From: Nitrospirota bacterium
GTDB lineage: Bacteria; Nitrospirota; JACRHL01
Length of the DNA: 64,000 nucleotides
Reading direction: 5' to 3'
Assembly: GCA_016212085.1 (NCBI GenBank)
Contig: JACRHL010000006.1
Location: forward strand, 1-64,000
The notes beneath the pieces were generated by a model, which saw only the letters and a list, made by a program, of their open reading frames with translations, was not told the DNA's origin and did not search any database. Within the stretch, counting starts at the first letter, position 1. Every line of letters begins with the position of its first letter. Positions 1-64,000 of this stretch are shown piece after piece. Made by a program: the position numbers and the translations under genes.

Positions 1-777
1 GGCGGCGACGCCCCGGAGCCGGCCACGGCGCGGGGCGCCGAGCCGTCCCAGGCCCGTGGCGAGGGCCAGCGGGACGACGCGCCGCGCTTCGGCGCCGCCA
101 AGGGCGGGCGCTTCGGCGCGCCGGAGGGGACGGCCCCGGCCGCCCCGCAGGCCGCCCCGGCGCCCGCCGACGGGCCGCGCCTGGCCCAGATGTCGGCCCA
201 GGCCCCCGTTGTTCCCCAGGCCGCCCTCCAGGCCGCCCCGGCGGACGTGGCACCCAAGGCGGATGCCGCCGGCGGCGAGCGCGGTGGGCCGGTGCAGGGC
301 ATCGGCCCGGCGGGCGACGGCGCCCCCGCGCAGCACGTCAAGGATGCCGGCCCCCTGCACCGCGCCGGCCACCCGGCGCGGGCGGAGGCCTTCGACCAGG
401 TGATCGACCGCACCCTGCGCATGGTGCGCGTGGGCGACCGGGAGGCCACCCTGCAACTCACCCCGGAGCACCTGGGCGAGCTGAAGATCCGGGTGGTGGT
501 GGAGGGCGGCATGGTCAGCGCCCACCTCACCGTCCACAACGCCCAGACCCGCGACCTGATTGGCGATCAGCTTGGCCGCCTGGAGCAGGCGCTGCGCGAC
601 GCCGGCGCCGACGGCGCCCAGGTGGACGTGGGGTTGAACGAGGGCAACGGCAAGGGCCAGCGCGAGCAGGCGGATGGGCAGCCGGCGCAGCGCCAGGCCA
701 CGGTGCCCAAGCCGGCGGACGGACCCGGACGGCCGGTGGTGGTGCCCGCCGGATCGTCCCTGAGCATTCACGCCTGA
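1..777 (+). CDS. fliK: Flagellar hook-length control protein FliK, C-terminal part
   Basis: The frame is open from the first base, so the start lies outside the window. About 258 residues are visible. The N-terminal part is low-complexity Ala/Pro/Gly, as is usual for the molecular-ruler half of FliK. Roughly the last 120 residues are a Flg_hook domain (LQLTPEHLGELKIRVVVEGG, then LTVHNAQTRDLIGDQLGRLEQALRDAGA). FliK is secreted during hook growth and switches export specificity through FlhB once the hook reaches length. flgD follows 14 bp downstream and then flgE, the standard hook cluster order. Family assignment is firm; the N-terminus cannot be judged. Confidence 0.93.
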   Translation, partial: GGDAPEPATARGAEPSQARGEGQRDDAPRFGAAKGGRFGAPEGTAPAAPQAAPAPADGPRLAQMSAQAPVVPQAALQAAPADVAPKADAAGGERGGPVQGIGPAGDGAPAQHVKDAGPLHRAGHPARAEAFDQVIDRTLRMVRVGDREATLQLTPEHLGELKIRVVVEGGMVSAHLTVHNAQTRDLIGDQLGRLEQALRDAGADGAQVDVGLNEGNGKGQREQADGQPAQRQATVPKPADGPGRPVVVPAGSSLSIHA

Positions 778-791
778 CGGGAGGAACACGC

Positions 792-1475
792 ATGGCCATT
801 CGATCCATCGATGACGCAAACGCCGCCGCGGCGCTGAGCCAGACCACCAAGCAATCCGGCAGCAGCGCCCTGGGCAAGGACGAGTTCCTGCGGCTGCTCA
901 CCACGCAGCTGCAATACCAGGACCCCATGGCGCCCATGGACAACACCCAGTTCACCGCCCAGCTCGCCCAGTTCTCCAGCCTGGAGCAGCTGTTCTCGGT
1001 GAACGACAACCTGCTGGGCCTGAGCCTGGCCCAGGCGCCGTCGGGCATGGCCAGCGTGGCGGGCTTCCTCGACCGCGACGTGGTGGCCCAGGGCAACCGG
1101 GTGGTGCTGGGGGAAAACGGCGCCAGCCCCATCCAGTTCGTGCTCGACGGCCGCGCCGAGATCGTCAACGTGACCATCAAGGACGCCAGCGGGGTGACCG
1201 TGCGCAACCTCCCCCTGGGCGCCCTGCCCGGCGGCGCCCAAAGCGGGGGGTGGGACGGCCTGGACAACCTGGGCCGCTCGCAGCCCGCCGGCGACTACAC
1301 CTTCACGGTGACCGCCCAGGACGACATGGGCGACACGGTGCCCACCCACACCGAGGTGCGCGGGCGGGTCACCGGCGCCATCTACAACGGCGGCAACGCC
1401 TACCTGACCGTGGGCGCGCACCAGGTGGCGCTCACCGACGTGCTCTCGGTGAGCACGGCCAACTACGGCAACTGA
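792..1475 (+). CDS. flgD: Hook capping/scaffold protein FlgD
   Basis: 227 residues. The diagnostic N-terminal segment LGKDEFLRLLTTQLQYQDPM (residues about 30-50), followed by MDNTQFTAQLAQFSSLEQL, is the conserved export and capping region of FlgD. The C-terminal half carries the Ig/Tudor-like part (GVTVRNLPLG, WDGLDNLGRSQPAGDYTFTVTA). FlgD caps the growing hook and guides FlgE assembly. The ATG has a GGGAGG ribosome site about 8 bp upstream. It lies between fliK and flgE and is almost certainly co-transcribed with them. Confidence 0.97.
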   Translation: MAIRSIDDANAAAALSQTTKQSGSSALGKDEFLRLLTTQLQYQDPMAPMDNTQFTAQLAQFSSLEQLFSVNDNLLGLSLAQAPSGMASVAGFLDRDVVAQGNRVVLGENGASPIQFVLDGRAEIVNVTIKDASGVTVRNLPLGALPGGAQSGGWDGLDNLGRSQPAGDYTFTVTAQDDMGDTVPTHTEVRGRVTGAIYNGGNAYLTVGAHQVALTDVLSVSTANYGN

Positions 1476-1492
1476 CCACCATTCGGGCGTTC

Positions 1493-1513
1493 GCGCCGCG
1501 CACGCCGCGGCGC
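1493..1513 (+). promoter_or_regulatory. Intercistronic hairpin between flgD and flgE
   Basis: A perfect 8-bp stem (GCGCCGCG, 1493-1500, with CGCGGCGC, 1506-1513) and a 5-nt loop lie in the 60-bp gap just upstream of the flgE ribosome site (AAAGGAG). There is no T tract, so it is more likely an mRNA-stabilising or processing element for the abundant hook protein than a terminator. That role is inference. Confidence 0.45.
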
Positions 1514-1535
1514 AACCCAATAAAGGAGACATGAC

Positions 1536-2861
1536 ATGACCGTTCTCAGCTCCCTCTATTCCGGCGTCAGCGGCATCAACGCCAACGGCACCAGCCTTTC
1601 GGTGATCGGCAACAACATCGCCAACACCAACACGGTGGGCTTCAAGGGCAGCCGCACCGTGTTCTCCGACGTGCTGTCCGGCACCGCGGGCCGCCAGCCG
1701 GTGGGCCGCGGCGTGCTGGTCTCGGCCATCGACAAGGACCTGAGCCAGGGCTCCTTCGAGACCACCGGCAACGTGCTCGACCTGGCCATCGACGGCGAGG
1801 GCTTCTTCCTGGTGAACGACGGCGTGGGCAACTCCTACACCCGCGCCGGCGTGTTCGGCACCGACAAGGACGGCGTCATCGTCAACCCGGAGGGGCTCGC
1901 CCTGATGGGCTTCCAGGCGGACGCGGTGGGCAACATCTCGGGCTCGCTGGGGTCGATCCAGCTCAAGTCCAACATCTCCGACCCGAACCCCACGGGCAAC
2001 GTGCTCATCAACTCGAACCTGGATTCGCGCAGCCCGCTCATCCCCGGCGGGTTCGACCTGTCCAACCCGGTGGGCACCTCCAACCACTCCAACGCCATCT
2101 CGGTGGTGGACTCCCTGGGCCGCAGCCACCTGGCGACGGTTTACTACAGCAAGGCATCCGAGGCCCCCACCGGCAATACCTGGAACTGGTACACGGTGGT
2201 GGGCAGCGCCGACACCCTGTCGGGCGTGGACGAGGTGCAGGCCTCGGGCACCCTGACCTTCAACAGCGCCGGCGCCCTGGCGGACGAGAGCGCTCCCAGC
2301 TACTGGACCGGCTGGACCGCCGCCGCCGGCTCGGGCACGGCCACCACCGGCTTCAACTTCGACGGCGGCGCCAACCTGAACCAGGTGATCGCCTTCGACT
2401 TCGGCCAGAACATCAACAGCGAGGCCGGATCGGGCCTGGACGGCACCACCCAGTACGGCGTGATCTCGTCCACCAGCTTCCAGACCCAGGACGGCTTCGC
2501 CCCCGGCGAGCTGCAGTCGGTGAACATCTCCGGCGACGGCCTGGTGGAGGGCCTGTTCAACAACGGCGAGTCGCGCATCATCGCCCAGCTCGCCGTGGCC
2601 ACCTTCAACAACCCCAAGGGCCTCAACTCCAAGGGCTCGAACCAGTTCTCCGAGTCGTTCTCGTCGGGCCAGCCCAACATCGGCGTGGGCGAGTCGGGCG
2701 GGCGCGGCCGCGTGCTGTCCAACTCGCTGGAGTTGTCGAACGTGGACCTGGCGGCGGAGTTCATCAAGATGATCGCCGCCCAGCGCGCCTTCCAGGCCAA
2801 CTCCCGCGTCATCACCTCCACCGACGAGGTGCTGCGCGACATGGTGAACATCATCCGCTAG
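1536..2861 (+). CDS. flgE: Flagellar hook protein FlgE
   Basis: 441 residues, near the usual length. The N-terminus MTVLSSLYSGVSGINANGTS followed by IGNNIANTNTVGFKGSR is the flagellar rod/hook signature. The C-terminus SNVDLAAEFIKMIAAQRAFQ with ANSRVITSTDEVLRDMVNIIR is the matching coiled-coil terminal helix. The middle, with NVDLSSR-like LINSNLDSRSPLIPG, is the FlgE D1/D2 region. It polymerises into the hook outside the cell. AAAGGAGACATGAC gives a strong ribosome site. The stop codon is followed within 8 bp by two fused copies of the dispersed palindromic repeat. Confidence 0.97.
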   Translation: MTVLSSLYSGVSGINANGTSLSVIGNNIANTNTVGFKGSRTVFSDVLSGTAGRQPVGRGVLVSAIDKDLSQGSFETTGNVLDLAIDGEGFFLVNDGVGNSYTRAGVFGTDKDGVIVNPEGLALMGFQADAVGNISGSLGSIQLKSNISDPNPTGNVLINSNLDSRSPLIPGGFDLSNPVGTSNHSNAISVVDSLGRSHLATVYYSKASEAPTGNTWNWYTVVGSADTLSGVDEVQASGTLTFNSAGALADESAPSYWTGWTAAAGSGTATTGFNFDGGANLNQVIAFDFGQNINSEAGSGLDGTTQYGVISSTSFQTQDGFAPGELQSVNISGDGLVEGLFNNGESRIIAQLAVATFNNPKGLNSKGSNQFSESFSSGQPNIGVGESGGRGRVLSNSLELSNVDLAAEFIKMIAAQRAFQANSRVITSTDEVLRDMVNIIR

Positions 2862-2868
2862 TAGCGAA

Positions 2869-3010
2869 GTGCACCTCTATTAACCTGCTGCGCGCCCCGA
2901 TTGCTGCGTTGGGCGGTGCTCGAACCCTCGCCTATCTTCCAGATATGTCTCGGGTTCTGCGCTCCGTCCGCCTTGCACTCGGGGCGCTCGCGACGGTTAA
3001 TAGAGGGCAC
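2869..3010 (+). repeat. Dispersed palindromic element, short form, copy 1
   Basis: About 142 bp running from a GTGCACCTCTATTAACC left end to GGTTAATAGAGG at the right, 7 bp after the flgE stop. The central hairpin TATCT-TCC-AGATA is at 2933-2945, flanked by GAACCC and GGGTTC arms. The right end runs directly into copy 2. It contains no plausible gene. Forward orientation is defined here as the TTAACCTGCTGCGCGC end first. Confidence 0.9.
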
Positions 3011-3147
3011 TTCTCTTAACCTGCTGCGCGCCCCGATTGCTGCGTTGGGCGGTGCTCGAACCCTCGCCTATCTTCCAGATATGTCTCGGGTTCTGCGCTC
3101 CGTCCGCCTTGCACTCATGGCGCTCGCGACGGTTAATAGAAGTGCCC
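3005..3147 (+). repeat. Dispersed palindromic element, short form, copy 2
   Basis: A 143-bp copy fused head-to-tail with copy 1 and nearly identical to it. The left end is GGGCACTTCTCTTAACC and the right end GGTTAATAGAAGTGCCC, so the terminal repeats still pair after change on both sides (CTTC/GAAG). It carries the same TATCT-TCC-AGATA centre. Forward orientation. Confidence 0.9.
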
Positions 3148-3173
3148 TAGAGATACCCTGACAGCGGCGGCGG

Positions 3174-3274
3174 CTTGACGCTCCGCCCCGGTCCGGGCCG
3201 GATCGGGGCGGGAACGTCAAGGGATCGACGCACGGGGGCCGGCGCGCCGCCAAAATGGCGGCGCCGGCCCCCGT
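3174..3274 (+). promoter_or_regulatory. Two large hairpins between flgE and motA
   Basis: Hairpin one (3174-3221) pairs CTTGACG with CGTCAAG and CCGCCCCG with CGGGGCGG. Hairpin two (3232-3274) pairs ACGGGGGCCGGC with GCCGGCCCCCGT and GCCGCC with GGCGGC around an AAAAT loop. The second is followed only by a short GTTTTC, so at most it is a weak terminator separating the hook genes from the stator operon. The gene-free stretch 2862-3414 holds these, the two palindromic elements and the sigma-54 site. Confidence 0.55.
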
Positions 3275-3337
3275 CGGCGTTTTCGGGGTGGGGCGCAAGC
3301 ACCTGTAATATCGGGAGAATACGCTTTTCGGCGCGGC

Positions 3338-3353
3338 TGGCATCCGTGTTGCA
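3338..3353 (+). promoter_or_regulatory. Sigma-54 (RpoN) promoter for motA-fliP
   Basis: TGGCATCCGTGTTGCA matches the -24/-12 consensus TGGCAY-N5-TTGCW, with exactly 10 nt between the GG and GC dinucleotides. The start site would be near 3364, leaving a leader of about 50 nt before the motA ATG at 3415. RpoN control of hook and basal-body operons is common in polarly flagellated bacteria. Confidence 0.78.
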
Positions 3354-3414
3354 CAAGCCAGGGCATGCGCCCGCCGGTGGTGGTGGGCACGGGTTTCAAA
3401 CGGGACGGAGAGCG

Positions 3415-4275
3415 ATGGATCCCGCAACCATACTCGGCATCGTTGTCGCCTTCTCGCTCATGGGCTATTCCATCGCCCAGGCGGGGGACCTGGGCGCCTT
3501 CCTGAACCTGCCGGCCATCCTCATCGTGATCGGCGGCACCGTCGGGGCGTGCCTGATCTACTACCCGCTGGGCAAGGTGGTGGGCATCTTCGGCGTGGTC
3601 AAGAAGGCGTTCGTGATGCCCAACCACTCCTATGCGGAGCGGGTGCGCGTGTTGGGGGAATACGCCGCCAAATCGCGCCGCCAGGGGCTGCTGGCGCTGG
3701 CCGAGGAGGTGAAGGCCCTGGACGACCCGTTCTTCCGCCGCTGCATGGAGATGACCCTGGACGGCATCGACCCCGCCGAGATCGCCAAGGTGATGGGACG
3801 CGAGATCGCCGCCACCACCGAGCGCCACCGCATCGGCGCCGAGGTGTTCTCGACCATGGGCACCTTTGCCCCGGCCATGGGCATGATCGGCACCCTGATC
3901 GGCCTGGTGAACATGCTGCACACCCTGAACAACCCGGCCAACATCGGCCCGGCCATGGCGGTGGCCCTGCTGTCGACCCTGTACGGGGCGCTGCTGTCGA
4001 ACCTGGTCTTCTTTCCGCTGTCGGGCAAGTTGCGCTACCGCAGCTGGCGCGAGAGCATCCTGCGCGAGATCACCCTGGAGGGCGTGGTGGGCGTGGCCAA
4101 GGGCGACCATCCCACCGTGCTCGAGCAGAAGCTGACCGCCTTCATCACCCCCAACCTGGAGCAGGACGACCCCAAGACAACGATGGGGCGCCAGTCGGGC
4201 TTCAAGGTCAAGGACGAGGCCAGGGGCGAGGCGGATCAACCCGCCAAGCCCAAGCGCCCGCGCATCCGGTTGTAA
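3415..4275 (+). CDS. motA: Flagellar stator protein MotA/PomA type
   Basis: 286 residues. MDPATILGIVVAFSLMGYSI opens the first membrane helix, with helix 2 near residues 30-52 (ILIVIGGTVGACLI). After the cytoplasmic loop, two more helices fall in FAPAMGMIGTLIGLVNML and AVALLSTLYGALLSNLVFFPL, with the ion-channel Pro/Thr/Gly pattern of MotA/PomA. The cytoplasmic loop holds the charged rotor-facing helix. It forms the ion-conducting A5B2 stator with MotB. The ATG at 3415 is preferred because GGACGGAGAG precedes it and a sigma-54 promoter lies just upstream; longer in-frame starts would run back through the hairpins. Confidence 0.95.
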   Translation: MDPATILGIVVAFSLMGYSIAQAGDLGAFLNLPAILIVIGGTVGACLIYYPLGKVVGIFGVVKKAFVMPNHSYAERVRVLGEYAAKSRRQGLLALAEEVKALDDPFFRRCMEMTLDGIDPAEIAKVMGREIAATTERHRIGAEVFSTMGTFAPAMGMIGTLIGLVNMLHTLNNPANIGPAMAVALLSTLYGALLSNLVFFPLSGKLRYRSWRESILREITLEGVVGVAKGDHPTVLEQKLTAFITPNLEQDDPKTTMGRQSGFKVKDEARGEADQPAKPKRPRIRL

Positions 4276-4279
4276 GGCC

Positions 4280-4936
4280 ATGAGCGAACGCCCCCATATC
4301 AGCCGCTACGGCGACGACGGCACCCAGAAGGCGGAGATCCGCGCGGTGTGGGGTATCAACACCTCCCTCAGCCTGATCCTGCTCACCTTGCTGGTGTACC
4401 TGGTCTCGCTCACCAACGTGGACGAGGCGCGGCGCAGCAGCGTGTATGCCTCGCTGGCCAAGGCGTTCATGTTCACCGAGCGCAGCGAGCAGGCCGCCCC
4501 CGTCGAGACGGGCGGCGCCCTGCTGTCGGGCTCGCGCCAGGGGCTGCGCGCCCTGATGGGCTATCTGGGTGACGATCCGTCCAGGGGCGAGGTGGCCTGG
4601 GAGGGGCCCAACCTGATCGTGAACCTGCCCGACGCCCCCGACGGCGCGGTGCCCGCCGAGCTGCTGGCCCGCGTGGGCACCCTGGCCGGGGCCATGGACC
4701 AACTGGTGCGGGTGGAGGCCTACGCCGCCCCCGGCGACACCCCCGCCGATCCGTTCTCCGGCTCCCTGGGCCGGGCGGTCGCCGTGGCGCACACCCTGCT
4801 GGCGCTGGGCACCGGCCTGGACGAGCGGCGCGTGGAGGCGGTGGGGCACTCCACCCCGCTGCCCCTGGCCGATGGCCTGGGCGCCGAGACCCCGCGCGTG
4901 CGCGTGGTCATCAGGAACGCGGAGGGCACCCTGTGA
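4280..4936 (+). CDS. MotB-like stator/OmpA-fold protein lacking the channel aspartate
   Basis: 218 residues. One membrane helix (residues about 24-46, WGINTSLSLILLTLLVYLVS) sits where MotB has its proton-binding helix, but contains no Asp or Glu. The C-terminal half is OmpA/MotB-like (PADPFSGSLGRAVAVAHTLL, then ERRVEAVGHSTPLPLADG). It sits between motA and a second, canonical-looking motB, with a 4-bp gap to the first and a GTGA overlap with the second. Family membership is inferred from the fold pattern and position. It could be a non-conducting peptidoglycan-anchoring partner or regulator of the stator. Whether it is in the A5B2 complex is unknown. Confidence 0.8.
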   Translation: MSERPHISRYGDDGTQKAEIRAVWGINTSLSLILLTLLVYLVSLTNVDEARRSSVYASLAKAFMFTERSEQAAPVETGGALLSGSRQGLRALMGYLGDDPSRGEVAWEGPNLIVNLPDAPDGAVPAELLARVGTLAGAMDQLVRVEAYAAPGDTPADPFSGSLGRAVAVAHTLLALGTGLDERRVEAVGHSTPLPLADGLGAETPRVRVVIRNAEGTL

Positions 4937-5586
4937 CGCACCGCAACGGAGAACGCAACGGCTGGGTGGGCCAGGACCTGGCGGACAGCTGGCTGGTCAT
5001 CTTTGCCGACCTGCTGACCCTGCTGATCACCCTGTTCGTGCTCATGCTGTCCATGAACGCGCTCAAGGCCGGGATGGTGCCGCCGTCGGCGAAGACCACC
5101 GGCAACCCGGGCCTGACCACCCCCGTGTGGGAAGGCGACCCGGAGGCCCCGGACGACCGCATGGTGCCCCTGGACGGCATTGGCGAGGTGGGCGCCCGCG
5201 TGGCGCAGATGCGCATCGGCCTGAACCGCGACGGCCTGACCGGCGGTTTCGAGATCTACCACGACCGGCGCGGCATGGTGCTGCGCTTCGGCGGCGCGGC
5301 GCTGCTCGCCGATGGCCGCCTGACCCGCTCCGGCGCCCTGCGCGTGGAGCGGCTGGGGGCGTACCTGGCCCGTTCCGGCCAGGTGGTGGCGGTCACCGCC
5401 GTGGCCGGCCCCGAGACCGGCGCCGGCTGGGCCGGCGCCGCCCAGGCCGCCGCCCTGGTGGGCAACGCCCTGGTGCGGGCGGGCGTGGCCCCGGCGCAGG
5501 TGGTGCCGGTGGCGCGCGGCATCCCCTATCCGGACCCCCTTTCCACCCGGCCGTCGGGCGGGATCGAATTCATACTGCACGACTGA
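4933..5586 (+). CDS. motB: Flagellar stator protein MotB
   Basis: 217 residues, starting with GTG that overlaps the previous stop (GTGA). Residues 18-40 read DSWLVIFADLLTLLITLFVL, the classic MotB plug and helix; Asp26 in FADLL is the predicted ion-binding residue. The C-terminal OmpA-like domain (VLRFGGAALLADGRLTRSGA to the end) should bind peptidoglycan, though it is short and lacks an obvious full-length TDxxG motif. With motA it makes the torque-generating stator. fliL follows after 56 bp with its own strong ribosome site. Confidence 0.92.
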   Translation: MTHRNGERNGWVGQDLADSWLVIFADLLTLLITLFVLMLSMNALKAGMVPPSAKTTGNPGLTTPVWEGDPEAPDDRMVPLDGIGEVGARVAQMRIGLNRDGLTGGFEIYHDRRGMVLRFGGAALLADGRLTRSGALRVERLGAYLARSGQVVAVTAVAGPETGAGWAGAAQAAALVGNALVRAGVAPAQVVPVARGIPYPDPLSTRPSGGIEFILHD

Positions 5587-5642
5587 TGACACGGCCCCCA
5601 GGGGGTGTTCCCCGGGGCCAGGAACAAACAAGGAGACAGACG

Positions 5643-6140
5643 ATGGCGGACAAGAAGCAGGCGACCCCCGAGGAACCGGCGGCCGAGGCCCCGAAGAAAT
5701 CCAAGAAGAAGCTGTTCATCGCCCTGGGTGCCGTGCTGGTGCTGGGGGGGGGCGGCGCCGGCGCCTACCTGATGCTGGGCGGCGGCGGGGAGCACGCGGA
5801 CGCGGCCGCCGTGTCCGCCGAGGAAGCCGCCAAGACCGCCGCGGTGAACCTGGAGCTGGAACCGTTCCTGGTGAACCTGGCGGACCCGGGCGGCAGCCAT
5901 TACCTGAAGACCAAGATGACCCTGGAGCTGAGCGACCAGGTGGCGGCGGACTGGGTCAACTCCCACCTGCCCCGCGTGCGCGACGGCGTGCTGATGCTGC
6001 TGTCGGGCAAGGATAGCGCCGCGCTGCTCACCGCCCGCGGCAAGTTCACCCTGCGCGACGAGGTGATGGCCGAGCTCAACGCGATGCTGGACGACGGCAA
6101 GGTGCAGGCGGTCTACCTCACCGAGTTCATGGTCCAGTAA
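5643..6140 (+). CDS. fliL: Flagellar basal-body-associated protein FliL
   Basis: 165 residues. A lysine-rich cytoplasmic N-terminus (KKSKKK) precedes one membrane helix (LFIALGAVLVLGGGGAGAYL, about 24-44). The periplasmic FliL domain follows (LELEPFLVNLADPGGSHYLK, MTLELSD, then VRDGVLMLLSGKD). FliL rings around stators and tunes motor output. The ATG at 5643 follows AAGGAGACAGACG. The next gene starts 3 bp after its stop. Confidence 0.95.
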   Translation: MADKKQATPEEPAAEAPKKSKKKLFIALGAVLVLGGGGAGAYLMLGGGGEHADAAAVSAEEAAKTAAVNLELEPFLVNLADPGGSHYLKTKMTLELSDQVAADWVNSHLPRVRDGVLMLLSGKDSAALLTARGKFTLRDEVMAELNAMLDDGKVQAVYLTEFMVQ

Positions 6141-6143
6141 GCC

Positions 6144-7157
6144 ATGGAACGCGTGCTCTCCCAGGACGAGGTCAACGCCCTTCTGAAGGGCCTGGACGGC
6201 GACGACGGGCCCCAGCAGGAGGCCGTCGCCGACGATGCGGAGTCCGGCGTCGTCACCTATAACCTGGGCTCCAACGACGCCGTCAACTGGGGCCACCTGC
6301 CCTCGCTCCAGATGATCTGCGAGAAGTGGGCGCGCGCCATGCAGGAGGAGTTGGGCGCCATGCTCCTGGAGGAGGCGGTGGTGGCCCTGGACGATTTCGT
6401 CTACCGGCCGTTCCAGGAGTTCGTCGACACCCTCCAGATGCCCAGCAGCTTCACCATCTGCCGGCTCTACCCGTTGCAGGGCAGCGGTATCTTCATCATG
6501 GAGTCGGAGCTGGTCACCAACCTGATGGACCTGCTGTTCGGCGGCCGCAACCAGACCCACGTGAAGATCGAGGGGCGCGACTTCACCGCCGTGGAGCGCC
6601 ATTTCATCCACCAGGTGGCGGAGCAGGCGCTCACCGAGATGCGCCAGTGCTGGCAGACGGTGCACCCGATCACCTTCGAGTTCCAGCGCACCGAGATCAA
6701 CCCCCAGTTCGCCATGGTCATCGGCTCCGCCGACATGGCCGTGTGCTGCCGCTTCTCGGTGGAGCTGAACCACAACGAAACACGCATGTACATGGTGTTT
6801 CCCTATTCCTCCCTGGAGCCCATCAAGGAGAAGCTCTCCTCCGTGTTCAAGGGCGAGGAGTTGGTGGCGGACACCCGCTGGGTGCGGCGCCTGCGCTCCC
6901 GGGTGATGGAGACACCGCTGCCCGCCAAGGTGGAGCTGGGGCGCGCCAAGGTGCCCCTGGGCCAGGTCGCCCACTGGGAGGTGGGCGACGTGGTGGTGCT
7001 GCCCAACAAGGTTTCCCGGCCGCTCGAGATGACCATCTCCGGGGTGCCCAAGTTCTGGGGCTATCCGGGCGAGCACGACGGCTATATCGCGTTCCAGGTC
7101 TATGGCGAAATCCAGACCCAGGACGATTCCATCCAAGACGAGGATTCCAATGGCTGA
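6144..7157 (+). CDS. fliM: Flagellar motor switch protein FliM
   Basis: 337 residues. The N-terminus ERVLSQDEVNALLKGL is the FliM start, which in chemotactic species is the CheY-P docking helix region. The middle domain (residues about 45-230) includes YPLQGSGIFIMESELVTNLM and LLFGG, the CheC-like fold contacting FliG. The C-terminal SpoA domain (LPAKVELGRAKVPLGQVAHW) pairs with FliN in the C-ring. It overlaps fliN by 8 bp, suggesting coupled translation. Confidence 0.97.
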   Translation: MERVLSQDEVNALLKGLDGDDGPQQEAVADDAESGVVTYNLGSNDAVNWGHLPSLQMICEKWARAMQEELGAMLLEEAVVALDDFVYRPFQEFVDTLQMPSSFTICRLYPLQGSGIFIMESELVTNLMDLLFGGRNQTHVKIEGRDFTAVERHFIHQVAEQALTEMRQCWQTVHPITFEFQRTEINPQFAMVIGSADMAVCCRFSVELNHNETRMYMVFPYSSLEPIKEKLSSVFKGEELVADTRWVRRLRSRVMETPLPAKVELGRAKVPLGQVAHWEVGDVVVLPNKVSRPLEMTISGVPKFWGYPGEHDGYIAFQVYGEIQTQDDSIQDEDSNG

Positions 7158-7770
7158 CGAGAACATGGACGATCTCCCCGAGAACGGGGCAATCCCCGAG
7201 TCGCCCGGCGGCGAGGAGCCGACCATCCTGGGCGGCGACGGCCTGGCGGCGGACGATGGCGCCCGGCCGGAGCCCACCGTGCTCGACGGCGACCCCACCC
7301 TGATGGGCGACGACTCGGCCCTGGTGGCCGAGGAGGGGCTGTCGGCGGCGGAGCAGGAGATGCTGGCCGCCGCCCTGGGCCAGCCGGCGCCCGCCCCGGC
7401 GCCGGCGCCCGCGCCGGCCAAGGCCCCGGCCAAGGCCGCCGTGTCCAAGCCGCAGGTGAACGCCACGCCGGTGAGCTTCGCGCCCATCGCCGAGGTGGCC
7501 TCCGGCCAGGAAACCTCCATCGACTTCCTGTTCGACCTGCCGGTGGACGTGAGCGTGCGCCTGGGCGAGACCCGCATCCTCATCCGCGACCTGCTGCAAC
7601 TGGGCCAGGGCTCGGTGGTGGAGCTGGACAAGCTGGCCGGCGAGCCCCTCGAGGTGGTGGTCAACGACAAGCTCATGGCCCGTGGCGAGGTGGTGGTGGT
7701 GAACGAAAAGTTCGGCGTGCGCCTGACCGAGGTGGTCACGCCGGCGGAAAGGGTCCATAACCTCAAATGA
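7150..7770 (+). CDS. fliN: Flagellar motor switch protein FliN with long acidic/Ala-Pro extension
   Basis: 206 residues against the usual 100-150. The C-terminal 85 residues are a SpoA domain (FLFDLPVDVSVRLGETRILI, LLQLGQGSVVELDKLAGEPL, VVNEKFGVRLTEVV). The first 115 are acidic, then Ala/Pro-rich, probably a flexible tether. FliN forms the bottom of the C-ring and docks the export ATPase complex. The ATG at 7150 is chosen because it starts MADENMDDLPEN and overlaps the end of fliM; an in-frame start at 7102 would lie deep in fliM. ATGA overlap with fliO. Confidence 0.95.
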   Translation: MADENMDDLPENGAIPESPGGEEPTILGGDGLAADDGARPEPTVLDGDPTLMGDDSALVAEEGLSAAEQEMLAAALGQPAPAPAPAPAPAKAPAKAAVSKPQVNATPVSFAPIAEVASGQETSIDFLFDLPVDVSVRLGETRILIRDLLQLGQGSVVELDKLAGEPLEVVVNDKLMARGEVVVVNEKFGVRLTEVVTPAERVHNLK

Positions 7771-9155
7771 ACAAGCGCCTGGCAATGGGGCTGATCGGCG
7801 TGCTGGCCGCGCTGGCCCCGATGGCGGCCCCGGCGGCGGCGGCCGATGCGGCCCGCATGCACCACCTGGCCGCCGTGCGCGCCGACAGCGGCGCCACCAC
7901 GGTGGACGTGACCCTGGCGGTGGACGCGGACGCCGGTTACCGCCTGGCCTACCTGGACCAGGGGGTGCAGATCACCCTGCCGGGCGCGTGGCTGATGCCC
8001 GCCAAGCAGCACATTGCCGTGGCGCACCCGAACCTCGGCGAGGTGTTCGCCTACCAGTACGACCCGCAAACCGTGCGTGTGCGCCTGCTCACCCAGGGCA
8101 TCGCCGGCACCGACCTGACGGGCAAGGTGACCGTGACGCGCGACGGCGGCACCCTGCGCGTGGCCGTGAGCGGCCTGCCGGGGGCGGCCGATCCGGCCCA
8201 CTCGCCCGCCGCGCCCGCCCCGGCGCCCGAGGGGGAGCCGCTGCCGGACGGCGGAAACGGCCCCCGGCCCGCCGTGGCCGCCAAGGGTTCGGCCGCCACC
8301 CAGGCGGCCCGGCTGGCGGAGGCGGAGCAGTACGGCCCGCCGGTGCCGCTCAAGCTGGCGCGGAAGAACGCCCTGGCCCAGTTCGAGCGGATCATCAAGG
8401 CGTCCGGCGCGGAGCATCCGGTCACCGTGGCACAGGCCGCCCCGCGCCGCAAGCCGGCGCAGGACGTGGGCGAGCCTGCGGGCGCCGGCATGCCGGCCCT
8501 CTCGGTGGAGATGCACATGCCGCCGCGTCCGGACACGGGCGCCGGCGCCCCGGTGGTGAAACCCGATGCCGCGCCGGCCCCAGTGGAGGCCCACGCCCCC
8601 GCCACCCCGGCGGGCGCGGAGGCGGCCCCGGCCCCGGCCCCCCTGCGCCTGAAGCCGCTGGCGGAGCTGCACGGCAAGGGCGCGCCGCCCCTGTGGCAGA
8701 GCAGCGTGAGGATGGTCGCCGGGCTGGCCCTGGTGCTGGCCCTGATGATGGGCGGCCTGGCGCTCATCAAGCGCTTCAAGGTGACCGCCCTCACCAGCCG
8801 CGTGCCCATCCGCGTGCTGGGCTCGGCGGCGGTGGGTTCGCGCCAGAATATCGTGGTGGTGGAGGTGGACGGCCGCCGCCTGGTGGTGGGGGTGGGCCCC
8901 GGCTGCATGGCGCGCCTGGCCGACCTGGAACCGATGCCCTCGAAAGTGGGTGGGGGTCCCGGAGAGGGGAGGGGGGCCGTGTTCGCCCAGCCGGTGGACA
9001 CGGCCCCCGAATCCGGGCGCCCGGGCGACGGCCCCGGCACCCCCTTCTCCCGCGCCCTGGCCGCCGCCGACGACCGGGGCGCCAGCGAGGTGATCGCGCG
9101 CACCACCCGCGACCTGAAACGCCACCTGCAACTGCTTCGCTCGGGGAACGCCTAG
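7767..9155 (+). CDS. fliO: FliO-type flagellar biosynthesis protein with large periplasmic N-terminal region
   Basis: 462 residues, unusually long for FliO. A signal peptide (MNKRLAMGLIGVLAALAPMA, cut near AAAADA) leads to a beta-rich domain (residues about 30-150, VDVTLAVDADAGYRLAYLDQ) that looks AMIN-like, then a Pro/Ala linker. The FliO part is the membrane helix near residue 315 (VRMVAGLALVLALMMGGLAL) followed by RVPIRVLGSAAVGSRQNIVV and VDGRRLVVGVG. FliO helps assemble FliP into the export gate. The AMIN-like call is tentative; such a domain could bind peptidoglycan. Position between fliN and fliP supports the FliO identity. Confidence 0.85.
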   Translation: MNKRLAMGLIGVLAALAPMAAPAAAADAARMHHLAAVRADSGATTVDVTLAVDADAGYRLAYLDQGVQITLPGAWLMPAKQHIAVAHPNLGEVFAYQYDPQTVRVRLLTQGIAGTDLTGKVTVTRDGGTLRVAVSGLPGAADPAHSPAAPAPAPEGEPLPDGGNGPRPAVAAKGSAATQAARLAEAEQYGPPVPLKLARKNALAQFERIIKASGAEHPVTVAQAAPRRKPAQDVGEPAGAGMPALSVEMHMPPRPDTGAGAPVVKPDAAPAPVEAHAPATPAGAEAAPAPAPLRLKPLAELHGKGAPPLWQSSVRMVAGLALVLALMMGGLALIKRFKVTALTSRVPIRVLGSAAVGSRQNIVVVEVDGRRLVVGVGPGCMARLADLEPMPSKVGGGPGEGRGAVFAQPVDTAPESGRPGDGPGTPFSRALAAADDRGASEVIARTTRDLKRHLQLLRSGNA

Positions 9156-9905
9156 ATGCGCCACCGTTCGCTCGCCACCCTGATCCTGATCGCCCTGGCC
9201 CTGATCCCGGTCCACGGCTGGGCCCAGACGGCGCTGCCCACCATCAGCCTGACCGTGGGTGACGCCGAGTCCGGCGGCCAGCTGGTCACCGGCCTCAAGG
9301 TGTTGTTCCTGCTCACGGTGCTCACCCTGGCGCCGGCCATCCTGGTGATGGTCACCTCGTTCACGCGCATCATCGTGGTGCTGTCGTTCCTGCGCCAGGC
9401 CATGGGCCTGCAAAGCGTGCCCCCCAACCCGGTGCTGGTGGGGCTGGCCCTGTTCCTCACGTTCTTCGTGATGGCCCCGGTGTGGCAGCAGATCAACGGC
9501 ACCGCCCTGCAACCCTACCTGGCCGGCGAGCTGTCGGAGGAGGTGGCCTGGGAGCGCGCCAAGACGCCGCTGGCCACCTTCATGCTGGCGCAGACCCGCG
9601 AGAAGGATCTGCAACTGTTCCTGGACATCTCGAAGACCCCGACCCCGGAGACCCAGACCGACCTGCCGTTGCAGGTGGTGGTGCCCGCGTTCGTGATCTC
9701 GGAGCTGAAGACCGCGTTCCAGATCGGCTTCCTGCTCTACCTGCCGTTCCTGGTGCTGGACATGGTGGTGTCGAGCGTGCTCATGAGCATGGGCATGATG
9801 ATGCTGCCGCCGGTGGTCATATCGCTGCCATTCAAGCTCATCCTGTTCGTGCTGGTGGACGGCTGGAACCTGGTGGTGGGGGCGGTGGTGGGCAGCTTCT
9901 ACTGA
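9156..9905 (+). CDS. fliP: Flagellar type III export gate protein FliP
   Basis: 249 residues. A cleavable signal peptide (LATLILIALALIPVHGWA), then VLFLLTVLTLAPAILVMVTS and FTRIIVVLSFLRQAMG, the FliP signature. The C-terminus has FVISELKTAFQIGFLLYLPF and LPFKLILFVLVDGWNLV. Five FliP with FliQ and FliR make the export channel. It starts directly after the fliO stop. No fliQ or fliR follows; a degenerate dispersed palindrome begins 1 bp after the stop codon. Confidence 0.97.
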   Translation: MRHRSLATLILIALALIPVHGWAQTALPTISLTVGDAESGGQLVTGLKVLFLLTVLTLAPAILVMVTSFTRIIVVLSFLRQAMGLQSVPPNPVLVGLALFLTFFVMAPVWQQINGTALQPYLAGELSEEVAWERAKTPLATFMLAQTREKDLQLFLDISKTPTPETQTDLPLQVVVPAFVISELKTAFQIGFLLYLPFLVLDMVVSSVLMSMGMMMLPPVVISLPFKLILFVLVDGWNLVVGAVVGSFY

Positions 9906-9906
9906 T

Positions 9907-10066
9907 GGGCACCCATAACCCGCCACGCGCTTCGATTGCCGCGCCAGGGCGGTGCCTCCCCGCCCATCACCAGGGTGGGTCGCGGGTTCCGCGCGGCGTA
10001 ACGGTGCCGCTCCGCCCGGGGCACCTGGTACTGGATGGCGCCCGCGACGGTGATATGGAGGTGCCC
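9907..10066 (+). repeat. Dispersed palindromic element, long form, degenerate copy 3
   Basis: A 160-bp diverged copy that begins immediately after the fliP stop (GGGCACCCATAACCCG) and ends GACGGTGATATGGAGGTGCCC. Internal landmarks are recognisable (CGATTGC, GGGCGGTGC, CGGGTTC, GGTGCCGCTCCG) but the central hairpin is corrupted. Its divergence suggests an old insertion. Forward orientation, long form. Confidence 0.7.
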
Positions 10067-10160
10067 GGTTACAGGCAGGCGGTTGAAGGGCGCCGTCTTT
10101 CGGCGGGCCTGCGCCCGGCACAGGGACGTGCCGGCGGATTCAAGGGCACACCGGTGCCTG

Positions 10161-10224
10161 GAATCCGGGGAACCGGGAAAAGCGCTTTCCGGTCACGGGT
10201 TGGAAAAGGCTGGACCTTTCCAAC
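10161..10224 (+). repeat. Second repeat family (twin hairpin), copy 1
   Basis: Two adjacent hairpins: ACCGGGAAA with TTTCCGGT, then GTTGGAAAAGG with CCTTTCCAAC. The same arrangement recurs inverted at 58300-58371. Both copies lie next to a long-form dispersed palindrome. The remainder of the gene-free stretch 9906-10316 holds the degenerate palindrome, this element and the terminator at 10263-10299. Confidence 0.6.
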
Positions 10225-10262
10225 GCCATGTTGGGCGTGCCCGGGAGGCCCCTGGAGAGGGG

Positions 10263-10299
10263 AAAAAAAGGGGTGTACGCACCGCGTACACCCCTTTTT
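10263..10299. terminator. Bidirectional intrinsic terminator
   Basis: An 11-bp stem GGGGTGTACGC (10270-10280) with GCGTACACCCC (10284-10294), 3-nt loop, flanked by A7 upstream and T5 downstream. It would stop plus-strand transcription arriving from fliP and minus-strand transcription of the small lipoprotein gene ending at 10317. Confidence 0.88.
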
Positions 10300-10316
10300 C
10301 GATTACCGGACCGGTG

Positions 10317-10547
10317 TTAGCCGCCGGCTTCCGTCCCGGCCGGGGCCGGGGTCTCGCCCGTCGCCGGGGCCTCACCCTGCACCGCACCGTCGGCGGCGGG
10401 GGCACCTTCCACAGCCATGGGCTGCTCCATCGGAGCAGCCACCGGCTCCTCTACCGCCACTTCCGCGTCCTTCTTGCCATCGCACGCCACGAGGGCGGCC
10501 ATCATAAGAACCGGAGCCCCGAACTTCAGAATGCCCGAGATCTTCAT
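10317..10547 (-). CDS. Small Ala/Pro/Glu-rich lipoprotein
   Basis: 76 residues. Residues 1-21 form a signal peptide ending in lipobox LVAC, with Cys22 as the lipidation site. The mature part (DGKKDAEVAVEEPVAAPMEQ and on) is disordered and acidic, with no recognisable domain. The ATG at 10547 is preceded by GGAG at the right distance; longer in-frame starts have no signal peptide. It converges on a shared terminator with fliP. Function unknown; likely a periplasm-facing tether or spacer. Confidence 0.75.
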   Translation of the reverse strand: MKISGILKFGAPVLMMAALVACDGKKDAEVAVEEPVAAPMEQPMAVEGAPAADGAVQGEAPATGETPAPAGTEAGG

Positions 10548-10643
10548 CTTCACTCCAAACTTGCCACCAACGCGATTCGGCCGCGCCGGGGAACATTGTG
10601 GGTGGACCCTGGGCCACCTTGGCCAGGTCTCCACGTGGGCAAC

Positions 10644-10673
10644 AGCGTAATCGGCGGGAATGGCCGCCGTCAA
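10644..10673 (-). promoter_or_regulatory. Putative promoter of the small lipoprotein gene
   Basis: On the minus strand TTGACG (10668-10673) is followed after 18 nt by TACGCT (10644-10649). The -35 is good and the -10 weak. Leader length would be about 90 nt. The rest of 10548-10856 holds only this and the promoter at 10778-10806. Confidence 0.45.
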
Positions 10674-10777
10674 TGGTCTTTTGTCCTTGGTTTCCTCTTT
10701 TTTTTCAACCGGTAACATCCGTGCCCGGCAAACGCCTGGGGCCACCCCGCTGGCGGGGGTGCGGCGGGCGGGGGTGC

Positions 10778-10806
10778 TTGCCCCGCTCGCGGAAGCATCC
10801 TATGAT
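10778..10806 (+). promoter_or_regulatory. Sigma-70-type promoter of pabB-pabC
   Basis: TTGCCC (10778-10783), 17-nt spacer, TATGAT (10801-10806). The expected start near 10813 gives a leader of about 45 nt to the TTG start codon at 10857. Confidence 0.6.
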
Positions 10807-10856
10807 GCGCCTGCAACCCGCGGGCGGCGCCACCGCCCGCCGCTCCGGAACGGTTC

Positions 10857-12386
10857 TTGGACGCACTCACCTTCATCCCCACCCGCGCCGCGTTTGGCGA
10901 TGGTCCGCTGGCGGCGCACGCGCCCCTGAACGGCCGCACGCCCCGGCAGCTCCTGATGCGCCTGATGCCGTGTCGGCGGCCGTTCCTGCTGGAGAGCGGC
11001 AAGGGCGGCGAATTGGGGCGCTGGAGCTTCCTGGGGGGCGGCCCGCGCCTGGTGCTCGCCTGCGGCCCGTCCGGCGTGACGCTCACCGAAAACGGCGCCA
11101 CGCTGCCCCTTGCCGGCGGGCCGCTTACCGCCCTGCGCCGGGTGCTCAGGGAGAACGGGGTGAGCGGGCCGGGCGGGGCGGACACATCGGCCCTGCCGCC
11201 GTTCTTCGCCGGGCTGTGCGGGGTGTTCTCCTACGACCTGGCGCGGCGCTTCGAGCGCCTGCCGGCCCTGGCGGCGGACGACGCCCCGGTGCCGGAGGCC
11301 GACCTGGGGTGGTACGACACGGTGATCGCCGTGGACCACCACCAGGCGCGCCTGTGGGTGTGCCACCTGCCCGCCCCGGCGGAGCGGAGCGCCCATGCCG
11401 CCCCCCGGCACGACCGGGCGCGCGGCCGCATCGTCGACCTGTTCGAGCGGCTCGACACCCCCGCCCCCGGCGAGGACGCGCCCCCCGCCACGGCGCCGGT
11501 GGGGGCGGTGGCGGCGGAGATGCCGCGCGCGGCCTTTCTGGACATGGTGCGCCGCGCCAAGGATTACATCGCCGCCGGCGACATCTTCCAGGCCAACCTG
11601 TCGCAACGCTTCGCGGCGCCCCTGAACGGCCTGCACCCGTGGGAGCTGTACCGCGCCCTGGCCGCCATCAACCCGGCGCCGTTCGCCTGCTACCTCGAGC
11701 AGGACGGCCGGCACGTGGTGAGCTCGTCGCCGGAGCGGCTGGTGAGCCTGCGGGCGGGGCTGGTGCAGGCGCGCCCCATCGCCGGCACCCGCCCGCGCGG
11801 GGCCGACGCCGCCCTGGACCGCCTGTCCGGCCAGGAACTGCTGGCCCACCCCAAGGAGCGCGCCGAGCACGTGATGCTGGTGGACCTGATGCGCAACGAC
11901 CTGGGCCGCGTGTGCGACTACGGCAGCGTGCGGGTGAGCGAGTTCATGACCACCGAGCGCTACTCCCACGTGATCCACATCGTCTCGAACGTGGTCGGCC
12001 GGCTGGGGCCGGGGATGGATGCCCCGGCGCTGCTCAAGGCGGTGTTCCCCGGCGGCACCATCACCGGCGCGCCCAAGGTGCGCTGCATGGAGATCATCGA
12101 GGAGCTGGAGCCGGTGCGGCGCGGCATCTACACCGGCTCCGCGGGCTACCTGTCCGCCGCCGGCGACATGGACCTGAACATCCTCATCCGCACCATCCAC
12201 GCCCGGGACGGCATGGCCCGCTTCCAGACCGGCGCCGGCATCGTGGCCGACTCGGACCCGGAGGCGGAATACGAGGAAACCCTGCACAAGGCCGCCGCCA
12301 TGCGCCGCGCCCTCGAACAGGCGGCGGACGGGGCGGTGCGGGCGGCCGGCGGCAGGCCGGTCGTCCTCGGCACCGCGGGCGGCTGA
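10857..12386 (+). CDS. pabB: Chorismate-binding enzyme: aminodeoxychorismate synthase component I (PabB) or anthranilate synthase-like
   Basis: 509 residues. The chorismate-binding domain fills the C-terminal half (FLDMVRRAKDYIAAGDIFQA, VVSSSPERLVSLRAG, ERAEHVMLVDLMRNDLGRV, FPGGTITGAPKVRCMEII, GYLSAAGDMDLNILIRT). The start is TTG, because an in-frame stop at 10803 leaves no other start. The gene lies 1 bp before pabC, so a role in 4-aminobenzoate and folate synthesis is favoured. However, the active-site motif reads PIAGT (Ala309) where well-studied PabB has PIKGT with a catalytic Lys; Ala is typical of anthranilate synthase. Either a lysine-independent PabB or TrpE-like chemistry is possible. 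Confidence 0.85.
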   Translation: MDALTFIPTRAAFGDGPLAAHAPLNGRTPRQLLMRLMPCRRPFLLESGKGGELGRWSFLGGGPRLVLACGPSGVTLTENGATLPLAGGPLTALRRVLRENGVSGPGGADTSALPPFFAGLCGVFSYDLARRFERLPALAADDAPVPEADLGWYDTVIAVDHHQARLWVCHLPAPAERSAHAAPRHDRARGRIVDLFERLDTPAPGEDAPPATAPVGAVAAEMPRAAFLDMVRRAKDYIAAGDIFQANLSQRFAAPLNGLHPWELYRALAAINPAPFACYLEQDGRHVVSSSPERLVSLRAGLVQARPIAGTRPRGADAALDRLSGQELLAHPKERAEHVMLVDLMRNDLGRVCDYGSVRVSEFMTTERYSHVIHIVSNVVGRLGPGMDAPALLKAVFPGGTITGAPKVRCMEIIEELEPVRRGIYTGSAGYLSAAGDMDLNILIRTIHARDGMARFQTGAGIVADSDPEAEYEETLHKAAAMRRALEQAADGAVRAAGGRPVVLGTAGG

Positions 12387-12387
12387 C

Positions 12388-13281
12388 ATGGCGGGGCCCA
12401 TCGTCTACCTGAACGGCGCCTTTGTCCCGGCGGAGGCGGCCAGCGTGTCGGTGTTCGACCGGGGCTTCCTGTACGGCGACAGCGTGTTCGAGACCGTGCG
12501 TGCCTACGGCGGCAAGGCGTTCGCCGTGGGGGAGCACTACGAGCGGCTGGCGGGCTCCGCCAGCCGCATCGGGATGGCGCTGCCGTTCGAGCGCACCGGC
12601 TTCGCGCGCATCCTGGCCGAACTGCTGGCCGAGAACGGGCTGGACAACGCCATGCTGCGCTTCACCGTGTCGCGCGGGGTGGGGCCGGCCCCGGTGCCCG
12701 ACCCGGCCGGGTGCGAGTCGCCCACGGTGGTGGTGCTGCCGCGCCCGGTGCCGCCGTGGGACCGGGAGGCGTGGCGGGCGGGCATCGCCACGGTCATCTC
12801 GCCGGTGCCGGCCACGCCGCCGGAGGTGCTGGACCCGGCGGCCAAGACCGGCAACTTCCTGTCCCACATCATGGCCATCGCCCACGCCCGCTCCCACGGC
12901 GCGCGCGAGGCGATCCTGCTGGACGCCAAGGGCAACGTGGCCGAGGGGGCGGCAAGCAACCTGTTCGGGGTGTGGAACGGCGCGCTCACCACCCCCCCGG
13001 CGGACGGGGCCATCCTGCCCGGCGTCACCCGCGCCCTGGTGCTCCAGGTGGCCCGGGAGGAGGGGATCACCTGCCGCGAGGAGGCCATCTCCCCCTATCT
13101 GCTGGGGCGGGCCGACGAGCTGTTCGTCACCAACACCGGCTGGGAGGTGATGCCGGTGGCCGCCGTGAACGGCCGGCCGATTGGGGATGGGCGGGCGGGC
13201 CCGGTGGCGGAGCGGCTGCTGGCCGCCTACCGGCGCCTGGTGGCGCGCCGCCTGGGCGTGACGGCGCCGGGCGATGCTTAA
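12388..13281 (+). CDS. pabC: Aminodeoxychorismate lyase / class IV PLP aminotransferase
   Basis: 297 residues with the fold-type IV signature: NGAFVPAEAASVSVFDRGFL with YGDSVFET, then the PLP lysine in AAKTGNFLSHIMAIAHARSH, and EAILLDAKGNVAEGAASNLF plus LPGVTRALVLQVAREEGI. PabC makes 4-aminobenzoate from aminodeoxychorismate; D-amino-acid or branched-chain aminotransferases share this fold. Adjacency to the chorismate enzyme supports PabC. The start overlaps nothing and follows the previous stop by 1 bp, so translation is probably coupled. Confidence 0.85.
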   Translation: MAGPIVYLNGAFVPAEAASVSVFDRGFLYGDSVFETVRAYGGKAFAVGEHYERLAGSASRIGMALPFERTGFARILAELLAENGLDNAMLRFTVSRGVGPAPVPDPAGCESPTVVVLPRPVPPWDREAWRAGIATVISPVPATPPEVLDPAAKTGNFLSHIMAIAHARSHGAREAILLDAKGNVAEGAASNLFGVWNGALTTPPADGAILPGVTRALVLQVAREEGITCREEAISPYLLGRADELFVTNTGWEVMPVAAVNGRPIGDGRAGPVAERLLAAYRRLVARRLGVTAPGDA

Positions 13282-13307
13282 ATTTCGGGGCCGGTTCGCG
13301 TACCATA

Positions 13308-13473
13308 GGGCACCTCTGTTAACCGTCGCGAGCGCCCCCTGGTGCAAGGCGCCCCGAGCGGAGCGGCGCCGTTACGCCGCGCGGAACCCGAGACATATCA
13401 TGGTGATAGGCGAGGGTTCGAGCACCGCTTCAGCGCAGCAACCGGGGCGCGCAGCAGGTTGATAGAGGTGCCC
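13308..13473 (-). repeat. Dispersed palindromic element, long form, copy 4 (inverted)
   Basis: 166 bp between pabC and the glycosyltransferase gene, in reverse orientation. Ends are GGGCACCTCTGTTAACC and GGTTGATAGAGGTGCCC (CTGTTAACC/GGTTGATAG, so one end mismatch). The centre is TATCA-TGG-TGATA and the long-form arm GAGCGGAGCGGCGCC is present. Confidence 0.9.
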
Positions 13474-13521
13474 CAAGCGCGTTTTACCCCGTCGGCCTTT
13501 AGCGGAGACGCCTAGATCAGC

Positions 13522-14400
13522 GTGAGCGCCCCCAAACTGTCCATCGTCATTCCCGCCTACAACGAGTCCATGAACATCGGCCAGGTGCTCCCCCGCGTGC
13601 GGGCGGTGCTGGCGGAGGGGGACGAGATCATCGTGGTGGACGACGGCTCCACGGACGGCACCGCCGACGTGGCCGCCCGGGCGGGGGCCAGGGTAATCCG
13701 CCGCGCCTACAACGTGGGCAACGGCGCCGCCGTGAAGACCGGCATCCGCGCCGCGACGGGCGATTACGTCATCATCATGGACGGTGACGGGCAGCACGAC
13801 CCCGCCGACATCCCGCGCATCGTGGAGCACCTCGCGGCGTATCACATGGTGGTGGGGGCGCGCACCCGGGCGTCGGACTCGGACCTGCACCGGGACATGG
13901 CGAACCACGTCTTCAACCGCTTCGCCAGCTACCTGGCCAAGCACCGGATCGAGGACCTCACCTCCGGCTTCCGGGGGCTGCACGCGGGGCTGGCCAAGCA
14001 GTTCTGCTACCTGCTGCCGAACACCTTCTCCAGCCCGTCCACCCTCACCCTGGGGCTGATCCGCGCGGGCTACCTGGTGAAATACATCCCCATCGTGGCG
14101 GCCCGGCGCGGCGGCAGGAGCAAGATCAAGCCCCTGCGCGACGCGGTGCGCTTCTTCCTCATCATGCTCAAGATCAGCACCCTGTTCTCGCCGCTGCGGG
14201 TGTTCCTGCCGGTGAGCGGGCTGTTCCTGGGCACCGGCGTGCTGTACTACCTGTACACGTTCGTCACCACCCACCGCTTCACCAACATGTCGATGCTGCT
14301 GATGGTGACGGGGGTGCTCACCTTCCTGTTGGGGCTGGTGTCGGAACAGATCGCCCAGATGCGCCTGGACCGCAGCGAGGAGCACCACCTGGAGGGGTGA
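13522..14400 (+). CDS. Family 2 glycosyltransferase, polyprenyl-phosphate type, with two C-terminal membrane helices
   Basis: 292 residues. The GT2 core covers residues 5-200: LSIVIPAYNESMNIGQVLPR, IIVVDDGSTDGT, and DGDGQHDPADI as the metal-binding DxD region. The C-terminus has two membrane spans (VFLPVSGLFLGTGVLYYLYT and MSMLLMVTGVLTFLLGLV), as in DPM1/GtrB-like enzymes that load a sugar onto undecaprenyl phosphate. A GTG start is used, with GGAGA about 13 bp upstream. It stands alone between a palindromic element and convergent genes, so its glycan pathway is unclear. Confidence 0.88.
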   Translation: MSAPKLSIVIPAYNESMNIGQVLPRVRAVLAEGDEIIVVDDGSTDGTADVAARAGARVIRRAYNVGNGAAVKTGIRAATGDYVIIMDGDGQHDPADIPRIVEHLAAYHMVVGARTRASDSDLHRDMANHVFNRFASYLAKHRIEDLTSGFRGLHAGLAKQFCYLLPNTFSSPSTLTLGLIRAGYLVKYIPIVAARRGGRSKIKPLRDAVRFFLIMLKISTLFSPLRVFLPVSGLFLGTGVLYYLYTFVTTHRFTNMSMLLMVTGVLTFLLGLVSEQIAQMRLDRSEEHHLEG

Positions 14401-14410
14401 GCCGGGCCGC

Positions 14411-14426
14411 GCCCGCGGACGCGGGC
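14411..14426. terminator. Hairpin between convergent genes
   Basis: GCCCGCG (14411-14417) and CGCGGGC (14420-14426) form a compact GC stem in the 28-bp gap between convergent genes. There is no T tract, so termination is only suggested by position. Confidence 0.35.
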
Positions 14427-14428
14427 GG

Positions 14429-15265
14429 TCAGCCGCCGCCCACGGGGCGGGGCTCGTACAGGCAGCGGAAGCCCACGTCGCGCAGGCGTGCGCCCGGGTG
14501 GTCGAAACCCCGGAAGGACGACCGGGCGCTGATGGCCATCACCCTGGCGTAGTCCTCCGGCAGGTAGTGGCCCACCGCCTCGAAGCCGAGGCCGCGCATG
14601 ACCTTGTAGCCCTCCATGAACGCCTGGATCGGCGCGTCGTTGCCTGGGTAGGGGGCGTAGTCGGCGTTCACCCACTCCCACACGTTGCCGATCAGATCCA
14701 GGTGGCCGTAGGGGCCGGCGCCGGCGGGGAGGGACCCCACCGGCAGGGTGCGGCCCCGGTCGAAGGGGCCGGTGGACACGTTGGCCTTGGCCGGGTCCCA
14801 GGTGTTGCCCCAGGGGTAGATGCGCATCTCCGGGCCCCTGGCGGCGGCCTCCCACTCCGCCTCGGTGGGCAGGCGGCCGCCGGCGAAGGCGCAGAAGTGC
14901 TGGGCGTCGGCCCAGCTCACGTACACCACCGGGTGGTCCTCCTTGCCCTGCGGGGCGGTGCGGCGCGACCAGTCCAGCGGCGCGGGAACGTGCGGGGTGG
15001 CGGTGATGAATTCCTGGTAGCGGGCGTTGGTCACCTCGGTGGTGTCCATCAGGAAGGTGCGCAGGCGCACCGGGTGGAATGGGTGCTCGTCCGCGTAGAA
15101 CGGCTCCGGAAGGCCGACGGCCAGGGCCTCGCCCTCCGTGTCCACCATGTCGGTGCCCATGTGGAAGGTGCCGCCCTTGACCTTGCTCATCCCCTGCGGC
15201 ACGGCGCAGGCGGACAAGAGCAGGGCGGACAAGAGCAGCAGGACAGGCGGACGGCGGGCGTTCAT
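14429..15265 (-). CDS. Lipoprotein with formylglycine-generating-enzyme (SUMF1) fold
   Basis: 278 residues. Signal peptide with lipobox LSAC, Cys20. The rest is a FGE/SUMF1 domain: GGTFHMGTD, DTTEVTNARYQEFI, VVYVSWADAQHFCAFAGGRL, PTEAEWEAAARG, YPWGN, DLIGNVWEWVNADY, and the terminal VGFRCLYE. Known FGE enzymes need a copper-binding cysteine pair near the C-terminus; only scattered single Cys are seen, so this is more likely a structural or binding member of the fold than a sulfatase activator. The ATG at 15265 has no ribosome site; TATAAT lies 6 nt upstream, so the mRNA may be leaderless. Confidence 0.85.
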   Translation of the reverse strand: MNARRPPVLLLLSALLLSACAVPQGMSKVKGGTFHMGTDMVDTEGEALAVGLPEPFYADEHPFHPVRLRTFLMDTTEVTNARYQEFITATPHVPAPLDWSRRTAPQGKEDHPVVYVSWADAQHFCAFAGGRLPTEAEWEAAARGPEMRIYPWGNTWDPAKANVSTGPFDRGRTLPVGSLPAGAGPYGHLDLIGNVWEWVNADYAPYPGNDAPIQAFMEGYKVMRGLGFEAVGHYLPEDYARVMAISARSSFRGFDHPGARLRDVGFRCLYEPRPVGGG

Positions 15266-15271
15266 GGGGCC

Positions 15272-15277
15272 ATTATA
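15272..15277 (-). promoter_or_regulatory. TATAAT -10 box giving a probable leaderless mRNA
   Basis: A perfect TATAAT on the minus strand ends 6 nt before the ATG at 15265, placing the transcription start on or next to the A of the start codon. The -35 region is weak (GCTCCA at 17 nt). Confidence 0.6.
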
Positions 15278-15331
15278 GCGAACGGCGGCCCGGATGGAGC
15301 GGGCCATCCGGCCCGGCGTGGGGAGGGGGGA

Positions 15332-16222
15332 TCAGATCGTGCAGGCGGCCACCGGGTCCTGGGCGTGCTCGCGGGTGGCGATGTAGCGTTCCACCGCCTC
15401 GTCGAAGTAGTGGGTGGTGGTGGCCAGGGCCGGGTCCACCTTGTGGGCGTAGTGTTCGCGGCCCTCCTCCAGGAAGGTGCCCATCACCTGGCGCAGGCGC
15501 CCGCCACGGGCGGCCTCGTCGAACAGGGCCTGGTTGTACAGCACGATGTCCGACAGGATGATGCGCGCCAGGCGGCGGGCGGTGGCGTGGGCGTCGTCCG
15601 CCGGCTTGATGGGGGCGTTGGCCGGGCGCACGGGCATCCCGGCGATGGGGCGGCCGGCGAACGCGGCCGCCTGCGGGGCCTTGGGGGCGCCGGCCGGCCC
15701 GGCCGGCCCGCCGGTGGCCAGGCGCAGGGCCGCGTCGGCCACCGCATCGGCGCCGGCGGTGAGGGGCAGGGTGCGGTCGGCGCCGGGCAGGGGCAGCAGG
15801 TCGTCGCCATCGGCGCGCAGGCCCAGCACGCGGGCGCGGCGCGTCACGCTGCTCTTCTTGATGATCTCCCCCAGGCCCATGCCGAAGATGGGGGGAAAGC
15901 CGCCGTCGATCACCGCCACGTCGGGAACCTCGTGGGCCATCATTTGCAGGGCCTCGCGGCCATCGCCACACTGGCGCACCCGCCAGCCGGCATCGGTCAG
16001 GCGGGCGCCATAGGCGGCGCGCAGGGCGCGGTCGGCCAGGGCCACCACCGCCTTGCGGGCGGGGCCGTGGGCGGTGGGCAGGGTGCCCGCGTCGAGTATG
16101 GTGGTCGCCACCGTGATGCCCACGACCGCGTTGCAGGTGGCGCAGCCCACCTCGGTGCTGAGCTCGGCGCCGACCGTGGCGACGGTCAGCGGGTGTTGAC
16201 AGGAGGGACAGGCCAGTTGCAT
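15332..16222 (-). CDS. Zinc-ribbon protein with degenerate receiver-like domain
   Basis: 296 residues. The N-terminal zinc ribbon is CPSCQHPLTV with CATCNAVVG (residues about 4-36). Residues about 60-160 resemble a response-regulator receiver (VVALADRALRAAYGARLTDA, GWRVRQCGDGREALQMMAHE, VPDVAVIDGGFP), but the acidic pocket is incomplete at the start. The helical C-terminus (ARRLARIILSDIVLYNQALF to the end) has a regular pattern seen after such receivers. It acts in the cytoplasm, probably in signalling. GGGAGA precedes the ATG and a near-perfect sigma-54 promoter lies 97 bp upstream, which suggests a link to motility or another RpoN programme. Confidence 0.65.
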   Translation of the reverse strand: MQLACPSCQHPLTVATVGAELSTEVGCATCNAVVGITVATTILDAGTLPTAHGPARKAVVALADRALRAAYGARLTDAGWRVRQCGDGREALQMMAHEVPDVAVIDGGFPPIFGMGLGEIIKKSSVTRRARVLGLRADGDDLLPLPGADRTLPLTAGADAVADAALRLATGGPAGPAGAPKAPQAAAFAGRPIAGMPVRPANAPIKPADDAHATARRLARIILSDIVLYNQALFDEAARGGRLRQVMGTFLEEGREHYAHKVDPALATTTHYFDEAVERYIATREHAQDPVAACTI

Positions 16223-16318
16223 CCGAGCGTCTCCCAAATCCGTTCCACGTCCGGGGCCGCGGATGGCGGCCCGGGCGCTGCCGCACGAGCGCGGCACCCT
16301 CTCCATCCGTAGGTGTGT

Positions 16319-16334
16319 GGCAAGCCCCGTGCCA
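16319..16334 (-). promoter_or_regulatory. Sigma-54 (RpoN) promoter of the zinc-ribbon/receiver gene
   Basis: The minus strand reads TGGCACGGGGCTTGCC, matching TGGCACG-N4-TTGC with 10 nt between GG and GC. The start site would be near 16308, about 85 nt ahead of the ATG at 16222. The 360-bp divergent region 16223-16582 otherwise shows GC-rich inverted segments but no gene. Confidence 0.78.
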
Positions 16335-16582
16335 GTTGTGCGCAAAAACGGTGCAAATGCTTGTAACGTGCCGATTTGACGCATGAACCGGGTCGCTTCA
16401 CGGGGCGCGCCGGGGCGGCCGCCCACCCGCCGGGGCGCCCGGCCGTGCAAAAAGGTGCGGACCGGCCGCCCCATTTTGTACGGCGGCGGGCGCGGGCCGT
16501 TGCGCCCGGCGGGCGATCGGTGTACAACCAATGCGCGACGCGACCGCCCAGCCATGGACACCCGATTCCCAAGGACACCCCG

Positions 16583-19315
16583 ATGACCGGCCCCGACGAC
16601 TTTTCCCCCGCGCGCCCGCACCCGATCCGCAATGCCTTGTTGCTGCTGGCCGGCTTTCTGGTGATCATGTTCGGTTCCGCCGCCCTGGCCCTGTATGTGG
16701 ACTGGCTGTGGTTCCGCGAGGTGCGCCTGGCCCACGTGTTCCGCACCATCGTGGGCACCAAGGTGGCGCTGGGGGCCGGGGCGGGAGTGATCTGCTTCGC
16801 CCTGGTCTACGCCAACCTGAGCTGGGCGGCCCGGCATCCCAAGGACCATCTGCTGTCGCAGGTGTACGGCCCCGGCCAGCAGATGCTCAAGAACGTGCTG
16901 GAGCGCTACCTGGGGCCGGTGGTGCTGGCCGCCAGCGTGGTGCTGGCCCTCATGGCCGGGGTCAAGGCCGCCGCCCGCTGGGAAGACCTCATCCTCCTGC
17001 TCAACGCCACCCCGTTCGGCCGGCTCGACCCGCAGCTCGGCCGCGACCTGGGCTTTTACGTGTTCCAGTTGCCGTTCATCCACTTCGCCCAGGGGTGGCT
17101 GATGGGCAACCTGGTGCTGATCGGCGTCGTCACCGCCGGCGCCTACCTGGCGCTGGGGGCCATCGGCCTCACGCCGCTGGGGCCCATGGTCAACCCGCGC
17201 GCGGCGCGCCACCTGGGGCTGCTGGCGGGGGCCGCCTTGTTGGTGCTGGGGTGGGGTTTTCAACTGGATGTGTTCGACACGCTGTTCTCCAAGCACGGCG
17301 TGGTCACCGGCGCCACCTATACCGACGTGTACGCGCGCATCCCCGCCTACCGGCTGCTGGCGGTGGCCAGCGCGTTGGCGGGGATGGTGGTCGTGGCCCT
17401 TTCCTGGCGCGGCAACTGGAAGCTGCCGGTGGTGGTGGCGGGCGGCGTGCTGGCCCTGTCGTTCGTGGGGGTGAACCTGCTGCCGGGGATGCTGCAAAAA
17501 TACCGCGTGGTGCCCAACGAGATCGTCAAGGAGGGCCTGTTCATCAAGCGCAACATCGAGGCCACGCGCGTGGGCTTCGGGCTCGATGCCATCAGCGCCG
17601 AGGAGTTTCCCGCCGCCGACTCCCTGTCCGCCGAGGTGCTGGTGGACAACCATGTGACCATCGAGAACGTGCGCCTGTGGGACCACAAGCCCCTGCTGTC
17701 CACCTACCGCCAGTTGCAGCAGATCCGCACCTATTACGACTTCGTGGACGTGGACAACGACCGGTACCGGGTGAACGGCACCATGCGCCAGGTGATGCTG
17801 TCGCCGCGCGAATTGTCCTACGGCAACCTGCCGGGGGGCGCCAACTGGATCAACGAGCACCTTACCTACACCCACGGCTACGGCGTGAGCGTGGGGCCGG
17901 TGAACCGCATCTCGCAGGAGGGGCTGCCCGAGTTCTACGTGAAGGACATCCCCCCCGCCACCCAAGTGCCGGCCCTGAAGGTGACGCGGCCCGAGATCTA
18001 CTACGGCGAGCTGGCCAACGACTATGTGTTCGTGCGCACCCAGGCCAAGGAGTTCGACTATCCGGTGGGCGACCAGAACCAGTACGCCACCTACGACGGC
18101 AAGGGCGGCGTGCCCATGAGCGGCCCCCTGGCGAAGCTGGCGTTCGCCCTGCACTTTGGGACCACCAAGCTCCTGTTCTCCGGCGACATCGTGCCCGAGA
18201 GCCGCATCATGTACCACCGCGACATCAAGGACCGGGTGGGCATGGTGGCACCCTACCTGATCTGGGATGGCGACCCCTACATGGTGATCGGCGAGAACGG
18301 CCGCCTGGTGTGGATGCTGGACGGCTACACCACCACCGGCAACCTGCCCTACTCGGAGCGGCTGGGGAGCCTGGGCAACTACATCCGCAACTCCGTCAAG
18401 GCGGTGGTCGACGCCTACGACGGCAGCATCGCCCTCTACATCGCCGATCCGGACGACCCCATCATTCGCACCTACGCCAAGGCGTTCCCCAACACCTACC
18501 GGCCCCTTGCCGAGATGCCGGCGGACATCCGCGCCCACATGCGCTACCCGCAGGACCTGTTCGCCGTGCAGGCGCACATGCTCCAGAAGTACCACATGCT
18601 GGACCCGCAGAACTTCTACAACAACGAGGACCTGTGGGAGATCCCCCGGGTGGGCGAGCAGCCGGCGCAGCCCTATTACACCATCATGAAGCTCCCCGGC
18701 CAGGAGCACGAGGAGTTCATCCTGCTCCTCCCCTACACCCCCGCCAAGCGCGACAACATGACCGCCTGGCTGGCGGCGCGCATGGACGGGGAGCACTACG
18801 GCAGCAAGGTGGTCTACCTGTTCCCCAAGCAGAAGCTCATCTACGGCCCGCGCCAGATCGAGGCGCGCATCGACCAGGACGCCAAGATATCCGAGCAGCT
18901 CACCCTGTGGAGCCAGATGGGGTCGTCCGTGATCCGCGGCACCTTGCTGGTGATCCCCATCGAGGACTCGCTGCTGTACATCGAGCCCCTCTACCTTGCC
19001 GCCGAGCGCGGCTCGCTGCCGGAGCTCAGGCGGGTGATCGTGGCCTATGGCAACAAGCTTGCCATGGAGCCGAACCTGGAACTGGCGCTCAGGGCCATCT
19101 TCGGCAAGGGGGTGCCGGTGCCGTCGGGCGGCGCCGCGCCCGGCGGCGCCCGGCCGCCGCAGGGCATCGCCCGCTCCGAGAGCATGGAGGACCTGGCGGC
19201 CCGCTCCCAGGACGCCTTCAACCGCGCCCAGGACGCCAGCCGCGCCGGCGACTGGGCCGCCTACGGCGAGGCCCTCAAGGAGCTGGAGGCGGCGCTGAAG
19301 CGGATGAACCGGTAG
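16583..19315 (+). CDS. UPF0182 family large membrane protein
   Basis: 910 residues. Seven or so membrane helices lie in the first 330 residues (NALLLLAGFLVIMFGSAALA, WLWFREV, VICFALVYANLSW, VVLAASVVLALMAG, LVLIGVVTAGAYLALGAIG, LLAGAALLVLGWGF, VVVAGGVLALSFVGVNLLPG). A long extracytoplasmic region follows (QKYRVVPNEIVKEGLFIKRN, ENVRLWDHKPLLSTYRQLQQ, RTYYDFVDVDNDRY, GELANDYVF, YLFPKQKLIYGPRQIEARID), all typical of UPF0182. The C-terminal 60 residues are Ala-rich helical. AAGGA precedes the ATG by 7 nt; an upstream in-frame start at 16376 lacks one. The family's function is unknown. Confidence 0.93.
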   Translation: MTGPDDFSPARPHPIRNALLLLAGFLVIMFGSAALALYVDWLWFREVRLAHVFRTIVGTKVALGAGAGVICFALVYANLSWAARHPKDHLLSQVYGPGQQMLKNVLERYLGPVVLAASVVLALMAGVKAAARWEDLILLLNATPFGRLDPQLGRDLGFYVFQLPFIHFAQGWLMGNLVLIGVVTAGAYLALGAIGLTPLGPMVNPRAARHLGLLAGAALLVLGWGFQLDVFDTLFSKHGVVTGATYTDVYARIPAYRLLAVASALAGMVVVALSWRGNWKLPVVVAGGVLALSFVGVNLLPGMLQKYRVVPNEIVKEGLFIKRNIEATRVGFGLDAISAEEFPAADSLSAEVLVDNHVTIENVRLWDHKPLLSTYRQLQQIRTYYDFVDVDNDRYRVNGTMRQVMLSPRELSYGNLPGGANWINEHLTYTHGYGVSVGPVNRISQEGLPEFYVKDIPPATQVPALKVTRPEIYYGELANDYVFVRTQAKEFDYPVGDQNQYATYDGKGGVPMSGPLAKLAFALHFGTTKLLFSGDIVPESRIMYHRDIKDRVGMVAPYLIWDGDPYMVIGENGRLVWMLDGYTTTGNLPYSERLGSLGNYIRNSVKAVVDAYDGSIALYIADPDDPIIRTYAKAFPNTYRPLAEMPADIRAHMRYPQDLFAVQAHMLQKYHMLDPQNFYNNEDLWEIPRVGEQPAQPYYTIMKLPGQEHEEFILLLPYTPAKRDNMTAWLAARMDGEHYGSKVVYLFPKQKLIYGPRQIEARIDQDAKISEQLTLWSQMGSSVIRGTLLVIPIEDSLLYIEPLYLAAERGSLPELRRVIVAYGNKLAMEPNLELALRAIFGKGVPVPSGGAAPGGARPPQGIARSESMEDLAARSQDAFNRAQDASRAGDWAAYGEALKELEAALKRMNR

Positions 19316-19347
19316 GGGGGCCTCCTTTTCTTCCCGGACGGTTCCGC

Positions 19348-19353
19348 TATAAT
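19348..19353 (+). promoter_or_regulatory. TATAAT -10 box ahead of the small basic/TIR-like gene pair
   Basis: A perfect TATAAT about 80 bp before the ATG at 19433. No good -35 is seen at 16-18 nt (CTTTTC). A leader of about 70 nt would result. Confidence 0.5.
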
Positions 19354-19432
19354 GACCAGATAACACCCACGGCCCGCGTCCAGGGGCGTCAAGTGGCTGT
19401 GCAGGCAATGATTGATTGCGGAGGTGGAGCAG

Positions 19433-19615
19433 ATGGGCGCGACACGCAAGAGCACTCTTAAGGCCGGGAACCTCAGGTCTGGGGCGGGAAACCAGCCCGC
19501 AACCGCGTCCAGGACGATCAACCCCGCCCCCAAGAAGGGCAAGCTCGACAGCAAGACCATCAAGCGCGCGGTGGATCAGGTCATCTCGTCCCGCACGGGC
19601 AAGAAACCTGCCTGA
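19433..19615 (+). CDS. Small basic protein upstream of TIR-like protein
   Basis: 60 residues, strongly basic and Ser/Thr-rich (MGATRKSTLKAGNLRSGAGN, then KKGKLDSKTIKRAVDQVISS, ending RTGKKPA). The last 30 residues could form a helix. GGAGGTGGAGCAG immediately before the ATG is a strong ribosome site. The partner gene begins 8 bp after the stop, so the two are a transcription unit. The family is not recognised. It might be a nucleic-acid-binding or immunity partner of the downstream protein. A similar small Lys-rich protein is encoded at 53812-53970. Confidence 0.7.
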   Translation: MGATRKSTLKAGNLRSGAGNQPATASRTINPAPKKGKLDSKTIKRAVDQVISSRTGKKPA

Positions 19616-19623
19616 GCCGCCCC

Positions 19624-20244
19624 ATGGCGGCGAGGGGATACGCCAGCAACGTTTTCATCAACTGCCCGTTCGACGACGCATACCTCGCGCTGCGGAACGC
19701 CATCGTCTTTGCCGTTTTCGATTGCGGCTTCACACCCCGGTGTGCCCTGGAGGAGAACAACGGCGGTGACGTGCGCTTCACCAAGATCCAGCGCTTGATC
19801 GCGAATTCCAAGTTCGGCATCCACGACATCAGCCGGACCGGGCCGGACGCCGCGACCGGTCTTCCCCGCTTCAACATGCCCCTGGAGCTGGGTGTGTTCA
19901 TCGGCGCCAGGCACTTTGGAGATGAAACGCAGCAGCGCAAGAACTGCCTGATCCTGGACTTCGAGCCGTATCGTTACCAGGCATTCATTTCCGATATCGC
20001 CGGGAACGATATCCAATCGCACGAAAATAACCCCGAACGGGCCATCGGCCACGTGCGCAACTGGCTGAACGACGCATCCGGCCGGAAGACGATCCCGGGC
20101 GGCCGTGATATCGTCAGGCGCTATCGCCTGTTTCGACAGGAGTTGCCGAATCTGTGCGCGAAAGCCCACGTGACGGTCGATGAGCTCATGTACAACGACT
20201 ACAGCCGCTTTGTCTCGGCATGGCTCAAGGCCAACGAGCGGTAG
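19624..20244 (+). CDS. TIR / nucleoside-deoxyribosyltransferase-like protein of unknown function
   Basis: 206 residues. The N-terminus ASNVFINCPFDDAYLALRNA resembles the first strand and loop of TIR and nucleoside 2-deoxyribosyltransferase-like folds. KIQRLIANSKFGIHDISR and FNMPLELGVFIGARHFG follow; the Glu in PLELG sits where the catalytic Glu of those folds is expected. The C-terminal half (FISDIAGNDIQSHENNPERA, IGHVRNWLNDAS) is helical. No membrane segment. It follows a small basic protein in an apparent operon and has less extreme GC and codon bias than its neighbours, hinting at transfer. An NAD- or nucleotide-processing defence role is plausible but unproven. Confidence 0.7.
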   Translation: MAARGYASNVFINCPFDDAYLALRNAIVFAVFDCGFTPRCALEENNGGDVRFTKIQRLIANSKFGIHDISRTGPDAATGLPRFNMPLELGVFIGARHFGDETQQRKNCLILDFEPYRYQAFISDIAGNDIQSHENNPERAIGHVRNWLNDASGRKTIPGGRDIVRRYRLFRQELPNLCAKAHVTVDELMYNDYSRFVSAWLKANER

Positions 20245-20293
20245 GTGTTCAGACCCTTGATGGGCCTTCGTTAGCACGGGTATTTGTTACACC

Positions 20294-20755
20294 GTGGAAA
20301 TCTACGTGGACGCAGACGCCTGCCCGGTGAAGGCCGAGGTGGTCAAGGTGGCCGACCGCCACGGGTTGACCGTGCACATGGTCAGCAACGCCTACATGGG
20401 GCTGCCCAAGGGGCACGACGTGCGGCGCAAGATCGTGCCCGGCGACCCGGACGCGGCGGACCACTGGATCGCCGCCAACATCCAGCCCGGCGACATCTGC
20501 GTGACCGCCGACATCCCCCTGGCGGACCGCTGCCTGAAGGCGGGCGCCGGGGCCCTGGGCCCCACCGGCAAGCCGTTCACCCACGCCGCCATCGGCGCCG
20601 CCCTGGCCACCCGCGAAATCCTGACCCATTTGCGCGAGATGGGCGCCATGGAGGGGGGCGGCAAGACCTTCACCCCCAAGGACCGGTCGCGCTTCCTGAA
20701 CGAACTGGAGCAGCTGATCCAGTCCCACTACCGGACCCACGGCAAACCCCAATAG
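20294..20755 (+). CDS. UPF0178 (YaiI/YqxD) family protein
   Basis: 153 residues, the normal length. EIYVDADACPVKAEVVKVAD, GPGDxADxxI-like VPGDPDAADHWIAANIQPGD, and VTADIPLADRCLKAGAGALG with PTGKPFT are the family's conserved blocks. The Asp-rich first strand suggests a PIN-like nuclease fold, but the function is not known. The start is GTG. The VOC gene follows 11 bp later. Confidence 0.92.
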   Translation: MEIYVDADACPVKAEVVKVADRHGLTVHMVSNAYMGLPKGHDVRRKIVPGDPDAADHWIAANIQPGDICVTADIPLADRCLKAGAGALGPTGKPFTHAAIGAALATREILTHLREMGAMEGGGKTFTPKDRSRFLNELEQLIQSHYRTHGKPQ

Positions 20756-20766
20756 GGAGGCGGATC

Positions 20767-21126
20767 ATGGCCCGTGTCACCCATTTCGACATCTCCGCGG
20801 CGGACGTGGGGCGTGCCAGGGCCTTTTACGAGGCCACCTTCGGCTGGCGGTTCCAGAAATGGGACGGGCCCATGGACTACTGGCTGATTTCCACCGGGGA
20901 CGGGGAAGGGATCAACGGTGGAATGGGGCAGGGCCCGGACGGACCCGCCGTCACCAACATCATCGACGTGGACGACATCGACGCCGCGACACAACGGATC
21001 GCCGCCAACGGCGGCACCATCGTCGCGCCCAGGATGGCCATTCCCGGGGTGGGCTGGATGGTCACCTTCAGGGACACGGAGGGCAACACCTTCGGAGCCA
21101 TGCAGGCGGACGAGCGGGCCGGCTGA
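20767..21126 (+). CDS. VOC (glyoxalase/bleomycin-resistance) family protein
   Basis: 119 residues, one VOC module pair: ARVTHFDISAADVGRARAFY, EATFGWRFQKWDG, then VDDIDAATQRIAANGGTIVA, GVGWMVTFRDTEGNTFGAMQ. Metal ligand positions (His6 and the Glu in TEGN) are present. Substrate cannot be predicted; many such proteins are stress or detoxification enzymes. GGGAGGCGGATC precedes the ATG, so it is well translated. Confidence 0.9.
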   Translation: MARVTHFDISAADVGRARAFYEATFGWRFQKWDGPMDYWLISTGDGEGINGGMGQGPDGPAVTNIIDVDDIDAATQRIAANGGTIVAPRMAIPGVGWMVTFRDTEGNTFGAMQADERAG

Positions 21127-21154
21127 CCCACGCATCCCTGGCGCCCGCGGGGCG

Positions 21155-22033
21155 CTACAGGCCCTGGCGCATCCGGCCCCACAGGATCTTCCAGGGGCTC
21201 GCGAACCACATTTTCGGGAACATGCGCAGGTCGAACTTCTGGTACCCGTCCGGGCCGTGGGCCTTGATGAGGCGGGTGGCCTTCTCGAGCCGCTTGATGA
21301 AGCGCTCGATGGTGGGGTAGCCGAACGCCGCCTTGCCCGTGCGGATGCGCCCGTAGGCCTCCTCCAGCTGCTGCATGGCGAACTTGCCGGTCTCGACCTG
21401 GTGCAGCCCGACGGAGAGCTGCATGAGGCCGCGCAAGAGATCCCTGCCCGGCTCCGGCTCCACCATCCAGCGCATCTCCAGGAGCTTGTAGGCCTCGTAG
21501 TACAGGCCCGCGTTGTAGAGGGCGGCGTACTGGCGCAGCACCTTGTCGGTGCCCGGCGCCCGTTCCGGGGCCGCGTACCAGTCCTGGATCACGCCCCAAT
21601 AGGCCTCGGCCCGCTGCACGATGAACGGCAGCCGGTCGGCCATGGCGTCGAACAGGGCGAAGTGGTGGTCCGGGCTTTGCCAGTCCAGCCCCGTAAGCTC
21701 GTGCGGCTCGGTGAGAACGGCGCCCGCGTGCTCGATGCCGAACACGGGCAGGGCCTCCATCAGCGCGCGCGGGTCCGATCCCTGCTTCCAGGCGCCGTCG
21801 GGCAGGCTCGCGTGGCCTCTTGAGTAGCTTTCCAGGGGCAGGCTGCGGGCGCCCTTGACGGCGTAGATCACCAGCCAGCCCAGGGGCCCGGCCCGGTCCG
21901 GGTCGTCCATGGCGTAGATCATGAGGCCCGCCAGGTGGGCGCCCAGGTCGAAGCTGCCACCCGGGTCGGCGCCGGGGTTGCCGGGGTTGCCGGGGTTGCC
22001 GGAACCGGTGGGGGTGTGGTCGGTCATGTTCAC
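21155..22033 (-). CDS. DUF309-type protein with Gly-Asn-Pro repeat at N-terminus
   Basis: 292 residues with GTG start overlapping the upstream dehydrogenase stop (GTGA); an ATG at 22027 is an alternative. The N-terminus holds (GNP)x3 encoded by three perfect 9-bp units. The central part has the DUF309 pattern YNAGLYYEAYKLLEMRWMVE and LLRGLMQLSVGLHQVETGKF. The remainder is helical. DUF309 proteins are small all-alpha proteins of unknown role; this one is much longer than usual. Cytoplasmic. Confidence 0.75.
   Translation of the reverse strand: MNMTDHTPTGSGNPGNPGNPGADPGGSFDLGAHLAGLMIYAMDDPDRAGPLGWLVIYAVKGARSLPLESYSRGHASLPDGAWKQGSDPRALMEALPVFGIEHAGAVLTEPHELTGLDWQSPDHHFALFDAMADRLPFIVQRAEAYWGVIQDWYAAPERAPGTDKVLRQYAALYNAGLYYEAYKLLEMRWMVEPEPGRDLLRGLMQLSVGLHQVETGKFAMQQLEEAYGRIRTGKAAFGYPTIERFIKRLEKATRLIKAHGPDGYQKFDLRMFPKMWFASPWKILWGRMRQGL
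21972..21998. repeat. Three perfect 9-bp tandem units in the DUF309 gene
   Basis: Three copies of CCGGGGTTG encode GNPGNPGNP on the minus strand. Units of 9 bp keep the frame, so slippage would change only linker length. Confidence 0.8.
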
Positions 22034-22989
22034 ACCACCCGGTTGGGCGGGGTCTGGCCCGCCAGGGCGGCGGACAGGTTGTCGAACACCATCATGCCCA
22101 TGCGGTCGCGGGTGGCGTAGGTGGCGCTGCCCGCGTGGGGGGCCGCCACCACGTTGGAAAGGGCCAGGATGCGCGGGTTCACGCGCGGCTCGCCGGTATA
22201 CACGTCAAGCCCGGCGCCGCTCAGGGCACCGCTTTCCAGGGCATCGATCATGGCGTCCTCGTCCACCACCTCGCCGCGGGCGGTGTTGATGAGGTAGGCG
22301 CCGTGCTTGATGGTCCGGAACGCCTCGGCGGACAGCAGGTTCCGGGTCTCCGGCGTGAGCGGGCAGTGCAGGGAGATGTAGTCGGAGGTGCGCAGCAATT
22401 CGTCCAGCGGCACCCAGTGGCAATCGAGGGAGCGTTCGGTGCGTTCGTCCACCCGGTGACGGTTGTGGTAGACCACGTCCATGCCAAAGCCCTGGGCGCG
22501 GCGCGCCACCGCCTGGCCGATGCGCCCCATGCCGACGATGCCCAGCCGCCGGGCCTGCACCCCCTGCCCCAGAAGCTGGGTGGGGCCCCAGCCGTTCCAG
22601 CGGCCGGAGCGGGTGAGGGCGTCACCCTCCACGATGCGCCGCGCCACGGCGAGCAGCAGGGCGAAGGCCATGTCGGCGGTGGCCTCGGTGAGCACGCCGG
22701 GGGTGTTGGTGACGGTGATGCCGCGCCGCTTGGCGGCCGCCAGGTCGACGTTGTTGGTGCCGGCGGCGAAGTTGGCCACCACCCGCAGCTTGGGGCAGGC
22801 GGCCAGGACGGTGTCGCCGATGGGGTCGGACAGCATGGATACCAGCCCCTCGCAGTCCCTGGCGCCGTGGGCGATCTCGGCGGCGGACAGGGGGCGGTCC
22901 GGCTCCGCGCGGAGCACCTCGAAGCGCCGGGTCATGGCGATCATGACCGTTTCGGGCAGGGTACGGGTGATGAAGACGCGCGGCGGCAT
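22030..22989 (-). CDS. D-2-hydroxyacid dehydrogenase (glyoxylate/hydroxypyruvate reductase type)
   Basis: 319 residues. Rossmann motif GIVGMGRIGQAVARRA near residue 150. The substrate Arg lies in INTARGEVVDEDAMIDALES and the Glu in GLDVYTGEPRVNP. The catalytic His is in VAAPHAGSATYATR. The N-terminal catalytic lobe (VFITRTLPETVMIAMTRRFE, NFAAGTNNVDLAAAKRRGIT) fits GyaR-type glyoxylate reductases. It uses NAD(P)H to reduce 2-oxo acids. The ATG at 22989 has GGAGG only 3 nt away. Co-transcribed with the DUF309 gene by overlap. Confidence 0.93.
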   Translation of the reverse strand: MPPRVFITRTLPETVMIAMTRRFEVLRAEPDRPLSAAEIAHGARDCEGLVSMLSDPIGDTVLAACPKLRVVANFAAGTNNVDLAAAKRRGITVTNTPGVLTEATADMAFALLLAVARRIVEGDALTRSGRWNGWGPTQLLGQGVQARRLGIVGMGRIGQAVARRAQGFGMDVVYHNRHRVDERTERSLDCHWVPLDELLRTSDYISLHCPLTPETRNLLSAEAFRTIKHGAYLINTARGEVVDEDAMIDALESGALSGAGLDVYTGEPRVNPRILALSNVVAAPHAGSATYATRDRMGMMVFDNLSAALAGQTPPNRVV

Positions 22990-23082
22990 GGCCCTCCATG
23001 ACGAAAAAGGCGGGTAATGCCATCCAGTATACGGACCGGCCGCCGCCGGGGCCAGGGTGGGGATGGGGAATGGCGGGGCCGT

Positions 23083-24918
23083 ATGCGATACTTGTTCGTT
23101 ATGATGGCCACGGCTCCGCACAGATTGTTTCGGATGCAGGCCGCCCTCGGCTGGGCGGCCGCCTGCGCGCTGTTTGCGGGGGCGCCGGGGGCGGCCCTGG
23201 CGGCGGGCGCGGTGGCGCCGGTGAGCCAGGCCTTCGAGACGCACAAGGGCGCGGTGCTGGCCGTGGAGGCCGACCTGCGCGCCACGCCGGACGCGGCCCT
23301 CACCGGCCTGCCGGGGCAGGCGGTGATGCTCCTCGCGTGCGACGGGGCCGGCTGCGTGGGCCCGCACCAGGTGCGGGTGGACGGGGTGGACGACCTGAAC
23401 GCCGTCAACCGCTGGCTGGCGGACGCCTTCCCCCAGGGCGGCTGGGTGCCCGTGGCGCTGCCACGCAAGGGCCCCACCGTGGAGCTGGTGTGGCAGGCGG
23501 GAGAGCGCTTCGACGTCACGCGGGTGACGCTGCCCGCCCCCGGCAACGTGGTGCGGGTCACGCGGCAGGGCGGCGCCATCGAGGCCGCCGAGCAGGCCCC
23601 CGGCGCCGAACACGCGTGGCGGGTGGCCATGGCGGAGCTGGCGCGGGGCGACCGGCTGGCGGCCATCGCCGTGCTGGACGCGTCGGCCCGCCTGTTCGGC
23701 CCGCCGGCGGACGGGCGCCGCCTGACCCTGGCGGACCTGGCCCGCGAGGCGGGCCTGCCGGGGCGCGCCGAAAACGCCTACCAGGAGTTGGCCGCTTCCC
23801 CCAACGCCGACGTGCGCAACCGCGCGCGGCTGGGGAGCGCGCGCCTGGCCGTGGACGCGGGCCGGCTGGACGAGGCGGTGGCGATCCTGTCCGCCCTGGC
23901 CCTTTCCCCCGGCCCCGACGCGGACGCGGCCCACGACCTGCTGATCCGCGCCCTCCTGGCCCTGGGCCGCGACCACGACGCGGTGGCGGTGCCGGCGCCG
24001 GACGGCGCCGGGCCGTTCCTCAGCGCCAACCGGGCCATGGCCTTCCAGGCGGTGGGCGATACCTTCTCGGCGGTGACCGAGCTGGAGCGGGCGGTGCGCC
24101 TGTGCAACAACTCGGTGCCGGTGGAGGCGCTCCTGCGCGAGCGCCTGCTGCTGGCCCTGGGCACCGTGCTGGCGGAGCAGGGGCGCCTGGAGCGGGCCGT
24201 GGAGGTGTTCGGCGAGATGAGCCCGCAGGGGCCGTTCGGCGACCGCCACCGCTTCGCCCGCGGCCTGGCCTTCTTCGGCAACGGCGAGATGGTGAAGGCG
24301 GTGGCCGAGTTCCAGGCCCTGGAGCGCGAGCACCCGTCCAGCCCCTATGCCATGGAGGGGTTGTTGGTGATGGGCGAGGCGTTCCGCGCCCTGAACGCGC
24401 CGCGCCAGGCGGTGGCCCAGTACCGCAAGGCGCTCGACCTGTACCACGGGCGCACCCGCGCCGTGCAGGTGCTGCTCGACGAGAGCCGCGTCGCCGCCTT
24501 CGACGCGGGCATCACCGGCCTCATCTTCACCCCCGGCTGGCAGCCGGGCGATGGCGGGCAGGCGCGGGTGACCACCGGCCTGGGGGTGCTGTTCCGCACC
24601 CCCGGCTTTGCCCGGCTGCTGGACGAGCACCGCCAGATCGGCTTCGCCACGCGCCGCCTGGAGGCGGCCCGCCGGCTGCTGCGGGCGGGGGGCGACCCGG
24701 CGCTGGCCAAGCGGGTGAACGCGGGGCTGGATGGGCTGGCCGTGTTCCGGGGCATGTTCCAGGCCGCCGCCCGCGAGCTGGTGATCCGCACCCTGGAGGC
24801 GGAGCGCGACCAGGTGGAGGAGCTGTCCATCACCGCCAGCCTGGGCATCACCCAGAGCGTGCTGTTCGACAGCACCGGCCGCGACGGCAGCGACCTGGTG
24901 TTCGGGGCCGACCGGTGA
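23083..24918 (+). CDS. Exported TPR-repeat protein, first gene of AgmX/TonB-type operon
   Basis: 611 residues. A signal peptide or anchor (LGWAAACALFAGAPGAALAA) is followed by TPR-like repeats through the rest (AMAELARGDRLAAIAVLDAS, ARLAVDAGRLDEAVAILSAL, VLAEQGRLERAVEVFGEMSP, VAEFQALEREHPSSPYAMEG, AFRALNAPRQAVAQYRKALD). It should act as a periplasmic scaffold. ATG 23083 or the nearby 23101 both give a signal peptide. The stop overlaps the next start as GTGA. Together with downstream genes it resembles Myxococcus-type Agl/Glt and TonB-associated TPR gene sets. Confidence 0.78.
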   Translation: MRYLFVMMATAPHRLFRMQAALGWAAACALFAGAPGAALAAGAVAPVSQAFETHKGAVLAVEADLRATPDAALTGLPGQAVMLLACDGAGCVGPHQVRVDGVDDLNAVNRWLADAFPQGGWVPVALPRKGPTVELVWQAGERFDVTRVTLPAPGNVVRVTRQGGAIEAAEQAPGAEHAWRVAMAELARGDRLAAIAVLDASARLFGPPADGRRLTLADLAREAGLPGRAENAYQELAASPNADVRNRARLGSARLAVDAGRLDEAVAILSALALSPGPDADAAHDLLIRALLALGRDHDAVAVPAPDGAGPFLSANRAMAFQAVGDTFSAVTELERAVRLCNNSVPVEALLRERLLLALGTVLAEQGRLERAVEVFGEMSPQGPFGDRHRFARGLAFFGNGEMVKAVAEFQALEREHPSSPYAMEGLLVMGEAFRALNAPRQAVAQYRKALDLYHGRTRAVQVLLDESRVAAFDAGITGLIFTPGWQPGDGGQARVTTGLGVLFRTPGFARLLDEHRQIGFATRRLEAARRLLRAGGDPALAKRVNAGLDGLAVFRGMFQAAARELVIRTLEAERDQVEELSITASLGITQSVLFDSTGRDGSDLVFGADR

Positions 24919-25031
24919 GCGACGCGGGGCGGCTGTGGATATTGCTGATCCGCGCGGCGGCGCTGGTGATGCTGGGCGCCAGCCTGTACTACCGCCAGCA
25001 CGGCGCCCAGCTGCCGTGGGGGGTGCTGTGA
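24915..25031 (+). CDS. 38-residue single-span membrane protein nested between two TPR genes
   Basis: GTG at 24915 overlaps the preceding stop (GTGA) and its own stop overlaps the next GTG in the same way. It encodes 38 residues with one hydrophobic span (LWILLIRAAALVMLGASLYY) and a short polar tail. Overlap on both sides, with no other function for these bases, supports a real translationally coupled gene. The family is not recognised; it may stabilise the membrane side of the envelope complex encoded by the operon. Confidence 0.65.
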   Translation: MSDAGRLWILLIRAAALVMLGASLYYRQHGAQLPWGVL

Positions 25032-28000
25032 GCCTGCCGGCCATGCTGCGCCGCGCCGCGCCGTGCGCCCTGGCCCTGCTGTGCGCCTGCGCCACCAGCC
25101 AGCCCGCCGGGGTGAGCCAGACCGACGTGAACCGCATCGTCGGCCAGGTGCTCACCGCCCAGTCGCGCATCGGCACCGGCGAGAAGCTGGACGCCCTGGC
25201 GGAGCTGGAGGCGTTCCTGACCACCACCCCGCACCGCAGCGAGCGGGTGGCCAATGCCCTGGAGCAGCTGGCCGGCCTCTATCTGCAAATCGAGATCCGC
25301 ACCTACCGCAACGAGCTGGCCCGCTACCAGCGCAACGGCGGCGGCATCAAGCCGCAAATGAGCCACGACCGCTCCATCGCCCTGTACCGGAAGTGGCTCG
25401 CCGACTACCCGGAGCGGGCCACCAGCCAGCGCATTTACTACCAGCTTGCCCGCGCCTACGAGGATCTGGGCGACACGGAGCGGGAGATAGCCATGCTCGG
25501 CATCCTGGTGGCCCAGGACCCCCCCGGCCCGTTCCACGACGAGGCGCGCTTCCGCCTGGCGGAGCTGGCCTTTGCCGACGCCCGCTTCGAGCAGGCCGCC
25601 GAGCGCTACGGCGAGGTGCTCCACGGCGACGCCGCCCCCGGCTTCCGCGACTATGCGGGCTACAAGCGGGCATGGGCCTACTACCTGGCGGAGCAGAACG
25701 CCGAGGCGGCGCGCGCGGCGGTGGATTTCATCGACCTCAAGCGCGTGCCCAGGGGGAAGGCCATGGTCCTCGACAGCACCATGATGCCGGAGCCGGACTG
25801 GGAGCGGGTGCGCGAGGTGATGAAGATCCTGGCCCGCGCCCTCAACCGGCTGGGCGGTGTGGCGGTGCTGGAGAAAATGGTGCCCGCCGACCGGGACTAT
25901 GCCGACATGGTCTACCGCGAGCTGGCCGAGGCCCAGGCGCAGGTGGGCCGGCGCGACGAGGCCATCGCCACCTACGAGGCCTACGTGCGCCGCCACCCCA
26001 CGGCGGTGCAGACCCCCGCCGTGCTGGGCTACATGGTCGACACCCATACGGAGGCGGGCGACGAAAAGGCGGCGGTGGCCACCCGCGTGCGCCTGGTGAC
26101 GGACTTCGGCACCGGCTCGCCCTGGTGGAACGCCCAGGACGCCGCCACCCGGCGCGCCACCCTGCCGGCCCTGCGCCAGACCACCCACCGCCTGGCGCGC
26201 TACTTCCACTCGGCGGCCCAGGCCAGCAAGCAGCCGGCGGACTACCAGACCGCCGCCGACTGGTACCGGCGCTACCTGAGCACCTACCCGGACGCGCGCG
26301 ACACGGGCGAGGTGGCGTTCCTGCTGGGCGAGGTGCTGTTCGAGGCGGGCCAGCACGCCGAGGCGGCGGACGCCTATGCCGACGCCGCCTACCGCCTGCC
26401 GCCCCATTCCAAGGCCGGGGAGGCGGCCTATGCCGCCGTGCTGGCCCGCGAGCGGCACCTGGCCCAGGCCCGGCCGGGCGGCCCGGAACACGCCCGGCGG
26501 CTCACCGCCCTGAACGACGCCATGATCGACCTGGTGAAGGCCCACCCGCGCGAGCCGCGCCTGATGGCGGCGTTCGAGCGGCTCACCGGCATCCTGTTCG
26601 AGGCGGACGCCCACGACGAGCTGTACCGGCTGGCCGACACGGTCATCCGCGATGGCCCCCGGGTGCGCGCCCTGCACATCCTGGCGTGGCGGGTGCTGGG
26701 CGAGGCGGCCCTTAGGACCGGCCGCACCGCGCGCGCCGAGGAGGCCCTGGCCCAGGCCCTGGATTACGTGCAGGACGACCCGGTCCAGTCCGCCGAGATC
26801 CGCAAGCTGATGGCCGCCGCCGCCGTGTCGGCGGCGGCCCAGGCGGCGCCGGAGGAGTCCGCCGCCGCCCTGGCGCGGGCCGCCGGCCTGCTCGACCCGT
26901 CGGACCCGCTGGCGGAGCCGGTGCGCGCCGACGCGGCCCTGGCCCCGTTGCAGGGGGACGACCCGGAATCGGCCCTGCCGGCCCTGGGCGCGTTCCTGGA
27001 AAACTACCCGGAATCGGCCCACCGGGAGCGCATTGCCACCGCCCTGCTCGCCACCGGCGAGAACACCCTGGCGGACGGCGACCCCGGCCGGGCCATGCGC
27101 CTGTGGGGCGCCTACCGCCAGTGGTTCGGCGGCGCGTGGCCGGAGCGCGACCTGCGCCTGGCCCGGCTGGAGGGCAAGGCGCACCTGGACGCGGGCGAAC
27201 TGGACGCGGCGGACGCCGCCTTCTCGCGGGTGCTGGCCGCCTACCCGGGTGCCGCCCCGGAGGAGGACGTGGACCGTCTGGCCGGCATCCGCTACAAGCG
27301 CGCCGTGGCGGCGGTGGCGGCGGGCAACCCGGAGGGGCTCGACCTGCTCGCGGGCATCGCCGACGGGCTGCCCGGATCGGTGCTGGCCCCGGCGGCCCTG
27401 GAGGCGCTGGTGAACGCGGCGGGAGGCATGGGCCAGCCCGAGCGGGCGGCGCGGGCGGCGCAACGGCTGGCGGAGGACTTCCCCGGCACCCCCCAGGCGG
27501 AGCAGGTGGACGCGCGCATGGTGCCGCTGCTGTTGGCCGCCGGCCGCCCCGGCGACGCCGCCGCGCGGCTGCTGGCGGACGCGGCGGCGCTGCCCGACGA
27601 CACGGCCGTGCCGCTGATCCTGCGCGCCGTGGAGCTGTACGAGGAGGCGGACGCCACCGACCGGGCCATCGGCGCCCTGATGACCCTGCGCGACCGCTTC
27701 GAGGCGGGCAGCGACCGCTGGGCGGAGGCCTACGTGGACACGGTGCGCCTGGAGGAGGCGGGCACCCGCAACCTGCCGGAGCGCCCCGCCGCCCCGGACC
27801 TCAACGACCGGGTGGACGCGCGGGTGCTGGAGGTGTTCACCCCCCTGGCCGAGGCGGACCGGCTGGGGGCGGAGGGCCGGGCCATCGCCGGGCGCATCTG
27901 GCGCCACCGTGCCGAGGCGGCCAGGGCGGCCTTCGAGCGGGTGCGCCTGGTGCCGCCCCTCAAGGAGAACCTGACGGCGAAGACCGACGCCCTCAAGGCG

Positions 28001-28348
28001 GCCCTCAAGGCCTTCGATGCCGTCCAGGGCTTCCGCGCCCAGGACTCCACCGTCAACGCCAGCCTGCAAATGGGCGAGATGTTCGACGCCTTCGCCACCG
28101 AAATGCTGGCCTCGCCGGTGCCGGCGGAGCTGAACGCGGCCCAGGCGGAATTCTACCGGCAGGGGCTGGAGCAGAAGGCGGCGCCCTACCGGGAGCGCGC
28201 CGTCAGGGCGTGGCTGGCCAACCTGGAGCGGCTGCGCGACGGCGTGGCGGGGCCGGACGTGGAGCGCACCCTGGAGCGCTTAGCCCGCGCGCGGCCGGAA
28301 TGGTATGATCGCCCGGAAATCGGAGCCGTGTTGACCCATGTGCCGTAA
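25028..28348 (+). CDS. Large TPR-repeat lipoprotein
   Basis: 1106 residues. Signal peptide with lipobox ending at Cys21 (ALLCAC). Many tetratricopeptide-like units follow: LAELEAFLTTTPHRSERVAN, LYRKWLADYPERATSQRIYY, RLAELAFADARFEQAAERYG, EAQAQVGRRDEAIATYEAYV, AADWYRRYLSTYPDARDTGE, LGEVLFEAGQHAEAADAYAD, and more towards the C-terminus. Probably a periplasmic outer-membrane-anchored scaffold resembling the giant TPR lipoproteins of Agl/Glt-type machineries. GTG start overlaps the 38-residue gene. Its 3' end overlaps the next gene by 11 bp. Confidence 0.82.
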   Translation: MSLPAMLRRAAPCALALLCACATSQPAGVSQTDVNRIVGQVLTAQSRIGTGEKLDALAELEAFLTTTPHRSERVANALEQLAGLYLQIEIRTYRNELARYQRNGGGIKPQMSHDRSIALYRKWLADYPERATSQRIYYQLARAYEDLGDTEREIAMLGILVAQDPPGPFHDEARFRLAELAFADARFEQAAERYGEVLHGDAAPGFRDYAGYKRAWAYYLAEQNAEAARAAVDFIDLKRVPRGKAMVLDSTMMPEPDWERVREVMKILARALNRLGGVAVLEKMVPADRDYADMVYRELAEAQAQVGRRDEAIATYEAYVRRHPTAVQTPAVLGYMVDTHTEAGDEKAAVATRVRLVTDFGTGSPWWNAQDAATRRATLPALRQTTHRLARYFHSAAQASKQPADYQTAADWYRRYLSTYPDARDTGEVAFLLGEVLFEAGQHAEAADAYADAAYRLPPHSKAGEAAYAAVLARERHLAQARPGGPEHARRLTALNDAMIDLVKAHPREPRLMAAFERLTGILFEADAHDELYRLADTVIRDGPRVRALHILAWRVLGEAALRTGRTARAEEALAQALDYVQDDPVQSAEIRKLMAAAAVSAAAQAAPEESAAALARAAGLLDPSDPLAEPVRADAALAPLQGDDPESALPALGAFLENYPESAHRERIATALLATGENTLADGDPGRAMRLWGAYRQWFGGAWPERDLRLARLEGKAHLDAGELDAADAAFSRVLAAYPGAAPEEDVDRLAGIRYKRAVAAVAAGNPEGLDLLAGIADGLPGSVLAPAALEALVNAAGGMGQPERAARAAQRLAEDFPGTPQAEQVDARMVPLLLAAGRPGDAAARLLADAAALPDDTAVPLILRAVELYEEADATDRAIGALMTLRDRFEAGSDRWAEAYVDTVRLEEAGTRNLPERPAAPDLNDRVDARVLEVFTPLAEADRLGAEGRAIAGRIWRHRAEAARAAFERVRLVPPLKENLTAKTDALKAALKAFDAVQGFRAQDSTVNASLQMGEMFDAFATEMLASPVPAELNAAQAEFYRQGLEQKAAPYRERAVRAWLANLERLRDGVAGPDVERTLERLARARPEWYDRPEIGAVLTHVP

Positions 28349-28664
28349 GTTGGGGGTGTTCCTGCTGGGGTGCCTGCTGTGGGTGCCGGGGACCGCCCTG
28401 GCGGACCAGCAAGGGGGCCGGGAGCGTGCCGGCCAGGCCGATGCCGACGCCGCGCGGCTGGCCGCCGAGGGCGACGTGATCGACATCACCGGTTTCATGG
28501 AGTGGCCCAAGGGCGACACGTCTGTGCCCTGGGACCCGCCGGAGAAATTCGAGCGCGGCGTCGGCCTGGTGTATGGCCTGTCGCTCAAGGACGAGGTGTT
28601 CCAGCCCGTGGACCGGGACGATCTGACCCGCCAGATGGAAGTTGAACGGGCGCTCGGACGCTAG
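28338..28664 (+). CDS. Small exported protein of the AgmX operon
   Basis: 108 residues with signal peptide (KLGVFLLGCLLWVPGTALAD). The mature part (VIDITGFMEWPKGDTSVPWD, then FERGVGLVYGLSLKDEVFQP) has no known domain. The ITGF-like beginning and conserved-looking Trp/Pro cluster suggest a small folded periplasmic protein. It starts inside the end of the TPR lipoprotein gene and the AgmX gene begins 24 bp after its stop, so it is part of the same machine. Function unknown. Confidence 0.7.
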   Translation: MCRKLGVFLLGCLLWVPGTALADQQGGRERAGQADADAARLAAEGDVIDITGFMEWPKGDTSVPWDPPEKFERGVGLVYGLSLKDEVFQPVDRDDLTRQMEVERALGR

Positions 28665-28688
28665 ACCGCCGGAGCCCCCCGCACCCCC

Positions 28689-30173
28689 GTGACCAACCAC
28701 TCCGAAAACCGGCTCTTCCGGCGCGTGCTCGCCGCGGCCATGGTGGTGTACGCCGCCGTGGCGGTGGTGCTCACCGTCGTCGAGGCGCCGCCGCCCAGGC
28801 CGCTTGCGCCCAAGCCGGTGCGCATCGCCCAACTGCTCGTCAGCGAGGAGGAGCTGGCCCGCCAGCGCGCCCAGGAGGCCCGGAAAAAGGTGGAGCAGGA
28901 GCGCCTGAAACAGGAGGCGGAGGCCCGGCGCAAGGTGGCGGAGGAGGCCAAGCGGAAGGCCGAGGCGGAGCGCCTGAAACAGGAGGCCGAGGCGCGCAAG
29001 CAGCGCGAGGCGGAGGCGGCCAGGAAGAAGGCGGAGGACGAGGCCCGGAAAAAGGCCGCGGAGGAGGCCCGGAAAAAGGCGGAGGCGGAGCTCCTGAAGC
29101 GCGACGCGGCGGCCCGCCAGAAGGCCGACGAGGCCGCCCGGCTGGAGGCGGAGCGCCAGCGCGTCGAGGCCGAGAAGCGCCGCATCGAGGAGGAACGCCG
29201 CCGCCAGGAGGAGCTCAAGCACCAGTCGGAGGCGCGCAAGCAGGCGGAGATCGCCCGCCAGAAGGCCGACGCGGCCGCCCGCCAGGAGCAGGAGCGCCAG
29301 CGCGTCGCCGCCGAGAAGCGGCGCGTGGAGGACGCGCGGCGCCAGGCGGATGTCGCCCGCCAGCAGGCCGTCGAGGCGGAGCGCCGGCGCCAGGAGGAAG
29401 CCCGGCGGCAGGCGGAGATCGCCCGCGTGAGGGCCTTCGTCGCCGAGCAGCAGCGCCGGGCGGAGGAGTTGCGCCGGAACCAGGAGGCCGCCATGTCCGC
29501 CGGCATCATGGGCGCCCTGGACGACGACGAGGGGCTGGACGACTTCCTGCAAAAGGATGGCGGCGCCCCCCTGGTCAAGGGCTCCAAGGGCAACCTGCTG
29601 GGCGGCGCCGCCGCCGTGACCGCCGAGCAGGCGAAACGGGGGGTGGACACGGCGGCGCTGGCGCGCATCGAGGAACTGCTCGCCGACATCCAGGACCTGG
29701 AGGGCTTCGAGGCCGTCCTGGGGGCCGGCGGCGCCCTGGGCGAGGCCGCCTCCACCGAGGAGATCCAGGGCTTCCTGGAGGACGTGGCGGCGGGCCGGGT
29801 GAGCGCGGGGGAGTTCGTCGCCCGCGCCACCACCATCGTCGAGAACCCGTTCAAGATCCTGGGCGAGGCGGGCGGCGTCCACGTCCGCCACGCGGAGGAC
29901 ATCACCCGCGTCATCATGGCGCACCGGGGCGAGCTGACCCACTTCTACGACAAGGCGCTGGTACGCACTCCCGGCCTGTCCGGCGTGGTGACCGTGCGCA
30001 TGGTGATCGGCGCCAACGGCCGGGTGCGGTCCGCCACCGTGGAACGCTCCACCACCGGCGCCAAGGGTTTCGACGCGGCGCTCATCCAGCGCATCCTGGC
30101 GTGGGACTTTCCGCCGGTGCCCGCCGGCGACGTGGAGGGGCTCTACCCGTTCCGCTTCTCCGAGGGGCTGTAA
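28689..30173 (+). CDS. AgmX/PglI C-terminal domain protein, TonB/TolA-like energy transducer
   Basis: 494 residues. One N-terminal membrane helix (VLAAAMVVYAAVAVVLTVVE, about 13-32) is followed by a proline segment and a very long charged coiled coil rich in Ala/Arg/Glu/Lys (about 45-275), as in TolA. The C-terminal 90 residues (HRGELTHFYDKALVRTPGLS, VVTVRMVIGANGRVRSATVE, RILAWDFPPVPAGDVEGLYP) are the AgmX/PglI variant of the TonB C-terminal domain. Such proteins span the periplasm and couple inner-membrane ExbB/ExbD-type motors to outer-membrane partners. No ExbB/ExbD gene is in this operon. GTG start. Confidence 0.9.
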   Translation: MTNHSENRLFRRVLAAAMVVYAAVAVVLTVVEAPPPRPLAPKPVRIAQLLVSEEELARQRAQEARKKVEQERLKQEAEARRKVAEEAKRKAEAERLKQEAEARKQREAEAARKKAEDEARKKAAEEARKKAEAELLKRDAAARQKADEAARLEAERQRVEAEKRRIEEERRRQEELKHQSEARKQAEIARQKADAAARQEQERQRVAAEKRRVEDARRQADVARQQAVEAERRRQEEARRQAEIARVRAFVAEQQRRAEELRRNQEAAMSAGIMGALDDDEGLDDFLQKDGGAPLVKGSKGNLLGGAAAVTAEQAKRGVDTAALARIEELLADIQDLEGFEAVLGAGGALGEAASTEEIQGFLEDVAAGRVSAGEFVARATTIVENPFKILGEAGGVHVRHAEDITRVIMAHRGELTHFYDKALVRTPGLSGVVTVRMVIGANGRVRSATVERSTTGAKGFDAALIQRILAWDFPPVPAGDVEGLYPFRFSEGL

Positions 30174-30229
30174 CGTAACCATCCAAAAACACAGTTGTTT
30201 TTAGGTATGTTTCCCGGCACCGTGCACAA

Positions 30230-30290
30230 TCCCCCCTTTCGGGGGATGGGCGGATCGGCCAGGGCGCGGTACCTTGAAGCCATGGCCGCG
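30230..30290 (+). repeat. Diverged duplicated segment, copy A
   Basis: Hairpin ATCCCCC-CTTTC-GGGGGAT, then GATGGGCGGATCGGCC, GGGCGCGGTACCTTGAAG and CCATGGCC. A similar order of blocks occurs at 30718-30780. Possibly two old copies of a promoter or leader. Confidence 0.45.
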
Positions 30291-30390
30291 ACCGTGTCGC
30301 GACGGGCCCCGCCGGAACGCTCTCCCGACGGGCCTGGAATGGCCGGAACGCCCCGTGTGTCCAAGGTGTTTCCGGCCCGGTGTCTCTCCC

Positions 30391-30533
30391 GGGCACCTCT
30401 ATTAACCTGCTGCGCGCCCCGATTGCTGCGTTGGGCGGTGCTCGAACCCTCGCCTATCACCATGATATGTCTCGGGTTCTGCGCTTCGTCCGCCTTGCAC
30501 TCGCACCGCTCGCGACGGTTATTAGAGGTACCC
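30391..30533 (+). repeat. Dispersed palindromic element, short form, copy 5
   Basis: 143 bp, forward orientation. Left end GGGCACCTCTATTAACC and right end GGTTATTAGAGGTACCC. Centre TATCA-CCA-TGATA at 30455-30467. It lies about 220 bp after the AgmX gene. Confidence 0.92.
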
Positions 30534-30664
30534 TCCCGTGTGTGTGAGACGCGGCCCATCCGCCGACGGCCCGGAACGGCCGATCGGAAAATAGCTGCCC
30601 CCCGGACCCGTGTCCCCCGGGGGGGAGAGGCCTCGAGACCTGGCCTTCCGCCAGCCCGTGTGTC

Positions 30665-30704
30665 CGGCCGGCCCCCACGCCAAGGGGGGCCGGCCGATTT
30701 TTTT
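30665..30704 (+). terminator. Strong intrinsic terminator in the gene-free region
   Basis: A perfect 12-bp stem CGGCCGGCCCCC (30665-30676) with GGGGGCCGGCCG (30685-30696), 8-nt loop, followed by A and T7. No gene ends upstream of it on the plus strand nearer than 30173, so it may end a short non-coding RNA starting in or after the palindromic element. Confidence 0.85.
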
Positions 30705-30717
30705 GCGGGAGGCACGC

Positions 30718-30780
30718 GATATCCCACTTTCGAGGGATGGGCGAAACGGCCGCTGGCGCGTACCCTTGGAAGTGCCATGC
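30718..30780 (+). repeat. Diverged duplicated segment, copy B
   Basis: Hairpin ATCCC with GGGAT, then GATGGGCGAAACGGCC, CTGGCGCGTACCCTTGG and GTGCCATGCCC, the same block order as copy A at 30230-30290. Confidence 0.45.
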
Positions 30781-31355
30781 CCGTCACCAGGATATTTTCC
30801 CAGGTGGACTTGTTGCCCCTCACCGGGCCGGTCCGGGTCTCCCGCAACCCTGAGGCGGGGCGTCTCACGCGCCACCGGCACACGGTCAGGGCGGTGCCCC
30901 GCCGGCACGCCGCCCGCGCGTGCGGCAACGCGTTCTCGTGCGCGCCGCCGCCTGCGGCGCGTTTCCGGTCGGGGCGGGGGCCGTAGCCCGGCGCGCCCGC
31001 AAGTCCGTGAATTTCCCCCGGCACCCACGGTGGCAGTCATTTGGAGCGGGGCAAGGGCCCCGTTGCCCTGGGGGCGCTCGCCAAGGTCGATGGCGAGGCC
31101 CGTAAGAATCCGTGGGGTGTGTGTGACGCCGGCGACCTGATCCATCCCGGTGCCCGGCTGTTCCGCATGGGTGGCGCGTCCGCGCCGGCCCCATGCGGCG
31201 GCCAGGGGCGGTTTTCACCATGCGCCGCCCGGCTCCGGCGGGGCTGGCCGGCGGGTGCCGGCGCGGTCCTTCCACGCCGCCCGAGGGCCGGGCAAAGGGG
31301 GGATTGCGGCGCCCGCGCTTGTATGCGGGCGCCGGTCGTGAAAAAATCCCCGGCC

Positions 31356-32276
31356 ATGGGCACCTTTCTCATCCGCCGCCTGTTCATGCTGATCCCGGTG
31401 CTGCTCGGCGTGCTGACGGCGGTTTTCATGTTGATCCACCTGATTCCCGGCGATCCGGTCGAGGTGATGCTGGGCGAGCAGGCGCTGACGGCGGACCGCG
31501 CCCAGCTGCGCGCCGAGATGGGCCTGGACGACCCGCTGGCGGTCCAGTACGCGCGCTTCCTGGCCGGGGCCGTCACCGGCGACCTGGGCACCAGCCTGCA
31601 CTCGGGCCGCCCCGTGTGGCGGATGGTGGCGGAGCGGGTGCCGGCCACCCTGGGGCTGACCGTGGCGGCCATGGTGGTGGCCATCGGCGTCGCCCTGCCG
31701 CTGGGGCTGGTGTGCGCCGTGCGCGCGGGCCGGGCGCTGGACCACGGCGCCATGGTGGCGGCCCTGGTGGGGGTGTCCATGCCCAACTTCTGGCTGGGGC
31801 CGCTGCTGATCCTGGTGTTTTCGGTCAACCTGGGGTGGCTGCCCCTGGGCGGGGCGGAGGAGCCGCTGGCGTTCGTGCTGCCGGCGCTCACCCTGGGCAC
31901 CGCCATGGCCGCCATCCTCACCCGCATGGTCCGCGCCAGCCTGCTCGAGGTGATGGACCGCGAGTTCGTGCGCACGGCGGTGGCCAAGGGGCTGCCGCGT
32001 TGGCGGGTGATGGTGCGCCACGTGCTGGCCAACGCCCTGATTCCGGTGATCACCGTCATCGGCCTCCAGTTCGGCGCCCTGCTGGCGGGCGCCATCATCA
32101 CCGAGACCATCTTCTCCTGGCCGGGCCTGGGCCGCCTCACCGTGGAGGCCATCCAGACGCGCGACTACCCCCTGGTGCAGGGGTGCGTGCTGATGATCTG
32201 CCTGGGCTACCTGCTGGCCAGCCTGCTGACCGACCTGTGCTACGCGGCGGCCGACCCGCGGGTGCGCCTCCGCTAA
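31356..32276 (+). CDS. DppB-type ABC transporter permease (peptide/nickel family)
   Basis: 306 residues. N-terminal helix GTFLIRRLFMLIPVLLGVLT with AVFMLIHLIPGDPV is the DppB/OppB signature. Five further helices follow, with the EAA loop ARMVRASLLEVMDREFVRTA, VAKGLPRWRVMVRHVLANAL and C-terminal ITETIFSWPGLGRLTVEAIQ. It forms half of an inner-membrane import channel. The ATG at 31356 is chosen from the start of similarity; a GTG at 31338 is possible. No ATPase or binding-protein gene is adjacent. Confidence 0.92.
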   Translation: MGTFLIRRLFMLIPVLLGVLTAVFMLIHLIPGDPVEVMLGEQALTADRAQLRAEMGLDDPLAVQYARFLAGAVTGDLGTSLHSGRPVWRMVAERVPATLGLTVAAMVVAIGVALPLGLVCAVRAGRALDHGAMVAALVGVSMPNFWLGPLLILVFSVNLGWLPLGGAEEPLAFVLPALTLGTAMAAILTRMVRASLLEVMDREFVRTAVAKGLPRWRVMVRHVLANALIPVITVIGLQFGALLAGAIITETIFSWPGLGRLTVEAIQTRDYPLVQGCVLMICLGYLLASLLTDLCYAAADPRVRLR

Positions 32277-32284
32277 CCCCGAAC

Positions 32285-33325
32285 ATGAAGCCCCGCCTTT
32301 CCATGACCCCCATCGCCACCATCCCGCTGCACCAGGGCGACGCCCTGTCCATCCCGTTCAAGGTGCATTGTTCCGCCGACGGCAAGCGCCTGGCGATCCT
32401 CAACACCTTCGGGCTGCCCTACGCCCAGCAGCTCATCGTGGTGGACACGGAGACCCACCGCGAGGTGGGGCGCTGGGCCTTCCCCCCCGTGGGCCGCCAC
32501 CTGTTCAACCTGGACATGCAGCTCACCCCCGACGGCGCCGCCTGCGTGCTGGTGGGGGGCGTGCTCACGGACCCCTTCGGCCAAAGCTACGAGGACGACT
32601 GCACCCTCACCCGGCTGGACCTGGCCACGGGCGAGCGCAGGCGCCTGAAGGTGGGGCCGGTGGGCTACAACTTCGTGAGCGTGGCGCCGGACGGGCGCAC
32701 CGCCTACGTGATCGTGAACGGCAACAGCGAGGACCCGGTGCAGCACTACCAGCTGTTCGTGGTGGACCTGGACGCCATGGCGGTGCTGGAAGCCCGAACC
32801 CTCGACGCCCCCATCAACAACATCCTCTACCGCCCCGCCGAGGGGAGGGCCCTGGTGAGCCTGGGGCGCGACGTGGTGAGCCTGGACCTGGCCAGCCACG
32901 CCTTCGGCGAAAAGCTCTGCCCGCGCTTCAACCACCCCTACCTGCTGGCCGCGTTCGCGCCGGACGAGGACCTGGTCTATGCCGCCTACGTGGCCAGCAA
33001 GGTGGTGGTGAAGACCATCGACGTGCGGCGGCGCAGCGTGGTGGCCCAGCACGATTTTTCCTGGGGCTGGACCGCCAGCACCAACATCGTGCCGTTCGGC
33101 CCGGATCACCTGATCTTTCCGCCCAGCTCGTCGGCGGGGGCCATCTGCCTGTGGAACCGCCGCACCGGCGCGATCGACCACCAGGCGGGGCTGGAGGACC
33201 ACCTGATCCTGTCGGCCCCGCACCCGGACGGGGAGCGCTTCTACCTGTTCGACTACCGCGACCGGGCGATGAAGCTGGTGGCGGCGGCGCCCCTGTTCGC
33301 GCGTGGGCGGGAGCGGGCGCGGTGA
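32285..33325 (+). CDS. Beta-propeller protein inserted between permease genes
   Basis: 346 residues without signal peptide. Repeated strands of the form KRLAILNTFGLPYAQQLIVV, LDMQLTPDGAACVLVGGVLT, FVSVAPDGRTAYVIVNGNSE, LLAAFAPDEDLVYAAYVASK and HPDGERFYLFDYRD fit a six- or seven-bladed YVTN/WD-like propeller. It lies 8 bp after dppB and overlaps dppC by GTGA, so it is expressed with the permeases. Cytoplasmic by sequence. It may be a regulatory or docking subunit, or an unrelated passenger. Function unknown. Confidence 0.75.
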   Translation: MKPRLSMTPIATIPLHQGDALSIPFKVHCSADGKRLAILNTFGLPYAQQLIVVDTETHREVGRWAFPPVGRHLFNLDMQLTPDGAACVLVGGVLTDPFGQSYEDDCTLTRLDLATGERRRLKVGPVGYNFVSVAPDGRTAYVIVNGNSEDPVQHYQLFVVDLDAMAVLEARTLDAPINNILYRPAEGRALVSLGRDVVSLDLASHAFGEKLCPRFNHPYLLAAFAPDEDLVYAAYVASKVVVKTIDVRRRSVVAQHDFSWGWTASTNIVPFGPDHLIFPPSSSAGAICLWNRRTGAIDHQAGLEDHLILSAPHPDGERFYLFDYRDRAMKLVAAAPLFARGRERAR

Positions 33326-34137
33326 GGCGCTTTCCGGCCTGGTTCGGCGGGGCCGTGTGCGCGGCCCTGGTGCTGAGCGCGGCGCTGGCCCCGTGGCTGG
33401 CCCCGGCGGACCCGGCGGCGCAGCACCTGGCCTTGCGCCTGCTGCCGCCCGGCGCGGGCCACCTGCTGGGCACCGACGCCCTGGGGCGCGACATCCTGAG
33501 CCGCGTCATCCACGGCTCCAGGGTGTCGCTGTACGTGGCGGTGGTGACCGTGGCGGTAAGCCTGGCCATCGGCACCCTGGTGGGCTCCGTGGCGGGCTAC
33601 AAGGGGGGCTGGGTGGAGGAGGGCGCCATGCGCGTGGTGGACGTGTTCCTGGCCTTCCCCGGCATCCTGCTGGCCATCGCCCTCACCGCCGTGCTGGGGC
33701 CCAGCCTGCACAACGTCATCCTGGCCCTGTGCATCATGGGCTGGGTGGGCTACGCCAGGCTGGTGCGCGGCCAGGTGCTGCTGGCCCGCGAGCTGGCCTA
33801 TGTGGAGTCGGCCCGGGCCCTGGGCTGCTCCGGCCTGCGGGTGATGGGGCGCCACATCCTGCCCAATGTGTTCGGCCCGGTGCTGGTGGAGGCCACCTTC
33901 GCCATGGCCGGCGCCATCGTGGCCGAGGCGGGTTTGAGCTTCCTGGGGCTGGGCACCCAGCCGCCCACGCCAAGCTGGGGTTCCATGCTCGCCGAGGGGC
34001 GCCAGTTCATCCTGGTGGCGCCGCACCTCACCGTCTGGCCCGGCGTGGCTATCCTGTTGACCGTATTGGGAATCAACCTGCTGGGCGACGCCCTGCGCGA
34101 CCGGATGCGCGGAACCGGAACCCCGGCGGGGCAATAA
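33322..34137 (+). CDS. DppC-type ABC transporter permease
   Basis: 271 residues, GTG start overlapping the propeller stop. GHLLGTDALGRDILSRVIHG with SRVSLYVAVVTVAVSLAIGT is the DppC signature. The EAA loop is in YARLVRGQVLLARELAYVES with ALGCSGLRVMGRHILPNVFG. C-terminal AGLSFLGLGTQPPTPSWGSM is typical of OppC/DppC. It pairs with the DppB protein to make an oligopeptide, dipeptide or nickel import channel; substrate is not predictable without its binding protein. Confidence 0.93.
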   Translation: MRRFPAWFGGAVCAALVLSAALAPWLAPADPAAQHLALRLLPPGAGHLLGTDALGRDILSRVIHGSRVSLYVAVVTVAVSLAIGTLVGSVAGYKGGWVEEGAMRVVDVFLAFPGILLAIALTAVLGPSLHNVILALCIMGWVGYARLVRGQVLLARELAYVESARALGCSGLRVMGRHILPNVFGPVLVEATFAMAGAIVAEAGLSFLGLGTQPPTPSWGSMLAEGRQFILVAPHLTVWPGVAILLTVLGINLLGDALRDRMRGTGTPAGQ

Positions 34138-34201
34138 CCGTGCCCCACCCATTCCCGCGGACGGATTGTGGAAATAATGCGGAAAACCGCTGCCCATGCG
34201 C

Positions 34202-34230
34202 TTGACAAGGTATTTTGGGCTTTCTAACAT
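34202..34230 (+). promoter_or_regulatory. Sigma-70 promoter of the HU gene
   Basis: A perfect TTGACA (34202-34207), 17-nt spacer, TAACAT (34225-34230). The start near 34237 gives a leader of about 100 nt before the ATG. It is one of the best consensus promoters in the window, fitting an abundant protein. Confidence 0.8.
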
Positions 34231-34335
34231 GACGGCCAGACCAGGGTGGCGACGGATTTTTTTTCTGGATAGGGGGAGGGGCCGTTCCCCTCATGCACCC
34301 GCGACCAATGACATCATGGAGGTGGAGCGAACATC

Positions 34336-34608
34336 ATGACGAAGGCAGAGCTTATCAGTGCAGTGGCGGCCGCTTCCGACGGCCTGAGCAAGAAGGCTGT
34401 CGAGGAGATCGTGGACGGGGTGTTTGACGCCGTGGCCAGCGCCATCAAGTCCAACGGCCGGTTTGCCTACCCGGGCTTCGGCACCTTCACCGTGAAGGCG
34501 CGCGCCGCCCGTACGGGCCGCAACCCCCAGACCGGCAAGAGCATCAAGATCCCGGCCAGCAAGAACGTGGGCTTCAAGGCCGCTCCGGCCCTGAAGGGCA
34601 AGCTGTAA
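34336..34608 (+). CDS. hup: HU family nucleoid DNA-binding protein
   Basis: 90 residues, standard length. MTKAELISAVAAASDGLSKK, AVEEIVDGVFDAVASAIKSN, FAYPGFGTFTVKARAARTGR with NPQTGKSIKIPASKNVGFKA covers the dimer helices and the DNA-gripping arm. GGAGGTGGAGCG gives a very strong ribosome site. It bends and compacts DNA. It has its own promoter and a strong terminator. Confidence 0.97.
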   Translation: MTKAELISAVAAASDGLSKKAVEEIVDGVFDAVASAIKSNGRFAYPGFGTFTVKARAARTGRNPQTGKSIKIPASKNVGFKAAPALKGKL

Positions 34609-34639
34609 TCCCGATTCGCGGGAGCATGCTATTGAAAAA

Positions 34640-34667
34640 GGCCACCCGCGACGGGTGGCCTTTTTTT
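34640..34667 (+). terminator. Intrinsic terminator of the HU gene
   Basis: GGCCACCCG (34640-34648) pairs with CGGGTGGCC (34652-34660), 3-nt loop, followed by T7 and preceded by A5. It separates hup from comM. Confidence 0.93.
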
Positions 34668-34725
34668 GTTTGTGGCGCCGGGCCGGCGCCGCACTGTTCA
34701 CACAACCGGCCCTGACGGGGAAACC

Positions 34726-36231
34726 ATGCTGGCACGGATCATGAGCGGCGCGGTGCTGGGGCTGGAACCCCTCCCGGTGGAGGTGGAGGTGGACCTGGCC
34801 CTGGGGCTGCCCGTCTTCTCCATCGTGGGCCTGCCCGACACCGCCGTGAAGGAGAGCCGGGAACGGGTGCAGGCGGCCCTCAAGAACAGCGGCCTGGCCC
34901 TGCCCGTCAAGCGCATCACCGTGAACCTGGCCCCGGCGGACGTGCGCAAGGAGGGCTCCGCCTACGACCTGCCCACCGCCGTGGGCATCCTGGTGGCGGA
35001 CGGCATCCTGCCCCCGGACGCGGCGGACGGCCTGCTGTTCGTGGGCGAGCTGGCCCTGGACGGCCGGGTGAAGCCCATCCGCGGCGCCCTGTCCCTGGCC
35101 ATCGGCGCCGGCCGCCGGGGCCTCAAGGGGATGGTGCTGCCCGCGGACAACGCGGCGGAGGCGGCGGTGGCCGCCGGGGTGCCCGTGTACGGCGTGCGCT
35201 CCCTGCCGGAGCTGGTGGCCTTCTTGCGCGGCACCGGCGACATCGCGCCGCACCCCGTTCAGAGCCAGACCCTCACCGGCCTGGACCCGGCCGCCCCCTG
35301 TGGCGACCTGGCCGAGGTGCACGGCCAGGCGTTCGCCAAGCGCGCCCTGGAGGTGGCCGCCGCCGGGGGCCACAACGTGCTGATGGTGGGGCCGCCCGGC
35401 TCCGGCAAGAGCATGCTCGCCCGGCGCCTGCCGGGCATCCTGCCGCCGCCCACCTTCGCCGAGGCGGTGGAGACCACGCGCATCCACAGCGTGGCGGGCG
35501 CCCTGAACGGGACCGGGCTGGTCACCCACCGGCCGTTCCGCGCGCCGCACCACACCATCTCCGACGCGGGGCTGATCGGCGGCGGCACCGTGCCCCGGCC
35601 GGGGGAGGTGAGCCTGTCCCACAACGGGGTGCTGTTCCTGGACGAGCTGCCCGAGTTCCGGCGCACGGCGCTGGAGGTGCTGCGCCAGCCCATGGAGGAC
35701 GGCACCGTGCACATCTCGCGGGCGGCGGCGGCGTTCACCTACCCGGCGCGTTTTCTGCTGGTGGCGGCCATGAACCCCTGCCCCTGCGGCTACCTGACCG
35801 ACCCCCGCCACGACTGCCGCTGCTCCCCGCGCGAGGTGGCCCGCTACCGGGCGCGCATCTCCGGCCCCCTGATGGACCGCATCGACCTGCACGTGGAGGT
35901 GCCGCCGGTGCCCCCCGGCGAGCTGCTCGACAAGCCCGCCGAGGAGCCGTCCAGCGCCGTGGCGGAGCGGGTGCGCCGGGCGCGGGCGGCCCAGCTCGCG
36001 CGGCAGCCGGAGCTGGGCGCCAACCACCGCCTGGGCACCCGCGAGGTGGCCGAGCACTGCGCGCCGGACGCGGCGGGCAAGGCGCTGCTGGAGCAGGCGG
36101 TGCGGCGCATGGCGCTGTCCGCCCGCGCCTATCACCGGGTGCTCAAGGTGGCGCGCACCATCGCCGACCTGGCGGGGGCGGACCAGGTGGGCGCCGCCCA
36201 CATCGCCGAGGCGGTGCAGTACCGGGGGTAG
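34726..36231 (+). CDS. comM: YifB/ComM Mg-chelatase-like AAA+ ATPase
   Basis: 501 residues. N-terminal Lon-like fold (VEVEVDLALGLPVFSIVGLP, KESRERVQAALKNSGLALP, FVGELALDGRVKPIRG). AAA core with Walker A VGPPGSGKSMLARRLPGILP near residue 220, sensor/Walker B GVLFLDELPEF, and the chelatase C-terminus (MNPCPCGYLTDPRHDCRCSP, RISGPLMDRIDLHVEVP). ComM helicases promote branch migration when transformed DNA is integrated in naturally competent bacteria. The four-Cys zinc cluster is intact. Confidence 0.94.
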   Translation: MLARIMSGAVLGLEPLPVEVEVDLALGLPVFSIVGLPDTAVKESRERVQAALKNSGLALPVKRITVNLAPADVRKEGSAYDLPTAVGILVADGILPPDAADGLLFVGELALDGRVKPIRGALSLAIGAGRRGLKGMVLPADNAAEAAVAAGVPVYGVRSLPELVAFLRGTGDIAPHPVQSQTLTGLDPAAPCGDLAEVHGQAFAKRALEVAAAGGHNVLMVGPPGSGKSMLARRLPGILPPPTFAEAVETTRIHSVAGALNGTGLVTHRPFRAPHHTISDAGLIGGGTVPRPGEVSLSHNGVLFLDELPEFRRTALEVLRQPMEDGTVHISRAAAAFTYPARFLLVAAMNPCPCGYLTDPRHDCRCSPREVARYRARISGPLMDRIDLHVEVPPVPPGELLDKPAEEPSSAVAERVRRARAAQLARQPELGANHRLGTREVAEHCAPDAAGKALLEQAVRRMALSARAYHRVLKVARTIADLAGADQVGAAHIAEAVQYRG

Positions 36232-36327
36232 TCAATAACGGGAGTGTTGGGAAGTGATCGGGGACCAGCACAATCCAGAACGTGACCGCATACGGCGTCA
36301 ACGTCGTGGATAGGGGTGTAGCGCCTA

Positions 36328-37023
36328 TTATTGCGGGGCGGCCTGCTCCGCCTTGCGCCGGGCGATGGCGCCCACCAGGGGGTATTCGCGGCTCAGCATG
36401 GGGGTGATCTCGTCCGGGGTGGGGAAGCCCATGTCCCGCCCCAGGGAGGCCATGGCGCCCATGGCGGTGGGCGGCACGTCGCGGATGGCGCCCAGCTTGA
36501 ACGAGGTGCGGCGCTTCTGGAAGTCGAGCACCACGTCGGCGCCCATGGTTTCCAGGGTGACCGGCACCAGGTAGGCGCCGTCGAAGCGGTGCGACCCCAG
36601 GGCGGCGGCGATGCGCGGGTCGGTCTCGGTGGTCTGGAAGGTGGCCACCGGGGTCAGGTGCACGATGCCGGAGCGGAACGTGAACAGCCGCACGTTGCGC
36701 GGCGGCATGTCGTCCGCATGGCGCGAGAACGTGGTCACCCACAGCATGCCGAAGCCGTGCATGCGCTGGTACTCGGCCGTGTCTTCCGGGTAGGCCACGT
36801 CCAGGAAGGTGGTGCGGTCCGCCGTTCCGATCCCGCGCTCGGCGGCGCTGCGCAGGATCATCGCCTGCAACTCCGCCAGGGTCAGCGGGCCGGGGGCGGC
36901 GGAGGCCTGGTAGGTATATTCCAGCGGGACCGGGCCGCTGATGGTGGCGCAGGCGGACAGCAGGGAGAGGGCGATCAGCAGGGTGATGCCGGTGCCCAGG
37001 TAGCGGTTGTGGCGCGTGGTCAT
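36328..37023 (-). CDS. Lipoprotein of unknown function
   Basis: 231 residues. Signal peptide with lipobox LSAC, Cys25. The mature part begins ATISGPVPLEYTYQASAAPG and continues with mixed alpha/beta segments (LTLAELQAMILRSAAERGIG, FLDVAYPEDTAEYQRMHGFG, VTLETMGADVVLDFQKRRTS). No domain is recognised. GGGGGATTC precedes the ATG. It lies downstream of the MFS gene on the same strand, 26 bp away, so probably in that operon. Confidence 0.72.
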   Translation of the reverse strand: MTTRHNRYLGTGITLLIALSLLSACATISGPVPLEYTYQASAAPGPLTLAELQAMILRSAAERGIGTADRTTFLDVAYPEDTAEYQRMHGFGMLWVTTFSRHADDMPPRNVRLFTFRSGIVHLTPVATFQTTETDPRIAAALGSHRFDGAYLVPVTLETMGADVVLDFQKRRTSFKLGAIRDVPPTAMGAMASLGRDMGFPTPDEITPMLSREYPLVGAIARRKAEQAAPQ

Positions 37024-37049
37024 GAATCCCCCATTTGGCAAGGGCGCCA

Positions 37050-38339
37050 TTATGCCACGGGTGGCGTATCCGGGTGTTCCGCCGCCCGCGCCCGGCCCCG
37101 TTCCACATCCACCCGCAGCAGGATCTGCGCCCCGGCGATGAAGAACAGGGCCACCGCCAGCACCGCCACCCGGCTGGAACCGGTGAGGGCCACGGCGACG
37201 GCGAAGGTGGCCGGTCCCAGCACCGCCGCGCACTTCTCGGCCACGGCGAAAAATGAGAAGAACTCGGCGGAGCGCGCCGCCGGGATCATGCTGGCGAACA
37301 GGGAGCGCGACAGGGCCTGGCACCCCCCCTGCACCGTCGCCACCAGGAACGCCAGCAGGTAGAAGTGCGTGGCGGTGGTCATGCGGTAGCCCACCAGGGC
37401 GATGACGCAATACACCCCCAGGGTGACCAGGATGGCCTTCCTGGCCCCCACCCGCCCCGCCACCCGGCCGAACAGGAACGCGAACGGGATGCCCACGAAC
37501 TGCACCATCAATATGGCGCCGATCATGAGGCCCCGGTCGATGCCGACCTCGGCGCCATACAGGGTGGCCATGCGGATGATGGTCACGATGCCGTCGTTAT
37601 AGATCAGGAAGGCCAGCAGGAACAGGGCCGCGTCCCGATGCCCCACCAGCTCGCGCAGGGTGGCGCGGAATTGTGCCCAGGGGCCGCGCCGCACGCCGCG
37701 TGGCCGCACCGGCGGCTCGGCCACGCGGCGCAGCAGCGGGATGGAGAACCCCGCCCACCACACGGCCACGGACAGGAACGCCAGGCGCGTGCCCGCCCCC
37801 GCGTCCGCCAGGCCGAACCAGCCGGGCATGGTGATGAACGCCAGGTTGAGGGCCAACAACAGCCCGCCCCCCAGGTAGCCCAGGGCGTAGCCGGCGCTGG
37901 ACAGGCGGTCCAGCTCCCCGTCCCGGGCCACGTGGGGCAGCAGGGCGTCGTAGAACACGAAGGAGCCGTAGCAGCCCACGTTGCCGATGACGAACAGGAC
38001 CAGCCCCCGTTGCCAGTCCCCCGGCCCCACGGTGGCCAGCAGGGCGGTGGCCACCGCCCCGGTGAGCATGAACCCCGCCAGCAGGCGTTTTTTCCACGGA
38101 TACAGGTCGGCCAGGGCCCCCAGGACCGGCGCCAGCAGCGCCACCCCCAGCAGCGCGGCCGTGGTGGCCAGGGCAAAGCGCTGGGTGGCCGCCTGGGGCG
38201 CCATGCCCCCCGCCGCCACGGCGGAAAAATAGACCGGAAACACGGCGGTGATGACCGTGGTCACATAGGCCGAGTTGGCCCAGTCGTACAGGGCCCAGGC
38301 GCGGGCGTCCGGGCGCGACAGGGGGGAGGGGCGGCTCAA
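37050..38339 (-). CDS. MFS transporter, UMF1/Atg22-like
   Basis: 429 residues, about 11-12 membrane helices. The N-terminus ARAWALYDWANSAYVTTVIT is the signature of the UMF1 family. LGALADLYPWKKRLLAGFML, FVFYDALLPHVA and LSSAGYALGYLGGGLLLALN follow. TTG is the likely start because it overlaps the upstream stop as TTGA and similarity begins there. It is probably an efflux or uptake pump of unknown substrate in the inner membrane. Confidence 0.87.
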   Translation of the reverse strand: MSRPSPLSRPDARAWALYDWANSAYVTTVITAVFPVYFSAVAAGGMAPQAATQRFALATTAALLGVALLAPVLGALADLYPWKKRLLAGFMLTGAVATALLATVGPGDWQRGLVLFVIGNVGCYGSFVFYDALLPHVARDGELDRLSSAGYALGYLGGGLLLALNLAFITMPGWFGLADAGAGTRLAFLSVAVWWAGFSIPLLRRVAEPPVRPRGVRRGPWAQFRATLRELVGHRDAALFLLAFLIYNDGIVTIIRMATLYGAEVGIDRGLMIGAILMVQFVGIPFAFLFGRVAGRVGARKAILVTLGVYCVIALVGYRMTTATHFYLLAFLVATVQGGCQALSRSLFASMIPAARSAEFFSFFAVAEKCAAVLGPATFAVAVALTGSSRVAVLAVALFFIAGAQILLRVDVERGRARAAEHPDTPPVA

Positions 38340-38764
38340 GGCCAGAACGCGTCCCGGTCGGGGGGGAGCGGGCAGGGGCGGCCCGGCAGGCGGTGGCGGC
38401 GGGTGGCGACCAGGCGGTAGCCCCAGTCCGTCAGCGGGCGCGGCACCACCGCCAGCGCCGCCAGCGCCCGCCACGGGCCGCCCAGGCGCCGCAGCGCCCG
38501 GAACACCGCCTCGGAATGGCAGCTCAGGCGCACGCCGGCGCCGGCACGCTCCACCACCACCAGGGTGTCCGGGGGGGCGGGGCCGTCCAGGTAGAGGGAG
38601 GCGGTGGTGCCCTCCAGGGGGGCGAAGGCGAAGCACCCGGCCCGGTCGCGCCGGGCCAGCCAGCGCACCCACCCGGTGCACCAGCCGCAGGCGCCGTCGT
38701 ACAGCACCAGGCAGGGGCGCGGCGGCGGGGGCGGGTCAGGCGGGGAGGCGAGGCGCGGGTGCAT
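38336..38764 (-). CDS. DCC (DUF393) thiol-disulfide-like protein
   Basis: 142 residues. LVLYDGACGWCTGWVRWLAR carries the DxxCxxC motif of the DCC family, followed by CFAFAPLEGTTASLYLDGPA and SEAVFRALRRLGGPWRALAA. The family resembles thioredoxin-fold proteins and may be redox-active. ATG 38764 or 38773; both overlap the end of the glycosyltransferase gene by about 30 bp. Its stop overlaps the MFS start by 4 bp. Confidence 0.88.
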   Translation of the reverse strand: MHPRLASPPDPPPPPRPCLVLYDGACGWCTGWVRWLARRDRAGCFAFAPLEGTTASLYLDGPAPPDTLVVVERAGAGVRLSCHSEAVFRALRRLGGPWRALAALAVVPRPLTDWGYRLVATRRHRLPGRPCPLPPDRDAFWP

Positions 38765-39821
38765 GGGGCGCATTATCACCGATTCCCGCCGCCGCCAGGA
38801 ACCGGTGCGCCACCCGGGGCCAGTCGAATTCCGCCGCCCGCGCCCGCCCGGCGGCCCCCAGGCGGGCGCGCAGGGCCCCGTCGGCCAGCAGGCGGCCGAG
38901 GGTGTCCGCCAGCCCGGCCGCGTCGTCCGGCGGCACCAGGACGCCCGCGCGTCCCACCACCTCCGGCTGGGCGCCGGCGTCGCCCGCCACCACCGGCAGG
39001 CCTGCTGCCATGGCCTCCAGGAAGGCGATGCCGAACCCCTCCTGGCGGCTGGGCAGGCAGAATAGGTGGGCGCCCGCATACTCGGCGCGCAGGGCCGGGC
39101 CGGACACGGCGCCCAGGAACGCCACCCGGCCGCGCAGCCCCAGCCGGTCGGCGCGGGCCATCAGGGCGGGCAGCTCGGGGCCGTCGCCCACCACCCGCAG
39201 GCGCACGCGGGGCACCTGTTCCGCAAGCCGCGCCACGGCGTCGAGGAGGGTGGCGGTGTTCTTGCGGGGGTACTGGCGCGCCACGTTGAGGATGGTCGGA
39301 CACGGCGCCGGACAGGCGGCGGGCGCCCACTCCGCCAGGTCGATGCCCTCCGGGGCGGCGGCCACCCGGGCGGCGGGCAGGCGGTAGGCGCGGATGCCCA
39401 CGGCGCGGCTGTACTGGCTGGTGGTGACCACGCGGCTGGCGCGGCGGGCGTTCCGCCCCTCCAGGCACGCCTGGAGCCATAACAGGGCGCGGGTCAGGCC
39501 CCGTTCATGGCGCAGCTCGTCCGCCACGATGCCCTTCAGGCCCACCGCATAGCGCTGGCCGGGGGCGGGGCGCACCAGAAAGCCGTCCCAGTCGAACCCC
39601 ACCACCAGGTCGAAGGCGCCCTGCCGCACCCGGCGCGGCAGCTCCAGGTTGAACAGCAGGCGCGCGGCGAGGTGTCCGCCGCCGTTTTCCGGGCGGATGC
39701 GGGTGACCCGGTGGCCGAGGGCGGCCAGCCCGCGCTCCAGGCCGCCGATGGCCACCGCCGTGCCGCTGCCCGTCAGGGGGCTTTGCCACCAGGAGTCGAG
39801 CAGGGCGATGGAGAGGGGCAT
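38736..39821 (-). CDS. Family 4 glycosyltransferase (GT-B fold)
   Basis: 361 residues. N-lobe: IGGLERGLAALGHRVTRIRP, NFDLVVG-like AFDLVVGFDWDGFL. C-lobe signature: NVARQYPRKNTATLLDAVAR, RLRVVGDGPELPALMARADR, VAFLGAVSG, then the EX7E motif in FCLPSRQEGFGIAFLEAMAA with GLPVVAGDAGAQPEVV. It likely transfers a sugar in cell-surface polysaccharide or LPS assembly. The ATG at 39821 follows GGGAGG; an upstream TTG at 39839 is less likely. It begins the 39.8-36.3 kb minus-strand operon. Confidence 0.9.
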   Translation of the reverse strand: MPLSIALLDSWWQSPLTGSGTAVAIGGLERGLAALGHRVTRIRPENGGGHLAARLLFNLELPRRVRQGAFDLVVGFDWDGFLVRPAPGQRYAVGLKGIVADELRHERGLTRALLWLQACLEGRNARRASRVVTTSQYSRAVGIRAYRLPAARVAAAPEGIDLAEWAPAACPAPCPTILNVARQYPRKNTATLLDAVARLAEQVPRVRLRVVGDGPELPALMARADRLGLRGRVAFLGAVSGPALRAEYAGAHLFCLPSRQEGFGIAFLEAMAAGLPVVAGDAGAQPEVVGRAGVLVPPDDAAGLADTLGRLLADGALRARLGAAGRARAAEFDWPRVAHRFLAAAGIGDNAPHAPAPRLPA

Positions 39822-39846
39822 GGGCCTCCCGGATGGCAACGGAGCC

Positions 39847-40179
39847 CTACAGCAGCGTGTCCGCCCGCGCCGCCAGGATGAAGTCGTTCTCGGTGAGGCC
39901 GTTCACGGCGTGGGTCCAGAGGGTGACGCGCACCCGGCCCCAGGTGAGATAGATGTCCGGGTGGTGGCCCTGCTCCTCGGCCACGGCGCCCAGCCGGTTG
40001 GTGAAGGCCAGGGCGCGGGCGAAGTCGGGAAAGGTGAACTCCCGCTCCAGGTGATGGGTGCCGATGACCTGCCAGCCCGTGCCCAGTTCCCGCAGGTACG
40101 ATGCGATGCCGCCGGTGTCGAGGGCCCGTGCGCGGCCCCCCTCGCACGGCACGCACTTGCGTTCCGCCAGTGTGCTCAT
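39847..40179 (-). CDS. phhB: 4a-hydroxytetrahydrobiopterin dehydratase (pterin-4a-carbinolamine dehydratase)
   Basis: 110 residues. LGTGWQVIGTHHLEREFTFP, FARALAFTNRLGAVAEEQGH, HPDIYLTWGRVRVTLWTHAV with GLTENDFILAARAD is the PCD/DCoH fold with the active-site EEQGHHPDI (usually EexnHHP). It dehydrates 4a-hydroxytetrahydrobiopterin for phenylalanine hydroxylase, or acts in molybdopterin-related chemistry. No phenylalanine hydroxylase gene is in the window. ATG has GGGAG upstream. Confidence 0.93.
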   Translation of the reverse strand: MSTLAERKCVPCEGGRARALDTGGIASYLRELGTGWQVIGTHHLEREFTFPDFARALAFTNRLGAVAEEQGHHPDIYLTWGRVRVTLWTHAVNGLTENDFILAARADTLL

Positions 40180-40278
40180 GGGTGCTCCCGCCGTATCTGG
40201 GGTCCGGCCGGAAGCGGCCGGGCCGGATTGTCCCCCCGCCTCCAGCCTATCGCCGGGGGCGGGGGAACGCAATCCGGC

Positions 40279-40315
40279 GTCCGGGCGCGACGGTTTTTTA
40301 CAATCGCGCCCGGAC
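40279..40315. other. Large perfect hairpin between the fusion gene and phhB
   Basis: GTCCGGGCGCGA (40279-40290) pairs perfectly with TCGCGCCCGGAC (40304-40315) around a 13-nt AT-rich loop, 9 bp after the fusion gene's stop on the minus strand. There is no T tract after it, so it may be a Rho-linked or mRNA-end-protecting hairpin. Confidence 0.55.
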
Positions 40316-40323
40316 GGACGGGG

Positions 40324-42288
40324 TCAGGTGGTGGCGCCGGCCAGGGCGTCCAGGTGGCGGCGCTCGTCCGTCTCCAGGCCCAGGCGCTCCTCGGTGGCGC
40401 GCAGGATGGCGGCCAGCAGGGACGGGTAGTTCACGCCGGAGATTCCGGCCATCTTGGCCAGGTGGCCATCCCAACACCAGCCGGGGTTGGGGTTCACCTC
40501 GAGCAGCTTGGGCACGCCCTGTCCGTCCAGGCGCCAGTCCAGGCGCATGTAGTCGCGGCAGCCCAGGCGCCCGGCCAGGGCGGCGCACCATTGGATGAGC
40601 GCCTGCTCCGTTTCCGCCGGCAGGCTGGCGGGGATGGAGCGCAGCCGGGAATAGGGGGAGTCGGGCACCCACTTGGCCTCGTAGCCGCAGATCTTGGGCA
40701 GGTCGTCCGGCAGGTCCGAGTAGTCCTCCTCGATCACCGGAAAGGCGGTGTAGCTGGACGGCGGGGTGCCGACCAGCCCCACGGTCAGGTCGGCCCCGGT
40801 GAGGAACTGCTCCACCAGGATCGGCTTGTCGTAGCCGAAGTTGGTGCGGATCTCCTGCACCGCGTCGATCAGCTCGTGGGCGCTGTTCACCACGCTGCGC
40901 TGGGTGATGCCGAAGCTGGAGTCGCCGGCGTTGGGCTTGAGCAGGGCCGGAAAGTCGAACGGCAGGTCGAAGGTGTGGCTTTCCGGGCCGATGAAGATGG
41001 CGTCCGCCACGGGGATGCCCATCTCCTTGGCGACGCCGCGCACCAGCGACTTGTCGTAGCAGTAGGCCAGGCACTGGGGGTTGCCGCCGGTGTAGGGGAT
41101 GCCCAGCATCTCCAGCAGGGCGGGCACGTGCAGCTCCTTGCGCGGGTCGTTGTCGAAGCCCTCGTCGCAGAGGTTGAACACGTAGTCTATCTTGCCCTTC
41201 AGGCGCATGAGGTCCTGGGGCAGGGTGGCGTGGTCGTTCAGGTACGTGAAGCGGTAGCCGGGCAGCTCCGCCAGGGCGCCCTTGAGGCGGTCGATGGTGA
41301 AGAAATCGTCGTTGTCGAACACCGTGTCGGGCTTCAGCAGGTCGGGGCGGGTGGGGTCGCCCATCACCACGGCCACGTGGCGCGTCTGCCCCTGCGGGCG
41401 GGCGCGGCGCGGCGCCCACTCCTTGCGCACCTGGGCGGTGGCGATGTTGCGGCGCGCCATCATGCCCAGGTCCTGGGCGCGGGCGGAATCGGTGGCGAGG
41501 GCCTCGGGAAAGGCCACGTCGGAAAAGCCGGCCTTGGCCATCAGGCGCTCGATGCCCTCGTGGTTGTAGAGGCGCTCGGCGTAGAACTGGTCGGCGACGA
41601 CCCCCTTTTCCACGTCGGTGATCACCTCGCGCGACACCAGGCGCTCGCCGTCGGCGGCCAGGGAGCGCTCGCGGCAGACGAACATGCGGTTGTCGATCCA
41701 CTCCCACGAGCGGGCGTCGAAGTGGGTGCGCAGCCAGTCGCCATCGGCGATGTCGATGAGCAGCTTGCCCCACGGCTTGAGCACGCGGCGCACCTCGCGC
41801 AGCACCTGCAAGTCGTCCTGCACGGTCTCGAAGTAGCCGAAGCTGTTGCCCAGGATCAGCACCGCGTCGAAGTTGTCGGTGCGGTAGGGCAGGTTGCGGG
41901 CGTCACCCTCGCGGAAGCGGGCGGACAGCCCCTCCTTGCGGGCGCGGGCGCGGGCCTTCTGCACCAGGTAGCCGGAGCGGTCGAACCCCTCGACGTTCTT
42001 GAAGCCGCGCCGCGCCATCTCCAGGGTGTGGCGGCCCTGGCCGCAGCACAGGTCGAGGACGCGGGCGTCCGCCGGCAGGTCGAGCAGCTTGGCGAACAGG
42101 GCGGTTTCCGCCTGGGTGATGCGGCTGTCGTCCACCACGTCGGCGTCGGTCTTCAGGTAGAGGGGGTTGAAAATCCGGCGCCACCAGTCGGAGTGGACGT
42201 GGGCCTCCAGGTCCGGCACCGGACCCAGGGTACGGCCGCCGGCCGGGCTGCCGGCCCGCGCGCGCGCGGGCTGCTTCTTCTTTTCCAT
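40324..42288 (-). CDS. Fusion of SAM-dependent methyltransferase and D-Ala-D-Ala-ligase-like ATP-grasp enzyme
   Basis: 654 residues. Residues about 35-290 are a class I methyltransferase: RVLDLCCGQGRHTLEMARRG (motif I), GDARNLPYRTDNFDAVLILG (motif IV region). Residues about 310-640 are an ATP-grasp ligase: VAVVMGDPTRPDLLKPDTVF, KIDYVFNLCDEG, VPALLEMLGIPYTGGNPQC, DKSLVRGVAKEMGIPVADA, FPALLKPNAGDSSFGI, ILVEQFLTGADLTVGLVG, and metal site LEVNPNPGWCWDG. The ATP-grasp half is closest to D-alanine-D-alanine ligases, but a fused methyltransferase implies a modified peptide or amino-acid product. GGAGAAG precedes the ATG. Preceded by a leader with a terminator. Confidence 0.88.
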   Translation of the reverse strand: MEKKKQPARARAGSPAGGRTLGPVPDLEAHVHSDWWRRIFNPLYLKTDADVVDDSRITQAETALFAKLLDLPADARVLDLCCGQGRHTLEMARRGFKNVEGFDRSGYLVQKARARARKEGLSARFREGDARNLPYRTDNFDAVLILGNSFGYFETVQDDLQVLREVRRVLKPWGKLLIDIADGDWLRTHFDARSWEWIDNRMFVCRERSLAADGERLVSREVITDVEKGVVADQFYAERLYNHEGIERLMAKAGFSDVAFPEALATDSARAQDLGMMARRNIATAQVRKEWAPRRARPQGQTRHVAVVMGDPTRPDLLKPDTVFDNDDFFTIDRLKGALAELPGYRFTYLNDHATLPQDLMRLKGKIDYVFNLCDEGFDNDPRKELHVPALLEMLGIPYTGGNPQCLAYCYDKSLVRGVAKEMGIPVADAIFIGPESHTFDLPFDFPALLKPNAGDSSFGITQRSVVNSAHELIDAVQEIRTNFGYDKPILVEQFLTGADLTVGLVGTPPSSYTAFPVIEEDYSDLPDDLPKICGYEAKWVPDSPYSRLRSIPASLPAETEQALIQWCAALAGRLGCRDYMRLDWRLDGQGVPKLLEVNPNPGWCWDGHLAKMAGISGVNYPSLLAAILRATEERLGLETDERRHLDALAGATT

Positions 42289-42460
42289 GACTTCTCCTGC
42301 CCCCGGCTGTTGCCGCAGGCCGATAAAAAAAGGGCCCCAACGGGCCGGGTTGCCGATTCCACCGCCGGTCACGGGCCCCCTTGCCAAGGGGGGGCGCCGA
42401 CGGGTCACCCTGCCGGTGCCGCGCCCTGGGACGGGCGTCGGGAAGCACCGGTTTCAGTGC
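42288..42460 (-). promoter_or_regulatory. Structured leader with terminator-like hairpin ahead of the fusion gene
   Basis: On the minus strand, after the promoter, CCGGTGC pairs with GCACCGG, enclosing GCCC/GGGC; CCGACG inside can also pair with CGTCGG further on, a pseudoknot arrangement. Two similar stretches (GGGTGACCCGTCGGCG and CCGTGACCGGCGGTGG) occur in turn. Then GGCCC-GTTG-GGGCC is followed by CTTTTTTT (42325-42346), 37 nt before the ATG. It could be an attenuator or riboswitch, or just a terminator for upstream transcripts. No known riboswitch consensus is recognised. Confidence 0.5.
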
Positions 42461-42462
42461 GA

Positions 42463-42490
42463 ATTATGACCGCACTTTTCCGGCATGCAA
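42463..42490 (-). promoter_or_regulatory. Promoter of the methyltransferase/ATP-grasp gene
   Basis: TTGCAT (42485-42490), 16-nt spacer, CATAAT (42463-42468) on the minus strand. Start near 42456 would give a leader of about 165 nt. The rest of 42289-42628 is an AT-richer patch and, near 42575-42600, a GGACGGGC/GCCCGTCC hairpin just after the methyltransferase gene. Confidence 0.6.
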
Positions 42491-42628
42491 GACGTTCCCG
42501 AAAATAAATTTTCAGGCGCCTCGCGGATCGGCATAACAGATTGATTTCACTATTTAAAACGGATCGGCGGGTGGCGGCCCGGACGGGCGGCTTTATTGCC
42601 CGTCCGGCGGACCGTCCGCCCGCCCGCC

Positions 42629-43348
42629 TCAGCGGCTGGCGAGCAGGGCCAGGGAGCCGTGCTCCCGGTGGCTCAAGTAGGTGCCGTAATCGGGCCAGAA
42701 GGGGCTTGGCGCGAAGTCCGCGGGTGGCGTGGGCGGGCGCCGGTCGCGCAGGCGCACGGTGGTGGCCCGCGTCCAGCCGGCGGCGGTGGCCAGGGCCGGC
42801 AGGTCGGCCTCGGAGAGCAGGTGCACGGGCACGCCCAGGGCGCCGATCCAGGCGTGGGTGGCGGGACTTTCGCGGTACAGGTCGACGATCACCCCCAGCC
42901 GGGCGCCGGGGGCGGCCACCCGCGCCCACTCCGCCAGGGCGGCGGCGGGATCGGGGTAGTAGTACAGGCTCTCCACGCTCAGGATGTGGGAGAAGGCGCC
43001 CTCGGCGAACGGCAGCGACGCGGCGGACGCCACCCGGAAATGGCACCTCCCGCCATCGCGCAGGCCCTGGGCGCGGGCGATCATGGCGGCGGACACGTCC
43101 ACCCCGGCCCCGGCGCCGGCGCCGCGCGCCAGCATCCAGCGCACCGCCCAGCCGTTGCCGCAGCCCACGTCCAGCACGTGGTGGGCGGCGTCCAGCGCCC
43201 AGTTGTCGAGGAGCTGGCCGGTCACGTCGCGGTGGCCGTCGGCCATGGATCGGTCGCGCCCGGCGGCGGCCCAATCGTCGAACAGGGCGGCGGCGCCCGC
43301 CTCCACCGGGTGCGGAAACGGGCCGGTGCCGAAATCGACGGCCGTCAC
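42629..43348 (-). CDS. Class I SAM-dependent methyltransferase
   Basis: 239 residues, GTG start (a TTG at 43366 overlapping the pepA stop is an alternative). HHVLDVGCGNGWAVRWMLAR is motif I, ILSVESLYYYPDPAAALAEW motif IV region, RVAAPGARLGVIVDLYRESP motif VI region. The protein resembles UbiE/Methyltransf_11 small-molecule methyltransferases. It follows pepA by 14 bp. Substrate unknown. Confidence 0.88.
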   Translation of the reverse strand: MTAVDFGTGPFPHPVEAGAAALFDDWAAAGRDRSMADGHRDVTGQLLDNWALDAAHHVLDVGCGNGWAVRWMLARGAGAGAGVDVSAAMIARAQGLRDGGRCHFRVASAASLPFAEGAFSHILSVESLYYYPDPAAALAEWARVAAPGARLGVIVDLYRESPATHAWIGALGVPVHLLSEADLPALATAAGWTRATTVRLRDRRPPTPPADFAPSPFWPDYGTYLSHREHGSLALLASR

Positions 43349-43362
43349 CGCCGCCCGCCCGT

Positions 43363-44868
<1,506 letters not shown>

Positions 44869-44923
44869 CACGGCTCCTTGTGTGTGCTCGCTTGACGTTT
44901 TGGGAAGAACGGAAAAAAGGGCC

Positions 44924-45559
44924 CTACACCCCTCGGGCGCTGGGCGACCAGATGACCTTGTGCACCTGCAATTGCAGGCGCGCGGCCAGCCCGTCGGCAA
45001 TGATCCATTCGGCCAGGGTCGCCGGGTCCTGAAGGCCGAAGGCCGGGGAGAACAGCACCGGCACGCGCCCGGCCAGGGCGTGTGCCGCCGCCACGTCGCG
45101 CGACCATTCGTAGTCGGCGCGGTTGGCGATGACGAACTTGGCCTCGTCGCCGGCCTTGAGGTGGCCGATGTTCTCCCAGTGGATCAGGTCGGTCATGCCC
45201 GACGACGGGGGCTTGAAGTCGACGATGCGCTTCACCCGCGGGTCGATGCCGGCGATGGGCAGGCTGCCGCCGGTCTCCAGCAGCACCTCGTACCCCCGGT
45301 CGCACAGGCCGGCGAGGAATGGGGGCGTGTCGGCCTGCAACAGCGGCTCGCCGCCCGTCACCTCCACCAGCTTGACGCCTGCCGCCGCCACCGCCCGGTG
45401 GAGGGCGTCGAGGGTGTATTCGGTGCCGCCGTGGAAGGCGTAGGCGGTGTCACACCAGGCGCAGCGCTGGTCGCAGCCGCTGGTGCGCACGAAGGTGCAG
45501 GGGCGCCCGGCATGGGTGGATTCGCCCTGGATGCTGGTGAAAATCTCGGAAACCCACAT
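44924..45559 (-). CDS. queE: 7-carboxy-7-deazaguanine synthase QueE
   Basis: 211 residues. SEIFTSIQGESTHAGRPCTF, then radical-SAM cluster CDQRCAWCDT (CxxxCxxC), then VEVTGGEPLLQ and LLETGGSLPI, then VDFKPPSSGMTD. QueE makes CDG from 6-carboxytetrahydropterin in queuosine/archaeosine-type 7-deazaguanine synthesis. It has no ribosome site: the -10 lies 9 nt before the ATG, so the mRNA is almost leaderless. The promoter overlaps the aroE stop. Confidence 0.95.
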   Translation of the reverse strand: MWVSEIFTSIQGESTHAGRPCTFVRTSGCDQRCAWCDTAYAFHGGTEYTLDALHRAVAAAGVKLVEVTGGEPLLQADTPPFLAGLCDRGYEVLLETGGSLPIAGIDPRVKRIVDFKPPSSGMTDLIHWENIGHLKAGDEAKFVIANRADYEWSRDVAAAHALAGRVPVLFSPAFGLQDPATLAEWIIADGLAARLQLQVHKVIWSPSARGV

Positions 45560-45568
45560 AAACAGAGA

Positions 45569-45597
45569 ATGATAGGAGCCGCCAGCCGAACGGTCAA
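45569..45597 (-). promoter_or_regulatory. Promoter of queE, near-leaderless
   Basis: On the minus strand TTGACC (45592-45597), 17-nt spacer, TATCAT (45569-45574). Only 9 nt separate it from the ATG at 45559, giving a leader of 2-4 nt. The -35 overlaps the aroE stop codon. Confidence 0.75.
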
Positions 45598-46472
45598 GAC
45601 GGCCGCGGTTCGCCGTCCAGGGCCCGGCGCATCACGTCCACCGGGGCGTCCTTGCCGGTCCACAGGGCAAAGGCGGCGGCGCCCTGGTGCAGCAGCATGC
45701 CCAGGCCGTTCAGGGTGCGCGCGCGCAGGGCGGCGCACTTTTGCAGAAGCGGCGTCTGCGGCGGGTTGTAGATGAGGTCGGCCACGATGTGGCCGGGGGA
45801 GATGCCGTTGGTGTCGAGGGGCGAGCCGTCGCCCACGTGCAGGCCCACGCTGGTGGTGTTGACGATCAGCTCGGCCCAGTTGATGGCGGCGCGGTGGTCC
45901 AGGGGGTTCCAGTCCAGGGCCTTGGCGTCGCACCCCGGATGGTGGGCGCGGATGGTGGCGGCCAGCTCCTCGGCCTTGCCGGCGCTGCGGTTGCTGATGC
46001 GCAGGGCGGGCACGCCGGCCCTGGCCAGGGCGTCGCACACGGCGCGGGAGGCGCCGCCGGCGCCCAGGATGAGGGCCCGGCTGCGCTCCAGCCGGAAGCG
46101 GTGCGCCTCGGTGAGGGAACGCAAAAACCCCTCGCCGTCCGTGTTGTGGCCCACCAGGCGGCCGCCGTCGATCACCACCGTGTTGACGGCGCCGATGGCC
46201 ACGGCCGCCGGGCTGATGTCGTCCAGCAGCGGCATCACCGCCTGCTTGTGGGGGATGGTCACGTTGAAGCCGCGCACCCCCAGGGCCTTCAGGCCCGCCA
46301 CGGCGTCGCCCAGCTCCGCCGGCTCCACCGGAAACGGCACATACGCCCAGTTGAGCCCCAGCGCCCGGAACGCGGCGTTGTGCATCTGCGGCGAGCGGCT
46401 GTGCACCACCGGCTGGCCGATGATGCCCACCAGGGTGGTGGCGCCGTCGATGACGGGGGGGGTGCTGTCCAC
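45594..46472 (-). CDS. aroE: Shikimate dehydrogenase (NADP+)
   Basis: 292 residues. LVGIIGQPVVHSRSPQMHNA contains the shikimate-binding SRSP. VRGFNVTIPHKQAVMPLLDD has the catalytic Lys, GAVNTVV, HNTDGEGF, then GAGGASRAVCDALARAGVPA (Rossmann), NRSAGKAEEL, NTTSVGL. It catalyses step 4 of chorismate synthesis, upstream of the pabB-pabC products. GTG start with GGAGG 7 nt before. Confidence 0.96.
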   Translation of the reverse strand: MDSTPPVIDGATTLVGIIGQPVVHSRSPQMHNAAFRALGLNWAYVPFPVEPAELGDAVAGLKALGVRGFNVTIPHKQAVMPLLDDISPAAVAIGAVNTVVIDGGRLVGHNTDGEGFLRSLTEAHRFRLERSRALILGAGGASRAVCDALARAGVPALRISNRSAGKAEELAATIRAHHPGCDAKALDWNPLDHRAAINWAELIVNTTSVGLHVGDGSPLDTNGISPGHIVADLIYNPPQTPLLQKCAALRARTLNGLGMLLHQGAAAFALWTGKDAPVDVMRRALDGEPRPS

Positions 46473-46528
46473 GGGGCTGCCTCCGGTGCTGGGGCGCCCG
46501 GCGGGGCCGGACGCGGTTGCCGTGAACG

Positions 46529-46555
46529 AGCATAAACCGGAACGGCGTTCCGGTT
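46529..46555 (-). promoter_or_regulatory. aroE promoter with palindromic operator candidate
   Basis: A perfect 9-bp inverted repeat AACCGGAAC/GTTCCGGTT (46535-46555, 3-nt centre) lies immediately upstream of a minus-strand -10-like TATGCT (46529-46534), in the spacer region. This position would suit a repressor. Confidence 0.45.
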
Positions 46556-46584
46556 CAGCCCCGCGGGCGGAAAGGGGGGGATCA

Positions 46585-46728
46585 GGGCACCTCTATTAAC
46601 CTACTGCGCGCTCCGATTGCTGCGCCAAGCGGTGCTCGAACCCTCGCCTATCACCATGATATATCTCGGGTTCTCCGCTTAAGTCCGCCTTGCACTCGGA
46701 CCGCTCGCGACGGTTAATAGAGGTGCCC
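46585..46728 (+). repeat. Dispersed palindromic element, short form, copy 6
   Basis: 144 bp between the aroE promoter and the cvpA stop. Both 17-bp ends are perfect: GGGCACCTCTATTAACC and GGTTAATAGAGGTGCCC. Centre TATCA-CCA-TGATA. The element ends 1 bp before the cvpA stop codon. Confidence 0.95.
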
Positions 46729-46729
46729 A

Positions 46730-47242
46730 TCAGGCGGGCGGGGAGATCCGGACGTTGGGCAGGTGGCCCATAAGCCGGTCGCCCAGAAGGTCGGTCAGGG
46801 GCGCCAGGTGGGGCGCCACCAGCGACCCCTTGATATGGGCCTTGCCGTTCGGCAAGGCGCGCACCAGGAACAGGATGACGGCCACCACCAACAACCCCTT
46901 GACGCCCCCCAGCACGGCGCCGCCCACCCCGTTGAGCAGGGAGGAGGGCTGGGAGTCGCTGCTCAGGCGGGTGAGGATGCCCACCACCAGGTTGAGGGCC
47001 AGCACGCAGCCCACGAACACCGTTCCATAGGCGCCCACGGCGCCCACCGCCGGGTTGTCGAACATGCGCGCGATGCCCGGCGCCGCGACGGGTTGCAGCA
47101 GGTTGGTGAGCAGGTAGGCGCCGGCCACGGTGCCGACGCCCAGCATCTCGCGGAACAGCCCGCGGAAGGCGCCGCGCAGGCCCGTGTAGGCCGTCACGGC
47201 CAGCAGCACCCAGTCGAGCGTGGTGAAGGGGGGCAGGGTCAT
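46730..47242 (-). CDS. cvpA: CvpA family membrane protein
   Basis: 170 residues with four hydrophobic spans (LDWVLLAVTAYTGLRGAFRG, MLGVGTVAGAYLLTNLL, YGTVFVGCVLALNLVVGIL, AVLGGVKGLLVVAVILFLVR). The N-terminus DWVLL..tayxGlrgAFRGlf matches CvpA, a colicin V production and envelope-stress protein. ATGA overlap with the lipid-kinase gene upstream. Its stop abuts a palindromic element. Confidence 0.88.
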   Translation of the reverse strand: MTLPPFTTLDWVLLAVTAYTGLRGAFRGLFREMLGVGTVAGAYLLTNLLQPVAAPGIARMFDNPAVGAVGAYGTVFVGCVLALNLVVGILTRLSSDSQPSSLLNGVGGAVLGGVKGLLVVAVILFLVRALPNGKAHIKGSLVAPHLAPLTDLLGDRLMGHLPNVRISPPA

Positions 47243-48174
47243 GGCACCTCTGGGGTGAGGCGGGCGCCGCCGCGCCCCGTTCCGGGCAATGGCAGGCGGA
47301 TCCCGCCGGGAACGGCGGTCAGTGTCAGCGGCAGCGGGCCGGTCAGCTCGCCGTCCAGGTGGCCGCGCATGGGCACCTGGGCCGAGACGGTGAAGCGCGG
47401 GCCACAGTGTACCCGAACGCCCTCCATCCGCGTGTGCCGTCCCCCCGCCAACAGCCCGCCGATGTAACGCAGGTAGGGGAACGGCCCGTCGCCGGAGAAC
47501 AGCATCATGCACAAATCCGGCCGCGTCAATCCCGCGTCCGGCGCCAGCGACACGCCGGCGGCGTAGTTCACCCCGTTGGCCACGATGCAGCTGGTGCCCG
47601 ACCACTCCTGGCCGTCGGCGCACACCCGCACGGTGGGGTAGCGGTAGCGGGCGGCGGTGGCGAGCCCCTGCAGGAAATAGGCGCCCAGGCCCAGGCGCGC
47701 CTTCATGGCGGGGAGCAAGTCCTGGATCACCGCCGAGTCGATGCCGATGCCGGCCATGAGCAGGAAGTGGCGCCGGAAGTGGCTTCCCTCCGCCAGGCCG
47801 ATGGTGGCCGGATGGTCGGTGCGGGCGATGAGCGCCGTCAGGGCCGCCACGGGGTCGATGGGCAGGCGCAGCTCCCTGGCCAGCACGCTGGCGGTGCCCA
47901 GCGGCACCGGGCAGAGGGCGGTGGCGCTGCCCGCCAGCCCTTGCAGCACCTCGTTGAAGGTGCCGTCGCCCCCCGCCGCGAACACGCGGGGCGCCCCCTC
48001 TTCGGCCGCCGCCGCCGCCAGTTCGGCCGCGTGGCCGGGCGCCCGGGTCAGGTGGATGCGCACCCCCGGCAGCAGGTCCGCCGCCGCCCGCGCCAGGCAC
48101 CGGGCGGCGGCGCGGCGGCGCGCGGGACCGGCGGCGGGGTTGACGATGAGGTGGGGCGGCGGCGAGGGCGTCAC
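47239..48174 (-). CDS. Diacylglycerol-kinase-family lipid kinase
   Basis: 311 residues. LIVNPAAGPARRRAAARCLA, then the signature GGDGTFNEVLQGLAGSATAL with PLGTASVLARELRLPID, LLMAGIGIDSAVIQDLLPAM, and C-terminal GHLDGELTGPLPLTLTAVPG. It is a YegS/DagK-type kinase acting on diacylglycerol or related lipids at the membrane. The GTG at 48174 is chosen over TTG 48177. No ribosome site: an extended -10 sits 6 nt upstream, so this mRNA may be leaderless. Confidence 0.88.
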   Translation of the reverse strand: MTPSPPPHLIVNPAAGPARRRAAARCLARAAADLLPGVRIHLTRAPGHAAELAAAAAEEGAPRVFAAGGDGTFNEVLQGLAGSATALCPVPLGTASVLARELRLPIDPVAALTALIARTDHPATIGLAEGSHFRRHFLLMAGIGIDSAVIQDLLPAMKARLGLGAYFLQGLATAARYRYPTVRVCADGQEWSGTSCIVANGVNYAAGVSLAPDAGLTRPDLCMMLFSGDGPFPYLRYIGGLLAGGRHTRMEGVRVHCGPRFTVSAQVPMRGHLDGELTGPLPLTLTAVPGGIRLPLPGTGRGGARLTPEVP

Positions 48175-48180
48175 CAAAAA

Positions 48181-48189
48181 ATCGTACCA
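48181..48189 (-). promoter_or_regulatory. Extended -10 giving a probable leaderless mRNA
   Basis: Minus strand TGGTACGAT (extended -10 TGnTAnnnT), then 6 nt to the GTG at 48174. Transcription would begin at the start codon. The terminal repeat of a palindromic element lies just upstream. Confidence 0.5.
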
Positions 48190-48191
48190 GA

Positions 48192-48353
48192 GGGCACTTC
48201 CATTAACCTACCGCGCGCCTCGTATTGTTGCGCCAAAGCGGTGCTCGATCCCTCGCCCATCACCATGATATGTCTCGGGTTCTGCGCGGCGGCGCCGCTC
48301 CGCTCGGGGCGCCTTGCACCAGGGACCGCTCGCGACGGTTGACGGAGGGGCAC
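48192..48353 (+). repeat. Dispersed palindromic element, long form, copy 7
   Basis: 162 bp, forward. Ends GGGCACTTCCATTAACC and GGTTGACGGAGGGGCACC; centre CATCA-CCA-TGATA with one change. Shares its right end with copy 8. The gene-free stretch 48175-48599 is filled mainly by these two copies and the minD promoter. Confidence 0.88.
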
Positions 48354-48512
48354 CTCTATTAACCTACTGCGCGCTCCGATTGCTGCGTTGGGCGGTGCTC
48401 GAACCCTCGCCTATCACCATGATATGTCTCGGGTTTTGCGCGGCGTGGCGGTGCCGCTCCGCTCGGGGCGCCTTGCGCCAGGGACCGCTCGCGACGGTTG
48501 ATGGAGGTGCCC
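48348..48512 (+). repeat. Dispersed palindromic element, long form, copy 8
   Basis: 165 bp, fused to copy 7. Left end GGGCACCTCTATTAACC, right end GGTTGATGGAGGTGCCC, followed by a partial duplicate of that end (AGAGGTGCCCC, 48513-48523). Centre TATCA-CCA-TGATA. Confidence 0.92.
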
Positions 48513-48562
48513 AGAGGTGCCCCGGAGATGACGGCTTGTCCGGCATGAAACCCCGAATTCAC

Positions 48563-48592
48563 TTGTAATCCGCCGCCCTTATGCGTTAAAAA
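48563..48592 (+). promoter_or_regulatory. Promoter of the MinD-like gene, probably leaderless
   Basis: TTGTAA (48563-48568) and an A-rich -10 TTAAAAAT (48586-48593), spacer 17-18 nt. Only 7 nt separate the -10 from the ATG at 48600, and there is no ribosome site. Confidence 0.55.
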
Positions 48593-48599
48593 TCGCCGT

Positions 48600-49571
48600 A
48601 TGAAGCCGTTACACCTGTCCGAGGCGCAGACCGGTGACGACCGTCAGCGCGAGATCTGGGCGATCGGCAGCGGCAAGGGCGGCACGGGCAAGAGCTTCGT
48701 GACCACCAGTGTCGCCCTGTCCCTGGTCAAGCTGGGCAAGAAGGTCATCCTGGTGGACGCGGACCTGGGCTGCGCCAACCTGCACACCTGCCTGGGCATG
48801 CACCCGGTCAGCCAGTCCCTGTCCGATTTCATGAGCGGGCGGGTGGCCTCCCTGGCCGACGTGCTGGTGCCCACCCCCTATCCGGGGCTGAAGCTCATCA
48901 GCGGCGCCCACGACATGCTGGACATCGCCAACCCCACCCACTCCCGCAAGAGCGCCCTCATGAAGGCCCTGGACGAGCTGGAGTTCGACTACCTGCTGCT
49001 CGACCTGGGGGCCGGCACCGCGTTCAACACGCTGGATTTCTTTCTGGCGGCGCACAAGGCCATCCTGGTGGTGGTGCCGGAGCCCACCGCCATCGAGAAC
49101 GCCTACCGCTTCATCAAGAGCGTCTACTTCCGCTACATGCGCGCCGTGTCCAAGGAGCTCAAGCTGCGCCAGCTGGTGGAGGAGGCCATGGACCCCAAGA
49201 ACCAGCGCGGCGTACACTCGGTGCACGATCTCATCGAGGTGCTGGCGGCCGCCGACCCCGCAGTGGGGCGGCGCCTCCGGGAAGACATCAACGCCATGCG
49301 CGTGCGCCTGGTGGTGAACCAGGTGCGCACGGTGGACGACCTCACCCTGGGCTTTGCCATGCGCAGCTCCGTGGAAAAATACTTTGGCATCCGCATGGAC
49401 TACTCGGGCTACGTGGAGTACGACGACGTGGTCTGGAAGGCCGCCCGCGCCCACCAGACGGTGATGCACGAATACCCCTACTCGAGCCCCGCGCGCTGCG
49501 TGGACCGCCTGACCCGCAACCTCATGACCAACCAGCAGATCGAACTCGAGTCCGTGGTAACCAACCGGTGA
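48600..49571 (+). CDS. MinD/FlhG-type P-loop ATPase
   Basis: 323 residues. Deviant Walker A GSGKGGTGKSFVTTSVALSL, then VILVDADLGCANLHTCLGMH (switch I), DYLLLDLGAGTAFNTLDFFL (switch II), VVPEPTAIENAYRFIKS. This is the FlhG/MinD ParA clade. In many bacteria such ATPases count or place flagella, pili or chemosensory clusters. No FlhF gene is nearby. The C-terminal 100 residues include the region that in FlhG/MinD contacts membrane or partner (SYVEYDD-like GYVEYDDVVWKAARAHQTVM). GTGA overlap with the J-like/HTH gene. Confidence 0.9.
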   Translation: MKPLHLSEAQTGDDRQREIWAIGSGKGGTGKSFVTTSVALSLVKLGKKVILVDADLGCANLHTCLGMHPVSQSLSDFMSGRVASLADVLVPTPYPGLKLISGAHDMLDIANPTHSRKSALMKALDELEFDYLLLDLGAGTAFNTLDFFLAAHKAILVVVPEPTAIENAYRFIKSVYFRYMRAVSKELKLRQLVEEAMDPKNQRGVHSVHDLIEVLAAADPAVGRRLREDINAMRVRLVVNQVRTVDDLTLGFAMRSSVEKYFGIRMDYSGYVEYDDVVWKAARAHQTVMHEYPYSSPARCVDRLTRNLMTNQQIELESVVTNR

Positions 49572-50254
49572 GCTACTACACGTCCGTGAACTTCTACGAT
49601 CTGCTCGAGGTGGACCCCCGTGCCGGCCAGGCGGACGTCCACGCCGCCTACCTGCGCCAGCTCGACCTGGTGAGCGGCAACTCCCTGGCCACCTATGGCC
49701 TGTTCGTGGGGGAGGATGTCATCTCCATCCGCCAGCGCCTGGAGGAGGCGCTCCACGTGCTGTCCGACCCGGAGCGGCGCCGCGCCTACGACCTGCGCAT
49801 GTTCAACCACTCGTTCGTGTCGCCGGACGCCCGCGCCGATACCCACGCCGCGCGCCCGGCGGCCCCGGCGGCCCACGCGGACGGCCGCGAGGCCCGGGCC
49901 GGGGCGGTCACAGAGGTTCCGGCGCCGGAGCCGGCCGAGGCCGACGCGGCGCCCAAGGCGCCGGCGCAGCACCCGCCACACGCCCCGCACGTGGACCTGC
50001 ACCACATCGACGGCCCCTCCCTGCGGGCGGTGCGCGAACGGCGCGGGCTGACCCTGGAGGCCATCTCGGCCCGTACCAAGATCGCCCAGTATTATTTGCA
50101 GTACATCGAGGAGGAGCGTTTCGCGCGGCTGCCGCCGGTGCTGTACCTGCGCGCCTACCTGAAGCAGTACGCCCAGGCCCTGGGCATCGATCCGGAGCGG
50201 ACCGTTAACGAATATTTAAAACGGCGCGAGGCGGCCCAGTCGCATCAGGTATGA
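49568..50254 (+). CDS. J-domain-like / RodZ-type HTH fusion protein
   Basis: 228 residues. The N-terminal 75 residues look like a J domain (NFYDLLEVDPRAGQADVHAA, VLSDPERRRAYDLRMF), but the HPD tripeptide needed to stimulate DnaK is absent (LDLVSGNS). A 60-residue Ala/Pro linker follows. The C-terminus (SLRAVRERRGLTLEAISART, IAQYYLQYIEEERFARLPPV, LRAYLKQYAQALGID) is a RodZ-type HTH_25 domain. GTG start overlaps the MinD-like stop, implying a functional pair in spatial organisation of the cell envelope or pole. Confidence 0.8.
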   Translation: MSYYTSVNFYDLLEVDPRAGQADVHAAYLRQLDLVSGNSLATYGLFVGEDVISIRQRLEEALHVLSDPERRRAYDLRMFNHSFVSPDARADTHAARPAAPAAHADGREARAGAVTEVPAPEPAEADAAPKAPAQHPPHAPHVDLHHIDGPSLRAVRERRGLTLEAISARTKIAQYYLQYIEEERFARLPPVLYLRAYLKQYAQALGIDPERTVNEYLKRREAAQSHQV

Positions 50255-50306
50255 TAAAGTTTGCAACGGGTTCGGGGAGTTGCACCGACTTTGGGGGGAA
50301 CCAACG

Positions 50307-51218
50307 ATGGATCGCGCCAGCCTGGACAGCCTGACCGTCATGGCCTTGCGCGCCCTGGCGCGCGAGATGGGCATCACCGGCGTCAGCCGGACCCGCAAGG
50401 ACGACCTCATCGCAATCATTCTCGCCGCGCCGGCCGCCCAACCGCCGCGCGCCGATTTCCGGAGCAAGGAAACACACATGGACCGCGCCATCCTCACCAC
50501 CATGTCCCTCGCCGCCCTGCGTGCCCTGGCGCATGAGCTGGGCATCGGCGGCGCCGACCGGCTGGACAAGGACGCCCTGATCGCCACCCTGGTGCAGGCG
50601 CCCGCCGGCGCGCCCGCCGCGTCGCCCATCGACAGGGTGTCCGGCGCGCCGGACCTGGCCATCTCGGCGCCGGCCAGCCAGCCGGCGCAGGCGCCGGGCG
50701 GGGCGCGCCTGTCGGAGCTGGGCGCGCTGCCGGCGCGCTACGGCGCCACCCGCGTGGTGCTGCTGGTGCAGAAGCCCCGCTACCTGTACACCTACTGGGA
50801 GATCACCGATCCCGACCTGGACCGCGCCCGCGCCCAGCTGGGCCCCAACTTCCACCTGGTGCTGCGCGTGCGCGAGATGCCGGGCGGCGGCTTCTTCGAC
50901 ATCGAGGTGCACAGCCCGGTGGGCGACTGGTTCTTTTCCGCCGGCACCGCCTGGGAGACCATGCGGGTGGACGTGGGGCTGCGCGGCGCCGACGGCCGCT
51001 TCGTGCTCCTGGCCAGCAGCGACGCGGTGGCGGCGCCCGCCTACCGCCCGTCGGAGCGCACCGACCCGGAATGGGCCATCGCCGGCCGCGACTTCGAGAC
51101 CATCTACGCCCTGTCCGGCGGCATCAGCGAGCGGGGCGGCTCGGAGCAGATTCAGCGCATCCTGCGCGAGGGGTGGGCGCCCAGCGTGGCCGGGTCGGCC
51201 ATTGCCTCCCGCTCCTGA
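50307..51218 (+). CDS. DUF4912 protein with two Rho-N-like (SAP-like) repeats
   Basis: 303 residues. Two N-terminal Rho-N/SAP-like helical modules (LDSLTVMALRALAREMGITG and LTTMSLAALRALAHELGIGG) are followed by a beta-rich DUF4912 domain (VLLVQKPRYLYTYWEITDPD, LVLRVREMPGGGFFDIEVHS, GRFVLLASSDAVAAPAYRPS). GGGGGGAACC before the ATG. DUF4912 proteins commonly sit beside GH57 enzymes, as here. It may bind glucan or regulate the branching enzyme; function not established. Confidence 0.85.
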   Translation: MDRASLDSLTVMALRALAREMGITGVSRTRKDDLIAIILAAPAAQPPRADFRSKETHMDRAILTTMSLAALRALAHELGIGGADRLDKDALIATLVQAPAGAPAASPIDRVSGAPDLAISAPASQPAQAPGGARLSELGALPARYGATRVVLLVQKPRYLYTYWEITDPDLDRARAQLGPNFHLVLRVREMPGGGFFDIEVHSPVGDWFFSAGTAWETMRVDVGLRGADGRFVLLASSDAVAAPAYRPSERTDPEWAIAGRDFETIYALSGGISERGGSEQIQRILREGWAPSVAGSAIASRS

Positions 51219-51281
51219 CGGGGCGACTGACGCGGCGCCCCGCGCCTTGGGTCGGGCCCGCCACATGAAGGGGAACACACC

Positions 51282-52883
51282 GTGGAAAAGGGGCTGATCT
51301 CCCTCGTCCTGCACGCCCACCTGCCGTTCGTGCGGCACCCGGAATACCCGGAGTTCATGGAGGAGGACTGGCTGTTCGAGGCCATGGGGGAAACCTATAT
51401 CCCCCTCATCGCCATGATGAGCCGCCTCACCGCCGACCAGGTGCCGTTCCAGCTCACCATGAGCCTCACCCCGCCCCTGTGCGAGATGCTGGCCGACCCG
51501 CTGCTGGCGGAGCGCTACGACCGGCGCCTGAAAAAGCTCATCGAGCTGGCGGAAAAGGAGCGGAACCGCACCCGCGGCCACGACGACTTCAACGCCCTGG
51601 CCCACTTCTACCATGCGCGCTTCACCGAGGAGCTGCGCATCTTCGAGGATATCTGCGGCCGCAACCTGCTGGCGGCGTTCAAGCGCCTCCAGGAGCAGGG
51701 GGTGCTGGAGATCATGACCTGCGGCGCCACCCACGGCTTCCTTCCGCTCATGGCCGTGAACGAGACGGCGGTGCGCGCCCAGATCCAGGTGGCCGTCAGC
51801 AACTACGAGAAGCACTTCGGCCGCCGCCCGCGCGGCATCTGGCTGCCCGAGTGCGGCCATTATCCGGGGGTGGACCGGCTGCTGGCGGAGGCGGGCATCC
51901 GCTTCTTCCTGGTGGAGACCCACGGCATCCTGCACGCCTCCACCCGCCCCCGCTACGGCGTGTTCGCGCCCCTGATGACGCCCGCCGGGGTGGCCGCCTT
52001 CGGCCGCGACGTGGAGTCCAGCCGCCAGGTGTGGAGCGCCGAGGAGGGCTATCCGGGCGACCCGGACTACCGCGACTTCTACCGCGACATCGGCTTCGAC
52101 CTGGACGGGGACTACATCGGCCCCTACATCCACCCGGACGGCATCCGCATCCACACGGGCATCAAGTACCACCGCATCACCGGCAAGGGCTCCCTGCACA
52201 AGGAGCCCTACCGGCGCGACTGGGCCATGGGCAAGGTGGACAAGCATGCCGCCAACTTCCTTTCCAACCGGCAGCGGCAGGTGGCCCACCTGAACGAGGT
52301 CATGGGTGGCCGCAAGCCGCTGGTGGTGGCCCCGTACGACGCGGAACTGTTCGGCCACTGGTGGTACGAGGGGCCGGAATTTCTGGAGATGTTCATCCGC
52401 AAGGCGGCCTTCGACCAGGACACGGTGCGCCTGGTCACCCCCATGACCTACCTGGCCGAGCATCCCGTCAACCAGGTGGCGCAGCCGGCCCTGTCGTCCT
52501 GGGGCGCGGGGGGGTATGCGGAGTACTGGCTGGAGGGCTCCAACGCCTGGATCTACCGCCACCTGCACGTGGCGGCGGACCGCATGTGCGAGTTGGCCGG
52601 GCGCTTTCCCGAGGCCGACGGCGTGCTGCGCCGCGCCTTGAACCAGGCCGCGCGCGAGCTGCTCCTGGCGCAAAGCTCCGACTGGGCGTTCATCATGAAG
52701 ACCGGCACCACCGTCGAATACGCCGTCAAGCGCACCAACGACCACGTGCTGCGCTTCACCCGCCTGTACGACGAGATCCTGGGCAACCGCATCGACGAGG
52801 GCTTCCTCAAGGAGTGCGAGTGGCTCGACTCGATCTTCCAGGAGATCGACTACCGGGTCTACGGCGAAAACCTGCCCCGGTAG
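51282..52883 (+). CDS. GH57 1,4-alpha-glucan branching enzyme (DUF1957)
   Basis: 533 residues. LISLVLHAHLPFVRHPEYPE, the GH57 start; HGFLPLM; the nucleophile Glu in RRPRGIWLPECGHYPG; and the acid Asp in PYDAELFGHWWYEGPEFLEM. The C-terminal domain is helical (VPFQ..; GGYAEYWLEGSNAWIYRHLH). It makes alpha-1,6 branches in glycogen in the cytoplasm. GTG start with GAAGGGGAA upstream. Confidence 0.94.
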   Translation: MEKGLISLVLHAHLPFVRHPEYPEFMEEDWLFEAMGETYIPLIAMMSRLTADQVPFQLTMSLTPPLCEMLADPLLAERYDRRLKKLIELAEKERNRTRGHDDFNALAHFYHARFTEELRIFEDICGRNLLAAFKRLQEQGVLEIMTCGATHGFLPLMAVNETAVRAQIQVAVSNYEKHFGRRPRGIWLPECGHYPGVDRLLAEAGIRFFLVETHGILHASTRPRYGVFAPLMTPAGVAAFGRDVESSRQVWSAEEGYPGDPDYRDFYRDIGFDLDGDYIGPYIHPDGIRIHTGIKYHRITGKGSLHKEPYRRDWAMGKVDKHAANFLSNRQRQVAHLNEVMGGRKPLVVAPYDAELFGHWWYEGPEFLEMFIRKAAFDQDTVRLVTPMTYLAEHPVNQVAQPALSSWGAGGYAEYWLEGSNAWIYRHLHVAADRMCELAGRFPEADGVLRRALNQAARELLLAQSSDWAFIMKTGTTVEYAVKRTNDHVLRFTRLYDEILGNRIDEGFLKECEWLDSIFQEIDYRVYGENLPR

Positions 52884-52918
52884 CCCGGTCACCGGGGGCC
52901 GGCACCATCCGCTCGCCG

Positions 52919-53638
52919 CTGTTCCACCTGCCCATCCCCTTCCGGGACGGGCAGGTATTGGTGGTGGACAAGCCATCGGGGGTGCTCATGCACCGCACCC
53001 ACCCGCGCCCCCAGGTGAGCCTGCACGAGATGGTCCGGCGCGAATTGTGGAGCCACCCGGAGCGCATCGACGTGGTGCACCGGCTCGACCGGGAGACATC
53101 CGGCCTCACGGTGCTGGGGATGGTCCCCGCCGCCAGCCGCCACCTGGCCATGCAGTTCGCCGGGCGCGGGGTGGCCAAGCGCTACCTGGCCATCGTCACC
53201 GGCGCGATGACGGACGGGGAGGGGGAGATCGATCTGCCCATCGGCCACGCCGTGGGCACCCTGGTCCGCAAGCAGCAGGCGGTGCACGGCGACAAGGCGC
53301 GCCCCGCGGTCACCCGCTGGCGGGTGCTGGGCCGCCGCGCGGGGTACACCCTGGTGGAGCTCACGCCGGACACGGGCCGCCTGCACCAGATCAGGGTGCA
53401 CCTGGCCCACCTGGGCCACCCCCTGCTGGGGGACAAGCTCTACGGGCCCGACCCGCGCTGGCACCTGCGCTTCCGCGCCCACGGCTGGACCGACGCCATG
53501 GCGGCGGCGCTGATCCTGCCGCGCCACGCCCTGCACGCCACCCACCTGGCCTTCGACCACCCGCAGAGCGGGGAGCGCATGGCGTTCGACCTGCCCCTGG
53601 CGGACGACATGGCGGCGTTCTGGAACGGCCTGCCGTAA
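52919..53638 (+). CDS. RluA/TruC-family pseudouridine synthase with non-standard start
   Basis: About 239 residues. FRDGQVLVVDKPSGVLMHRT is the RluA beginning, then the catalytic Asp in VVHRLDRETSGLTVLGMVPA, and GRLHQIRVHLAHLGHPLLGD. It isomerises uridine in tRNA or rRNA. No ATG, GTG or TTG precedes the conserved N-terminus closely; CTG at 52919 (or ATC 52907, or GTG 52814 inside the GH57 gene) are the options. Exact substrate not predictable; TruC (tRNA U65) and RluD-type both fit. A palindromic element follows its stop. Confidence 0.82.
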   Translation: MFHLPIPFRDGQVLVVDKPSGVLMHRTHPRPQVSLHEMVRRELWSHPERIDVVHRLDRETSGLTVLGMVPAASRHLAMQFAGRGVAKRYLAIVTGAMTDGEGEIDLPIGHAVGTLVRKQQAVHGDKARPAVTRWRVLGRRAGYTLVELTPDTGRLHQIRVHLAHLGHPLLGDKLYGPDPRWHLRFRAHGWTDAMAAALILPRHALHATHLAFDHPQSGERMAFDLPLADDMAAFWNGLP

Positions 53639-53663
53639 CCGGGGTGGCGCGCAGGATGGGCGG

Positions 53664-53806
53664 GGGCACCTCTATTAACCTGCTGCGCGCTCCGATTGCT
53701 GCGTTGGGCGGTGCACGAACCCTCGCCTATCTCCCAGATATGTCTCGGGTTCTGCGCTCCGTCCGCCTTGCACTCGGGGCGCTCGCGACGGTTAATAGAG
53801 GTGCCC
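53664..53806 (+). repeat. Dispersed palindromic element, short form, copy 9
   Basis: 143 bp between the pseudouridine synthase and the 52-residue gene. Both ends perfect (GGGCACCTCTATTAACC and GGTTAATAGAGGTGCCC). Centre TATCT-CCC-AGATA at 53728-53740. Confidence 0.95.
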
Positions 53807-53811
53807 GCGGG

Positions 53812-53970
53812 TTATTTTCCCCGCTTTCCGGTTCCGCCGCTCTTGTTGGGGCGCTGCATCCGGGCGCTTTTGGAGGCCTTCCTTGCCTCTGCCGGCGGCA
53901 GGTATCCGGCTTTCAACCCCTTGCTCGCGATTTTCGCGATCTTCGACGGTTTTTTTTCGTCCTTTGTCAT
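53812..53970 (-). CDS. Small Lys-rich basic protein
   Basis: 52 residues: MTKDEKKPSKIAKIASKGLK, AGYLPPAEARKASKSARMQR, PNKSGGTGKRGK. AAAGGGAAA lies about 10 nt before the ATG. The region is AT-richer than the surroundings. The protein lacks Cys and hydrophobic segments and could bind nucleic acid. It resembles in composition the 60-residue protein at 19433-19615. It ends 5 bp from palindromic element copy 9. Real but unassigned. Confidence 0.65.
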   Translation of the reverse strand: MTKDEKKPSKIAKIASKGLKAGYLPPAEARKASKSARMQRPNKSGGTGKRGK

Positions 53971-54034
53971 GATGACCGTTTCCCTTTTGAATCTGGCGGT
54001 GTGAACTCTTCCACCACGGTAGGCCGACCCTCGC

Positions 54035-54040
54035 TATAAT
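54035..54040 (+). promoter_or_regulatory. TATAAT -10 box upstream of lysS
   Basis: A perfect TATAAT with no clear -35. Start near 54047 gives a leader of about 40 nt to the ATG at 54089. Confidence 0.55.
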
Positions 54041-54088
54041 TACCACTTTTTTTTGCCCATCTCACGCGCCATCAGGACGAGATTCGCC

Positions 54089-55672
54089 ATGGAAGCCCCC
54101 AACCTGCCCGACATGAACGACCAGGTGCGCCAGCGCCTCGCCAAGCTGGGCGAACTGGCCGCCGCCGGGGTGGCGCCGTTCGGGGCCACGTCGTTCCCCG
54201 TGACCCACCACGCCCAGGCCATCGCCGACGCCCACGCGGACGCCACGGCGGAGGCCCTGGCGGCGAGCCCGGTGAACGTGGCCGTGGCCGGGCGCGTGGT
54301 CGGCAAGCGGCGCATGGGCAAGGCGGGTTTCGCCCACGTGCAGGACGGCACGGGGCGCATCCAGGTCTACCTCAAGTGCGACGACGTGGGGGAGGCCAAC
54401 TACGCGCTTTACAAAGGCTGCGACCTGGGCGACATCTGCGGCGTGACCGGCCGCCTGTTCCGCACCCACACCGGAGAGCTTTCGGTCCACGTGGCCGCAT
54501 ACACCCACCTGGCCAAGGCCATCCGCCCCCTGCCCGAAAAGTTCCACGGCCTCACCGACAAGGAAACCCGCTACCGCCAGCGCTACCTGGATTTGATCGT
54601 CAACCCGGAGGTGAAGGACACCTTCATCAAGCGCTCGCGCATCGTCAGCCGCGTGCGCGACATCCTCACCGGCCTGGGCTACCTGGAGGTGGAGACCCCC
54701 ATGCTCCAGGACCAGCCGGGGGGCGCCGCCGCGAAGCCGTTCGTCACCCACCACAACGCCCTGGGGGTGGACAAGTTCCTGCGCATCGCCCCGGAGCTTT
54801 ATTTGAAGCGCCTGATCGTGGGCGGCTTCGAGCGGGTGTTCGAGATCAACCGGAACTTCCGCAACGAGGGGATGGACCTCACCCACAACCCCGAGTTCAC
54901 CATGCTCGAATTCTACGAGGCCTACGCGGACCACCGGGTGCTCATGGACCGCACGGAGGCCATCATCCGGGGCGCGGCCGATGCCCTGGGCGTGACCACC
55001 GTGGCCTTTGGCGAGCACACCATCGACCTGACCGGCGAGTGGCGGCGGGTGGGCTTTTGCGACCTGCTCACGGGGCAGGCGGGGGTGCCCGAGGGGCTGC
55101 TCTACGACCTGGGCGGGCTCACCACCTGGGCGAAGAACAAGGGCATCGAACTCCCCAAGGGCCTGAACCTGGGCAAGCTGTGGGACGCCATCTTCGGCGC
55201 GTTCGTGGAGGCCACCCTGGTGAACCCCACCTTCGTGGTGGACTATCCGGTGGAAATCTCGCCCCTCGCCAAGCGCAAGGCGGACAACCCGGCGCTCACC
55301 GACCGCTTCGAGCTGTTCATGGCGGGCCGCGAGATCGCCAACGGCTTCTCGGAGCTGAACGACCCCCTCGACCAGCGCCAGCGCTTCGAGGCCCAGGCGG
55401 CGCAGAAGGCGGCGGGGGACGAGGAGTCCCAGGAGGTGGACGAGGATTTCCTCAGGGCCCTGGAGCACGGAATGCCGCCCACGGGCGGGGCGGGGATCGG
55501 CATCGACCGGCTGGTGATGGTGCTGACCGGGGAGACCTCCATCCGCGACGTGCTGCTGTTCCCGGCCATGAAGCCGCGCAACGTGATCTATCCGGGTGGC
55601 ATCCCGTCTCAGGGTGGTGCTGGTGACGTGATACTGTCCCACGGATCACCTAAGCCAAAAGAGACCAAGTAG
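54089..55672 (+). CDS. lysS: Lysyl-tRNA synthetase, class II
   Basis: 527 residues. The OB-fold anticodon domain (VNVAVAGRVVGKRRMGKAGF, AHVQDGTGRIQVYLK) is followed by the class II core: RYRQRYLDLIVNPEVKDTFI, motif 1 LGYLEVETPML, motif 2 FERVFEINRNFRNEGMDLTH, NPEFTMLEFYEAYAD, and motif 3 GAGIGIDRLVMVLTGETSIR. It charges tRNA-Lys. lysS-lolC/E-lolD adjacency is seen in many deltaproteobacteria. The last 25 residues extend past motif 3 and are dispensable-looking. Confidence 0.96.
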   Translation: MEAPNLPDMNDQVRQRLAKLGELAAAGVAPFGATSFPVTHHAQAIADAHADATAEALAASPVNVAVAGRVVGKRRMGKAGFAHVQDGTGRIQVYLKCDDVGEANYALYKGCDLGDICGVTGRLFRTHTGELSVHVAAYTHLAKAIRPLPEKFHGLTDKETRYRQRYLDLIVNPEVKDTFIKRSRIVSRVRDILTGLGYLEVETPMLQDQPGGAAAKPFVTHHNALGVDKFLRIAPELYLKRLIVGGFERVFEINRNFRNEGMDLTHNPEFTMLEFYEAYADHRVLMDRTEAIIRGAADALGVTTVAFGEHTIDLTGEWRRVGFCDLLTGQAGVPEGLLYDLGGLTTWAKNKGIELPKGLNLGKLWDAIFGAFVEATLVNPTFVVDYPVEISPLAKRKADNPALTDRFELFMAGREIANGFSELNDPLDQRQRFEAQAAQKAAGDEESQEVDEDFLRALEHGMPPTGGAGIGIDRLVMVLTGETSIRDVLLFPAMKPRNVIYPGGIPSQGGAGDVILSHGSPKPKETK

Positions 55673-55678
55673 CCCCCC

Positions 55679-56944
55679 GTGCGCCTCCCCCTGTTCGTCG
55701 CCCTCCGCTACCTGCGCGCCAAGAAGCGCCACCGGGCGCTGTCCGTCAACACGGTCATCTCGGTGGTGGGCGTCATGTGCGGCGTGGCGGCGCTCATCGC
55801 CACCATGGCGGTGATGACCGGCGCGGCGGAGGAGATCCGCGACAAGATCCTGGGCACCAACTCCCACGTGGTCATCACCCACCGGGGCGGGGCCTTCGCC
55901 GGGTATGCGGACACGGCGGCCCAGGTGGCGTTGCAGCCCGGCGTGGTGGCCGCCACCCCGTTCATCTACGGCCAGACCATGCTCACATCCGAGTTCGGCG
56001 TGCAGGGGGTGGTGCTGCGCGGCATCGACCCGGAGGGCGAGGCGGCGGTGACCGCCGTGGCCGAGAATCTGGTGATCGGCGACTTGAAGGCCCTTGCCAC
56101 CGGCGCCCCGGCGGGCTTCCACCCGGGTGTGGACGAGATCACCGAGCCGGGGCCGGACCAGCCGGGCATCATCCTGGGCAAGGAGCTGGCCCTGAAGCTG
56201 GGCGCCCTGGTGGGCAGCACGGTCAACGTGGTGTCGCCGGGGGGCGAGATGGGCCCCATGGGCCTGATCCCCAAGATCCGCCCGTTCACGGTGGTGGGGG
56301 TGTTCGACACGGGCATGTTCGAGTACGACTCGGGCCTGGCCTACGTGTCCATCCCCGCCGCCCAGGCCTTTCTGGAGATGCCCGACAAGGTCACCGGCAT
56401 CGAGGTGCGGGTGCGCCACTTCGAGGCGGCGCCGGAGGTGGCGGACGCCCTGCGCGCGCACCTGGCGGGCGACTTCTCCGTGCGCGACTGGCACCAGCTC
56501 AACCGCAACTTCTTCTCGGCCCTGGCGCTGGAGAAGGCGGTGATGTCGCTGATCCTGCTGCTCATCATCGTGGTGGCGGCGTTCAATATCGTGGGCACCC
56601 TGGCCATGCTGGTGATGGAGAAGGGGCGGGAGATCGCCATCCTGAAGGCCCTGGGGGCCACCCGGCGCGACATCCTGGCGGTGTTCACCCTCATCGGCCT
56701 GATGATCGGCGGCGTGGGCACCGCCCTGGGCTTCCCCCTGGGCCTGGGAATCTGCTGGATCATCCAGAACACCTATGAGCTGCCCGGCGACGTGTATTAC
56801 ATCAGCCGCATCCCCATCCACCTGGTATGGGCCGACGCGTTCGCGGTGTGCGCGGCGGCCATGGCCATCTCGCTCATCGCCGCCCTGTATCCCGCCTGGC
56901 AGGCGGCGCGCGTGTCACCGGGGGAGGGGCTGCGCTATGAGTGA
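55679..56944 (+). CDS. lolC: LolC/LolE-type lipoprotein-releasing ABC permease
   Basis: 421 residues, GTG start. [40 protein letters not shown] is the first helix, then a large periplasmic domain (residues about 45-270), then three helices ([60 protein letters not shown]). [16 protein letters not shown] is the FtsX-family signature. With LolD it extracts lipoproteins from the inner membrane for LolA. A second permease is not in this operon, so it may act as a homodimer (LolF-like). Confidence 0.93.
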
Positions 56945-57641
56945 CGCCGTGCCATCCGCCGCGCCCGCCGCCCCGCTGCTGTCCGCGCGCGGCATCACCC
57001 GCGCGTTCTCCCTCAAGGACGGCGCCGTGTCGGTGCTGAACGGGGTGGACGTGGACGTGCACCGGGGCGAACTGGTGGCCATCGTGGGCGCCTCGGGCAC
57101 CGGCAAGAGCACCCTGCTGTCGATCCTGGGCACCCTGGACGAGCCGTCCGCCGGCACGGTCACCTTCGAGGGGCGCGACCTGTTCGGGCTGGACGCGGGC
57201 GGCCGGGCGCGCTTCCGCAACCGGCGGCTGGGCTTCGTGTTCCAGTTCAACCAGCTCCTGCCCGAGTTCTCGGCCCTGGAGAACGCCGCCATGCCCCTGC
57301 TGTTGCGCCGCGAGGCGGGCGCCCACGACAAGGCGCGGGCGCTGCTTGCACGGGTGGGGCTGGCGCACCGCCTGGACCACCGCCCGGCGGAGCTGTCCGG
57401 CGGCGAGCAGCAGCGGGTGGCCATCGCCCGCGCCCTGGTGGGCCGGCCCGACCTGATCCTGGCGGACGAACCCACCGGCAACCTGGACCAGCACACCGGC
57501 GACCGGGTGTTCGACCTGCTCGCCGAGCTGGCCAGGGACCAGGGGGCCGCCGTGCTCATCGTCACCCACAACGACCACCTGGCCGCGCGCTGCGGGCGCA
57601 TCCTGCGCATGGTGGACGGGCTGCTCGGCGCCGCCGCGTAA
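56937..57641 (+). CDS. lolD: Lipoprotein-releasing ABC transporter ATPase LolD
   Basis: 234 residues. Walker [22 protein letters not shown]-loop [10 protein letters not shown], signature [20 protein letters not shown], Walker [14 protein letters not shown]-loop [12 protein letters not shown]. It overlaps lolC by 8 bp and drives lipoprotein sorting. A weak terminator and the marR promoter follow. Confidence 0.95.
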
Positions 57642-57664
57642 GGCCCGCCGCCCGCCCCGCCGGG

Positions 57665-57690
57665 CCCCCCATTCGGCAATGGAGGGGTTT
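57665..57690 (+). terminator. Hairpin after lolD
   Basis: CCCC with a CCAT/ATGG core and GGGG form a stem around a TCGGCA loop, followed by only T3. It also overlaps the marR -35, so termination strength is uncertain. Confidence 0.4.
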
Positions 57691-57746
57691 GACAGGGGGC
57701 CCGGAATGGGGGTATCTTGAAGCATTAATGTTAATGACTTAACATT
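57689..57746 (+). promoter_or_regulatory. marR promoter with palindromic operator
   Basis: TTGACA (57689-57694), 18-nt spacer, TATCTT (57713-57718). Then AATGTTAA (57727-57734) pairs perfectly with TTAACATT (57739-57746), 4-nt spacer, over the transcription start. This is the typical position and shape of a MarR autorepression operator. Confidence 0.8.
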
Positions 57747-57771
57747 GTGCACGAGGGCCGATTCCGCACCC

Positions 57772-58293
57772 ATGTCCCGTTCCGACGCCATGGCCGAAGC
57801 CATCATCGACGAAACCCGCTTCTTCACCGAGCTGATCCCCGTGGCGGGGGCGGACTCGGAAACCGGGCTCAACGTCATGCGCGCCGGCCGCCTGCTGCTG
57901 GACCGCACCGCCGACTACCTGCGCCGGGCGGGCATGAGCGAGGCGCAGTTCAACGTGCTGGTGGTGCTGGAGTCGGCGCCGGACGGCCTGGTGATGTGCG
58001 AGGTGGCGCGGCGCATGCTGGTGTCGCGCGCGGGCATGAGCGGCGTGGTCAAGGGCCTGGAGGGCAAGGGCTGGGTGAGCCGCCACCCGGTGCCCGGCGA
58101 TGCCCGCGCCTGGCGCCTGACGGCCACCGCCAGCGGCCTGGCCGCCCTGGAGGCGGTGCTGCCGGAGCATTTTTCCCACGTGCACTGGGCCATGAGCTGT
58201 CTTTCCAACACGGAAAAGGCGGACCTGATCCGCATCCTCACCCGCCTGCGCGGGCACCTGGTGGCGGGGCGGGCCGCCGCCGGCAGACGGTAG
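57772..58293 (+). CDS. MarR family transcriptional regulator
   Basis: 173 residues. Winged-helix core: RRAGMSEAQFNVLVVLESAP, DGLVMCEVARRMLVSRAGMS with VVKGLEGKGWVSRHPVPGD and ARAWRLTATASGLAALEAVL. The ATG at 57772 is preferred to a TTG at 57745, which would sit inside the operator. Probably senses a small ligand and represses itself. No efflux pump is adjacent; lolD and yceI are the neighbours, so its other targets are unknown. Confidence 0.9.
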   Translation: MSRSDAMAEAIIDETRFFTELIPVAGADSETGLNVMRAGRLLLDRTADYLRRAGMSEAQFNVLVVLESAPDGLVMCEVARRMLVSRAGMSGVVKGLEGKGWVSRHPVPGDARAWRLTATASGLAALEAVLPEHFSHVHWAMSCLSNTEKADLIRILTRLRGHLVAGRAAAGRR

Positions 58294-58299
58294 CACGAT

Positions 58300-58371
58300 G
58301 TTGAAAAAACCCATCCATGGCCTTTTTCAACTCGAAACCGGAACAGCGCGGTTTTCCGGTTTCTCCGGATT
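58300..58371 (-). repeat. Second repeat family (twin hairpin), copy 2
   Basis: GTTGAAAAA (58300-58308) pairs with TTTTTCAAC (58323-58331), and GAAACCGGAA (58334-58343) with TTCCGGTTTC (58354-58363). The inverse of 10161-10224 in order and sequence. It lies between marR and palindromic element copy 10 and may also end the marR transcript. The stretch 58294-58641 is filled by this and copy 10. Confidence 0.65.
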
Positions 58372-58392
58372 TCAAGCGGTTGAACCCTTGAA

Positions 58393-58557
58393 GGGCACCC
58401 CTCAAAACCGTCGCGAGCGGTCCCTGGTGCAAGGCGCCCCGAGCGGAGCGGCACCGTTACGCCGCGCAGAACCCGAGACATATCATGGTGATAGGAGAGG
58501 GTTCGAGCACCGCCCAACGCAGCAATCGCGGCGCGCAGCAGGTTATTAGAGGTGCCC
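58393..58557 (-). repeat. Dispersed palindromic element, long form, copy 10 (inverted)
   Basis: 165 bp, reverse orientation. Ends GGGCACCCCTCAAAACC and GGTTATTAGAGGTGCCC (the left end is worn). Centre TATCA-TGG-TGATA. Confidence 0.9.
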
Positions 58558-58641
58558 GTCCGTGTACCGGACACGGGCACGTTGATTCTGGGCGTTTTTC
58601 GCCACTCTGTTAAAACCCAACCAGAAAGGGGTAATTTTCCC

Positions 58642-59235
58642 ATGCGCAAGACCGTCCTGGCCGTCCTGGCCGGCTTTCTCCTGCTGGCCGCGGCACCCGC
58701 CGCCCACGCGGAGCTGAAGACCTTCCTCATCGACAAGGACCACACCACCGTGGGCTTTTCGGTGCGCCACATGTTCACCAACCAGACCGGCCTGTTCCGC
58801 ACCTTCGAGGGCGCCATCACCATGGACCCCAAGACCGGCGTGATCGGCTCCGGCAAGACGGTGATCGAAACCGCCTCCGTGGACACCCGCCACGAGAAGC
58901 GCGACGGCCACCTGAAGAGCCCGGACTTCTTCAACGTCGAGCAATACCCCGCCATGACCTTCGTCATCACCCAAAGCCGCCTGAACGGCGACAGCATGGA
59001 GGTGCGCGGCGAGCTCACCCTGCTGGGGGTCACCAAGCCGGTGACCATGACCGCCAAGTACCTGGGCGTGGGCAAGGACCCGTGGGGCAACACCCGCGCC
59101 GGCCTGTCCGCCACCGGGCGCATCAACCGCAAGGACTTCGGCATGGACTTCAACAAGGTGCTGGACTCCGGCGGCATGCTGGTGGGCGACCTGGTGGACA
59201 TCAACCTGGAGGTCGAGCTGATCCAGCAGAATTAG
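58642..59235 (+). CDS. YceI family periplasmic lipid-binding protein
   Basis: 197 residues. Signal peptide (MRKTVLAVLAGFLLLAAAPA, cut near AHAEL). The mature domain has the YceI beta-barrel pattern: FLIDKDHTTVGFSVRHMFTN, FEGAITMDPKT, SPDFFNVEQYPAMTFVITQS, GELTLLGVTKPVTMTAKYLG, GRINRKDFGM. YceI-like proteins bind isoprenoid or polyisoprenoid lipids in the periplasm. AAAGGGG lies 11 nt before the ATG. Confidence 0.93.
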   Translation: MRKTVLAVLAGFLLLAAAPAAHAELKTFLIDKDHTTVGFSVRHMFTNQTGLFRTFEGAITMDPKTGVIGSGKTVIETASVDTRHEKRDGHLKSPDFFNVEQYPAMTFVITQSRLNGDSMEVRGELTLLGVTKPVTMTAKYLGVGKDPWGNTRAGLSATGRINRKDFGMDFNKVLDSGGMLVGDLVDINLEVELIQQN

Positions 59236-59295
59236 CGCTTGGCTGCGGCCCGGACGCGGCGCCTTTTTTAACCCGAACCCACATAGCGAGCGACC

Positions 59296-59511
59296 ATGCA
59301 GAACAAGCCGTATATCGTCAAGGAAAGCGCCGGCACCAAGGCCTACTGCGCCTGCCACAAGAGCCGGACCATGCCCCACTGCGACGGGGCCCACAAGGGG
59401 ACCGACATCCGCCCCTGCGTGGTGGACATCCCCGAGGCCAAGACCGTGGCCGTGTGCGGCTGCGGCAAGACCCGCACCGCGCCCTACTGCGACGGCGCCC
59501 ACTCCCGCTGA
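59296..59511 (+). CDS. CDGSH-type iron-sulfur protein
   Basis: 71 residues with two CDGSH-type motifs: CACHKSRTMPHCDGAHKG and CGCGKTRTAPYCDGAHSR (CxC-x2-(S/T)-x3-P-x-CDGxH, twice). Each would bind a labile 2Fe-2S cluster with a 3Cys-1His ligand set. Tandem CDGSH proteins are soluble redox or cluster-transfer proteins. It has its own terminator. Confidence 0.95.
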   Translation: MQNKPYIVKESAGTKAYCACHKSRTMPHCDGAHKGTDIRPCVVDIPEAKTVAVCGCGKTRTAPYCDGAHSR

Positions 59512-59533
59512 CCGGGCCAAGCGCCCCCCCCAA

Positions 59534-59563
59534 GGCGGTCCGTTCCGGCGGGCCGCCTTTTTT
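59534..59563 (+). terminator. Terminator of the CDGSH gene
   Basis: GGCGG (59534-59538) pairs with CCGCC, with an extended CC/GG after one mismatch, followed by T6. Confidence 0.75.
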
Positions 59564-59595
59564 GTGCCGGGGTTTGGTGCGGGCTGTCCAGGAGT

Positions 59596-59660
59596 ACCGT
59601 TCGACGTGAACGGTTTGGTGTATGTGCCCAGACCGGGAGAGGGCTTCTCCCGGTCTGGGC
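59596..59660. terminator. Two perfect hairpins after the outer-membrane barrel gene
   Basis: A 15-bp perfect stem GCCCAGACCGGGAGA (59626-59640) with TCTCCCGGTCTGGGC (59646-59660), and a smaller ACCGTTC/GAACGGT (59596-59614). The large stem lies 20 bp beyond the barrel gene's stop on the minus strand; no T tract follows. Confidence 0.6.
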
Positions 59661-59680
59661 GCGCCGGAGGACAGTCGGCG

Positions 59681-60217
59681 CTAGAAATACAGGGAGTAGG
59701 ACAGAGAGAAGCTCCCGACCGAAACATCGTGGCTGGTGCCGGCAACGTTGTCGTCCACGGTGCCGCCAGCCCCCGCAAGCGTCAGGTCCACGGAGCCGAT
59801 TTCCCCCACCAGAAAACGCACGCCTGCGGAAAGCATCAGCAGAGATCCCTCGAGATCGGATGTGGTGCTACCCGCCGACTTTTCTGTTTCGGTGTAGCTG
59901 GCAAGGCCGGCACCGATTACCGGAACCACACTCCCTCCGACCGGGAAGCTGTAACGCAACACCGCGCCAACCTCCGCCGACTCCAATTCGTCATCGGCGG
60001 CACCAGGGTTGCTGATGGTGGCCACGGAGGAGTCCAGATGCACGGCGATTTCCAGGTTGTCAGCCAAAAAATACCCAATGGATGGCGTGAGACTGGAATC
60101 CACCGAGTCCAGCGCCACCCCAACCCGCCACGAACCCTTGTCAAAGCGGTCACCCGCGAACGCGGCCGCAGGCAGCATGACGAACAGAGCCAACAGAACA
60201 CCGACAACTCGTTTCAT
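59681..60217 (-). CDS. Outer-membrane beta-barrel protein
   Basis: 178 residues. Signal peptide (MKRVVGVLLALFVMLPAAAF, cut near AFAGD), then alternating amphipathic strands (GSWRVGVALDSVDSSLTPSI, NLEIAVHLDSSVATI, SAEVGAVLRYSFPV, SLLMLSAGVRFLVGE) ending in the C-terminal Phe of BAM substrates (SLSYSLYF). Eight-strand OmpW/OmpX-like in size. CGGAGGGTCCAA precedes the ATG. Divergent from a controller-like regulator, and lower in GC than neighbours. Confidence 0.85.
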   Translation of the reverse strand: MKRVVGVLLALFVMLPAAAFAGDRFDKGSWRVGVALDSVDSSLTPSIGYFLADNLEIAVHLDSSVATISNPGAADDELESAEVGAVLRYSFPVGGSVVPVIGAGLASYTETEKSAGSTTSDLEGSLLMLSAGVRFLVGEIGSVDLTLAGAGGTVDDNVAGTSHDVSVGSFSLSYSLYF

Positions 60218-60262
60218 TTGGACCCTCCGGTAGAAAAATGTGTGCGTGCGCGACAGATCAGC

Positions 60263-60306
60263 CCATCCCGATGTGGCGATACATGGGGAACCCCTGATCG
60301 GGATGG
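60263..60306. promoter_or_regulatory. Inverted repeat in the divergent promoter region
   Basis: CCATCCCGAT (60263-60272) and ATCGGGATGG (60297-60306) form a perfect 10-bp inverted repeat, 24 nt apart, between the barrel gene and the regulator. It may be an operator or an RNA hairpin. Confidence 0.5.
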
Positions 60307-60309
60307 ACA

Positions 60310-60340
60310 TATGATACTCATAGTCTGTAGACCGTCAAGT
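60310..60340 (+). promoter_or_regulatory. -10 box and C-box-like operator
   Basis: TATGAT (60310-60315) is followed at once by ACT-CAT-AGT-C (60316-60325), then TGTA, then GAC-CGTCA-AGT (60330-60340). Controller proteins of restriction-modification systems bind paired GACT-N3-AGTC-like boxes spaced in this way. It lies about 24 bp upstream of the GTG start. Confidence 0.5.
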
Positions 60341-60363
60341 ACCACCTTGCCCAGTGTTTATGG

Positions 60364-60618
60364 GTGGCTACGAAGCGGGATACGTGCGTTGAGTTCGGTA
60401 GGGTCGTCCGTGAGCTGCGGGTGGCAAGGGGGTATTCCCAGGAAGCGTTCGCGGACAGGGTCGAGATTCACCGGACTTACATCGGCGGTATCGAGCGTGG
60501 CGAGCGCAACCCCACCTTGACCATGATCCATCGCTTGGCGGATGCCCTGGGAATCTCCCCCTCGCGCCTCTTGTGCCCCACATGCACATGCTGCGAAAAG
60601 CACGGGGACCGAACGTAG
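60364..60618 (+). CDS. Small XRE-type HTH regulator, controller (C) protein-like
   Basis: 84 residues, GTG start. A single HTH_3 domain: FGRVVRELRVARGYSQEAFA, DRVEIHRTYIGGIERGERNP, TLTMIHRLADALGISPSRLL, followed by a short Cys-rich tail (CPTCTCC). Length and RGERNPT motif match C proteins that autoregulate and time restriction-modification operons. No restriction or modification gene is adjacent, so it may regulate the divergent barrel gene. The tail with three to four Cys is unusual for C proteins and might bind metal. Confidence 0.82.
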   Translation: MATKRDTCVEFGRVVRELRVARGYSQEAFADRVEIHRTYIGGIERGERNPTLTMIHRLADALGISPSRLLCPTCTCCEKHGDRT

Positions 60619-60680
60619 CGGTTCACAGCCCTTCCATCGCGTTTTTGCCGGACCTCACGCGGATAGGTGGATATCCGTCC

Positions 60681-60709
60681 TTGTCAAAAAACCGTTTCTT
60701 GGGTAGCGT
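60681..60709 (+). promoter_or_regulatory. Promoter of the histidine kinase gene
   Basis: TTGTCA (60681-60686), 17-nt spacer, TAGCGT (60704-60709). About 20-nt leader to the ATG at 60737. The -35 is good and the -10 poor. Confidence 0.45.
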
Positions 60710-60736
60710 TGATTCTACCGATCAGCGACGCGGGCA

Positions 60737-62614
60737 ATGATGCCCGCCACCACCCACTTTGCAAAAGACGGTTTCGTGTCCGACGCTAGCTTGCAGCCCC
60801 AACGGGGCGCCGCGGAAGGGACGCCCCCGGGCGCCCCGACCCTTGACCTCGAGATCCTGAACACCCTGCATCGCATCAGCGACGGCACCGGTCTGTCGCT
60901 GCACGAGCGCCTGGCGGCCATCGTGAAGGTGGTGGCCTTCCACCTGCGCAGCGATGCCTGCTCCATCTACCTGGAGGACGGCGGCGCGGGCTCGCGCTTC
61001 CTGCTGGCGGCCACCCACGGCCTGAACCCGGAGGCGGTGGGCCGGGTGAGCCTGGCGCCGGGCGAGGGCGTCACCGGCTGGGTGGGGCGCGAGCGCATCC
61101 CCCTGCCCATCGAGGACATCTCCCACGACACCCGCTTCAAGATGATCTCGGAGATGGGCGAGGAGGGCTTCAAGGCCATCATGGCCGCCCCCATCCGCCT
61201 GGATCAGCGCCTCATCGGCGTCATCAACGTGCAGAACCGCGCGGTGCGCGAATACACCGATCCGCAGGTGCGCCTGCTGGAAACCATCGGCATCCACCTG
61301 GGCGGCATCATCCGCGCCGCCCAGTATTACGAGGAGGCCCGCAAGCAGCTCAAGCACCAGCGCCTGGTGAACGGCATCGGCCAGGCCCTGGTCTCCACCC
61401 TGCACCTGGACCCGCTGCTCGAGATGGTGATGGAAAAGAGCCGCGAGCTTACCCAGACCCGCGGCGGCGTGCTGCGCCTGTGGGACGAGGAGCGCCAGCA
61501 ACTGGTGGTGCGCGTCACCACCGGCGACATGCGGCCGGAGGAGGAGCTGCGCCCGCTCTACCTGGGCGAGGGGCTCTCCGGCATCGCCGCCCTCAAGCAG
61601 CAGCGCTGGCGGCTCGACGCCGTGGCGCGCCCGCAGGAGCGCGAGCTGCTGCCGTCCGGCGTCGTCCACAACTACCTGTGCGTGCCGGTGGTGTTCCAGG
61701 GCCGCTCCATCGGCACCATCAGCGTGTTCGACAAGGAGCAGCCCGGCGGCCTGGCCACGCGCCTGACCGACGACGACGAGGCGCTGTTGCAGGCCCTTGC
61801 CAACCAGGTGGCGGTGGCCATCAAGAACGCCCAGGCCTGCGACGACCTGACCGCCACCGTGGAGGACCTGAAGGCCCAGCGCGACCAACTGGTGCAGGCC
61901 GAGACCCTGGCCGCCGTGGGGCGCATGGCCGACGCCATGGCCCACCAATTGCGCGGGCCGCTGGTGCCCATCACCGGCCTGGCCACGCGGCTGATGGACG
62001 GCGACCTGTCCGAGTCGCAGCGCCACCACTACCTTGAGGTGATCCTGCGCGAGGCGAAGCGCATGGACCGCTTCCTGGACGGGGTGATGGAGCTGGTGCG
62101 GGCGGGCGAGGTCAACCCGGAGCAGCGCGACGTGGACGCCTTCGTGGCCGAATCCGTCGAGCGCTTCCGCCCCACCGCCAACGGCAAGGGGGTGGGCATG
62201 CGCCTGGAGCTGAACGCGGGCTCCGTCGCCTGGCTCGACTCGGACAAGCTCCGGAGGGCCCTCTGCCACGTGCTGGACAACGCCCTGAAGGCGCTGCCCG
62301 CCGGCGGCGAGATCCGCGTGCGCACCGAGCGCTGCGCCTACCCCGTGGAGGGCAGCGCCGTGGACGGCGTGTGCATCCAGGTGCGCGACACGGGCGACGG
62401 CATCCCCGAGGCCATGCTGGACAGCCTGTTCAAGCCGTTCATCTCCGGCCGCGACGGCGGCCGCGGCCTGGGCCTGTCCACCGCCTACCGCACCCTGCGC
62501 GGCCACGGCGGCACGCTGCTGGCCCACAACCCGCCGGACGGCGGGGCGGAGTTCACCCTGTTCCTGCCGGAATCTCCCGGGCGATCCGGCGCGCCTCGGT
62601 CACCCAGCCGCTGA
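60737..62614 (+). CDS. Cytoplasmic GAF-GAF histidine kinase
   Basis: 625 residues without membrane segment. GAF1 (about 50-195: LSLHERLAAIVKVVAFHLRS, DACSIYLEDGGAGSRFLLAA, GVTGWVGRERIPLPIEDISH). GAF2 (about 225-370: DPLLEMVMEKSRELTQTRGG, YLCVPVVFQGRSIGTISVFD). HisKA with phosphoacceptor His403 in AVGRMADAMAHQLRGPLVPI. HATPase (VLDNALKALPAGGEIRV, VRDTGDGIPEAMLDSLFKPF, GLGLSTAYRTLRGHGGTLLA). No receiver gene is adjacent. Its end overlaps the convergent pepF gene by 62 bp. Confidence 0.93.
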   Translation: MMPATTHFAKDGFVSDASLQPQRGAAEGTPPGAPTLDLEILNTLHRISDGTGLSLHERLAAIVKVVAFHLRSDACSIYLEDGGAGSRFLLAATHGLNPEAVGRVSLAPGEGVTGWVGRERIPLPIEDISHDTRFKMISEMGEEGFKAIMAAPIRLDQRLIGVINVQNRAVREYTDPQVRLLETIGIHLGGIIRAAQYYEEARKQLKHQRLVNGIGQALVSTLHLDPLLEMVMEKSRELTQTRGGVLRLWDEERQQLVVRVTTGDMRPEEELRPLYLGEGLSGIAALKQQRWRLDAVARPQERELLPSGVVHNYLCVPVVFQGRSIGTISVFDKEQPGGLATRLTDDDEALLQALANQVAVAIKNAQACDDLTATVEDLKAQRDQLVQAETLAAVGRMADAMAHQLRGPLVPITGLATRLMDGDLSESQRHHYLEVILREAKRMDRFLDGVMELVRAGEVNPEQRDVDAFVAESVERFRPTANGKGVGMRLELNAGSVAWLDSDKLRRALCHVLDNALKALPAGGEIRVRTERCAYPVEGSAVDGVCIQVRDTGDGIPEAMLDSLFKPFISGRDGGRGLGLSTAYRTLRGHGGTLLAHNPPDGGAEFTLFLPESPGRSGAPRSPSR

Positions 62615-64000
62615 TCACGCCCAGGCCCCCCTGCCAGAAGCCGGGGGCGGTGATGTCGACGCCCACCTTGGCCAGCAGCGCCTCCGGCCGCTCGCAGCCG
62701 CCGGCGGCGAGCAGCTCCAGGTAGCGCGGCGCGAAGGCCTCGCCCTCCTCCAGGTAGCGGGCATACAGGGCCAGCACCAGCAGCTCGCCAAAGGCGTAGG
62801 CGTAGCAGTAGAACGGCGTGTGCACGAAGTGGGGGATGTAGCGCCACCACCCCGCATAGCCGTCGCGCAGGGTCAGGGAGTTGCCGAACATGGGGCGGTT
62901 GGCGGCCATCCACAGCGCGCTCATGCGCGCGTCGGACAGCTCGCCCTCGGTGCGCCGGGCGTGGTGCAGGGCCTGCTCGAAGCGGGTCATGACCGTCTGC
63001 CGGAACACGGTGGCGCAGGTGTCCTCGAGCTTGCCGCACAGCAGGGCCAGGGCGCCCTCCGGGTCCGCCTGGCGCTCCCGGAGGGCGGAGAACACCAGCA
63101 TCTCCCCGAACACGCTGGCGGTCTCGGCGGTGGTAAGCGGCGTGTTGCCGCCAAAGTAGCCGCGCTCCCGGGCCAGGAACTGGTGCACGCCGTGGCCCAG
63201 CTCGTGGGCCAGGGTCATCACGTCGCGCGGGCGGCCCAGGTAGTTCATGAACACATAGGGGTGGGCGGACGGCACCACCGAGTGCGAGAACGCCCCGCCG
63301 CGCTTGCCCGGCCTGGGCTCGGCGTCGATCCAGCGCCGGTCGAAGAACATTTGCGCGATGTCGGCCATGCGCGGCGAAAAGGCCCGGAAGCTGTCGAGCA
63401 CGATGGCCTGGGCGTCGGCGAAGGGGATGGTCTCCGCCGCCACCCGCATGGGGGCGTAGCGGTCGTAGTCGTACAGGGTGTCCAGGCCCAGCAGGGAGCG
63501 CTTCAGGCCGTAGTAGTCGTGCACGGTGGGCATGGCGCCGTCCACGGCGTCGAGGAGGGCATCGACGCTGGCGCCGGAGATCTCGTTGGCCAGGTTGCGG
63601 GCCGCCATGGGGGCCGGATAATCGCGGATCTTGTCGTCGGAGGCGTGGTCCGCCACCAGCGTGTTGAAGATGTACGAGAGCAGTGGCGCCTCCCGCTCCA
63701 GCCCGTCCGTCAGGGCGTCGGCGGCGGCCTTTCGGGTGTCGCGGTCCGGGTGGTAGAGGCGCGACAGGGTCTCCTCCTCCGACAGTTGCTCGGTCTCGCC
63801 GTCCAGGGTGGAGTGGAAGCGCATGCGCGCCAGGGTCTGGTCGAACAGGCGGCCGAAGGCGCTGGCGCCGGTGTTGGCCTTCAGGTCGAGGATCACCTCC
63901 TCGCCCTCCGTGCGGCGGTGCGGGCGGTAGTCGCGCTCCCGCTCCAGGTAGTGGCGGTAGCGCGCCAGCGGCGGCGCGTCCAGCAGCGGCCCGGCCTGCG
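62553..64000 (-). CDS. pepF: Oligoendopeptidase F (M3 family), C-terminal part
   Basis: The frame is open to the window edge, so the N-terminus is missing; about 482 residues are seen. The zinc motif HELGH is in VMTLAHELGHGVHQFLARER, with the downstream Glu ligand region TTAETASVFGEMLVFSALRE. LKRSLLGLDTLYDYDRYAPM and VIDSFRAFSPRMADIAQMFF also fit PepF. It cleaves peptides of moderate length in the cytoplasm. 3' end overlaps the kinase gene's 3' end. Confidence 0.94.
   Translation of the reverse strand, partial: QAGPLLDAPPLARYRHYLERERDYRPHRRTEGEEVILDLKANTGASAFGRLFDQTLARMRFHSTLDGETEQLSEEETLSRLYHPDRDTRKAAADALTDGLEREAPLLSYIFNTLVADHASDDKIRDYPAPMAARNLANEISGASVDALLDAVDGAMPTVHDYYGLKRSLLGLDTLYDYDRYAPMRVAAETIPFADAQAIVLDSFRAFSPRMADIAQMFFDRRWIDAEPRPGKRGGAFSHSVVPSAHPYVFMNYLGRPRDVMTLAHELGHGVHQFLARERGYFGGNTPLTTAETASVFGEMLVFSALRERQADPEGALALLCGKLEDTCATVFRQTVMTRFEQALHHARRTEGELSDARMSALWMAANRPMFGNSLTLRDGYAGWWRYIPHFVHTPFYCYAYAFGELLVLALYARYLEEGEAFAPRYLELLAAGGCERPEALLAKVGVDITAPGFWQGGLGVISGWVTEARRIAREIPAGTG

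What the first reader, a model, noticed from the sequence alone, without database searches (positions are those of the whole stretch)
19433..20244. Two-gene cassette: small basic protein plus TIR/deoxyribosyltransferase-like protein
A 60-residue basic protein with a very strong ribosome site precedes by 8 bp a 206-residue protein with NVFINCPFDDAY and PLELG motifs, suggestive of an NAD- or nucleotide-cleaving fold. Composition differs from the neighbours. A compact effector plus regulator or immunity pair in a housekeeping region is a plausible undescribed defence cassette.
Basis: inference. Interest (0 to 1): 0.62.

Follow-up and report, generated by a model that had tools for sequence, protein, structure and literature searches.

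The report
TIR-fold enzyme with small docking partner
This is a compact two-gene unit found patchily across many bacterial phyla: a predicted nucleotide- or NAD-cutting enzyme that is almost never found without a small partner protein, whose short shared motif is elsewhere fused to known anti-phage immune enzymes, which points to an undescribed bacterial defence module.

Summary
A 60-aa basic ORF (19433-19615, strong ribosome site) precedes by 8 bp a 206-aa ORF (19624-20244), in a patch of low GC for this window. The 206-aa protein has no family match, but its AlphaFold2 model (pLDDT 88) has the TIR/NDT fold (DNPH1 Z 12.2, SPARTA TIR-APAZ Z 11.9, AbTir Z 11.5), and an invariant Glu (E88) opens the helix that carries the catalytic Glu in that fold. 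At least 436 relatives exist across many phyla, on plasmids and in prophage-like contigs.

The small protein is a real partner defined by a ~30-residue motif. In 22 whole genomes 26 of 31 motif hits lie next to the enzyme. In 85 Poribacteria genomes all 40 intact enzyme genes have an adjacent partner, while half of the 80 motif hits lack an intact enzyme. The motif is carried on different bodies: basic tails, DUF2188 (PADLOC candidate PDC-S16), a GIY-YIG-like domain, an unknown 605-aa protein and, in five genomes, a CBASS cyclase. Some relatives sit beside Thoeris, retron or restriction genes; this window's copy does not. Best reading: an undescribed conflict/defence effector controlled by an interchangeable adaptor. 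Catalysis, docking and defence are inferred, not shown.

The parts
19420..19428 (+). Shine-Dalgarno-like GGAGGTGGA just before the ATG of the small gene
   Evidence: sequence
19433..19615 (+). small partner protein, 60 aa: basic tail plus docking motif
   Evidence: motif E 1.8e-10 in own genome
19508..19603 (+). partner motif SRTINPAPKKGKLDSKTIKRAVDQVISSRTGK, the part shared by the partner types
   Evidence: whole-genome motif search, place G000:C23:19508-19603
19624..20244 (+). TIR/NDT-fold protein, 206 aa; no own Shine-Dalgarno, probably translationally coupled
   Evidence: AlphaFold2 pLDDT 88; PDB fold matches; 59-row alignment
19660..19674 (+). NCPFD motif (residues 13-17) after the first strand; N13, P15, D17 invariant
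19885..19887 (+). codon of invariant E88 in PRFNMPLELG, near the start of the helix after the third strand: candidate catalytic glutamate
   Evidence: invariant in 59 of 59; helix 86-98 after strand 64-68 in the model; catalytic role inferred by topology

Best explanation
A two-gene conflict module. The 206-aa protein is a TIR/NDT-fold enzyme that probably cleaves the N-glycosidic bond of NAD+ or another nucleotide, using E88. The 60-aa protein is its obligate partner: its ~30-residue motif docks on the enzyme, and the rest (here a basic tail, elsewhere a helical-hairpin repeat, DUF2188, a GIY-YIG-like domain or a CBASS cyclase) holds the enzyme inactive and/or couples it to an input such as nucleic acid, a nucleotide signal or a phage component. 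When the input arrives the enzyme is released or activated, depletes its substrate and stops growth or phage replication. Shown: fold (predicted model), pairing, swapping of partner bodies, asymmetric loss, mobility, defence neighbours in some relatives. Inferred: catalysis and substrate, physical docking, the sign of control (inhibition or activation), the phage trigger.
For: Fold: AF2 pLDDT 88; VIA-align Z 12.2 / rmsd 2.5 / 127 aligned to DNPH1, 11.9 / 4.5 / 150 to SPARTA TIR-APAZ, 11.5 / 2.7 / 130 to AbTir, 10.7 / 2.6 / 119 to an NDT (rows within 1 are tied); Foldseek's top rows are SPARTA TIRs, E 4.5e-4. Partner: a motif HMM from 23 seeds finds, in 73 non-seed loci, 38 hits at E<=0.01, 34 of them adjacent to the enzyme gene, although adjacent ORFs are only 429 of 16,468. 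In 22 whole genomes 26 of 31 motif hits are adjacent. Poribacteria, 85 genomes: both 42, motif only 5, enzyme only 3, neither 35 (Fisher 9e-15, not corrected for phylogeny); 38 of 40 intact enzyme genes are adjacent to a motif hit, and the other two have a diverged motif gene (L206) and a DUF2188 gene (L207); 40 of 80 motif hits lack an intact enzyme. Swapping: motif fused to DUF2188 (PDC-S16 1e-20), a GIY-YIG-like domain, a 605-aa protein, and a CBASS cyclase (PADLOC 1e-127, PF21654 3e-10) in five genomes. Context: ThsB and TIR proteins (L097), retron VI RT (L093), Mrr nuclease (L098), DNA methyltransferase beside 12 Poribacteria loci, TM0106 nuclease (L103); conjugative plasmids. Docking hint: in a stop-read-through model the motif has pLDDT about 78-91 although its linker is under 50; pTM 0.81.
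Against: No activity, toxicity or phage test exists. The window copy has no defence neighbours. In four Planctomycetes the pair holds a fixed place between dihydroorotate dehydrogenase and trpS, which looks vertical. No sequence family links it to TIR or NDT. The cyclase fusions were seen only in Poribacteria. Defence enrichment was not measured against random regions. The docking hint rests on pLDDT/pTM only; no contact map was available.
Confidence: 0.6

Rival explanations
1. Nucleotide-pool housekeeping: the enzyme is a DNPH1/NDT-like hydrolase that cleans or salvages modified nucleotides, and the small protein is a stabilising or localising subunit, with no role in conflict.
For: DNPH1 is at the top of the structural list (Z 12.2, rmsd 2.5, 127 aligned). 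Housekeeping surroundings in the window, and a fixed site between dihydroorotate dehydrogenase and trpS in four Planctomycetes.
Against: Patchy even among near relatives (absent from all 3 same-family genomes, 3 of 61 genomes in all). On conjugative plasmids and viral-contig records. Partner bodies include a CBASS cyclase. Frequent decay of the enzyme gene while the partner stays.
Confidence: 0.17
2. A plain toxin-antitoxin pair: the enzyme is a toxin and the small basic protein an antitoxin that may also repress the operon; persistence is selfish and phage defence is secondary or absent.
For: Order small-then-enzyme, apparent coupling, basic tail, enzyme always with partner but partner often without intact enzyme, plasmids.
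Against: In Poribacteria the partner follows the enzyme and can be a 420-605 aa protein or a cyclase, unusual for an antitoxin. No DNA-binding domain is recognised in the window's partner.
Confidence: 0.16
3. The TIR-fold protein is a non-catalytic sensor or scaffold and the interchangeable partner (cyclase, GIY-YIG-like, nucleic-acid binder) is the effector.
For: The partner body varies while the TIR-fold protein is constant.
Against: Polar residues of the putative pocket are invariant (N13, D17, E43, D68, S70, E88). The minimal partners, including the window's, have no recognisable enzymatic domain.
Confidence: 0.05

Closest known systems
DUF4062 / Swarozyc TIR-like NADases (PMC13174449)
   Same: TIR/NDT-like fold with a conserved catalytic Glu, outside the classical TIR families, patchy and widespread; shown in that paper to protect by NAD+ depletion.
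   Different: Swarozyc carries its sensing part as an auxiliary domain in the same chain. Here the enzyme is a bare domain with a separate, swappable partner, and PF13271 does not match it.
SPARTA short Argonaute TIR-APAZ
   Same: Best Foldseek match; a TIR-fold effector controlled by a partner.
   Different: No Argonaute or APAZ domain; the partner is a small motif protein.
DNPH1 / nucleoside 2-deoxyribosyltransferase (PF05014)
   Same: Same fold at Z 10.6-12.2, with a Glu at the start of the helix after strand 3.
   Different: No sequence match to PF05014. Obligate small partner and defence-linked relatives.
CBASS
   Same: In five Poribacteria genomes the partner motif is fused to a CD-NTase cyclase encoded next to the enzyme or its remnant.
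   Different: The window has no cyclase beside the pair, and the enzyme has no known second-messenger-binding domain.
Effector-associated adaptor domains of NTP-dependent conflict systems (PMC7159879, PMC8195603)
   Same: A small shared adaptor couples effectors to different modules (from titles, abstracts and general knowledge of these papers).
   Different: Here it is a ~30-residue motif linked to one enzyme family. Analogy only, no homology tested.
PADLOC candidate PDC-S16 (DUF2188, PF09954)
   Same: Many partners in relatives are DUF2188, with or without the motif.
   Different: The window's partner has no DUF2188, and the enzyme matches none of the PADLOC models.

Membership tests
TIR domain (PF01582 / PF13676) | match to a TIR sequence profile | tested here: not met
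   no Pfam match up to E 1; profile search of PDB sequences finds no TIR
TIR domain (PF01582 / PF13676) | flavodoxin-like TIR fold | tested here: met
   AbTir Z 11.5 (rmsd 2.7, 130 aligned), SPARTA TIR 11.9 (4.5, 150), SARM1 TIR 10.7 (2.8, 122)
TIR domain (PF01582 / PF13676) | NAD+ hydrolysis by a conserved Glu | not testable with these tools
   invariant E88 at the expected topological position; activity unknown
Nucleoside 2-deoxyribosyltransferase / DNPH1 (PF05014) | match to the PF05014 profile | tested here: not met
   none in own genome
Nucleoside 2-deoxyribosyltransferase / DNPH1 (PF05014) | NDT/DNPH1 fold | tested here: met
   Z 12.2, rmsd 2.5, 127 residues to 8rpt
DUF4062 / Swarozyc | match to PF13271 | tested here: not met
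DUF4062 / Swarozyc | auxiliary sensor domain in the same chain | tested here: not met
   206-aa protein: one domain plus two C-terminal helices
CBASS | CD-NTase cyclase in the operon | tested here: not met
   none next to the window copy; present as a partner fusion in five Poribacteria
Toxin-antitoxin system | two small, tightly linked co-directional genes | tested here: met
   8-bp gap, no own Shine-Dalgarno for the second gene
Toxin-antitoxin system | toxin gene not kept without antitoxin gene | tested here: met
   Poribacteria: all 40 intact enzyme genes have a partner next to them
Toxin-antitoxin system | toxicity neutralised by the partner | not testable with these tools
   needs expression experiments
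PDC-S16 / DUF2188 | DUF2188 domain in the small protein | tested here: not met
   window small protein: no match

The most novel reading that the evidence does not exclude
A previously undescribed and widespread immune module in which one TIR/NDT-fold effector is plugged, through a shared ~30-residue docking motif, into interchangeable sensors (a disordered basic tail, helical repeats, DUF2188, a GIY-YIG-like domain, a CBASS cyclase), so that the motif is a general connector between nucleotide-signalling and NAD/nucleotide-cleaving immunity.
Probability: 0.4. Interest if true: 0.8.

Novelty: new variant of a known kind. Interest (0 to 1): 0.64.

Why it matters
The enzyme family matches no model in Pfam, NCBIfam, PADLOC or PHROGs although it occurs across many phyla, so it is probably invisible to current defence finders. 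The partner motif ties it genetically to CBASS cyclases in five genomes, gives a concrete handle for finding further systems, and makes a simple prediction: the enzyme needs the motif.

Tried and rejected
Chance small ORF: rejected. Empty-site test in same-family genomes: not possible, because the flanking UPF0182 and YaiI genes lie on different contigs there. Sequence link to DUF4062 by profile comparison: only two usable sequences, uninformative. PF05014 search in relatives: only weak partial hits, none over the cut-off. Phage records (INPHARED): no match. Rfam search for a retron RNA at L093: nothing convincing. Literature: no paper found on the family; papers naming DUF2188 did not look relevant from titles and abstracts. 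No formal defence-enrichment test against random regions was run.

Full report
1. Observation. GGAGGTGGA sits just before the first ATG and nothing similar precedes the second, so the second gene is probably translationally coupled. GC is 61.5% against 70.7% for the window, the 1.6th percentile of segments of that size. Neighbours are a UPF0182 membrane protein upstream and a YaiI-type protein and a glyoxalase-like protein downstream, named here from their sequence only.

2. The 206-aa protein. No match in Pfam, NCBIfam, PADLOC or PHROGs nor in PDB sequences by profile. A scan of 84,980 species genomes gave 436 relatives from exact 8-residue seeds, hence a lower bound; the best 80 are 50-68% identical and come from Planctomycetes (including Scalindua and Brocadia types), Gemmatimonadota, Latescibacterota, Chlorobi, Poribacteria, Acidobacteria, Proteobacteria, Verrucomicrobia, Nitrospirae, Cyanobacteria and Rubrobacter. 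It is also on 17 plasmid records, 8 of them predicted conjugative, and on seven viral-contig records, at least some integrated, but on no phage record. Among the window's relatives only 3 of 61 genomes have it (this genome included), one as a remnant with a stop, and the three same-family genomes lack it. AlphaFold2 with 59 rows gives pLDDT 88, pTM 0.88. Against the PDB, Foldseek's first five rows are SPARTA TIR-APAZ chains (E from 4.5e-4), and VIA-align gives DNPH1 Z 12.2 (rmsd 2.5, 127 aligned), SPARTA TIR 11.9 (4.5, 150), AbTir 11.5 (2.7, 130), SARM1 TIR 10.7 (2.8, 122), NDT 10.7 (2.6, 119), MilB 10.6 (3.0, 130) (rows within 1 are tied). Invariant residues include N13, P15, D17, E43, R51, D68, S70, PRFNMP, E88 and G90. 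E88 lies near the start of the helix after the third strand, the place of the catalytic Glu in NDT/DNPH1 and TIR enzymes (topology argument from knowledge of those folds, not a superposition of residues).

3. The small protein is a partner, not a passenger. Reading the ORFs next to each relative showed a recurring motif, roughly R-[TVI]-[VI]-K-x-[AP]-[PA]-K-x-G-x-[VIL]-x4-[IAV]-x-x-[AV]-V-x-x-V. An HMM from 23 seeds, applied to the other 73 loci, gives 38 hits at E<=0.01 of which 34 adjoin the enzyme gene; adjacent ORFs are 2.6% of all. The seeds were picked because they were adjacent, and some non-seed loci are near copies of seeds, so the whole-genome test is the stronger one: in 22 genomes the motif model (39 sequences drawn from such loci) gives 31 hits at E<=0.01 and 26 adjoin the enzyme gene; the window's genome has exactly one, this one (E 1.8e-10).

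4. Partner order and body vary, the motif stays. Outside Poribacteria the partner gene usually precedes the enzyme gene; in Poribacteria it usually follows. The rest of the partner is a basic disordered-looking tail (the window), repeats of an 'AASxAAKxLxxPxTSKxAKSAAGSALSQ' type that the model folds as a helical hairpin (pLDDT 88-95 for most of it), DUF2188 before or after the motif, a GIY-YIG-like domain (weak, MUG113 E 0.09), a 'KVGRDAKTGRFIS' tail, an unknown protein of about 605 aa, or a CBASS cyclase. The cyclase fusion is not a single event: motif plus full cyclase occurs in L060, L184, L185, L187 and L189 (65-83% identical to L060), four with the enzyme upstream and one with an enzyme remnant. 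A more distant enzyme subfamily (about 34-42% identity: L096, L097, L176-L178; also L207) is preceded by DUF2188-like small proteins without the motif (the DUF2188 match was run for L097 and read by eye in the others), so DUF2188 is an alternative partner.

5. Loss asymmetry. In 85 Poribacteria genomes the motif occurs in 47 and the enzyme in 45, both in 42, neither in 35 (Fisher 9e-15, phylogeny not corrected). Of 40 intact enzyme genes 38 adjoin a motif hit; fetching the other two showed a slightly altered motif gene just downstream (L206, 1652-1834) and a DUF2188-like gene upstream (L207). Of 80 motif hits, 40 adjoin an intact enzyme, 17 a broken or partial one, and 23 none. Assembly breaks will inflate 'broken' and 'none', but they would also create partnerless enzymes, and no intact one was found. 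This is what one expects if the enzyme is harmful or useless without its partner.

6. Context. Twelve Poribacteria loci lie next to a large DNA methyltransferase family whose L060 member has type IIG/PglX similarity. L097 has two ThsB-type TIR proteins and a TIR-TM protein around the pair; L093 has a retron type VI reverse transcriptase; on plasmid L098 an Mrr-type nuclease follows; on L103 a TM0106 RecB-like nuclease follows; orphan motif proteins sit by a RiboL-PSP HEPN protein (L124) and a DprA/PsyrA-like protein (L127). Against this, four Planctomycetes keep the pair between dihydroorotate dehydrogenase and trpS, and the window copy is in a housekeeping stretch.

7. Docking. A second AlphaFold2 job used loci where partner and enzyme are in frame, reading the stop as Gly (a computational device only). 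In L004 the motif (44-66) has pLDDT about 78-91 although the linker after it is below 50, and pTM is 0.81 for 283 residues. This is compatible with the motif resting on the enzyme, but contacts could not be inspected.

8. Mechanism. Best reading: a TIR/NDT-fold glycosidase held or aimed by a partner that docks through the motif and senses through its variable part. Whether the partner inhibits (antitoxin-like) or activates (adaptor-like) is open; the loss asymmetry favours inhibition, the cyclase and 605-aa bodies favour an adaptor. It works like known TIR effectors such as Swarozyc (DUF4062; PMC13174449) but is not a member: that profile does not match and the sensor is a separate chain.

Noticed in passing
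L060 5655-6929; L184, L185, L187, L189: Partner motif fused to the N-terminus of a CBASS CD-NTase cyclase next to the TIR-fold gene or its remnant: a possible CBASS-like variant with a motif-linked TIR/NDT effector.
   Followed up: partly
L093 3284-5906: XRE-like regulator, retron type VI reverse transcriptase, motif protein with AGSALTQ repeats, TIR-fold gene and a second repeat protein lie together near an integrase-like gene.
   Followed up: partly
L093 5652-5906; L014, L017, L061: An 'AASxxLxxxxTSKxAKSAAGSALSQ' repeat recurs in small basic proteins; the related stretch of L004 is predicted as a confident helical hairpin. It also occurs as a separate gene without the motif (L093).
   Followed up: no
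L021, L024, L039, L188, L205: Unknown partner protein of about 400-605 aa with the motif at its N-terminus and no Pfam or PADLOC match.
   Followed up: no
L127 1495-2450: DUF2188-motif protein followed by a DprA/PsyrA-like protein without the TIR-fold gene, suggesting the motif may serve other effectors too.
   Followed up: no
L084: Another genome of the same phylum holds a remnant of the TIR-fold gene with an internal TGA.
   Followed up: no
L020, L023, L053, L069: In Planctomycetes the pair is fixed between dihydroorotate dehydrogenase and trpS, pointing to stable vertical inheritance there.
   Followed up: partly
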